Assembly: GCA_005805305.1 (NCBI GenBank)
Contig: SYMW01000221.1
Coordinates: forward strand, 1-37,064
Length of the DNA: 37,064 nt
DNA from: Verrucomicrobiales bacterium
GTDB taxonomy: Bacteria; Verrucomicrobiota; Verrucomicrobiia; Limisphaerales; F1-80-MAGS106
Reading direction: 5' to 3'
Made by a program: the position numbers and the translations under genes. Of this stretch, positions 1-37,064 are shown piece by piece (positions within the stretch are counted from its first letter, which is position 1; every line of letters begins with the position of its first letter). The notes under the pieces were generated by a model. The model was not told where the DNA came from and did no database searches. It saw only the letters and a list, made by a program, of their open reading frames with translations.

Positions 1-732
1 GATGGTGCAGATGCCGGTGCGGGTGAAACCGCCCCCCGCGGACATCGGCGAGATCATTTCTCCCGGCTGCGCATTCTTAGAAATCACAACCCCGGAAAAG
101 GGCGCGCGGATAATCGTATCATCTTTTTGCTGCCCCCAGAGGTCCACTTCACGTTCCGCGACCGTCACGTCTGCGGTTTGGCGGGCCAGCCGGGCGTTCA
201 GTGATTTGGCTTCGGCAGCGATTTGATCCAATTCAGACTGGCTAACCAGTTTGTCAGCGGCCAACTGAGTGATGCGGCGCAACTCGCGTTCGGCTCGTTC
301 GAGGTTGGCCTTTGTTTCATCCAGGGCCCGGCGCGCGGACTCGTGCTGCGCCGCGGCGAGCTGAAGGCTTTTTTCCACGTTTGAGGCGTCGATTCGAGCG
401 AGGACCTGGCCCGCCTCGACTTTCATGCCTTCTTCCACGAGGACTTCCATGACTTTGCCGGAAGCTTTTGAGGAAACTGTTGCCACGCGCCGCGCGGTGA
501 CGTAGCCAGAAGCGTTGAGGACGGTTCGCTGCCCGTTCGAAAGAGACTCGGACTCGCGGACCAGGGCCGTGCGAACCGCGGCGATCTTGGGGCGGCTCGA
601 CCACCAGAATCCAAGACCGCCCAGGAGGAGCAAGGACACGAGAACCAGCGCCGGCGCTCCATAGGATCGAGGTGGGGAAGAGGCTCCGCGATCGATGCGC
701 AGATCGTCGAGGTTTGGTTTTTCTGAACTCAT
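1..732 (-). CDS. Efflux periplasmic adaptor protein (HlyD/MFP family), C-terminus cut by window edge
   Basis: Reading the minus strand from ATG at 732 gives 244 open codons running off the left edge; the ORF track misses it because it is partial. The protein starts with a short cytoplasmic stretch, one membrane anchor (residues ~25-43, APALVLVSLLLLGGLGFWW), then a biotinyl-lipoyl-like half motif (VMEVLVEEGMKVEAGQVLAR, ~110-130). A coiled-coil hairpin rich in Ala, Glu and Arg follows (~135-205), then the second lipoyl half (DDTIIRAPFSGVVISKN, ~210-227). This order is that of membrane-fusion proteins that join an inner-membrane RND or MacB-type ABC pump to an outer-membrane channel. The transporter gene itself would lie to the left, outside the window. 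The family is clear; the substrate cannot be told. Confidence 0.88.
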   Translation of the reverse strand, partial: MSSEKPNLDDLRIDRGASSPPRSYGAPALVLVSLLLLGGLGFWWSSRPKIAAVRTALVRESESLSNGQRTVLNASGYVTARRVATVSSKASGKVMEVLVEEGMKVEAGQVLARIDASNVEKSLQLAAAQHESARRALDETKANLERAERELRRITQLAADKLVSQSELDQIAAEAKSLNARLARQTADVTVAEREVDLWGQQKDDTIIRAPFSGVVISKNAQPGEMISPMSAGGGFTRTGICTI

Positions 733-966
733 GGCTGCGGAGCTGGGGCAAGCAAAGCCATTCCGGTCGTGTGGGTCAAGCTTGCGTGCTGGGGAGGGAC
801 ACAACTCGGTGCGTCCACGAGTCGTTGGCGGCAGGGATCTGTATCCGCGGCGCGGCTGTGTCGAACACCGCCCGGAGAAAGCCCGAGCGGCCCCCCCAGG
901 CTGCGGCGGGCGCTACGCAGACCGCCGCGCCACCACCGACGACCCGGGGACACTGGCGGCCCTAGG

Positions 967-1152
967 CGCATGACAGAGTTCTTCATTGGGGAGGATTGCG
1001 CTCCAATACCGTGCTTGAGTGCAAGCGATCTCATGAGACAGCCGGCGGCAGGCTCTGGGAGCGCCGGCGTCTCGCCGGCCCCTCTCGGCGCTGAATCACC
1101 CGCCACGCCGGCGGGACGCCAGCGCTCCCAGTGGAAGAATTCTGTCATGCAC
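967..1152. repeat. Nested inverted-repeat element, MITE-like
   Basis: The outer arms are GCATGACAGAGTTCTTCATTGGG (from about 968) and the reverse complement of the right end (1127-1150), which reads GCATGACAGAATTCTTCCACTGGG; they differ by one substitution and a small indel/mismatch. Inside, 1055-1079 (starting CTGGGAGCGCCGGCGTCTCG) pairs with 1107-1131 over 25 bp with two mismatches. The 485 bp between the adaptor gene and the prepilin gene (733-1217) contain no convincing gene. ORFs read here in all frames are Arg/Pro/Ala-rich by-products of the repeat. The shape suggests a non-autonomous mobile or REP-like interspersed element; no target duplication was identified. Confidence 0.6.
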
Positions 1153-1217
1153 CCGGCAGACCTTGCTTAGGCTGAGATTAGTTGCGGGCCGCGCCGGGAC
1201 CCGTTAGCGTGGGCGTT

Positions 1218-2036
1218 ATGAATCCCAACCATCGGCCTACCTTGGTCGCCGCGGGCGCCTTCACGCTGATCGAACTACTCGTTGTGATCGCCATCATCGC
1301 GATTCTTGCCGGGATGCTGCTACCTGCTTTGGGCAAGGCGAAGACCAAGGCACACGGGATTTACTGCATGAACAATCTGAAGACCATGCAGCTTTCCTGG
1401 ATCATGTACACGCACGATTGGAACGATTCCACGCCGGGCAACCTCTGGAATCAAAAGATACCGGACAATTGGGTCTCGGGATGGCTGGACTTCAGTGACA
1501 ACAACGTGGACAACACGAATCTGCTGTTGATCTTGGATCCGAGGTACGCGCAGCTTGGCGTCTACAACGGAAAAACTCCCGGCGCCTATAAATGCCCGGC
1601 CGACCGGATCCAGGTGAAGAACGGGGGGGTGCTGAGGCCGCGGGTTCGAAGCATCTCGATGAACGGCTGGATCGGTCCGAACGCGCCCGCATGGAATCCC
1701 GGTTTCATCACCTTTGCCAAGGTTTCCCAGATGGTGAAGATCGCACCGTCGCAGGTTCTGGTCTTCCTGGACGAGCGGGAGGATAGCATTGATGACGGCT
1801 ATTACGCGGTCAACATGGACAAGGCGGCATCGCAGCTCGTGAATTTCCCCGGCAGCTTTCATAACAAGGCCGGGGGGGTGAGCTTTGCCGATGGCCACAC
1901 CGAGATCCACCGTTGGGTTGATCCGCGGACCACACCACCATTCAAGAAGGGAACCAAGTACGAGTTCACCTCGATGAAGAACAACCTCGATCTCGGATGG
2001 CTTCAGGATCACGCGACCGCGCCGATCAAGGACTGA
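1218..2036 (+). CDS. Prepilin-like protein with N-terminal methylation motif and H-X9-DG C-terminal motif
   Basis: The protein has 272 residues from ATG 1218; the ORF-track start at 1182 adds 12 residues with no support. After a short basic leader comes the type IV prepilin/pseudopilin motif [20 protein letters not shown], cleaved by prepilin peptidase before the Phe and with the conserved Glu at +5 relative to it. The helix runs on into [12 protein letters not shown]. Near the C-terminus [14 protein letters not shown] matches the H-X9-DG motif of the verrucomicrobial/planctomycetal prepilin-type family (DUF1559-like). No secretion ATPase, platform protein or peptidase gene is nearby, so it is an orphan pseudopilin, probably a surface or type II secretion-related protein. 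Two relatives lie in this window (10178-11047 and 27779-28648). Confidence 0.88.
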
Positions 2037-2290
2037 CTTCGGACAGACGAGGAGTCAAACGGAGGAGTGGTGGCATCAGGAGACGGGGATGTCGTGCGCG
2101 TTCGCGTCGAGTGGGCGTGGCCCTCTGAAATAGCCTGAAACCACTTGTCTAGGAATCCTGTCTTTAGAGTATGCCCGATTGTTTCAAACCTAAAGACCGG
2201 GAATTGTCACATTGCCATCGCACTGAGATCAACCCCAATTCGGGCCGCAAACGAACGCTGAAAAACGGTAAACTCATTCCCATCCATTCC

Positions 2291-2860
2291 ATGAACAAGC
2301 TTCTCTCCCTCATCACTTTTGCGGTGCTGCTCGCCTCAACTCCCGCCGCCAGCGCCCAATCAGCCGCGCGTGCCGCTTCGACAGGCGGCAACAGCCCTCA
2401 CGAGACCACGAGCGCCGTCATCGATGGCAATCGCGTCACGATCACGTACGGCCGTCCCTTTACGAAGGCGCCCAAGACAGGCGAGGTGCGCAAGATTTGG
2501 GGTGGATTGGTGCCCTACGGCAAGCCTTGGCGGATGGGCGCGGACGAGGCGACGCTGCTTTTGACGCAGCAAACCATAGAACTTGGAGGCCTGACCGTTC
2601 CGGCCGGCGCGTACACTCTCTACATGATCCCTGAAGAGTCCGGCGCGTCCAAACTGGCTATCAGCAAGAAAGTTGGCCAGTGGGGAGTTCCCGTGGATGA
2701 AAAAAATGATTTGGGGCGTGTGGATCTAACCAAGGCGGCCAGCACGGCCGCTCCCGATCAGTTCACGATCGCCGTGCAAAAGAATCCGTCCGGCGGTGGG
2801 CTCATCAAGCTATCGTGGGAAAACGCGGAATACTCCGTCGCGTTTGCCGTGAAAAAATGA
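2291..2860 (+). CDS. Exported DUF2911 family protein
   Basis: The protein has 189 residues from ATG 2291, chosen because it opens directly into a signal peptide (MNKLLSLITFAVLLASTPAASAQ) with an Ala-X-Ala type cleavage site; the track start at 2171 adds 40 unrelated residues. The body matches DUF2911: an early VTITYGRPFTK segment, the GGLVPYGKPWRMGADEATLL core, then VPAGAYTLYMIPEE and a C-terminal LSWENAEYSVAF. Members are small exported beta-rich proteins of unknown biochemical role, and the length is normal for the simple form of the family. It stands alone, with about 250 bp of non-coding sequence on each side. No clear Shine-Dalgarno was seen. Confidence 0.85.
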   Translation: MNKLLSLITFAVLLASTPAASAQSAARAASTGGNSPHETTSAVIDGNRVTITYGRPFTKAPKTGEVRKIWGGLVPYGKPWRMGADEATLLLTQQTIELGGLTVPAGAYTLYMIPEESGASKLAISKKVGQWGVPVDEKNDLGRVDLTKAASTAAPDQFTIAVQKNPSGGGLIKLSWENAEYSVAFAVKK

Positions 2861-3106
2861 CGGGCCCTTCATTGGCCTCAAGGACATAACGCACGTGCTT
2901 CCTCCGCCACTGGAAACCGCGAACGGGCTGAGTCGCGGATTTCTCTGCTTATTATCGCGGGGCAAGCATTATCACCCCGAATTATGGTAGGGCATGGAGT
3001 CCTTCGCACCCTCGGACGCTCCCATCGAGGGGAGGGCGGCGTTGCGTCCCCGCGGTTCCTTGCCAGGACTTCAACAGGGACGCCTGTCCACGAGCGTCTG
3101 GCGCGA

Positions 3107-5623
3107 ATGAGACTGCGTCTTCGGTTAGGGGTTCTGGCGGTTTTGGGGGCATGGCCGGCGCTGGCGGTTTCGAGCGCTTTGGCGAGCGAGACGATCCCCG
3201 CTTCTCCCGCCGCGATTCTGCAGGAGATTCGCTCTTTCGGCACGCTGGCCACCGTGCTGCATATTGCCGCCCATCCGGATGACGAAAACACGGCTCTCAT
3301 CACCTATTTCGCCCGAGGCAGGGGCTGTCGCACGGCGTACTTGTCGCTCACGCGCGGAGACGGAGGTCAGAACGAGATCGGAAGGGAATTTGATGAAAAA
3401 CTCGGACTGGCTCGCACGCAGGAATTGCTTGCCGCTCGGAAGCTGGACGGCGGCCGGCAGTTCTTCACGCGCGCGATTGATTTTGGTTTCTCGAAAACGC
3501 CTGAGGAAACGCTGCGGTTTTGGGATCGAGACCTGGTGCTGGCCGATGTCGTTCGCATCATCCGCCAGTTCCAGCCTGACGTGATCGTGACTCGATTCCC
3601 GATCCCGCCCGGCAGTGGCGGCCACGGACATCACACCGCCTCTGGCATTCTTGGAGTCGAAGCGTTCAAGCTGGCGGGTGATCCGAAGGCTTATCCAGAT
3701 CAACAAGCTCAGGGGCTGAAGCCGTGGCAAGCCAAGCGCGTGGCGTGGAATGGCGGGGGAGGAGGCCGCGGCGGTGGAGCGTTAACGGGGCCTGTTTTGA
3801 GCATGGACATCGGAGGCAACGACCCCGTGACGGGTGAACCGCTGGGCGCGATTGCCGGGCGCAGCCGAGCCATGCACATCACTCAAGGGTTCGGCAATTT
3901 CGGAGGCCGGGGCGGAGGCGGGCCGAACATCCAAACTTTCACGGTGTTGGGTGGCGAGCCTGCCGCGAAGGATCTTCTGGACGGGGTTGACACGACGTGG
4001 GCTCGTGTTTCGGGAGGCTCTGAAATCGGGTCGCTCGTTGACAACGCCATCGCTGATTTCAAGGCTGAAAACCCGGCGGCGAGCGTCCCGACGCTGCTCC
4101 GCATACGAACGAAACTTGCGGCGCTTGGCTCTGATCGGCTGGTTCAAGACAAGCGCGCGCAGCTGGACCGAATCCTGCAAGCTTGTTTGGGGCTTGAGAT
4201 CGAGACCGTTGTCCCGCGCGCCGAAGTGGCTCCCGGGGAGTCGATCAGTGTGCGTCAATCCGTTTCGTTGCGCGCGGATTTCGGAGTGACTTGGGTCGAG
4301 ACGCGCACCGGTCCGCGCTCCACGCCGTTGGCGGCCGGGCACACGTTGCGTCCTGGCATTCCACGAACCTCGGAAGGTTTGTTGGAGACGCCGGAGGACG
4401 CCTTGCCCACGCAGCCTTACTGGCTGCGCCAGGAGAGCGGCGGTTTCATTTTTAAAGTGGAAGATCCAAACCTTATTGGCCGGCCGGAAAATCCTCCGGT
4501 CTTTTCTCTGGACGCAGTGTTCGAAGTCGGGGGGCAAACACTCGTGATCAGCAGCGAGCCCGTGACTTTGGAGAACGCAGGTAAGCGGGAGCGGCGGCGG
4601 AGGGTGGATGTAGTCCCTCCCGTGTCGCTGCGATTCGGATCAGACGTGCTGTTGTTTGCTCCGGGGGCCACTCGATCCGTGATTGTTGAGGTCGAGGCGG
4701 CACGGTCGGGACTTGTTGGAGAAGTCAAGATCGAGCCGCTCGCCGGATGGACGGTCGCGCCGTCGTCGCGGCCTTTGCAAATATCGCGTGCTGGCGACAA
4801 GAGGCGGGTTGAATTCTTGGTGACTGCTCCGAGCAAGCCCGCTTCCGCTCGGTTGACGGCGAGTGCCATGGTGAATGGGAAGCGATTCTCCAATCAACGA
4901 ATCGTGATTGAGTATCCGCATCTGCCACTGCTGTTGCTGCAGCCAGCCGCGACGGCGCGTGCTGTGTGCCTGGAGGTGGCGGTGAGGGGTAAAACCGCGG
5001 GATATCTGCCTGGAGCCGGAGACGACACTATCCAGGCTTTGGAGCAGCTTGGTTACTCAGTCCGAACCCTCTCGGGAACCAATTTGACGCTCGAGTCCCT
5101 TCGCGGCTTGGATGTCGTCGTGGTGGGGGTGCGCGCCTTTAACGAGCGCAAGGATCTGGCGGAGAGCGTCACCAATCTGTTCGGTTATGCCGAGGGGGGC
5201 GGGACTGTGGTGGTGCAGTATAATCGGCCCACGGGGTTGAGTGCTTCAACCCTGGGGCCGTACCCGCTCTCCATCCAAGGGTCCGCGCCGCAATGGCGAG
5301 TCACCGATGAAAGGGCGCCCGTGACGTTTCTAGCCCCGGAGCACCCGGCGTTGACGACTCCTAATCGCATCGTTGAGTCCGATTTCGATGGTTGGTTCCA
5401 GGAGCGAGGCGCCTATTTTCCGAGCAATTGGGACAAGGCACGTTACGAGTCCCTGCTCGCCATGTCGGATCCCGGAGAGGCACCTTTACGAAGCGGGATT
5501 CTGATCGCCAGGCATGGCAAGGGCCACTATGTGTACACGGGATTGGCCTTCTTTCGCCAGCTCCCTCAAGGCGTGCCCGGGGCTTACCGGTTGTTTGCGA
5601 ACCTTCTTTCACTCGGCAAATGA
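3107..5623 (+). CDS. Exported PIG-L family deacetylase with large C-terminal extension
   Basis: The protein has 838 residues from ATG 3107, which opens into a signal peptide (RLRLRLGVLAVLGAWPALAV, cleaved near SALAS). The PIG-L/LmbE domain follows: AHPDDEN at residues 55-61 carries the metal-binding His-Pro-Asp-Asp, and GGHGHHTASG near residues 172-181 supplies the later His ligands. PIG-L enzymes remove acetyl groups from GlcNAc-type substrates or cleave related amides. Residues ~400-620 are beta-sandwich-like. The last ~190 residues (AGDDTIQALEQLGYSVRTLSG to the end) look like a ThuA/GATase-like fold ending in KGHYVYTGLAFFRQLP. It opens an operon with a symporter and bacillithiol genes (ATGA overlap with the next gene). 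Location outside the cytoplasm suggests work on external substrates; which one is unknown. Confidence 0.85.
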   Translation: MRLRLRLGVLAVLGAWPALAVSSALASETIPASPAAILQEIRSFGTLATVLHIAAHPDDENTALITYFARGRGCRTAYLSLTRGDGGQNEIGREFDEKLGLARTQELLAARKLDGGRQFFTRAIDFGFSKTPEETLRFWDRDLVLADVVRIIRQFQPDVIVTRFPIPPGSGGHGHHTASGILGVEAFKLAGDPKAYPDQQAQGLKPWQAKRVAWNGGGGGRGGGALTGPVLSMDIGGNDPVTGEPLGAIAGRSRAMHITQGFGNFGGRGGGGPNIQTFTVLGGEPAAKDLLDGVDTTWARVSGGSEIGSLVDNAIADFKAENPAASVPTLLRIRTKLAALGSDRLVQDKRAQLDRILQACLGLEIETVVPRAEVAPGESISVRQSVSLRADFGVTWVETRTGPRSTPLAAGHTLRPGIPRTSEGLLETPEDALPTQPYWLRQESGGFIFKVEDPNLIGRPENPPVFSLDAVFEVGGQTLVISSEPVTLENAGKRERRRRVDVVPPVSLRFGSDVLLFAPGATRSVIVEVEAARSGLVGEVKIEPLAGWTVAPSSRPLQISRAGDKRRVEFLVTAPSKPASARLTASAMVNGKRFSNQRIVIEYPHLPLLLLQPAATARAVCLEVAVRGKTAGYLPGAGDDTIQALEQLGYSVRTLSGTNLTLESLRGLDVVVVGVRAFNERKDLAESVTNLFGYAEGGGTVVVQYNRPTGLSASTLGPYPLSIQGSAPQWRVTDERAPVTFLAPEHPALTTPNRIVESDFDGWFQERGAYFPSNWDKARYESLLAMSDPGEAPLRSGILIARHGKGHYVYTGLAFFRQLPQGVPGAYRLFANLLSLGK

Positions 5624-5772
5624 AGGGTTTCCCGCCGCCCGACCAACTGCCAGGCACTGAGCCTCCCGGAGTGCCTGGTTTCCGCACCTGGGGCGGCCTG
5701 TACCTTTTCGTCTTCGGTTGGTTTGTTGTCGGGGTCTTGCTGCTGGCCCTATTCACGCGTGTGTTTTCATGA
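5620..5772 (+). CDS. Small single-span membrane protein
   Basis: The protein has 50 residues and no recognised family. ATG 5620 overlaps the stop of the PIG-L gene (ATGA), and its own TGA overlaps the ATG of the symporter (again ATGA). The same reading frame is visible as the tail of track ORF 5392..5772, whose upstream part is only a shadow of the PIG-L gene. The first ~25 residues are Pro/Gly-rich and soluble (MKGFPPPDQLPGTEPPGVPG); one hydrophobic helix follows (LYLFVFGWFVVGVLLLALF) and then a short RVFS tail. Translational coupling on both sides argues that it is real. It may assist or regulate the symporter, but that is inference from position only. Confidence 0.72.
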   Translation: MKGFPPPDQLPGTEPPGVPGFRTWGGLYLFVFGWFVVGVLLLALFTRVFS

Positions 5773-7469
5773 ACCCACTGGACTGGGTGGTGCTGCTGGG
5801 AACCATGCTGGGCATTGCGGCCTACGGGACGTGGCGCACGCGCCACACGGATCACCTAGACACTTATCTCAAGGGGGACAGCGCGACAAAATGGGGCACG
5901 ATTGGCCTCTCTGTCATGGCGACTCAGGCAAGCACGATCACTTACCTGTCGTTGCCTGGGCAGGCTTATGAGAATGGCATCGCCTTCATCCAAAACTATT
6001 TTGGGCTGCCCCTGGCGCTGATCATTGTCTGCGCCGTATTCCTGCCGATTTATCGCAAGCTCGGCGTGTACACCGCTTACGAGTACCTCGGGAAGAGGTT
6101 CGACTCGAAAACACGGCTGCTTGGGGCCTGTCTCTTCCTTTTGCAGCGGGGCGTTCAAAGCGGCGTGACGATCTACGCGCCGGCGATCATTCTCTCGAGC
6201 GTCCTGGGATGGCAGCTTGATTTGACGATCATTTTCACTGGGGTCGTCGTGATCGTTTACACCGTGACCGGCGGGAGCGCGGCCGTGAGCCTGACTCAGA
6301 AATGGCAGATGGCGGTGATTTTCGGGGGCATGGTCACGGCATTCGTGATCCTTCTGACCAAGCTGCCCCCTGGGGCCACGGAGATGGCCGGGGCGATGGG
6401 GAAGCTGCAGGCGGTCGATTTCTCCATCGATCCGGACAAGCGGTACACGTTTTGGAGCGGGCTTTTCGGAGGTTTGTTCCTGTCTCTCTCGTATTTCGGA
6501 ACGGATCAGTCCCAGGTGCAGCGCTACATTGGCGGCGGCGGTCTGCGTGAAGGGCGGCTCGGGCTGATGTTCAATGCCATGCTGAAGATCCCGATGCAGT
6601 TTTTCATCGTGATGCTCGGTGCGCTTCTGTTTGTGTTCTTCCAGTTCCAGCCGGAGACGCCGGTGTTCTTCAATCGTGCCGAATGGCAGCGTCACTTGGA
6701 AGGCGCGGATGGCGCCAAGTTCAGCGAGCTCGACAAGAAGCACGCGGAGCTGCATCGCGCGAAGCGGGAAAAGATCGAGGCATGGATGTTGGCGCGGGCG
6801 AGCGGCGACTCGCGAGCCAAGTCCGCTGCCCGGGAGGAGATGGTTACCGCTCAAGCGGCCGTGGATGCGGTGCGAGGGGAAGCCAAGAACGCGCTCCTCC
6901 AGGCGAACCCCCGCGCGAAAGTGAAGGATTCGGATTATGTATTCATCACGTTCATACTTTCGCAATTGCCGCACGGCGTGATCGGATTGCTGCTCGCAGT
7001 CATGTTTGCGTCAGCTCTGTCCTCCAAGGCGGGAGAATTGAACGCCTTGGGGACAACCAGCACCATCGATCTGTGGCGATCCTTGCGCCCTTTGGCGGCC
7101 CACGACGAGGCGAGAAACGTGCGGGCTGCGAAATGGTTCACGGCCTTTTGGGGACTCTTTGCGATGGGCTTCGCGTTGAGCGCGAGTTTTGCCGAGAATC
7201 TGATCGAGGCTCTGAATATCATCGCGTCGATCTTCTACGGCGTCATGCTGGGGATATTCCTGGTGGCCTTTTTCTTCAAACGCGTCGGCGGATCGGCGGT
7301 GTTTTTCGCCGCGATTGCCGCGCAAGCGCTCGTGATCGCGATGTATTTTTCGCTGAACATCGGATATCTTTGGTACAATCTCATCGGATGTGGCGCTTGT
7401 GTCGCCTTTAGCTTGGCGTTGCAGGCTGTCCTGGGATCCAGGGATCAGCCCGTGGAGCGAAATTCCTGA
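5769..7469 (+). CDS. Sodium:solute symporter family protein (SSS/SLC5)
   Basis: The protein has 566 residues from ATG 5769, the start set by the ATGA overlap with the small membrane gene. It has about 13 hydrophobic spans. Family hallmarks are the first unwound helix region (MATQASTITYLSLPGQAYENG), the GLPLALIIV and YTAYEYLGKRF segments typical of SSS proteins, and TVTGGSAAVSLTQKWQMAVI. An unusual charged stretch of about 90 residues (~300-390, rich in Lys, Glu, Ala) interrupts the membrane core before DSDYVFITFILSQLPHG. The transporter would use the sodium gradient to import a small organic solute. The substrate is not predictable; its place between an exported deacetylase and bacillithiol genes hints at an amino sugar, thiol or conjugate. 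It overlaps the next gene by TGATG. Confidence 0.88.
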   Translation: MNPLDWVVLLGTMLGIAAYGTWRTRHTDHLDTYLKGDSATKWGTIGLSVMATQASTITYLSLPGQAYENGIAFIQNYFGLPLALIIVCAVFLPIYRKLGVYTAYEYLGKRFDSKTRLLGACLFLLQRGVQSGVTIYAPAIILSSVLGWQLDLTIIFTGVVVIVYTVTGGSAAVSLTQKWQMAVIFGGMVTAFVILLTKLPPGATEMAGAMGKLQAVDFSIDPDKRYTFWSGLFGGLFLSLSYFGTDQSQVQRYIGGGGLREGRLGLMFNAMLKIPMQFFIVMLGALLFVFFQFQPETPVFFNRAEWQRHLEGADGAKFSELDKKHAELHRAKREKIEAWMLARASGDSRAKSAAREEMVTAQAAVDAVRGEAKNALLQANPRAKVKDSDYVFITFILSQLPHGVIGLLLAVMFASALSSKAGELNALGTTSTIDLWRSLRPLAAHDEARNVRAAKWFTAFWGLFAMGFALSASFAENLIEALNIIASIFYGVMLGIFLVAFFFKRVGGSAVFFAAIAAQALVIAMYFSLNIGYLWYNLIGCGACVAFSLALQAVLGSRDQPVERNS

Positions 7470-8245
7470 TGCCATTGAACCCGGTGATCGCTTTTGGCCA
7501 GCAGCCATGCGGATTTTTTCCGCGCCGGTTCCTGTTCGCCAAAATCCAGACAGCGAAACGGCTGCGGGCCGAGCTGGGAGGTGAGATCGTGTTTTTTGTC
7601 CACGATAGCGATCATGATCCACGCGAGACGCGCACTCTTGTGCGCCATCGCGCCACCAACGAACTGGCGATCCTCAATTTCGCTGTTGAGAACAAGATCC
7701 AGCGAAAATATTCTCCGCTGTTTCTCAAGCGTCTCGCGCCGGGCTGGCAAGCCAGGACAGGGTCTCAGCTTCCGAACTACGTGGATCGCAGGCTCATCGC
7801 AATCTTCGAGCAGGTGCGTCAGGCTGACGTGGCGCAGTTCTGCCTTGAAATGTATCGGCGGATGGGGCTTCTCGAGGGGATACGAATTGTGCGTTCGAGC
7901 GATCCCACCGTGCGTGCGGCGGCCTGCGATGTGCCGGAATTCTTCGTCGATGTGCCGCACGAAGGGGAGGTCGTGCGGGCTCGGTGCGTGAATGGCGCGC
8001 TCCAACTGCACGCGGGAGGTGAATTTTTCGTGACGCTGCCTGGGTCCACATTTCACAAGACTCAAGTCACGCCAACCCGGGACACGCGCTTGCGCTGGAT
8101 GCAATCCGTGCTCCGTTGCACGCATTACGTGGCGGGCGCCGGCGAGCAGCTTTATCTCCGGCGGGAAGAGACCCCTGAAATTCAGTTTGTCTGCCGCGAT
8201 GCCATCGAACGACCCGATGAAGCCCACACCGAACTCCCCGGCTGA
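7469..8245 (+). CDS. Short BshC-like protein, candidate for the cysteine-adding step of bacillithiol synthesis
   Basis: The protein has 258 residues; ATG 7469 shares its A with the symporter stop (TGATG). It has no confident family match from memory, but the N-terminus reads VIAFGQQPCGFFPRRFLFAK and then IVFFVHDSDHDPRE. That resembles the GGQQ...GPLYT..K and PVFWIA.EDHD nucleotide-binding motifs of BshC, the enzyme that joins cysteine to GlcN-malate. Canonical BshC is about 540 residues, so this is less than half size and lacks the C-terminal coiled coil. The gene lies directly before bshB1 (overlapping) and bshA, and no full-length bshC is in the window. Position plus motif supports a diverged BshC or a substitute for it. 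It could instead be an unrelated family with a chance motif. Confidence 0.55.
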   Translation: MPLNPVIAFGQQPCGFFPRRFLFAKIQTAKRLRAELGGEIVFFVHDSDHDPRETRTLVRHRATNELAILNFAVENKIQRKYSPLFLKRLAPGWQARTGSQLPNYVDRRLIAIFEQVRQADVAQFCLEMYRRMGLLEGIRIVRSSDPTVRAAACDVPEFFVDVPHEGEVVRARCVNGALQLHAGGEFFVTLPGSTFHKTQVTPTRDTRLRWMQSVLRCTHYVAGAGEQLYLRREETPEIQFVCRDAIERPDEAHTELPG

Positions 8246-8954
8246 ACCGTTGCCGCTGCTGGCCTTCGGCGCGCATCCCGACGACATCGAATTTGGATGC
8301 GGCGGCGTCATCGCCTTGGAAACCCGGTCAGGCCGGGGCGCGCATTTGGTCGTGTGTTCAGGGGGTGAATCCGGCACGCATGGCTCCGTCGAAGAGCGTG
8401 CCGCCGAGGCGGCGAAAGCGGCCGACATCCTGGGTGCGACTTTGGAGTTCGTGAAGCTAGATGGCGACGCTCGGCTCGAATTGAAGGCTTCGCACGCCAT
8501 TCGGCTGGCATCCATCATTCGCCGGGTGCGGCCGGGCGTGGTCCTCGCGCCGAGCCTGGTCGAGAATCAGCATCCGGATCACGCGCGGCTTGGCAGGCTC
8601 GTTCGAGACGCGGCCCGGTTGGCGCGCTACGGAGGGATGGCTGAATTGAAGGCGCAACCTCCCCACGGCATCGGGCAATTGTTCTATTACGCGCTCACCG
8701 CGGAGTCTGAGCCCCGGGACATCACGCCGATATTAATCGATCTTTCCGAGGCGGGGGTTGTGGAGGATTGGATTTCGGCAATGGAGGCGCACGCGTCCCA
8801 AACCCGGGCGCGCAATTATGTCGAACTCCAGCTCCTGCGCGCCCGGCTTCGGGGAGCGGCCGCGAACGTCAGCCACGCGATAGCTTTGTATCCCAACGAT
8901 CCTCCCGTGGTTGGCGGGCTGGGATCGGTGTGCCGTGGCGCCCGGCGGTTCTGA
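8217..8954 (+). CDS. bshB1: Bacillithiol biosynthesis deacetylase BshB1 (PIG-L/LmbE family)
   Basis: The protein has 245 residues from ATG 8217; ATG 8199 and TTG 8187 (track start) are in-frame alternatives. It overlaps the end of the BshC-like gene. The cytoplasmic PIG-L fold starts at once with LLAFGAHPDDIEFGCGG (zinc-binding HPDD at residues 20-23), followed by VVCSGGESGTHGS and the second His motif ENQHPDHARLG near residue 120. Size and the DIEFGCGG form match BshB1, which deacetylates GlcNAc-malate to GlcN-malate. bshA follows after 11 bp, which supports the assignment over other LmbE-type enzymes. Unlike the deacetylase at 3107, it has no signal peptide. Confidence 0.9.
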   Translation: MKPTPNSPAEPLPLLAFGAHPDDIEFGCGGVIALETRSGRGAHLVVCSGGESGTHGSVEERAAEAAKAADILGATLEFVKLDGDARLELKASHAIRLASIIRRVRPGVVLAPSLVENQHPDHARLGRLVRDAARLARYGGMAELKAQPPHGIGQLFYYALTAESEPRDITPILIDLSEAGVVEDWISAMEAHASQTRARNYVELQLLRARLRGAAANVSHAIALYPNDPPVVGGLGSVCRGARRF

Positions 8955-8965
8955 TTCTGAGTTGC

Positions 8966-10120
8966 ATGAGCATGGGAGAACGAGCATTGAGAGTCGGCAT
9001 CACATGCTACCCCACGGTGGGGGGCAGCGGAGTTTTGGCCAGCTCTCTTGGGGAGGATTTGGCGCGGCGGGGGCACGAGGTGCATTTCATCAGTTATGAA
9101 CGCCCTTTTCGGTTGTCGCCGAATATTCCAAGGCTGCATTTCCACCCGGTCGTTATCAACGATTACGAGTTGTTCAAGTATCCGGACTACACGCTGCCGC
9201 TTTCGGTGCGAATGGCTGAAGTGAGCTGGGAGCATCGGTTGGATGTGCTGCACGTCCATTACGCCGTGCCCCATGCCACGGCGGCTATCCTTGCGCGCTC
9301 GATGCTGCCCCTGGACCGGCAGCCTCGGGTCGTGACGACACTTCATGGGACGGACACCACGTTGTTGGGGCATGATCCCGGCTATGGTCCGGCCATCCGC
9401 CACGCGCTGGCCTGTTCGGACGCGGTGACGACGGTGTCGCACCATCTGAGGGAAGAGACACAGCGCGTGCTGGGTTTCCACGGCGCCATGGAAGTCATCC
9501 ACAATTTCCATGAGCCCCGGCAGCCCCGCCGCTCAAGGGACGAGGTCCGACGGGAGCTCGGTGTGGAAGACGAAGTGGTGGTGTTTCATTCGTCGAATCT
9601 TCGGCCGCTGAAGCGCATTGGTTTGTTGCTCGAGACGGTTTCACGAATTCAGCCACGCGAGTCATTTAAATTGGTGGTTCTGGCGGGAGGCAGCTTCGCT
9701 CCTTTCCTTTCTGATTTGGCGCGTTTGGGCCTTGAGAATCGCGTCATCGTGCGCGAGAACGTGCATGACATCGAAGACTACCTCCTGGGCGTGGATCTGG
9801 GGTTGTTCACCTCCGAATTGGAAAGTTTCTGCCTTGGTATTCTCGAGGGCATGTGTTTTGGGTGTCCGAGTGTCTCGACGCGAGTCGGGGGTATTCCTGA
9901 AGTGGTAGCGGATGGTGTGACGGGGGTATTGGTGCCCTCTAGCGATCCCGAGGTGATCGCCAGTGCCGTAATGGAATTGATCCGCGATCCCGCGCGTCGA
10001 GCTGCTTTGGGATTAGCCGCGCGGCGGCGGGCTCGCGAGTGCTTCTCCGCGGAGACCATCGTGCCGCGCTACGAAGCGCTTTACCGGGCGGCGTGTGGCA
10101 GGCCACCTCGAGGGATGTGA
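8966..10120 (+). CDS. bshA: N-acetyl-alpha-D-glucosaminyl L-malate synthase BshA
   Basis: The protein has 384 residues from ATG 8966 (ATG 8972 is possible), close to the usual ~380. It is a GT-B retaining glycosyltransferase of the GT4 family. The N-terminal glycine loop is CYPTVGGSGVLASSLGEDLA, followed by the BshA-typical FHPVVINDYELFKYPDYTLP and VLHVHYAVPHATAA. The donor-side motif is ELESFCLGILEGMCFGCPSV, with the E-X7-E pair, then STRVGGIPEVV. BshA joins UDP-GlcNAc and L-malate, the first step of bacillithiol synthesis. It is the last gene of the operon; the next gene converges on it after 57 bp, and no obvious terminator hairpin was seen between them. Confidence 0.93.
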   Translation: MSMGERALRVGITCYPTVGGSGVLASSLGEDLARRGHEVHFISYERPFRLSPNIPRLHFHPVVINDYELFKYPDYTLPLSVRMAEVSWEHRLDVLHVHYAVPHATAAILARSMLPLDRQPRVVTTLHGTDTTLLGHDPGYGPAIRHALACSDAVTTVSHHLREETQRVLGFHGAMEVIHNFHEPRQPRRSRDEVRRELGVEDEVVVFHSSNLRPLKRIGLLLETVSRIQPRESFKLVVLAGGSFAPFLSDLARLGLENRVIVRENVHDIEDYLLGVDLGLFTSELESFCLGILEGMCFGCPSVSTRVGGIPEVVADGVTGVLVPSSDPEVIASAVMELIRDPARRAALGLAARRRARECFSAETIVPRYEALYRAACGRPPRGM

Positions 10121-10177
10121 ACAGCAGGCACGGACCCTAAGGGCTCGAGAGGCCTCCGCGTTCAGGTATCGGACCGT

Positions 10178-11047
10178 CTAATTCGTGGCGGCGGCGCCCC
10201 CTTGATCGGGGATCAGCCACGGTGTTCCGGCCCAGTACCATTGGGAGGAACGCATCGCTTCCACGTGGGAATCGGCGAAGAGAACATTGCTGCGGGCGTT
10301 GTGGCGGAGGTGGGGGCCGCCCCAATTCGGGTCTCCAGCGGAGGTCACGCATCCGGAGCATGGGGCATCGTTGGCTGGGTCGTGGACGATCCAGCAGCCC
10401 GCCTTTTCGACGCTGGCGGTCGTGACCGATTTGAAAGGGTCCTTCGTGTTGATGGGGCGGCTGCCGCCGTCGGTGAGATGAACTGTGGAAGCCGGGTTGC
10501 GAATCGAGGTGTCTTTGGTTTGCGGCCAGTCTTTGATGTCCCAGGTGCCGGGCCAGTCGCAGCCGCCGAGCCGGAAGTTCATGGCGTAGTTCGACACGGC
10601 TTTGTCTTGCTGATCGCTTGGATAATTATTGACCACTTCCTTGAATTTTTTGGTGCGAGTGGGGCACAGCAGGAGATTGGTGGTTTGGGTGTAAGGCTGG
10701 ATGAAATTGAACCACGCCTTCCGGAGTACATTGGCGCCGCGGACTTGGAACGTGTGCGGAAACTTTCCTTCATTATCGTCGGCGTAAAGTTTCGTGGCGA
10801 TGCCCATTTGCTTGAGGCTGCTGATGCAACTGACGCTCTTGGCCTTCGCCTTGGCTTTGGAAAGGGCGGGCAGAAGCATGCCCGCAAGGATGGCGATGAT
10901 GGCAATGACGACCAACAGTTCGATCAGCGTGAATCCTCCAGCGCTCGGGTCCAGCGCGCGCCTGAAAAAAGTGGGGCGCTTCGAGGTGGGGGAAGGCGCC
11001 GCTGAACCCAGGTTTTTCGGAGGATAAGAAATGGCTTGGAAGAGCAT
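10178..11047 (-). CDS. Prepilin-like protein with N-terminal methylation motif
   Basis: The protein has 289 residues from ATG 11047, the only ATG before the signal; this leaves a long ~37-residue leader, so a later non-ATG start is possible. The prepilin motif [20 protein letters not shown] is followed by [26 protein letters not shown], the common verrucomicrobial form. Near the C-terminus [16 protein letters not shown] follows the H-X9-DG pattern except that the Gly is Ser. It converges with bshA and diverges from the GIY-YIG gene, from which it is separated by only 42 bp. It is an orphan pseudopilin, presumably exported and assembled or anchored at the envelope. Its role is unknown. Confidence 0.88.
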
Positions 11048-11089
11048 CGGGGCTGGAGTTGACTAGTTGCTGATTTCTTATCCAATCGC

Positions 11090-12058
11090 GTGGAGACTGT
11101 GAAGCAAATTCGTCCCCCGGGGACAGAGGGGGAGATCGACTGTCCGCCCAAGGCCCGGCAGCTCCGGTTGCTGGCGGTCGCCAAACCCTTGACGGAGCGG
11201 TTGGGCCGGGACTTTTTCTTGGGAGTTCCGCGGGTGCCTGGTGTGTACTTCATGTATGACGAGGCAGACACGTTGTTGTATGTGGGGCAATCGGGGGATT
11301 TGCGCGGCCGGCTTAACAGCTATCGACAAGCGCACCCCGACCGGGATTCGCGGAAGACCATGCGATTGGTCCACCAGGTGGCTCGGATCGAGTGGCGCTC
11401 CTGCGACAGTCCGGTGGCGGCGGTGCTGCTTGAGAATGAGCTGCTCCGCAACCTGCGACCGCCATTCAATCGGTCGAACACGTGGCCGCGGGCTTGTTTG
11501 TACATGGGAGTTCGGGCTGAAACGGAGCCGCCGGACCGGGGGCTGGTTCTGCGAGCCAGCCGTGGTCGGGAAACTGGGTTTGCGTGGTTTGGAGCCTTCA
11601 AGCCCGCGTGTCTCGGCGCCCATGCGGCGCTGGCCAGAAGTTTGTTTGTGGCGCTCCGGCGGCCGAGTTCGGTGTTTGATTTGCCTCTCGGTTTTGGCTG
11701 CGGGCGAGTGCCGAGGGAAGTGTTTATTTTGACGGAGGGCGGCGGCGCCGAGGAACCATTTTTTGAGCTTTTGCGTGAGTATTTGTCGGGTCGCGGCGCA
11801 CAATTCATCGATGCCGTGGAAGAGAGCTTGCAAGCTTGGGGGCGGACTTCGGCGTCGGCACGGCGCCTAGTGGAAGCCGATCTGGAAACGCTGAAGCGGT
11901 TTTTCCGATCCGGCCCGGCCCGGGTTCGGCGTTTCTTGGTGGCCCGACAGGATGGGACCGAATTGCTGAGCCCCGAGGAGTTGTTGGACTTTCTGGCCGT
12001 CGAAGGGCCTTTGAGCCGGGATTCGCGGGAGGAAGGGACAAGGCTTGGCAAAAGTTAA
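11090..12058 (+). CDS. Stand-alone GIY-YIG nuclease-like protein
   Basis: The protein has 322 residues. The track start is a GTG at 11090, with GTG 11099 as an alternative; neither has a clear Shine-Dalgarno. Residues ~46-130 form a GIY-YIG domain of the UvrC/Cho type: PGVYFMYDEADTLLYVGQSG carries the GVY and YVG strands, LRGRL the catalytic-type Arg, and LLENELLRNLRPPFN the acidic Glu and the terminal Asn. The rest (~130-322) does not match UvrC (no UvrB-binding or helix-hairpin-helix segment recognised) and is Arg/Leu-rich. Possible roles are a Cho-like incision nuclease in DNA repair or another structure-specific nuclease. The stop at 12058 precedes the LamG gene by 33 bp, but the two functions look unrelated. 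Confidence 0.75.
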   Translation: METVKQIRPPGTEGEIDCPPKARQLRLLAVAKPLTERLGRDFFLGVPRVPGVYFMYDEADTLLYVGQSGDLRGRLNSYRQAHPDRDSRKTMRLVHQVARIEWRSCDSPVAAVLLENELLRNLRPPFNRSNTWPRACLYMGVRAETEPPDRGLVLRASRGRETGFAWFGAFKPACLGAHAALARSLFVALRRPSSVFDLPLGFGCGRVPREVFILTEGGGAEEPFFELLREYLSGRGAQFIDAVEESLQAWGRTSASARRLVEADLETLKRFFRSGPARVRRFLVARQDGTELLSPEELLDFLAVEGPLSRDSREEGTRLGKS

Positions 12059-12091
12059 GGCACGGGGCAGTGTGGGGGAAAACACCTGGAC

Positions 12092-13024
12092 ATGAAACAG
12101 ACGCCATCATCTATTTTCGAAATACCGACCCGGGCGGGGATGCAATCAGTTTGTCTTGCGCTTGCGGGGATTTGTCAAACATGGCTTTCTCCTGCTGACT
12201 TGTGCGCTGCGCCGGCGGCGGGGTTGACGGAGTCGCTCACTTTCTTCGCTGGTTTTGACAAGGGCGTGAACGCCACGTTCGCGCGCGGGGACGCTTTGAT
12301 ATACACTGCCAAGGACATCACGGCGCCCCGCGTCGGAACTCCCGGATTGCCGGCGGACGGTTCGGTTTCGATCGCGAAGGGAGAGGGGGTTCATGGGGAT
12401 GCCTTAAGGTTCCACAAGAAGAGCCAGGCGATCGTTTTTTACAAGGCCGCTCAGAACATGGATTATCGCGCAAGCGGGTGGAACGGGACCGTCTCACTCT
12501 GGCTCAAGTTATCCCCGGACGAGGATCTTGAGCCCGGATACTGCGATCCGCTTCAGATCACGCCGAGGGACTGGAATGACGCCTGTTTTTTTGTGGATTT
12601 CAGCAAGGATGAAAAGCCGCGGCATTTCCGGTTGGGCGTGTTCTCGGACAGCAAGTCATGGAACCCGGAGGGGCTCAAGTGGGAAGCGTTTCCGGAGGCG
12701 CAGCGACCCATGGTGACCGTGACCCAGCCTCCGTTTCGCCGCGACCGTTGGACTCATGTGGCGTTCACTTTCGAGAATTTTAACACGGCGAAGAAGGATG
12801 CCTCGGCTTGGTTCTACTTGGATGGGAAGCTTCAAGGCGAACTCAAAGGGAAGAGCCAGACATTTACCTGGGACATCGATAAAACGCTCATCATGTTCGG
12901 AATTTACTACACGGGATTGTTCGACGAGCTCGCGGTGTTCAACCGTCGTTTGAGCGCCTCGGAAGTGGAGTCGATTCGAGGGCTTCGGCGCGGTGTGGGC
13001 GAGTTGCTGAAAAAGGCTGATTAA
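12092..13024 (+). CDS. Exported LamG-like (concanavalin A-type fold) protein
   Basis: The protein has 310 residues from ATG 12092. A hydrophobic segment around residues 16-38 (MQSVCLALAGICQTWLSPADLCAAPA) acts as the signal peptide, and an internal ATG at residue 17 may be the true start. The body is a single LamG/jelly-roll domain: LTFFAGFDKGVNATF at the first strand, the central GTVSLWLKL segment, RDRWTHVAFTFENF, then the typical last part YLDGKLQGELKG, LFDELAVFNRRLSASEVESI. Such domains bind carbohydrates or stabilise secreted enzymes in this phylum. No catalytic domain is attached. It converges on the next gene with a 32-bp gap. Confidence 0.83.
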   Translation: MKQTPSSIFEIPTRAGMQSVCLALAGICQTWLSPADLCAAPAAGLTESLTFFAGFDKGVNATFARGDALIYTAKDITAPRVGTPGLPADGSVSIAKGEGVHGDALRFHKKSQAIVFYKAAQNMDYRASGWNGTVSLWLKLSPDEDLEPGYCDPLQITPRDWNDACFFVDFSKDEKPRHFRLGVFSDSKSWNPEGLKWEAFPEAQRPMVTVTQPPFRRDRWTHVAFTFENFNTAKKDASAWFYLDGKLQGELKGKSQTFTWDIDKTLIMFGIYYTGLFDELAVFNRRLSASEVESIRGLRRGVGELLKKAD

Positions 13025-13056
13025 GCTGGTTTCGAGGTTTGGAAACTGCCGGAGCC

Positions 13057-14100
13057 TCAGCGTTCTTGAGCGGCGAACGTGGCCACGATGGGGCGGTGGT
13101 CCGAGGCTAGGCCCCAATTAGGCATCGTCAGAATCCGCGTGCCTGCCTTTAGCCATTCCGCCGCCATGCCTCGGCTGACGAGGATGTAGTCGATGCGGCT
13201 GAAAGTGTCCTCCTTGGCGTAGAAATGTGTCCACGCGATGCGGCGCGGTTCGTAACGGGATTCAGGGTCGGCATAAGAATCTCCATTCATTTCCGAGGGT
13301 CGGATGTCGGTGAGTGAGGTTTTTCCTTTGCCGATCAGGGCTTTGAGTGGCCGTGAATCGGGGGTGTCGTTGAAGTCGCCTAGGACCACGAGGTTGGCGC
13401 GCGGGTTGGAGGCGAGGCGAGCCTCGATGAAGGAGCGGAGTTTGAGGGCCTCCTGTTCCCTCCATTCTGATTCGTCGGCCTGAAAGGCGGCTCGGCGTGA
13501 CTTCAAATGGGCCGTTATCAGGGTGATTTCGTAGCTTGGATTGACGCGGATATCGACTTCGGCGAAACCGCGGCTGACGTGGAGCCGGCGGCCGTTCAGG
13601 AGGAAGCTTTCGTTGGTGCGTGGGCGGCGGGCGGTGAAAGCAAAACGGCTGAGGACGCAGACGAAGATATTGGTGTCCCACCCCCGCACGAACTCCCGGT
13701 GGGGATAGTGGAGGCCTTCCGAGCGAAGAGAGTGTTGCAATTCATCAAGGGCTTCCAGGCTCCCCATTTCCTGGATCGCGAGGATGTCCGCGTTGAGCAT
13801 TTTGATGGCTTCTCGAACCTTGTCCTTGGAGGGCTGGGATTTGGCGGCGCGGGTTCCTTTTGGCACGTCGAGGTAATTTTCCACGTTATAGGTAGCTACC
13901 GTGAAGGCCGGGACTTCAGCAGCCAGGGTAAACGGGATGGCAACTGTGGCCATCCAGAGGCACGCGGAGAATAAGGGGCGTAAAACTGGGAGTATAAACC
14001 ACGGTTTGGCCGGGACGTTGCGCGCCAGGAGACGCGCGGCATCCTCGGTGCAGGCTGAGTGTGTCCTGAAGGCTTGGGTGGATTGAAAAGCGCTGGGCAT
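13057..14100 (-). CDS. Exported endonuclease/exonuclease/phosphatase family protein
   Basis: The protein has 347 residues from ATG 14100; the track start at 14211 adds 37 residues with no signal-like character. A hydrophobic export segment lies at ~30-55 (FILPVLRPLFSACLWMATVA). The EEP fold follows with its motif series in order: ATYNVENYLD, ILAIQEMG (metal-binding Glu), LITAHLKS, VVLGDFNDTPDS (catalytic Asp-Asn), RIDYILVS and ASDHRPIVATF (Asp-His). All catalytic residues are present, so the enzyme should be active as a metal-dependent phosphodiesterase or nuclease outside the cytoplasm. Substrate cannot be decided between DNA, a phospholipid head group or an inositol phosphate. It is divergent from folE2. 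Confidence 0.87.
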   Translation of the reverse strand: MPSAFQSTQAFRTHSACTEDAARLLARNVPAKPWFILPVLRPLFSACLWMATVAIPFTLAAEVPAFTVATYNVENYLDVPKGTRAAKSQPSKDKVREAIKMLNADILAIQEMGSLEALDELQHSLRSEGLHYPHREFVRGWDTNIFVCVLSRFAFTARRPRTNESFLLNGRRLHVSRGFAEVDIRVNPSYEITLITAHLKSRRAAFQADESEWREQEALKLRSFIEARLASNPRANLVVLGDFNDTPDSRPLKALIGKGKTSLTDIRPSEMNGDSYADPESRYEPRRIAWTHFYAKEDTFSRIDYILVSRGMAAEWLKAGTRILTMPNWGLASDHRPIVATFAAQER

Positions 14101-14261
14101 GGCGGTCACTTTTTGAATCTGTCGGTTCGGATAACAATCTCCTTGGGGCTCCCTAGGCGGTCCCGGGGAATCCGATGTGGTGGATATAGGCCGGGAACAA
14201 ATTTTTTGCAAATGCCATTTTCATTGGTAGGGTCCAAACGTGCCCTGCGGGTAAAGATTAT

Positions 14262-15086
14262 ATGACAGCATTAGCCATCTCGGAACTAGGTCCCAAGGAG
14301 GGATCTCGCGTCAAGCTCCACGACAAGCAGAGCGAACGGGATCACCGTGAGCTATCCATCGACAAGGTCGGTGTGCGAGGTGTGCGCTTTCCCATTCAGA
14401 TACGAGACAAGGCCCGCGCGGTTCAGAACACGGTCGCGACGTTGAGCATGTTTGTGGATCTGCCCAAGGAGTTCAAGGGCACTCACATGAGCCGCTTTAT
14501 CGAGGTTCTGAACGCGCACGGCAGCATGGTTCACGTGGAGAATATCACGGAAATCCTTCAGGCGATGCAGCAGAAGCTGAAGGCGCGGTCGGCCCACTTG
14601 GAGATGGAGTTCCCATTTTTTCTGACCAAGCGAGCTCCCGTTTCGGGGATGGAAAGCGTGATGGATTATGTGGCGCGATTTGACGCGTCGGCCTTCGGCG
14701 ATGAGATTGATTTCCTGATGACGGTCAAGGTTGCGGTGACGACGTTATGCCCCTGTTCGAAGGCCATCAGCCGGTATGGCGCGCACAATCAGAGGGGGTT
14801 GGTCACGGTGCAGATTCGGTCCAGCGAAGCGATATGGATCGAGGACTTGGTCTCGTTGGTGGAGGCATCGGCGAGCAGCGAGTTGTATGCCTTGCTGAAA
14901 AGGAGGGACGAAAAGGCCGTCACCGAGCGGGCGTATGAGAATCCCGTCTTTGTCGAGGACTTGGTTCGGAACGTGGTGTTGCGATTGAAAGAGAATCCGT
15001 TGGTGACGTGGTATAAAGTCGAGGCGGAGAATCAGGAGAGCATCCACAATCACAACGCTTACGCTTGCATTGAAATGGGAGCTTGA
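14262..15086 (+). CDS. folE2: GTP cyclohydrolase FolE2 (type IB)
   Basis: The protein has 274 residues from ATG 14262. The type IB enzyme converts GTP to 7,8-dihydroneopterin triphosphate, feeding folate or deazapurine (queuosine) synthesis. Family motifs are VGVRGVRFPIQIRD near residue 36, KGTHMSRFIEVL near 72, and CPCSKAISRYGAHNQRG near 165, holding the catalytic cysteine and downstream His. The C-terminus is NHNAYACIEM. Length matches the family. FolE2 is the form that does not need zinc and is often used when zinc is scarce; no Zur-like operator was identified in the 161-bp upstream region shared with the minus-strand EEP gene. It is followed by rpmI after 163 bp. Confidence 0.95.
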   Translation: MTALAISELGPKEGSRVKLHDKQSERDHRELSIDKVGVRGVRFPIQIRDKARAVQNTVATLSMFVDLPKEFKGTHMSRFIEVLNAHGSMVHVENITEILQAMQQKLKARSAHLEMEFPFFLTKRAPVSGMESVMDYVARFDASAFGDEIDFLMTVKVAVTTLCPCSKAISRYGAHNQRGLVTVQIRSSEAIWIEDLVSLVEASASSELYALLKRRDEKAVTERAYENPVFVEDLVRNVVLRLKENPLVTWYKVEAENQESIHNHNAYACIEMGA

Positions 15087-15249
15087 TTTGGCGGGGCCTC
15101 CGCCTGCGCGGAGTGGTCGGGAATGGATGGGTTGGGGCGAACCTGGATCGTGGCTTTGCGGCGGTCGTTTTAGTCAAAATACCACTTGCAACGGGTTTGG
15201 ACGATGCCTATAGTTCGCGCTCTTTTGAAAGAAACGACTGGTATTGGTT

Positions 15250-15459
15250 ATGCGACGTCCCAAAGGCATTAAGACCCGAAAAGCGGTGGCAAAGCGGTTC
15301 AAAATCACCGGCACCGGCAAAGTGTTGCGATCCCACGCCGGCAAGCGTCATCTGCTGGCCACCAAGAACGCGAAGCGCCGCCGCAGGTTGGGGAGCGTTA
15401 AAGTGGTCGACAGCACGGATGCCTATCGGATCACGCAGAACCTTCCGTTCAGCCATTGA
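15250..15459 (+). CDS. rpmI: 50S ribosomal protein bL35
   Basis: The protein has 69 residues from ATG 15250; the track adds two residues from a TTG. The sequence is very basic, with the diagnostic KTRKAVAKRFKITGTGKVLR at residues 9-28, then HLLATKNAKRRRRLG. The N-terminus is slightly extended (MRRPKGI before KTRK) relative to the usual MPKMKTRK form. bL35 is a structural protein of the large ribosomal subunit. It is followed by rplT after 112 bp as in nearly all bacteria, but folE2 rather than infC stands upstream. The leader (15087-15249) contains one short hairpin, CTCCGC-CTGC-GCGGAG, of unknown meaning. Confidence 0.95.
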   Translation: MRRPKGIKTRKAVAKRFKITGTGKVLRSHAGKRHLLATKNAKRRRRLGSVKVVDSTDAYRITQNLPFSH

Positions 15460-15571
15460 GCCGGCCCGGCCAGGCAGCCGGGTGGCTGTTATCTTCGAGA
15501 TGGACTGGCTGAAGCCTTTGGGTGTCAGAGTTGAGAAGATTTCGAATTAATTTTTTTGAGAGAGATTCACT

Positions 15572-15943
15572 ATGCGAGTTACAAACGCTCCCGCTTCACG
15601 CAAACGCCGTCGTCGCACAATCAAAGCGGCCAAAGGTTTTCGGATGCGTCGCTCGAAGCTGTACCGTTATGCGGCGGACGCCTTGGACCATGGCCGACAG
15701 TACGCCTATCGTGATCGCAAGACCAAAAAGCGCAACTACCGGGCTTTGTGGCAAATTCGCATCAATGCGGCGGCCCGCGCGGCGGGGATGACCTACAGCC
15801 GGTTCATCGAGGGTTTGAAGGCCGCCCAGGTCGCACTTGACCGCAAGGTGGTGGCGGATATTGCCGCGACGGATGCAGCCGCGTTTGAGAACCTGATCAA
15901 GGTGGCCCGGGAGGCTCTCCTGGCCAAAGCCGCCAAAGCGTGA
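15572..15943 (+). CDS. rplT: 50S ribosomal protein bL20
   Basis: The protein has 123 residues from ATG 15572, with a purine-rich GAGAGA stretch just upstream as ribosome binding site. The basic N-terminal arm (RVTNAPASRKRRRRTIKAAK) is followed by the conserved GFRMRRSKLYRYAADALDHG and KRNYRALWQIRINAAARAAG, then the globular end SRFIEGLKAAQVALDRKVVADIA. bL20 is needed for early 50S assembly and in many bacteria represses its own operon by binding the leader. The 112-bp spacer after rpmI is GC-rich and could fold, but no proven L20 site was recognised. The stop is followed by 262 bp before pheS. Confidence 0.95.
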   Translation: MRVTNAPASRKRRRRTIKAAKGFRMRRSKLYRYAADALDHGRQYAYRDRKTKKRNYRALWQIRINAAARAAGMTYSRFIEGLKAAQVALDRKVVADIAATDAAAFENLIKVAREALLAKAAKA

Positions 15944-16062
15944 TTGGGGAAGGCGGGGCCGGAGCCCCATCTCGTTGTCGGATGTTGCTTTTTGGATGAT
16001 GGTGAATGGGAAATGATTTGTGCTTTCGGTGGACGCCGGTTGGCGGTTACGTTTTGCACCAC

Positions 16063-16097
16063 ACGGGCGCCTTCTGATTGAGGGCGCCCGTTTTGAT
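16063..16097 (+). terminator. Terminator or attenuator hairpin between rplT and pheS
   Basis: A perfect 9-bp stem ACGGGCGCC / GGCGCCCGT (16063-16071 with 16083-16091) has an 11-nt loop and runs into TTTTGATTT. It lies 120 bp after rplT and 115 bp before pheS. It may end the rpmI-rplT transcript or act as an attenuator for pheST. No phenylalanine-rich leader peptide was found. Confidence 0.72.
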
Positions 16098-16205
16098 TTG
16101 TGAGTCGGGGATTAGACGTTTCAGCGCCTTGTTCCCGCGCTTCGGTGTCGAGGCCAAAGAGTTCCAGCATCGTTCTCAGCCGTGATTCGTGTATTCGTGT
16201 AAAAC

Positions 16206-17216
16206 ATGTCACTGATCGATCAAATTGCTCCTGTTAAAGACTCGGCCATGGCGGATCTCGAGGAGGCGCGGGATTTGGCGGCGTTGGATCAGGCGAAGGG
16301 GCGGTATTTAGGGGCTGAGGGACGCTTCACTGCCCTGATGAAGCAGCTCGGCGCTTTGCCCAAGGAGGAGCGGCCTTTGGCGGGAAAGGCAATCAACGCG
16401 GCGAAGGTCGAGATCGAAGCCGCGGTGTTGGCGCGACGAACCCAATTGGAATTAGAGGCCTTGATGCCGGCGGAGCCCATCGACTTCACGTTGCCTGGCC
16501 GGCGTCGTTTTGTGGGCCGGCTGCATCCTCTGACACGGGTGACTGAGGACATCGTGCGCTGCTTCCGGAGGCTGGGCTTCGCGGTGGCGGACGGGCCGGA
16601 AGTCGAGGACGAATACCATTGTTTCGACGCGTTGAACACGCCGGCGGATCATCCGGCTCGCGATTCGCAGGACACGTTTTTTTTGGAGCCGAATTTGGGT
16701 GAGAGCATGCTCTTGCGAACGCACACGTCGTCGGTGCAGATCCGAGTGATGTCGAAGCAGCCGCCGCCGGTGCGGATCGTGGTTCCTGGACGGGTTTATC
16801 GGCGGGACAATGCCGATTCCACCCACAATCCGACCTTTCAGCAGATCGAGGGGTTGTATGTGGATAAAGGGGTGACAGTGGGCGATTTGAAGGGAACAGT
16901 GGAGACGGTCTTCAAGGAGCTCTTAGGGGACGAGGTCAGGCTTCGATTCAGGCCGCATTATTTTTCTTATACGGAGCCGAGCTTCGAGATTGATTTTAGC
17001 AGTTCCCTGACGAAGTCGATGGGGAAGGAGTGGCTGGAGATAGCGGGCTGCGGAATGGTGCATCCGTCAGTGTTTCAGGCCGTCGGTTACGATGCCGAGG
17101 AATGGAGCGGATGGGCATTTGGTTTTGGAATCGAACGTATCGCCATGATCCGTTACGGCATCCCTGACATCCGGCTTTTTTACGAGAACGACATCCGATT
17201 TTTGGCGCAGTTTTGA
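16206..17216 (+). CDS. pheS: Phenylalanine--tRNA ligase alpha subunit
   Basis: The protein has 336 residues from ATG 16206, the usual bacterial length. It has an N-terminal coiled coil (~1-85) that contacts tRNA, then the class II catalytic core. Motif 1 region: HPLTRVTEDIVRCFRRLGF. Motif 2: VPGRVYRRDNADSTHNPTFQ with RPHYFSYTEPSFEID. Motif 3: GWAFGFGIERIAMIRYGIPD, ending in the family-typical FYENDIRFLAQF. All ATP- and Phe-binding signature segments are intact (GCGMVHP included). With PheT it forms the alpha2-beta2 enzyme that charges tRNA-Phe. pheT follows after 41 bp, so the two are co-transcribed. Confidence 0.97.
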   Translation: MSLIDQIAPVKDSAMADLEEARDLAALDQAKGRYLGAEGRFTALMKQLGALPKEERPLAGKAINAAKVEIEAAVLARRTQLELEALMPAEPIDFTLPGRRRFVGRLHPLTRVTEDIVRCFRRLGFAVADGPEVEDEYHCFDALNTPADHPARDSQDTFFLEPNLGESMLLRTHTSSVQIRVMSKQPPPVRIVVPGRVYRRDNADSTHNPTFQQIEGLYVDKGVTVGDLKGTVETVFKELLGDEVRLRFRPHYFSYTEPSFEIDFSSSLTKSMGKEWLEIAGCGMVHPSVFQAVGYDAEEWSGWAFGFGIERIAMIRYGIPDIRLFYENDIRFLAQF

Positions 17217-17257
17217 GGCGGAACCGGACTCGATGAAATGAATCGGTTTTCAGACCC

Positions 17258-19723
17258 ATGAAGATCACCTACCACTGGTTGAAGCAGTATGTTGACTTTC
17301 CCTGGACGCCCGAGGAACTGGCCGAGAGATTGACGATGCTGGGCCTCGAGGTGGAGGGGATTGAACATCGATCCGGAGATTTTGAGGGCGTCGTGGTGGC
17401 GCAGGTCATCAGCCGGGACAAGCATCCCAACGCCGACAAACTGTCGGTATGCCGAGTCTACGATGGCGCGGGGGAGCGGCAGATTGTTTGTGGCGCCAAC
17501 AATTTTCAGGCTGGGGACAAGGTGCCTTTGATCCTGCCCGGGGCGACCCTGCCGGCAAAGCCTGGAGAGGCCGGATTGCCGATCAAGGCGGGGAAAATCC
17601 GCGGGATCGAATCCAACGGGATGATGTGTTCGGCGGAGGAGTTGGGATTGCCGGTGAAAGTGCCTGACGGCTTGTTGATCCTCGAAGCGAACGCGACTGT
17701 GGGGCAGTCGCTGGCGGATTATTTGGGCCGTCGGGGCAGCGATGTGGTTTTTGATTTGGAAATCACGCCAAACCGGCCTGATCTGAACAGCCTGATCGGC
17801 ATCGCTCGCGAGCTGGCGGCCCTGGCGGGAAAGCCTCTCCGAATTCCCTCCGTGGAGGTGGCTTCGGGCAAGCTTCAGGAGTTGGCGGCTTCGCCGGGAG
17901 CCGTTGCCGACTTTGTGAGCGTGAGGGTTGAAGCACAGGAGCTTTGCCCTCGTTATACGGCGCGGGTGATTCGCGGCGTCAAGGTGGGGCCCAGTCCCGA
18001 TTGGCTCCGTTCCACGCTGGAGAAGGTGGGGCTCCGGAGCATCAACAACGTGGTGGATGTGACGAATTACGTCATGCTGGAGACAGGGCAGCCATTGCAC
18101 GCGTTTGACGTGCGTTTGGTGTCGAAGGGAGCGACGGGAGTCCCAACCATCGTCGTGAGGGAGGCGGCGGATGGAGAGATTTTTCAGACTTTGGATGGGA
18201 CATCGAGGACCTTGACGGCGGGGATGTTATTGATCGCGGATGAGCAGAAGGGGATCGCGTTGGCGGGGGTGATGGGCGGCAAGAACAGTGAGATCCAGCC
18301 GGACACGACGGACGTCCTTTTGGAGAGCGCGTGTTTTAAAGCCGCCAGTGTGCGAAGGACCAGCAAGGCGCTCGGTTTGCGAACCGATGCGAGTTATCGT
18401 TTTGAACGGGGATCGGACGTGGAGATTTGCGATTGGGCCAGCCAGCGCGCCGCCAAGCTGATTTTGGAGACTGCCGGGGGCGGCGTGGCGGAAGGGGTGG
18501 AGGACGTGTATTCCATGACGGGCATGGCGCCCACGATTCTGTTGCGGCACAACAAGGTGGGCCAGTTGCTGGGGGTTTCAATCCCGGAGTCGAGGCAAGT
18601 GTCCATTCTGGCGGGCTTGGGATTTGAGGTGGTGCCCGTCGAGGACCGGGCATCCGCTGGGTGCACGCTGCTGGGAGTTCCGAGCTTCCGCGTCGACGTC
18701 CACTGTGAAGCGGATTTGATAGAGGAAATAGCGCGGTTTCACGGGGTTGACAAGATCCCTTCGACTCCGCCCCGGGGTTTTGTGGGGTCCAATGAATTCG
18801 ACAAACTGCACGACGCGCTGATGGAATCGCGCCTTCTGCTGAGTGCGGCGGGTTTGTGCGAGGCGCAGGGTCAGACGTTGATTGGGGATGAAGTCGCGAA
18901 ACTAGCCGTGGGCGCCGAGAGCCTCATCAAGTTGGCGAACCCATTGAGCGCGGACATGAATGTGTTGCGTCCCAGTCTGTTGCCCGGTTTGCTGGAATGC
19001 CTTTCGCACAACATAAGCCGTAAGAACGGAGATCTTGGATTCTTCGAGATTGGCCGTGTGTTTCACCGGGTTGAGGGCAAGCAGGCCGAGGAACGCCGCG
19101 CCGCGATGGCTCTGACGGGAGCCCGCTCGCCTTCGTTCTGGGCGGGGAGCGATCGGGATTCCCGGTGCAGCATCTACGATTTGAAGGGAGTCTTGGAGGA
19201 GTTTCTAGACGCTATGGGAGTGAAGGGTGTGCTTTATTCTCGGAGGGTGGGTGAAACGGCTTTGTTTCTCGAATCGGCTGGGATCGCTGTAGGCGGCACA
19301 TTGGAATTGGGGGAGATTGGCCTTGTTCATCCCGCACTGGCGAGGCGGCGCGGTTTGCGCGATCCGGTTTTGATGGCTGAATTAAATCTCGATTTGCTCC
19401 TCACGCTTCGCGGCGGGGCGAGACGCTTCAATGCGCTGCCCCAGTTTCCGAGCGTGCGCCGCGATGCCGCTCTCGTGGTCCTGGAGTCAGTGTCTCACGA
19501 TGCGGTCCTGGAGGCGGTGCGCCAGGCAAAGCCGGCATTTCTGGATTCAATCGAACTTTTTGACGTGTTTCGAGGGAAAGGAGTCGGCGAAGGCTCGAAG
19601 AGCGTGGCCTATGCCTTCACGTATCGCCATCCGGAGAAAACGTTGACGGATTTTGAAGTGAACGGGTCGCATGAAAAATTGATGGCCCACCTGACCAAAA
19701 CTCTTCCGGCGACCCTCCGCTGA
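17258..19723 (+). CDS. pheT: Phenylalanine--tRNA ligase beta subunit
   Basis: The protein has 821 residues from ATG 17258. Domain order fits the bacterial beta subunit. The N-terminal segment MKITYHWLKQYVDFPWTPEE is followed by an EMAP-type tRNA-binding fold (VVVAQVISRDKHPNADKLSV, ~45-150) and the B3/B4 editing region (~210-400), which would hydrolyse mischarged Tyr-tRNA-Phe. Next come B5 (~410-480), a degenerate catalytic-like domain (~500-690, including YDLKGVLEEFLDAMG), and a C-terminal FDX-ACB anticodon-binding domain (QFPSVRRDAALVVLE to YRHPEKTLTDFEVN). No domain is missing. It is the last gene of the block. Confidence 0.97.
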   Translation: MKITYHWLKQYVDFPWTPEELAERLTMLGLEVEGIEHRSGDFEGVVVAQVISRDKHPNADKLSVCRVYDGAGERQIVCGANNFQAGDKVPLILPGATLPAKPGEAGLPIKAGKIRGIESNGMMCSAEELGLPVKVPDGLLILEANATVGQSLADYLGRRGSDVVFDLEITPNRPDLNSLIGIARELAALAGKPLRIPSVEVASGKLQELAASPGAVADFVSVRVEAQELCPRYTARVIRGVKVGPSPDWLRSTLEKVGLRSINNVVDVTNYVMLETGQPLHAFDVRLVSKGATGVPTIVVREAADGEIFQTLDGTSRTLTAGMLLIADEQKGIALAGVMGGKNSEIQPDTTDVLLESACFKAASVRRTSKALGLRTDASYRFERGSDVEICDWASQRAAKLILETAGGGVAEGVEDVYSMTGMAPTILLRHNKVGQLLGVSIPESRQVSILAGLGFEVVPVEDRASAGCTLLGVPSFRVDVHCEADLIEEIARFHGVDKIPSTPPRGFVGSNEFDKLHDALMESRLLLSAAGLCEAQGQTLIGDEVAKLAVGAESLIKLANPLSADMNVLRPSLLPGLLECLSHNISRKNGDLGFFEIGRVFHRVEGKQAEERRAAMALTGARSPSFWAGSDRDSRCSIYDLKGVLEEFLDAMGVKGVLYSRRVGETALFLESAGIAVGGTLELGEIGLVHPALARRRGLRDPVLMAELNLDLLLTLRGGARRFNALPQFPSVRRDAALVVLESVSHDAVLEAVRQAKPAFLDSIELFDVFRGKGVGEGSKSVAYAFTYRHPEKTLTDFEVNGSHEKLMAHLTKTLPATLR

Positions 19724-19877
19724 GGAGTCGAGTTGGGCTCCGGGAGAGGATGTGCCTTGGAGGAGCCGTGTTGAATCGGGACCGGGTTGCTCGGGTTGAG
19801 GTTCTCCAACCGCGGTGCGCTGGCGGCGCTGATTGGATACTGTTGATGGGGAATCGGTGGAGTGTGGAAACGCGGGG

Positions 19878-19979
19878 TTAGTCCCTCATTTTTAACCGTT
19901 TTGCGAGTTGCGCCGCGGCGTTGAACGTGTTCATTTGGCGCCCTGCGATGAGTCGTTTGTTGTTCTCGAGCATGGTCAT
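19878..19979 (-). CDS. Possible small ORF or gene remnant in the pheT downstream region
   Basis: The 341 bp between pheT and the following large gene (19724-20064) contain no strong gene. One minus-strand reading, ATG 19979 to TAA 19878, gives 33 residues of ordinary composition (MTMLENNKRLIAGRQMNTFN, then AAAQLAKRLKMRD). This contrasts with the Arg/Pro-rich shadows around it. The frame stays open upstream to 20093. The pattern (acidic-polar helix, FNAA, AK) vaguely resembles C-terminal ends of flagellar rod proteins, but the match is too short to claim. No convincing Shine-Dalgarno was found. Confidence 0.2.
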   Translation of the reverse strand: MTMLENNKRLIAGRQMNTFNAAAQLAKRLKMRD

Positions 19980-20064
19980 TTCCAGAAGCCCGCTTGACTC
20001 CCCTGCCCGGACTGATTGCCGATGGCGGCGGTCCGCGATTAGAATTGGACATGTTGGTCTTGGT

Positions 20065-23000
20065 GTGAAATTGCTGTGGTTGGTTTGGATCACTCTCGTG
20101 ATTTGGGGAGGGATGGTTCAAGGAGCCTCGATTTGGGAGGAGAGGCCGGGTCATCAATTCATGGAAGTGATGCCGGTTTCCGGATCGCGCCTTGGTTTCA
20201 CACGACTTCCGGGAGCTCAGACTGGGTTGACCTTCACCAATCATCTTGCCCAATCGCGCTATGTCACCAACCAGATCTTGCTGAATGGATCCGGAGTCGC
20301 TCTCGGAGATGTCGATGGGGACGGGTTGTGCGACATTTACTTTTGCGCCTTGGATGGCGCCAACGCGCTTTATCGAAACCTTGGTGGTTGGAAATTCGAG
20401 AACGCGACCTATCGCAGCGGGGTGGCCTGCGCCGGGACAAGTTCGACCGGCGCGGCCTTGGCGGATCTGGATGGGGATGGCGACCTCGATTTGGTGGTAA
20501 ATTCCGTTGGGTCTGGAACCCGTGTTTTTCACAACGACGGGAAGGGAAAGTTCACGGAGTTTGTGGGGCCGGGCGGGCGGTTGAATTCCGGGCGGGGGGG
20601 CATGTCCCTGGCATTGGCTGATATCGACGGGGATGAAGACTTGGATCTCTACGTCACGAACTATCGCATCGAGACCATTCGCGACCAGCCTGGCTTGAAA
20701 ATCCATGGCGAATTTGTCCAGGGCAGGCCGGTCGTGGCCCGGGTCGACGGCAAACCTGCTTCCGACCCCGCAGTGGCAGGGCGGTTCACGCTGGAGCCGA
20801 ACGGAAAGATTCGAGAACACGGCGAAGTGGACGCGCTTTTCCTGAACGATGGGACCGGACGTTTTGTTTCCGTCCCGTTCACGGGCGGAGCATTTCTCGA
20901 CGCCTCAGGGAAGCCGCTGACAACGCCTCCCCAGGATTGGGGGTTATCGGCAAGTTTCCGCGACATCAATGGCGATGGGAAACCCGACCTCTACGTTTGC
21001 AATGATTTTGAGTCCGAAGACCGGATCTGGATGAACAATGGCAAGGGCCGTTTCCGAGCCCTTCCGGCGTTCGCGCTGCGGCACACGAGCTTGTTTTCGA
21101 TGGGGATCGACTTTGGAGATTTGAACCGTGATGGACTCGACGATTTTTTCGTGGCGGACATGATGAGCCGCTCCCACGAGAACCGGAACCTGCTGTTGGG
21201 GGATGTGACGAGATGGATGCCACGGGTGGGAGTGATGGACGATCGGCCCCAGTATTCGCATAACACGCTATTTCTGAACCGAGGGGGCGGCCGTTACACG
21301 GAAATAGCATTTTACGCTGGGTTGCAGGCGTCCGATTGGTCCTGGACACCTGTCCTGCTTGATGTGGATATGGATGGGTATGAGGATTTGCTGATCACGA
21401 CAGGCCACGAATTGGAGATGATGAACGCCGATGTGATCCAGAAGGCGGAGGAGTTGAAATCCAAAAAAGCCATGTCCGGTCTGGAGTTGTTGGAGCTGAG
21501 GCTGTTGTTCCGGCGGTTTGCGTTGCCCCATGTGGCGTTCCGGAATCAATCCGGAGGGAGGTTCGAGGACAAGACAGCGGAGTGGGGTTTTGATGAGTCG
21601 GCCGTTTCTCACGGGATGGCGCTCGCGGATCTAGATAACGACGGGGACATGGATGTCGTGATCAACAATTTGAACGGGGAGGCCAGCGTGTATCGGAACG
21701 AGGCTTCCGGTGGGCGTGTCTCGATCCTTTTGAGAGGGGCGGGACGTAATTCGCAAGGCATCGGGGCCGTGGTGCGATTGTTCGGAGGAGCAGTTCCCAT
21801 GCAGCAGCAGGAAATGATGTCCGGCGGACGGTACCTCTCATCGGACCAGGCAGCGCGGGTTTTTGCCTCTGGGGGCCATTTCGAGGGAATGAGGCTTGAA
21901 GTCGGGTGGCCTTCGGGAAGAAAGTCCGTGGTGTCGGATGTCCGCGCGAACCGCACTTACAGAATCTTCGAACCCATGACTGGGGAATCCCTTGGTCCGC
22001 GGGAAATCCCCGCGGTGTCGCCCTGGTTTGCCGATGTGAGCGGCAATTTGGGCCATCGGCATTTTGAGGAGGAGTTTGACGATTACAACCGGCAGCCCTT
22101 GCTTCCGCGAAAGTTCAGCCAGCTTGGCCCGGGCGTCTGTTGGACCGATGTCGATGACGACGGTTGGGACGACTTGGTCATCGGGTCGGGTAAAGGCGGG
22201 CAATTGGCGCTTTATCGCAATGACCGTAAAGGTGGATTTGAGCGGCATGCCGAGGCTCCCCTGATCAAGCATGTGGGGCGCGATCAAACAGCGGTGGTGG
22301 GTTTTGGAAAAAACCTCTTCGTTGGGCTTGCGAACTACGAGGATGGATCAACCAACGGCGGGCATCTCGGGGTTTATGACCTGGGCCGAAAGGCTTCTGG
22401 CGAGAGCGTGCTGGGGCCTCAGGCCAGCACGGGTCCCGTCTTGCTGGGAGATGTGGATGGCGACGGGGACCTAGACGTGTTCATCGGGGGACGGGTCATC
22501 GCGGGCCGGTATCCGGCGCCAGCCAGTTCATTGTGGCTTCGGAACGACAACGGGAGGCTAGTGGTCGCGCATCGATTCGAGGGATTGGGACTGGTGAGTG
22601 GCGCCGTCTTCACGGATCTTGACGGGGACGGATTTCCCGAACTGGTTTTGGCATTGGAGTGGGGGACTCCGCGCGTCTATTGGAACTTGGGAGGACGCTT
22701 TGAAGACCGCACCACGGAGATGGGTCTTGGGTCCTATTCCGGATGGTGGAATGGGGTCACTGCTGGCGATCTTGATGGGGACGGACGGATGGATTTTGCC
22801 TGCTCGAATTGGGGCCTCAACCACAGCCGTGCGACGCCGCGGAAGACGACACGCAAGGTCTACCACGGGGAATCAGAATCTTGGGGCGGGCATTCGTTCA
22901 TCGAGACATTTGTGGATGGGGCCTCCGGCCGCGAGCTTCCCGAACCCACTCTCAAGGCGCTGCGCGCGGCGATGCCTATCGCGGTGGAACGGTTCCAAAC

Positions 23001-23739
23001 TTTCGAGGCGTTCGCCAAGTCCAGCGCGTCTCAGATTTTTGGCGCCACTCTGGAGCACATGCCCCGGTTGGAAGCGCGGGAGTTCGCGTCGATGGTGTTC
23101 CTGAATCGAGGGGATCGCTTTGAGGCGGTTGAACTCCCGGTTGAAGCCCAGCTTTCCGCTGGATTCGGGCTGAGCGTCGCGGATTTTGACGGGGACGGGA
23201 TCGAGGATATGTTCATGAGCCAGAATTGGTTCTGCGTGAGCCCGGAATCGACGCGCATGGATGGGGGCTTTGGTCTTGTTCTGAAAGGTTTGGGCGGTGG
23301 GCGTTTTCACCCCCTCAGCGTGGATCAGAGCGGGATTGAGGTGTTTGGGGAACAACGAGGCTGCGCCGTGGCCGACTACGATCGCGATGGCCGCCCAGAC
23401 CTCGTGGTCTCGCAAAATGGCGCGGCTACCAAACTCTTCAGCAACATTCGAGGAAAACCAGGATTGCGGGTCCGGTTCAAAGGTCCTGCTTCCAATCCGT
23501 TTGGATTCGGCGTGCGGCTGGTGCTTGAGTCCGATGGAAAAAAATTGCCGGCGAGGGAGATTCACGGTGGTTCCGGCTATTGGTCCCAAGACAGCGCGGC
23601 GCAAGTGCTGGCCGTGTCGGAGCATCCTTCGAAGCTGTACTTCACCGTCCCCGGGGGGGCGAGGCGCGCCGCGGAAGTGCCGGCGGGGGCTCGCGAGGTG
23701 GAGGTAGGTTTTAACGGCGACGTGAAAGTGATCCGGTGA
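20065..23739 (+). CDS. Exported FG-GAP/VCBS-repeat protein with two ASPIC/UnbV segments, paralogue 1
   Basis: The protein has 1,224 residues from a GTG at 20065, chosen because it opens into a signal peptide (KLLWLVWITLVIWGGMVQGA); the track start at 19921 adds 48 residues. It carries 13 calcium-loop-like FG-GAP motifs, from GDVDGDGLCDIYF to ADYDRDGRPDLVV, which form beta-propeller blades. Two ASPIC/UnbV-type segments occur: mid-protein (VSILLRGAGRNSQGIGAVVR, about residue 550) and at the C-terminus (GLRVRFKGPASNPFGFGVRL). The protein is therefore two CRTAC1-like halves. Such proteins are abundant in Verrucomicrobiota and Planctomycetota and are thought to be cell-surface or adhesion proteins. 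The next gene is a full-length paralogue overlapping by GTGA. Confidence 0.85.
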   Translation: MKLLWLVWITLVIWGGMVQGASIWEERPGHQFMEVMPVSGSRLGFTRLPGAQTGLTFTNHLAQSRYVTNQILLNGSGVALGDVDGDGLCDIYFCALDGANALYRNLGGWKFENATYRSGVACAGTSSTGAALADLDGDGDLDLVVNSVGSGTRVFHNDGKGKFTEFVGPGGRLNSGRGGMSLALADIDGDEDLDLYVTNYRIETIRDQPGLKIHGEFVQGRPVVARVDGKPASDPAVAGRFTLEPNGKIREHGEVDALFLNDGTGRFVSVPFTGGAFLDASGKPLTTPPQDWGLSASFRDINGDGKPDLYVCNDFESEDRIWMNNGKGRFRALPAFALRHTSLFSMGIDFGDLNRDGLDDFFVADMMSRSHENRNLLLGDVTRWMPRVGVMDDRPQYSHNTLFLNRGGGRYTEIAFYAGLQASDWSWTPVLLDVDMDGYEDLLITTGHELEMMNADVIQKAEELKSKKAMSGLELLELRLLFRRFALPHVAFRNQSGGRFEDKTAEWGFDESAVSHGMALADLDNDGDMDVVINNLNGEASVYRNEASGGRVSILLRGAGRNSQGIGAVVRLFGGAVPMQQQEMMSGGRYLSSDQAARVFASGGHFEGMRLEVGWPSGRKSVVSDVRANRTYRIFEPMTGESLGPREIPAVSPWFADVSGNLGHRHFEEEFDDYNRQPLLPRKFSQLGPGVCWTDVDDDGWDDLVIGSGKGGQLALYRNDRKGGFERHAEAPLIKHVGRDQTAVVGFGKNLFVGLANYEDGSTNGGHLGVYDLGRKASGESVLGPQASTGPVLLGDVDGDGDLDVFIGGRVIAGRYPAPASSLWLRNDNGRLVVAHRFEGLGLVSGAVFTDLDGDGFPELVLALEWGTPRVYWNLGGRFEDRTTEMGLGSYSGWWNGVTAGDLDGDGRMDFACSNWGLNHSRATPRKTTRKVYHGESESWGGHSFIETFVDGASGRELPEPTLKALRAAMPIAVERFQTFEAFAKSSASQIFGATLEHMPRLEAREFASMVFLNRGDRFEAVELPVEAQLSAGFGLSVADFDGDGIEDMFMSQNWFCVSPESTRMDGGFGLVLKGLGGGRFHPLSVDQSGIEVFGEQRGCAVADYDRDGRPDLVVSQNGAATKLFSNIRGKPGLRVRFKGPASNPFGFGVRLVLESDGKKLPAREIHGGSGYWSQDSAAQVLAVSEHPSKLYFTVPGGARRAAEVPAGAREVEVGFNGDVKVIR

Positions 23740-26700
23740 ATAGGGGACGTTCCATCTTCGGTTGGGGAGCGCTTGCGGCTTTGGTGTGGAGTTTGACCCA
23801 GACGGGATTGGCGGGGGACGGGTTTTTGTGGGTCCGAGGGGATGGGTATCGTGCTGCCTCCTTGCCGGGCTCCGAAACCGGCCGCGTGGGATTTCTATCC
23901 CTCACGGCGTCCCATATTGGCATCGGGTTCACCAACAAACTGGACGATCGGCGTTCGACGTTAAACCGGAATCTTTTGAGCGGGTCCGGAGTGGCTCTCG
24001 GTGATGTGGACGGAGATGGTTGGTGCGATCTCTATTTCTGCGGTCTGGATGCTCCGAACCGGTTGTACCGGAACCTGGGCGCCTGGCGTTTCGAGGATGT
24101 GACGGAAGCTTCAGGCCTCGGATTCGCGGCCCAAGATTCGACCGGGGCCGCCTTCGCGGATGTGGATGGAGATGGAACTCTGGATCTGCTGGTCAATGGG
24201 CTCGGTCACGGGACGCGGCTTTTCCTCAACGACGGCAGGGGGCGATTTCGGGAGGCCACCGCCCAGAGAGGACTTTCGTCGAAGGGCGGCGCCACGTCGT
24301 TGGCCTTGGCCGACATCGAAGGTGATGGAGATTTGGATTTGTACATCGCGAACTTTCGGCCCACGACGATCAAGGACGAACTGACCACGAAGTTTCAAAT
24401 CCAAACTCGAGGGGGGCGGCAAGTGGTGGCCGCGGTGAATGGACATCCGACAACGCTTCCAGAATACACGAACCGGTTTGAGTTTACTCCGTCCGGCGAG
24501 GTGCTTGAGTTTGGAGAACCGGATTTCTTGTACATCAACGATGGAAAAGGATATTTTTCAGTGGCCTCGTTCACGGACGGGCGATTTTCCGACGAGGAAG
24601 GCAGGGCGCTGACGGAGCCGCCCCGGGATTGGGGATTGGCCGTGCAGTTCCATGATTTCACTGGCGATGGGGCTCCGGACATTTACGTTTGCAACGATCT
24701 GTTTACCCCCGACCGCATTTGGGTGAACGACGGCAAGGGCCGCTTCAGCGCTCTCCCGCGGCTTGCGTTGCGCAACACGTCGACGTTCTCGATGGGGGTG
24801 GATTTTGGGGATCTGAACAGGGATGGGTTCGTGGACTTTTTCGTCGTGGACATGCTTAGCCGCAGCCAGGCACGACGTCAGATCCAGATGGCGGACGCGA
24901 GCGCCACGATGTGGCCGATTGGGTTGATTGACAACAGACCTCAGTTTTCTCGGAACACGCTTCAGATAGGCAGAGGAGATGCCACATTTGCGGAGATCGC
25001 CTATTATGCCGGGGTGGAGGCTTCCGAATGGTCTTGGGGGCCCATATTCCTGGACGTCGATCTGGACGGCTTTGAAGACATCCTGGTAACCAACGGACAG
25101 CTGCGAGATTTTCAAAATGGCGATGTTGCTGAGAGGATCGAGGCGGCCAAGGCTTCAAAGCATCTCAGCAACCTGGATCTGCTGCAATTGATGAAATCGT
25201 TTCCCGGATTGCGCACGCCGAACCTGATTTTTCGGAACAAAGGGGATCTCACTTTCGAGGAGATATCGGATCGATGGGGATTTGCCACACCCGGTATTTC
25301 ACAGGGCATGGCGGTGGGGGATCTGGACAACGACGGGGATCTGGATGTGGTCACGAATAATTTGAAGGACGCGCCTGGCGTTTACCGGAATGAGACCTCC
25401 GCCCCCCGAGTCGCGGTTCGCCTTCGAGGCCGTGCGCCCAACACTGCGGGGGTTGGAGGGGTCATACGGGTCACTGGCGGGCGTGTGGGGCAATCTCAAG
25501 AAATGATCGCTGGCGGCCGTTACCTTTCGGGGGATCAAGCCATCAGGACATTCGCGGCTTGGAGCTTGACGAACCGTTTCGACATCGAAGTCACCTGGCG
25601 TTCGGGTCGTTGCTCCACGGTTCGGGGCGCCGTTGGGGGGATGCTCTACGAAATCGAGGAACCGGTCGGCGCCGCCTCGGCACCGGAGCCTCAGCAACGT
25701 GATGGGACGGAAGGGAAGCCAATTCCCCTGTTCCAGGATGTCAGCGACTTGATTCGGCATCGGCATCACGAGACCGCGTTCGACGATTTTGCGGGGCAGC
25801 CGTTGGCGCCCAACCGGCTGAGCCAGTTGGGGCCGGGAGTTTGCTGGCACGACTTGGACCAAGATGGATTCGTTGATCTTGCCGTGGGCAGCGGCCGTGG
25901 GGGCGCGATGGGAGTGTTTCGCAACACTGGGACGGGCACGTTCTCGCGATGGGAAGGCGCTCCATTGCATCGGCTGCCGGGTCGAGACCAGACTTCAGTG
26001 CTGGGTTTTGGAACGTTGTTGCTCGTCGGGCTATCGAATTACGAGGATGGAGCGACGAACGGGGGGTATGTGGCGGTTTATGATTTCAACCGAAAAGTGT
26101 CGGGTGAAAGCATTTTGGGGCCCCAGTTCAGCGCTGGCCCTTTGGTGATGGCGGACGTCGATTCTGATGGAGATTTGGATTTGTTCGTCGGTGGACGCGT
26201 CATTCCGGGGCGGTATCCCGAAGCCACATCGTCGCTTTTGATGCGAAACGATGGCGGCCGATTCAGCGTGATGCAGCATTGGGATAAGTTGGGGCTCGTC
26301 AGCGGGGCTGTTTTCAGCGATCTGAACGCGGACGGAGTTCCCGAGCTCATCATGGCCGTCGAATGGGGGCCGGTGCGGGTGTTCCAGCGCGGAAGAGCTT
26401 CCGCGTCTCCTGAATTTTTTGAGGAGATCACTGAAAAGCTTGGTTTGGCGAGTTTCACGGGTTGGTGGAATGGGGTTACGACAGGGGATTTCGATGGAGA
26501 TGGGCGCTTGGACATTGCCGCATCGAATTGGGGATTGAACACGAAGTATCGGGCGAGCGCCGCGCATCCAAGGCTGATGTACTATGGAGATTTCACAGGA
26601 ACAGGAAGGATGGACGCGGTCGAAGGCGCTTTTGACCGGGAATTGGGCAAGGAAGTACCGGAGCGCGGGCTTCGGAACTTCTCGACCGTGATGCCGTGGA

Positions 26701-27458
26701 TTCGCCAGCGTTTTCCGACTCATGAATCTTTTGCGCAAGCGAGTCTTTCGGAGATATTTCAAGATCGGCTGAAGTCGGCGCGGCGACTCGAGGCGGCCAC
26801 TTTGGAATCGATGGTTTTTATGAACAGGGGCGGTCGTTTCGAAGCGCGGGCGCTGCCGCGCGAGGCGCAATGGGCGCCAGCGTTTGCGGTCGTGGCGGGG
26901 GATTGCGATGGGGATGGTTTGGAGGACTTGTTTGTTAGCCAGAATTTTTTTGCGGCGCAGCCCATGACGTCTCGGAGCGATGCGGGCCGAGGGCTGTGGC
27001 TTCGTGGGGACGGGAAGGGCGGATTCATCCCTATGCCTGGCCAAATAAGCGGTGTGACGGTTTACGGGGAGCAACGGGGGGCGGCGGTGGCAGACTATGA
27101 CGGCGACGGGAGGCTTGATTTGGCGGTGACACAGAACGGGGCCGACACTCATTTGTATCGCAACCAGGGCGCGAAGCGGGGGATGCGGGTGCGTTTGCGG
27201 GCGGGCGCCGATAATCCGTCCGGGGTGGGGGCGGCGGTGAGGATGGTTTTTGGGGAAATGCAGGGACCGGTGAAAGAAGTGCGTTGTGGCGCCGGTTACT
27301 GGTCGCAGGATTCTGCCGTTTTGGTGTTTGGAATGCCGCGTGAGGCATCGGCGGTGTGGGTGCGATGGCCGGGTGGGGCGGAGGCTACGTACGCCGCGCC
27401 GCCGGGAGCGTTGGACATCCGGATCAGCATTGACGGTCGGGTTGAGAAAATGCCCTAG
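23736..27458 (+). CDS. Exported FG-GAP/VCBS-repeat protein with two ASPIC/UnbV segments, paralogue 2
   Basis: The protein has 1,240 residues from GTG 23736; this start shares bases with the stop of paralogue 1 (GTGA), which points to translational coupling. A signal peptide is visible (SIFGWGALAALVWSLTQTGLAG). The architecture is the same as paralogue 1: 13 DxDxDG-like loops in the same order (GDVDGDGWCDLYF through ADYDGDGRLDLAV). A mid ASPIC/UnbV segment (VAVRLRGRAPNTAGVGGVIR) and a C-terminal one (GMRVRLRAGADNPSGVGAAV) are both present. Long stretches such as FVDFFVVDMLSRS align with the neighbour almost residue for residue, so the pair arose by tandem duplication and has since diverged. 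The function is presumably calcium-dependent binding at the envelope; no catalytic site was recognised. Confidence 0.87.
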   Translation: MNRGRSIFGWGALAALVWSLTQTGLAGDGFLWVRGDGYRAASLPGSETGRVGFLSLTASHIGIGFTNKLDDRRSTLNRNLLSGSGVALGDVDGDGWCDLYFCGLDAPNRLYRNLGAWRFEDVTEASGLGFAAQDSTGAAFADVDGDGTLDLLVNGLGHGTRLFLNDGRGRFREATAQRGLSSKGGATSLALADIEGDGDLDLYIANFRPTTIKDELTTKFQIQTRGGRQVVAAVNGHPTTLPEYTNRFEFTPSGEVLEFGEPDFLYINDGKGYFSVASFTDGRFSDEEGRALTEPPRDWGLAVQFHDFTGDGAPDIYVCNDLFTPDRIWVNDGKGRFSALPRLALRNTSTFSMGVDFGDLNRDGFVDFFVVDMLSRSQARRQIQMADASATMWPIGLIDNRPQFSRNTLQIGRGDATFAEIAYYAGVEASEWSWGPIFLDVDLDGFEDILVTNGQLRDFQNGDVAERIEAAKASKHLSNLDLLQLMKSFPGLRTPNLIFRNKGDLTFEEISDRWGFATPGISQGMAVGDLDNDGDLDVVTNNLKDAPGVYRNETSAPRVAVRLRGRAPNTAGVGGVIRVTGGRVGQSQEMIAGGRYLSGDQAIRTFAAWSLTNRFDIEVTWRSGRCSTVRGAVGGMLYEIEEPVGAASAPEPQQRDGTEGKPIPLFQDVSDLIRHRHHETAFDDFAGQPLAPNRLSQLGPGVCWHDLDQDGFVDLAVGSGRGGAMGVFRNTGTGTFSRWEGAPLHRLPGRDQTSVLGFGTLLLVGLSNYEDGATNGGYVAVYDFNRKVSGESILGPQFSAGPLVMADVDSDGDLDLFVGGRVIPGRYPEATSSLLMRNDGGRFSVMQHWDKLGLVSGAVFSDLNADGVPELIMAVEWGPVRVFQRGRASASPEFFEEITEKLGLASFTGWWNGVTTGDFDGDGRLDIAASNWGLNTKYRASAAHPRLMYYGDFTGTGRMDAVEGAFDRELGKEVPERGLRNFSTVMPWIRQRFPTHESFAQASLSEIFQDRLKSARRLEAATLESMVFMNRGGRFEARALPREAQWAPAFAVVAGDCDGDGLEDLFVSQNFFAAQPMTSRSDAGRGLWLRGDGKGGFIPMPGQISGVTVYGEQRGAAVADYDGDGRLDLAVTQNGADTHLYRNQGAKRGMRVRLRAGADNPSGVGAAVRMVFGEMQGPVKEVRCGAGYWSQDSAVLVFGMPREASAVWVRWPGGAEATYAAPPGALDIRISIDGRVEKMP

Positions 27459-27778
27459 CTGGAATGCTGAAGATGAAGGGGCTTCGATTGGGAGTGATCG
27501 ATCGCCCGGTTTGAACACCGTTGTGGGCCAGATCCTCGCACGAATAGATGGATGTGTTTGGTGGCTGGTGCCATGATCGAATACTTACACGCCGAATTCA
27601 ATCATTGCCTTAGTTGCTCGTTTGAGGCACCCTAAATCAAGTGTTTCGGTTTGGCGTAGACCTTTGTCATGAGAGATCCGGTCTGAAGGCATTCACGAAA
27701 TTGTCACAAGTCCGCCATGTCCCGGAAAGTTTTCTTTTGCATCTATTGGGGTGTTGATACTTAACAGACACATTGGCT
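27459..27778. other. Intergenic region without recognised gene (320 bp)
   Basis: This stretch separates the FG-GAP pair from the prepilin-like gene. It is less GC-rich than the coding sequence around it, which fits a promoter region for the downstream gene. No clear sigma-70-type pair, hairpin terminator, RNA gene or repeat was identified. Confidence 0.4.
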
Positions 27779-28648
27779 ATGCAACTCTATGGAACACCGA
27801 GATACTGTCGAGCGGCCTTCTCCAGGATCGCTGGCGGCCGTTCGTTTACGGCATTCACTCTCATTGAGCTTTTGGTGGTCATCGCCATCATCGCCATTTT
27901 GGCGGGAATGCTGCTTCCTGCTTTGAGCAAGGCGAAAGAGCAGGGAAAGAAGGCGCGGTGCATCGGCAACCTGAAGCAGATAGGTTTGGCCTCAAGCATG
28001 TATGCGGATGATAACAACAATACTTACTTCCATGTTGGGCCCGGGGATCTTCCGAACGATGGGCAGTGGACATTGAATCCGAGGTCTACCGCGATCCTTC
28101 CCGCCAACCACAGTCTGGCTTATTGGGCGATCGGCTACTGGAGCTATTATAGCGGTGCCAAGGAAGTGTTCGGTTGTCCCAGTGCGAAAACCGTGGATGA
28201 ATGGCATGACGACAACCGGTATTACGCGAAGTCGTTTTGGAAGGACTCAACCTATGGGATGCACCAATACTTGCTCAAGCCCTATAATACCAAAACCATG
28301 GGGACGACTGGTCCATTGAAGGTGAGCAGTTACCAGAGTCCGCAGACCACTATTTTCTGCCAGGACGCGGCTGAGCAGAAGATGGAAGGACCCGAGGACA
28401 GCATCGGTGGATTTCCTGGCGCCACGCAAGTGTTGACGCAATGGATCGGCACTCCTCCAGGCAGGGGTGGGCTGGGTGTATCTTTATATAACGGTTACAG
28501 ATTTGAATGGGAATGGTGGCGGCACAGCAAGGTGTGCAATACTTTGTGGGTGCCTGGGAACGTGTCTGGATTGAAATTCAAGGATTACAAAGGGGTGGAC
28601 TATCGGTACTACACTGGAGAAGAACCGCTCGAGCAACCGCGTTTTTGA
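27779..28648 (+). CDS. Prepilin-like protein with N-terminal methylation motif
   Basis: The protein has 289 residues from ATG 27779; the track begins at a TTG two codons earlier. The leader is basic, followed by [20 protein letters not shown] and [36 protein letters not shown], the standard start of this family. The position of the C-terminal H-X9-DG motif is occupied by [14 protein letters not shown], where the Asp is replaced by Pro, so the motif is degenerate. A lipoprotein gene follows after 37 bp and is probably co-transcribed. No secretion machinery genes are nearby. It is likely an exported envelope protein of unknown role. Confidence 0.87.
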
Positions 28649-28685
28649 TCGATCCTTCGCATCGGCAAGGCGGTTGAGTCCAAGT

Positions 28686-29084
28686 ATGAGAGGCTTTCGA
28701 AAGCACGCAGTTTTTTTTGTTTTTCTGTGCGCGTCCTTCGGCGTGACAGGATGCCGCAAGGAAGAGACACCTCCGGCGCCGTTGGCCGTGGAACAAGCCC
28801 CGGCGACACTTGAAGGCGCGTTCAAGCCAAAGGCTGATGAGCCGAAAATCGATCCTCAGATTCGTTCCCTGGTTGATGACGCGGTGATCGCGTTGACCAG
28901 CAAAAATTATGGACGGGCTCTTTTTATTCTGCAGAGCCTTTCTGGACGGTCGGATTTGACCGCGGAGCAGAGAGAGTTTGTCACACGTTCCATGCTGTCT
29001 GCCAACAAAGCGTTGGAAGAGCAAGCCAACAATGGAAATGTGGCTGCCCAGGAAGCGCTCGAACTTCGGCGCCGGACGAAATGA
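28686..29084 (+). CDS. Small lipoprotein of unknown function
   Basis: The protein has 132 residues from ATG 28686; the track adds four residues from a TTG. A signal peptide (FRKHAVFFVFLCASFG) ends in a lipobox VTGC with the lipidated Cys at residue 23, followed by a charged KEE and a Pro/Ala-rich linker. The remaining ~90 residues are helical (QIRSLVDDAVIALTSKNYGR and further), of a type resembling TPR-like repeats. No family was recognised. It sits directly behind the prepilin-like gene in the same direction, suggesting a shared transcript and envelope location. Confidence 0.72.
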   Translation: MRGFRKHAVFFVFLCASFGVTGCRKEETPPAPLAVEQAPATLEGAFKPKADEPKIDPQIRSLVDDAVIALTSKNYGRALFILQSLSGRSDLTAEQREFVTRSMLSANKALEEQANNGNVAAQEALELRRRTK

Positions 29085-29485
29085 AACGCCATCTGCTTAA
29101 TCGATTTGCCGTTCATTTAGGCAAAGCTCCGAGGTTGAGTTGCCGCTACCTACCGCTCTCAGGATTCGCGTCGGTGGCGGATCTCCCCTTTCAGCCACGC
29201 GAAGTTCTGGATGATCGCTTCTAAGCCGTGACTATGCACTACTCGGCAGGGTTGAGGGGCCGCGCGGAGGTGATTCTGTTGAGCCCAATTGAAGATTTAC
29301 CGAGTTTTCACCTGCCACGGGCTCGTGAGAGAAACGAGAGGAAGCGAAATGACTCGTCGTGCTGTGCCATCCAGGCTGAGCGGCAGCGCAGCCCTGTCTT
29401 TTTCGCTGAGTTGTCACGTCTCAGGCGCCCCAAACAGATTTCCAACCCTAGATTCAGAAACATCGAAACATAATCCTAAACAAGC
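29085..29485. other. Intergenic region without recognised gene (401 bp)
   Basis: Short ORFs here (for example 29228-29473 and 29289-29489) overlap one another in different frames, lack ribosome binding sites and have Arg/Ser-rich composition, so none is accepted. The region probably contains the promoter for the large repeat protein that starts at 29486; no clear element could be named. Confidence 0.4.
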
Positions 29486-32400
29486 ATGAAACTCAAACCT
29501 CAACTGATACTAGCCGCCTGGGCTTTGTTAACACCAGCGGCCGCGCTCCTAGGGCAGGTGCAGATCACCCTGCCGGTGCCAATCCACTTGGAGACATTCG
29601 ATTCCGTGGAAGAAGGCAAGCTGCCTCCCGGATGGTCGGTCGTGAACTTTACCGATGAAGTGACTCCAGGTGAGGATCTCGACGATCCAAAATCAGATTC
29701 CTACAAGAATTGGGTGGTGATTTCCAAAGAGCGGGTGCTCTCGAATGCCTGGGAAGGGCCGAGGCGATTGTCCATCGCTCCAAGCCAGTTCGTGAACGGC
29801 GTGCTCGTCACCAACATCATGGAAGGCAGGTTCATTTATGCCGAATCAGACGTTAGAGGAGGCAGTCAGGTGCAATATCTGTTTTCGCCCGATTTCGATC
29901 TCACCGGCAAGAGCAGCATCTTTTTGTCCTTCCACAGCATGTACGAACAAAACCAGGATAGCATTGGCTCGGTGGAGTACTCCGTCGACCAAGGCAACAC
30001 ATGGTTGCCGATCATTTACATGATTGATGGGCCCGACATCAAGCGCGCTGCGGACGGCAGCGTGGACGGCTACGAGACGCTTAACGCGATCAACGCCGAC
30101 ACGGCGGCCTTGATCGACCCCGTCACGGGCGAGGATGTGGGACGCCGCTACGGCGCGTTTATCGGTGTGAGCTCAAATCGCTGGTCCACCCTGGGATCGT
30201 TCATCAGCGCGCGGGTCAACGACGATTCCGTCGAGTCCAAGCGCATCGAGCTCTTCAAGCTGGACAAGGCCGACAACCAGTCGAAAGTGCGGATTCGATT
30301 CGCCCAAGCCGGCACGGGTAGCTGGTACTTTGGGGTCGACAATTTCGGGCTCTATTCCATTGTTCAGACTAAGGCTGGCCGGCCCACGGTCAAGGTCCCA
30401 GCCGAAGTCAGTTTTTTCGATGCCACCACTTTCACCGGATCGGCATTTGTTCCCGCCACGCCTGGCCAGACGCACGGCCTAAGTGTTTGGCAAATCTCGG
30501 ATTCCCCCGCGTTTGGCGTCGATAAAGGTCTTGCCAACGTTTCCGAGACCTACTCATCCAGCAAAAATCTGACCTCCCTCAGTGTGCTGTTGGGCCGTGT
30601 AGTTCCCGGGCAGACCTATTACGTCTCGGTCCAATACAAAGATGCGAGCGGCGCGGGCAGCGATTTTTCAGAGCCCGTCGCGTTCAAAGTGACAGGCACT
30701 TTTCCGTCGCCATTGTTCTCGGAGACTTTTGAATCCACAGCTCCTGGGGAAGTGCCAACCGGATGGACGGCGACGCATCAGACCGATGGTGAAACCGGCG
30801 CCTTTGATCCGGCCGATTTTCGCTCGGACAACTACTTGAATTGGACGGTGGTTCCTTTCGACGTTCTGACGACATTTGGCGGGGATAGAGTGAACAATAC
30901 CACCGTGGTGAATGGGAAGAGCCTCTATGCGGTTTCAGACGGGCGCACGGGGAATCAGATTCAGATCATCACCACTCCCGACTTAAATCTCGCCGGGAAG
31001 AACAACATCTGGCTTTCTTACAAAAGCAATTACAAGCAGAATCAGGACAGCTTCGGAGGCGTGGAATATAGCGTGGACGGAGGCGTTACATGGTTGCCAG
31101 TAATCTACATGATCGACACGCCGGACATCTCCATCGGGGCTGACGGTTCGATCGACGCGGCGAAAACTTTGACCACTACGGCCGGGGACATCGCCAAGGT
31201 GATCGACTCAGCCACGAGCGAACGGGTCGCGGCTGGGTCGTACGGTGATTTTATCCTGGCCAAACCGCTGGCGTCGCTGGGCGCTTTTATTAGCGGACGT
31301 TTGAATGACAACGACAACGAGTCCAAGCGCATAGAGCGTTTCCGGCTCACGGCTGCGGACAATCAGGCCAAAGTGCGCCTTCGTTTCGTGCAGGCCGGTA
31401 CCGATAGTTGGTTTTGGGGCATTGATGATGTCGGCCTGTATAGCATCGCGCCGTCGACGCCTGCCAAGACCGAGCCTGACGCGCCGACAATCAGTTTGCC
31501 TGCGTCCCTGTCGTTTCTGGATAAGAATCTGACATTCACGGGGTCCGCGTTCTCCGGGATTCTTCCGGCCGATGCGAATGCGCAAACGATCCTTCAGATT
31601 TCGGCGGCGGCCGATATCAATCCCACCAACGGCTTTAGCGCGGTGCTCGTGGTGGTGACCAACAGCGCGGGCGCCACGGCGATTTCGGCTTCCGCCGAAC
31701 GCCTGTTCCCGGGGCAAACGTATCATGTTGCCATGCAGTATAAGGACAAGAACGGAGTGACATCGCGATTCTCAACACCTGTTTCCTTCACGGTCGCGGC
31801 ATTGGGCGCGCCGATCTATTTTGAGGATTTTGAATCGACATCCGACTTCGGAGTGCCCGCGGGTTGGACATTATCCAACCAAACGGACACGGTCACCGCC
31901 GGGCTGGATCCCGCGAATCCCAAATCGGATAGTTACAAGGACTGGATCGTCGTGCCTTTCTCCACATTGACCGCTCTTGGCGGTGGGAGGGCGGATTTCC
32001 CGAGCGTGGTCTCGGGGAAGAGTTTGTACAGCGAGTCCGATAACCGAGGTGGGAATCAGATTCAGGTAGCCTTGAGTCCGGTTTACGATCTGCGAGGCCG
32101 GAGCGACGTCTCAATCGCGTTCAAGAGCAATTATGTGCAGAACCAGGATAGCATCGGAGTTTTGGAATACACGGTTGACGGACGCGCGACCTGGCTTCCG
32201 TTAAGCTATTTGGTGAACGACAAACCCAGCAACACGGACGTTGTTCGCGTCGCCGGAGTGATTGATCCAGTGGCGACTTTGAACACCACCGCTGGGGATA
32301 TTGCCAAGTCGATAGATCCGGCAACTGGATCACGGGTCGCGGCCGGCAAGTATGCGGACTTCATTTTGGCAAGTCCCATTTCTGCCCTCGGGCCGTTCAT

Positions 32401-32749
32401 CAGTGGACGCATCGACGATGACAAAACCGAATCACGGCGTTACGAGAGGTTCAGCCTTCCGGCTGCCGCCAATCAAGCGGCGGTGCAATTCCGCTTTGTC
32501 CAAGCTGGCACAGGCAGTTGGTGGTGGGCCATTGATGACTTGGGCATCTACGGCTCTGGTGCGGCGTTGCCAAAGATTGCGTTTGCTCGGCAAGGCGGCA
32601 ATATCGTCCTCACCTGGGGCGCTGGCGCGGTGCTTCAGAGCGCGCCCGCGGTCACTGGGCCATGGACAAACGTCGACGGTGCCAGCAGCGGTTTCAGCGC
32701 GCCTGTTTCGGATCAACAAAGATACTTCCGGTTGAACGTCGGGTTCTAG
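29486..32749 (+). CDS. Large exported protein of three tandem ~370-residue repeats
   Basis: The protein has 1,087 residues from ATG 29486. A signal peptide (LILAAWALLTPAAALLGQ) is followed by three copies of a long module at about residues 34-292, 409-654 and 777-1023. Each module opens with an ETFDS/ETFES/EDFES strand and a P.GW turn, contains QNQDSIG.VEYSVD and TWLP, then ESKRIE.F.L...NQ.KVR.RF.QAGT.SW, and ends in a DD.G(L/I)YS strand. Copies are joined by ~110-residue Fn3-like linkers containing a PGQTY(Y/H)V strand. The C-terminus (LQSAPAVTGPWTNVDGASSG) is a tail common in verrucomicrobial exported proteins. The modules look like beta-sandwich, carbohydrate- or surface-binding domains. 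No enzyme motif was seen. Confidence 0.8.
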   Translation: MKLKPQLILAAWALLTPAAALLGQVQITLPVPIHLETFDSVEEGKLPPGWSVVNFTDEVTPGEDLDDPKSDSYKNWVVISKERVLSNAWEGPRRLSIAPSQFVNGVLVTNIMEGRFIYAESDVRGGSQVQYLFSPDFDLTGKSSIFLSFHSMYEQNQDSIGSVEYSVDQGNTWLPIIYMIDGPDIKRAADGSVDGYETLNAINADTAALIDPVTGEDVGRRYGAFIGVSSNRWSTLGSFISARVNDDSVESKRIELFKLDKADNQSKVRIRFAQAGTGSWYFGVDNFGLYSIVQTKAGRPTVKVPAEVSFFDATTFTGSAFVPATPGQTHGLSVWQISDSPAFGVDKGLANVSETYSSSKNLTSLSVLLGRVVPGQTYYVSVQYKDASGAGSDFSEPVAFKVTGTFPSPLFSETFESTAPGEVPTGWTATHQTDGETGAFDPADFRSDNYLNWTVVPFDVLTTFGGDRVNNTTVVNGKSLYAVSDGRTGNQIQIITTPDLNLAGKNNIWLSYKSNYKQNQDSFGGVEYSVDGGVTWLPVIYMIDTPDISIGADGSIDAAKTLTTTAGDIAKVIDSATSERVAAGSYGDFILAKPLASLGAFISGRLNDNDNESKRIERFRLTAADNQAKVRLRFVQAGTDSWFWGIDDVGLYSIAPSTPAKTEPDAPTISLPASLSFLDKNLTFTGSAFSGILPADANAQTILQISAAADINPTNGFSAVLVVVTNSAGATAISASAERLFPGQTYHVAMQYKDKNGVTSRFSTPVSFTVAALGAPIYFEDFESTSDFGVPAGWTLSNQTDTVTAGLDPANPKSDSYKDWIVVPFSTLTALGGGRADFPSVVSGKSLYSESDNRGGNQIQVALSPVYDLRGRSDVSIAFKSNYVQNQDSIGVLEYTVDGRATWLPLSYLVNDKPSNTDVVRVAGVIDPVATLNTTAGDIAKSIDPATGSRVAAGKYADFILASPISALGPFISGRIDDDKTESRRYERFSLPAAANQAAVQFRFVQAGTGSWWWAIDDLGIYGSGAALPKIAFARQGGNIVLTWGAGAVLQSAPAVTGPWTNVDGASSGFSAPVSDQQRYFRLNVGF
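29585..32560 (+). repeat. Three-fold internal repeat within the large exported protein
   Basis: Modules span roughly 29585-30360, 30712-31446 and 31816-32560, with a period near 1.1 kb including linkers. They agree at the protein level along their whole length (QNQDSIG or QNQDSFG, GKSLY..SD.R.GNQIQ in copies 2 and 3, QAGT.SW in all three). The DNA has diverged, so the duplication is old. Confidence 0.75.
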
Positions 32750-32802
32750 CATTTGGCCGGTACACGGGTCCCTGACCCTCGATTCCCGGGTTTGTCACAG
32801 CG

Positions 32803-32847
32803 GGTTCTGGGCGCGCCAGCCGATGGCGTCCCAGAACCTTTTTTTTT
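32803..32847 (+). terminator. Strong rho-independent terminator after the three-repeat protein
   Basis: GGTTCTGGG (32803-32811) pairs perfectly with CCCAGAACC (32830-32838), and an inner CGCCA/TGGCG stem extends it. Nine consecutive T residues follow (32839-32847). It lies 54 bp after the stop of the large exported protein and isolates it from the DUF1080 gene. Confidence 0.93.
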
Positions 32848-32890
32848 CGTGTCGCCTGTCGACACGGATTCCCTCAGTATCACGGGCATC

Positions 32891-33580
32891 ATGATTCGAT
32901 TCCTGTTGATCTTCAGTCCCCTCATAGCCTTGGCGGCGTGGTTCCTTAGCTCCGCTCAAGCCGCATCGACTGCCGAATGGAATCCCCTTTTCGATGGGAA
33001 GACCCTTAATGGCTGGGTGCAGCGAGGGGGCAAGGCAAAGTTTAGTGTTGCTCACGGGGAGATAGTCGGTTCGTCGGTCCCGGGCACTGGGAATTCGTTC
33101 TTATGCACGACCCGTGACTACACGAACTTTGTCCTGGAACTGGATTTTAAGACCGTTTCCGGATTGAACTCAGGGGTTCAAATACGAAGCCATGCCTTTG
33201 ATGTCCCGACGGAGTTCGATCACAACGGCAAGGTGATCCGCATCCCGGCGGGGCGCGTGCACGGGTACCAAATAGAAATAGACCCTTCGGAGCGCGCCTG
33301 GAGTGGCGGCGTTTTTGAGGAAGGCCGCCGAGGCTGGCTGGGCAATCTCAAGACCAATGAAGCAGCTCGAGCGACTTACAGGTCGAACGACTGGAATCAG
33401 TTTCGGATCGAAGCCACTGCGGGAATGATCAAAACGTCGATAAACGGAGTGCCCGCGGTGGGATTGAAGGACGCGGTTACTCGTTCGGGCTTCGTTGGCT
33501 TACAGGTTCACGGGGTCGGCAACCGGACGAATGTGATGGAAGTTCGGTTCAGAAACATTCGCATTCAGGAGCTGCCGTGA
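32891..33580 (+). CDS. Exported DUF1080 (3-keto-disaccharide hydrolase-like) protein
   Basis: The protein has 229 residues from ATG 32891. The track start at 32753 runs through the terminator hairpin and cannot be right. The signal peptide is RFLLIFSPLIALAAWFLSSAQA. The DUF1080 concanavalin-like domain covers the rest: WNPLFDGKTLNGWVQRGGKA at the start, FVLELDFKTVSGLNSGVQIR in the middle, YQIEIDPSERAWSGGVFEEG, and a final FVGLQVHG...VRFRNIRIQEL. Members hydrolyse 3-keto-glycosides or bind sugars; many are found in Verrucomicrobiota and Planctomycetota. It is a single-domain form of normal length with no operon partner. Confidence 0.9.
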   Translation: MIRFLLIFSPLIALAAWFLSSAQAASTAEWNPLFDGKTLNGWVQRGGKAKFSVAHGEIVGSSVPGTGNSFLCTTRDYTNFVLELDFKTVSGLNSGVQIRSHAFDVPTEFDHNGKVIRIPAGRVHGYQIEIDPSERAWSGGVFEEGRRGWLGNLKTNEAARATYRSNDWNQFRIEATAGMIKTSINGVPAVGLKDAVTRSGFVGLQVHGVGNRTNVMEVRFRNIRIQELP

Positions 33581-33584
33581 TGTC

Positions 33585-33895
33585 AGACCTCAGAATCTCT
33601 GAGGCAAGTTGTGAAAAAGAATTGAGTGTTCGTTTCCCGCAAAACAACGCCCTCTCCCCATCGGATGGGGCGAGGGAGCTGGTAGCAGTGAGGATTTCAA
33701 CCTTAAGACGGCAGTTGAACCTCGTGGAGATTTGCTAAAGCCTGGATGAGAAAGATTTGACGAAGATCGAGGCGTATCCTTTATGGATCTGGTGAGTGAT
33801 TCGGAAGAATTGTATCGCCAGGATCTTGCGAAGATTCGCCAGGGGCACCAGCCGTTTTAAGGTTCAAGGAAATGGAAAACGATTTGTTGGCAACG
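33585..33895. repeat. Interspersed repeat, copy A (split by a MITE-like insertion)
   Basis: The copy begins AGACCTCAGAATCTCTGAGG and ends GATTTGTTGGCAACG. It matches 36072-36228 over most of its length (for example AAAGAATTGAGTGTTCGTTT and CCCCATCGGATGGGGCGA). It differs by scattered substitutions, a 12-bp gap near CGCCCT, and a 162-bp insertion at 33701-33862. The start is a small palindrome, CCTCAGA/TCTGAGG. Confidence 0.8.
33701..33862. mobile_element. 162-bp MITE-like insertion with TIRs and 5-bp target duplication
   Basis: The left end CCTTAAGACGGC (33701-33712) and the reverse complement of the right end, CCTTAAAACGGC (33851-33862), agree at 11 of 12 positions. TTCAA flanks both sides (33696-33700 and 33863-33867). 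The related repeat at 36072-36228 carries the uninterrupted sequence GATTTCAAGGAAATGG, which is the expected empty site with one TTCAA. There is no transposase gene, so movement would need an enzyme supplied elsewhere. The interior contains a short open frame at 33783-33860. Confidence 0.82.
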
Positions 33896-34096
33896 CGAGT
33901 TTGTCCGAGCGCATCCCGTCAGGTTCCTCGGGTATAATGCACTGGAGGTCAGGCGTCACCATTGGCTCGCATCGAATTCATTCGTCGGCCTGTTTGGCTC
34001 ACCACGTTCGCGGAATCTTCGGCTTGGCCGATTCGTCTTTTTTGGACAAGGAGCGGCGACTGATCCCGGGGTTTCCCGTTTTCTTCCCGATCGCGG

Positions 34097-34825
34097 CTAC
34101 CAGCCTTGCGCCAGGAGCCATTTCCGCACCGCATCAATCATGGCTTCGGTGTGCGGTTCGCCTGAGAACACGTGATTGCAACCTTGCAGCTCCAGAAAGG
34201 AGGCGTTCGGGCCAGCAGCGGCGACGATGTCATTCGAGTCCTGAATCGGCACGACGTCATCCTCTGTTCCGTGTATCAAGAACCAAGGGACTTTGATCAA
34301 GCCAGCTTTTGAAACCACGGTATCAATCGTGGACGCATCGTCCATATACTTTTTGGAGAGCGGACATTGCGGATCGTCCCACATGAAACCTTGACCGGGT
34401 TCCACGGCGCCGAATTCGCGCTGGGCGAAGGCACGCGTGTGGACCATGCCGGCGAGCGAAATAAGGAATCGGATCCGGGAGTCTTGGCTGGCTCGAAGCA
34501 CTCCCACGGCGCCACCCATGCTGTGTCCGGCGTATCCCACTTCGTAATCTCGAAGGGCGTCAAGCACGGAGCCGAGGTCAGCCACTTCTTTTGAGATGAT
34601 GGAGTCGACAAACCGCCCTTCCGAGGCTCCATTGCCGGAGAACGAAAAACGAAACGTCGCGATCCCAGCCGCGGCGAGTGACGTCGCGAGGGCCACGATG
34701 AATGGCCTGTCCTTATTGCCCGTCACTCCATGGCCGATGACCAGGAGCCTTTTGGCGCCGGATTTCCCCGCTTGAAACGTATAATCGATGCGCTCTCCTT
34801 GTGCGTTTCTTATGTCTCCGAACAT
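34097..34825 (-). CDS. Alpha/beta hydrolase
   Basis: The protein has 242 residues. The start is ATG 34825, not the track start 34954, because AGAGGA lies about 10 bases upstream and the protein opens directly into the fold (MFGDIRNAQGERIDYTF). Motifs in order: an oxyanion-side HG in VIGHGVTGNKDRPF; the nucleophile elbow YAGHSMGGAVGV (catalytic Ser); IHGTEDDVVPIQDSND (catalytic Asp); and GCNHVFSGE (catalytic His). No signal peptide, so it acts in the cytoplasm. It resembles esterase-type serine hydrolases of the 'alpha/beta hydrolase family' that act on small acyl esters. The substrate is unknown. It is isolated on the minus strand between the two copies of the interspersed repeat. Confidence 0.88.
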   Translation of the reverse strand: MFGDIRNAQGERIDYTFQAGKSGAKRLLVIGHGVTGNKDRPFIVALATSLAAAGIATFRFSFSGNGASEGRFVDSIISKEVADLGSVLDALRDYEVGYAGHSMGGAVGVLRASQDSRIRFLISLAGMVHTRAFAQREFGAVEPGQGFMWDDPQCPLSKKYMDDASTIDTVVSKAGLIKVPWFLIHGTEDDVVPIQDSNDIVAAAGPNASFLELQGCNHVFSGEPHTEAMIDAVRKWLLAQGW

Positions 34826-35000
34826 ACTGATTAATTTCCTCTTATTAGAATTTGCTTTGGATGTTACAGAGCCGGCGCGCCAGATGGAAGATTTCTGTTC
34901 TCGCGGCGCCTGGTGGGCGTCCATGATCGGTGTTCCGGTTCGGGATTGGAACACCTGAAAAAGAGTGAAAATTTGGTGTGACGCATGCTTGCTAGATTGT

Positions 35001-35072
35001 GGTAGGAGGCGCTGCTATCGTGGTGCCTGCGAATTTGATCGTGTGAGTGGCGCTGGGCAGGCGCCTCCTGCC
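35001..35072. repeat. Inverted repeat upstream of the glycosyltransferase-like gene
   Basis: GGTAGGAGGCGC at 35001-35012 pairs with GCGCCTCCTGCC at 35061-35072 (11 of 12), separated by 48 bp. No T-run follows, so it is not a standard terminator. It could be a REP-like unit or the site of a regulator for the gene at 35107. Confidence 0.45.
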
Positions 35073-35106
35073 TTTGTGCAACAATCGGAACTTACAAGCA
35101 ACGAGT

Positions 35107-36012
35107 ATGAGCGCTCACGAAGACGGTTCAAACAGGGCTAAGTGGTTGGTGGCTTGCCCGCGCTGCGGTTTTGGGAACTCGATTCGTGTCATGGTTTCGG
35201 CCATTCACGCCGCCCAGGAACAGGGGCTTCAAGCAGCCCATCTGTGGAGACGCGATTCACCGCTTGGTTGCACCCTGGTGTTTGAGGATGAAGTGACCGG
35301 ATCTCGATCCTGTGATTTTGAATCTCTGTTCGAACCCATACCCGAACTCCCTCCTTATGATGATCGCGGGCAGACCGTTCGATTGCTCTACGAGGAGGGT
35401 ACGGAGTACTGGCATCAGGGATTGAGAATTCTGGATGAAGTGGCGCATCCTTGCGCGGTCTTTCAGCACCATGGGCCGTTCACCGAGCAGCACCTCTCCG
35501 GCGTGGAGGCGTTGGTGGTTCTAACGAGTTTGAACTTCCCCATCAGGCCGGCGAAGAAGGTCGAACTCTATCAGCGTTACTTTTCGCCTCAGGGCCATTT
35601 CAAGCGAATCTTGGAAGAGCATGGCGATCTATTGGATGGCAGATGGCTGTGTATCCACCTGCGGACCCAAGTTCGGACGGCATTCTGCGTGCCTGAGTGG
35701 GATCTCGACGAGATGGTTCAAAAAGCCTTGGAGATTACCCGGGAGATCGAATTCGATCGAATGATAGTGTTTTCGGATTCCGAGGAGGCGCGCGGGGAAT
35801 TTATTCGGCGATGTTCAAGCCAGGTTCCGGTGCGGGTCTTGAACTGGGGAAATCAAGGCATCTGGGAGACGATGTTCTTGGATTTTCTGGCGATCTCCAA
35901 AGCCACGCTCATTTTGAGCTCCGGGATCAGCTCATTTTCATACGAAGCTTCCCTATTCGGCGGAGGCATTCCGGTGTTTGATATGTGTCAGGGACTTCTT
36001 GTGCCCACTTAA
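35107..36012 (+). CDS. Putative glycosyltransferase, fucosyltransferase-like (GT-B)
   Basis: The protein has 301 residues from ATG 35107; the track start at 35047 adds 20 residues that overlap the inverted repeat. The N-terminus WLVACPRCGFGNSIRVMVSA resembles the GLGNRLR-type donor loop of the NodZ/alpha-1,6-fucosyltransferase and related families. The middle WLCIHLRTQVR recalls the conserved H-R motif that binds the nucleotide sugar. The C-terminus ILSSGISSFSYEASLFGGG is like the end of these enzymes, where a Ser/Glu pair contacts the donor. No signal peptide is present. It may decorate a surface polysaccharide or glycoprotein. Assignment rests on motif shape and is moderate; donor and acceptor are unknown. 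Confidence 0.6.
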   Translation: MSAHEDGSNRAKWLVACPRCGFGNSIRVMVSAIHAAQEQGLQAAHLWRRDSPLGCTLVFEDEVTGSRSCDFESLFEPIPELPPYDDRGQTVRLLYEEGTEYWHQGLRILDEVAHPCAVFQHHGPFTEQHLSGVEALVVLTSLNFPIRPAKKVELYQRYFSPQGHFKRILEEHGDLLDGRWLCIHLRTQVRTAFCVPEWDLDEMVQKALEITREIEFDRMIVFSDSEEARGEFIRRCSSQVPVRVLNWGNQGIWETMFLDFLAISKATLILSSGISSFSYEASLFGGGIPVFDMCQGLLVPT

Positions 36013-36071
36013 GTGCAGAGGTTCAAAGTCTCAGGGCTGAGAATGTCTGGGGTCATTTGTGAAAAAGACTT

Positions 36072-36228
36072 AGACCTCAGAATTTCTGAGGCAATTTGTG
36101 ATAAAGAATTGAGTGTTCGTTTCCCTCAAAGCAACGCCCTTTCCACGTGACTTCTCCCCATCGGATGGGGCGAAAGAGCTGGTTGCAGTGAGGATTTCAA
36201 GGAAATGGAAAGCGATTTGTTGGCAACG
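36072..36228. repeat. Interspersed repeat, copy B (uninterrupted)
   Basis: This is the second copy of the repeat at 33585-33895, without the MITE-like insertion. It begins AGACCTCAGAATTTCTGAGG, a near-perfect palindrome, and ends ATTTGTTGGCAACG. The 35 bp just before it (about 36040-36071) look like a further degenerate partial copy (GTCATTTGTGAAAAAGA compared with GCAATTTGTGATAAAGA). No gene is accepted between 36013 and 36261. Confidence 0.8.
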
Positions 36229-36261
36229 GATTCCCCCTTCCTTTCTGATCTCCGAGCCTCT

Positions 36262-37011
36262 TCAAGCCGTGCTTGGACCTGGGGGTGGCAAGGGTTTGCC
36301 GACGGCCTTCGCCAGGAGCGCTCCTTTGCAGCGCATCGCGTGAACGATCGCCGGATTCACGTCGAACGTTCTCAAGGTCAGATAATCGATGAACGGCCAG
36401 GGTTTTCCATCGGGGAAGCGGTTGTTGTAATGGCCCGTCCAGTCCGAGGCCCAAAGATCGGAGGTCTCGCGCAAGGTGTGCAAGTAGGGGTTGCCGCACA
36501 GCATGTGCGTCGCATAGGCGAGGGGCGCCTCTTCGGTGAACGTATAACCCGCCTTCTTGCAAAATCGCCAGAAATCCATCGCCAGGTTGCAGAAAGTGTC
36601 GATCACGTCGTGATGAACCACCCAGAATCCGGCATTGACGATGAAGATTTCTTTGCTGCGCACTCCCTTGAAACGCATCAACGTCGCGAAATTCTTCAAA
36701 GAACAGTCCCACCAGTCCTCACGCTTGTTTTCCGGGTTGCACACGTCGCTCTCCAGGCTCGAATGCACGGGTGAACCGTGCAGCACGCGCAGGGGATCCC
36801 CAGGATTGCGGACGAACCAAGTATCGGCGTCCAGCCAGATGAAGTAATCATAGTTCAACTTCTTCGCCTCCTTTTGAAGATATCTCAGTTTGAAGAGATA
36901 GTTTTTCTTCGATAAAGCCTTTAGTTGAACGAAGCCGCTAGGCGCGGCGGAAGGAGGGCTTCGCTCTGGGGCTTTACCTGGCTTTTCATAGCCTTCATTG
37001 ACGATTTCCGA
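36262..37011 (-). pseudogene. Glycosyltransferase (GT-A fold) with no usable 5' end in frame
   Basis: The frame is open from 37011 to the stop at 36262 (249 residues); the track shows only the part from a TTG at 36858. The open region starts SEIVNEGYEKPGKAPE and keeps coding character through KALSKKNYLFKLRYLQ, then the metal-binding motif YDYFIWLDADTWF (DxD). It continues NAGFWVVHHDVIDTFC, FTEEAPLAYATHMLCGNP and a C-terminal NPAIVHAMRCKGA, all typical of a GT8/GT34-like transferase. Just upstream in frame are two TGA codons (before that, RLFARNAHKRTDL could still be coding), and no ATG or GTG start follows them. Either the N-terminus has decayed or a sequencing error lies near 37012-37020. 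The role would be surface glycan synthesis. Confidence 0.6.
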
Positions 37012-37064
37012 TCAAAGTCAGAGGTCTGTGCGCTTGTGGGCGTTCCGGGCAAACAACCGTTCAC

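Follow-up and report, generated by a model that had tools for sequence, protein, structure and literature searches.

A 162-bp MITE family with IS1380-like ends in the genome of a Verrucomicrobiales bacterium

Short bacterial elements that lack a transposase gene and carry terminal inverted repeats include the TIMEs, which are linked to Tn3, and MITEPye1, which is linked to IS1182. Like the element described here, they generate target duplications, fold into stem-loops and are presumed to be mobilised in trans (PMC4133298, PMC11578231). They differ from it in being tied to other transposon families and in their low copy number. In the literature searched on MITEs and IS1380, no passage mentions an IS1380-linked MITE family.

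The IS1380 member ISEcp1 has CCTAGATTCTACGT as its IRL (PMC7864471) and generates a 5-bp duplication, TATGA (PMC2887853). The helper candidates described below likewise have ends starting with CCT and 5-bp duplications, whereas TATGA falls outside NTNAN, the motif of the helper and MITE branch. Given this misfit, NTNAN may be a feature of the IS1380-like branch. In contrast to members of the IS1380 family, the MITE itself encodes nothing.

A gene-less insertion in an interspersed repeat

The original prediction for the window, the whole stretch of 37,064 nucleotides that was analysed, was a 162-bp element with 11/12-matching termini and TTCAA on each side, and all of these features could be read directly at positions 33696-33867. 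The element spans 33701-33862 on the + strand, is an imperfect palindrome without a transposase gene, and has the termini CCTTAAGACGGC and GCCGTTTTAAGG, which match at 11 of 12 positions. Its left terminal inverted repeat, CCTTAAGACGGCAGTTG (33701-33717, + strand), corresponds to the family consensus CCTTAAAACGGCAGTTG, and its right one, CACCAGCCGTTTTAAGG in + strand letters (33846-33862, - strand), to the consensus CAACTGCCGTTTTAAGG. The two 5-bp copies of TTCAA, at 33696-33700 and 33863-33867, conform to the 5-bp NTNAN duplications found across the family. We confirmed that 33701-33862 is a real gene-less mobile element, or MITE.

The MITE interrupts one copy (copy A) of an interspersed host repeat, the left part of which lies at 33583-33700 and the right part at 33863-33895, both on the + strand. 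A second copy (copy B, 36072-36228, + strand) is uninterrupted; its junction reads GATTTCAAGGAAATGG, with a single, intact TTCAA at 36196-36200. The predicted 2.5-kb spacing between the copies and the undisturbed junction in copy B were correct. As an empty site, copy B shows the junction without the insert, although it is a paralogous copy of the repeat and not the pre-insertion locus itself. In 1.36 Mb of the window's genome, 12 host-repeat stretches, including copy B, cross the junction without an insert, with TTCAA at the junction in some and other letters, such as GTGAA, elsewhere; the 162 bp are thus not common to all other copies of the repeat, as they would have to be for the prediction to fail.

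Two genomes of the same genus, G001 and G002, keep the two genes flanking the insert in synteny and so allow an orthologous comparison. Between the alignable stretches of these genes there are 122 and 156 bp, compared to ~517 bp in the window, and the interval lacks both the MITE and the host repeat. Arrival in the window lineage is a simpler reading than parallel loss. Multiple copies, exact ends, 5-bp duplications, and paralogous as well as orthologous empty sites bear out the claim of direct evidence for transposition.

In some copies, one boundary of the host repeat is a TCAGACCTCAGAATTTCTGAGG-like sequence and the other is TTTTCTGAGGTCTGAAG (33583-33895 and 36031-36228 in the window; L063 17745-17915); judging from these boundaries, the repeat may be a palindromic mobile element in its own right. 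We also noted a partial tandem duplicate of the first 40 bases of copy B ahead of that copy.

Copies and target sites in the window's genome

A BLAST search with the element against the window's assembly (4.56 Mb, 82% complete) gave 40 scored hits among 347 candidates. The genome contains 26 copies with exact paired ends, so the prediction also survives its second refuting condition, the lack of any other genomic copy with these ends. Among 80 contigs picked solely by their number (0.988 Mb), we found 60 MITE hits, 34 of them full length, which extrapolates to ~277 copies, ~157 full length, in the 4.56-Mb assembly. About 39 of 61 full copies are exactly 162 bp long, and the family termini form 17-bp consensus inverted repeats inside a longer imperfect palindrome. 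Across 89 distinct full copies, divergence from the consensus averages 9% (2.5-18%) and is spread about evenly along the element.

The flanks of the 61 full copies document target duplication. Identical 5-bp flanks were present for 20 copies, compared to 2.0 in shuffled pairings, and 36 copies had at most one mismatch; there was no excess of matching flanks at 7-10 bp in the same set. The target motif NTNAN was found in 48 left and 50 right flanks, against a background of 4.5%. If both flanks drifted as the elements did, we estimate that ~39% of duplications (0.91^10) would be expected to be intact; 33% were. The variation among copies looks like near-neutral decay after insertion. The family therefore shows the features of a MITE: it is short, dispersed and multicopy, lacks a transposase gene, and has terminal inverted repeats and target duplications. 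It is a new family of an ordinary kind with its type of helper identified, and through it a very abundant verrucomicrobial repeat can be assigned to one particular branch of transposases, with ends and targets exactly defined.

Two arrangements of nested copies were noted. A head-to-tail pair in G002 (L228 1501-1821) has one MITE inserted in TTTAA at the terminus of another. At L070 8963-9399, a MITE of the 162-bp family is interrupted by other repeats, one of which has the inverted ends TGTGCCGTTCACGAATT and is a candidate for a further element family.

IS1380-like helper candidates

The CCT ends and the 5-bp duplication led us to search for PF13701 transposases. Matches were found in 29 of 58 genomes; the window's genome, 82% complete, gave none, so its helper may have been lost. 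When an alignment of three transposases served as the query, a relative at 1e-30 was present in 33 of 320 genomes of the order. The IS1380-like elements of the order are 1.71-1.73 kb long, encode a PF13701 transposase and have the recurrent terminus CCTAAAAACGGCAGTT, which differs by one base from the MITE terminus CCTTAAAACGGCAGTT: 15 of the 16 terminal bases are in common, and position 4 is mostly A in the IS and T in the MITE. Four intact elements carry exact 5-bp NTNAN duplications, namely L084 (from G015; a complete IS of 1714 bp with CCTAGAAACGGCAGTT at both ends and TTCAC on each side), L118 (GTCAT), L120 (TTCAT) and L122 (TTTAA). In G001, which is of the same genus and among the 33 genomes with a relative, we found one near-complete transposase and several CCTAAAAACGGCAGTT-type ends.

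Members of the IS1380 family have DDE residues with a Y-x2-R-x3-E-x6-K signature. In the three-sequence transposase alignment, Y376, R379, E383 and K390 are invariant, as are the candidate aspartates D174 and D253, and by inspection we take these as the putative catalytic signature residues. The helper-candidate ends begin with CC and are accompanied by 5-bp duplications, as expected for this family (4-5 bp). The three transposases pass Pfam PF13701 (90.9, 72.8 and 82.1 bits; cut-off 34.7). NCBIfam IS1380 is their best family, yet they miss its cut-off (154.6, 138.6 and 115.7 against 180 bits), pointing to a divergent branch that we therefore name "IS1380-like".

We did not detect a transposase of the IS1380-like branch in the MITE-carrying genomes G000 (the window's genome), G002 and G031, and the carrier G144 was not among the 1e-30 matches across the 320 genomes. 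The PF13701 hits of G031 are fragments, and such ends were absent at the single locus read there. Conversely, G001 carries the IS but is nearly free of the MITE. The interiors of the MITE and the IS show no clear similarity. Loss of the helper and a gap in fragmented assemblies cannot be told apart as reasons for its absence from MITE-rich genomes. An IS with the same termini had been anticipated: relatives, including one of the same genus, have it with near-identical termini and the same type of duplication, but it was not found in the window's genome. On contigs C198 and C26, that genome encodes IS1634- and ISAs1-family transposases, unlinked to MITE ends.

From the shared termini and target sites, we conclude that the MITE is non-autonomous and that an IS1380-like insertion sequence very probably supplied the transposase that mobilised it in trans. 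This enzyme would recognise termini of 16-17 bp that follow CCTWAAAACGGCAGTTG and insert the element at NTNAN targets, giving rise to the 5-bp duplication. Such a transposase presumably moved the window copy, and the helper may since have been lost from the window lineage or be missing from the assembly.

A real MITE could instead belong to a different mobilising family, for example IS1634, with the match to the IS1380-like ends a coincidence. The window's genome does have an IS1634-type transposase and no IS1380-like one of the MITE-end branch. However, the DDE_Tnp_1 (PF01609) transposases of G000, G002, G031 and G144 all lack these flanking ends, and there is no exact inverted repeat of at least 12 bases around the gene at the IS1634 locus. 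Chance does not plausibly explain agreement in 15 of the 16 terminal bases as well as in target motif and duplication length, and we consider a helper of another family very unlikely. We regard as more improbable still that the 162 bp belonged to the host repeat ancestrally and were precisely excised from copy B. Some MITEs have half a host repeat on one side only (L071, L206, L169, L176), joined at the same TTCAA as in the window, which would fit such an origin; such halves would also result if one element inserted into another or if dispersed MITEs recombined. Against it, the sample contains the 12 uninterrupted host-repeat copies, the host repeat is absent from most MITE flanks, and the orthologous locus of G001 and G002 has neither component.

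There remains the question of whether the element is retained for a function, as a structured RNA or a regulatory hairpin, and is not a mobile-element relic. As RNA, the consensus folds strongly (-80.7 kcal/mol, z -9.4), while the window copy folded as single-stranded DNA gives z -2.6. Across the 89 copies, however, 89.1% of pair cells are paired, compared to 88.6% with shuffled partners, and the 43 double changes, although above the shuffled mean of 29.7, stay below the shuffled maximum of 46. Since pairing is barely above that of the shuffles, the element seems to have started out with its hairpin, which does not look maintained at individual sites. Conservation is roughly even, without clear codon periodicity, and the element has no Rfam match, leaving almost no room for a retained RNA function. 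An internal reading frame was also discarded: the element is partly protein-like, but its substitutions do not follow a clear codon periodicity. Trans mobilisation of a MITE by an IS1380-like transposase remains our reading of the locus.

Shared ends around different hairpins

The pattern CCTNNAAACGGCAGTT was found in 55 of the 320 genomes of the order, while a reversed control gave 0-2 matches per genome and strand. Around sampled ends, paired short elements were present in G007, G027, G039, G083, G104, G117, G144, G199, G200, G262, G265 and G280, most of them with 4-5 matching duplication bases and with lengths mostly of 162-191 bp (some from 144 to 294 bp). This sample consists of ends listed by the pattern search and is not a census, and some of its elements are related (G262 and G265; two from G144).

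One family of interiors, in G002, G144, G199, G200 and also G031, is homologous to the window MITE. Compared to the MITE consensus, the other interiors score at or barely above interior-shuffle controls and fall into separate groups: G262, G265 and G085 with AACCACAGATGAACAC-like arms, G039, G104 and G118 with CACGAAACACACGAA-like arms, G007 with CGCTAATCTTCGCTAAT arms, and G083 alone. Elements with the same ends and unrelated hairpins were located at L259 490-655, L274 567-732, L283 528-718, L286 427-604, L254 564-739 and L307 1494-1683. Among the interiors first tested, 11 of 13 had z < -3 relative to dinucleotide shuffles, compared to 7% of 60 random 130-base control segments.

It is conceivable, though on balance doubtful, that one IS1380-like lineage serves short elements across the order, with only the 16-bp ends and NTNAN in common and unrelated hairpins (the AACCACAGATGAACAC and CACGAAACACACGAA types) swapped in. 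If so, mobility or tolerance would favour a hairpin and a length of mostly 160-190 bp, and IS1380-like ends would carry some of the anonymous hairpin repeats in genomes as passengers. This class with shared ends and swapped hairpins is the more interesting lead and is partly worked out. Elements with the same ends around unrelated interiors form a natural experiment on what a transposase requires of a MITE and what it will accept, and they provide a way for at least part of the anonymous hairpin repeats to move. We dropped a link between AACCACAGATG-type hairpins and GxxExxY or IVS proteins, which the literature searched did not support.

A related transposase is encoded on a Polaromonas plasmid (L308, CP087967.1) and is 47.5% identical to a verrucomicrobial one. 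The corresponding IS1380-like element, at L308 1370-2999, has related but imperfect ends with TTAAA on each side. Beside it, at L308 3357-3590, lies a second, 234-bp pair of similar ends.
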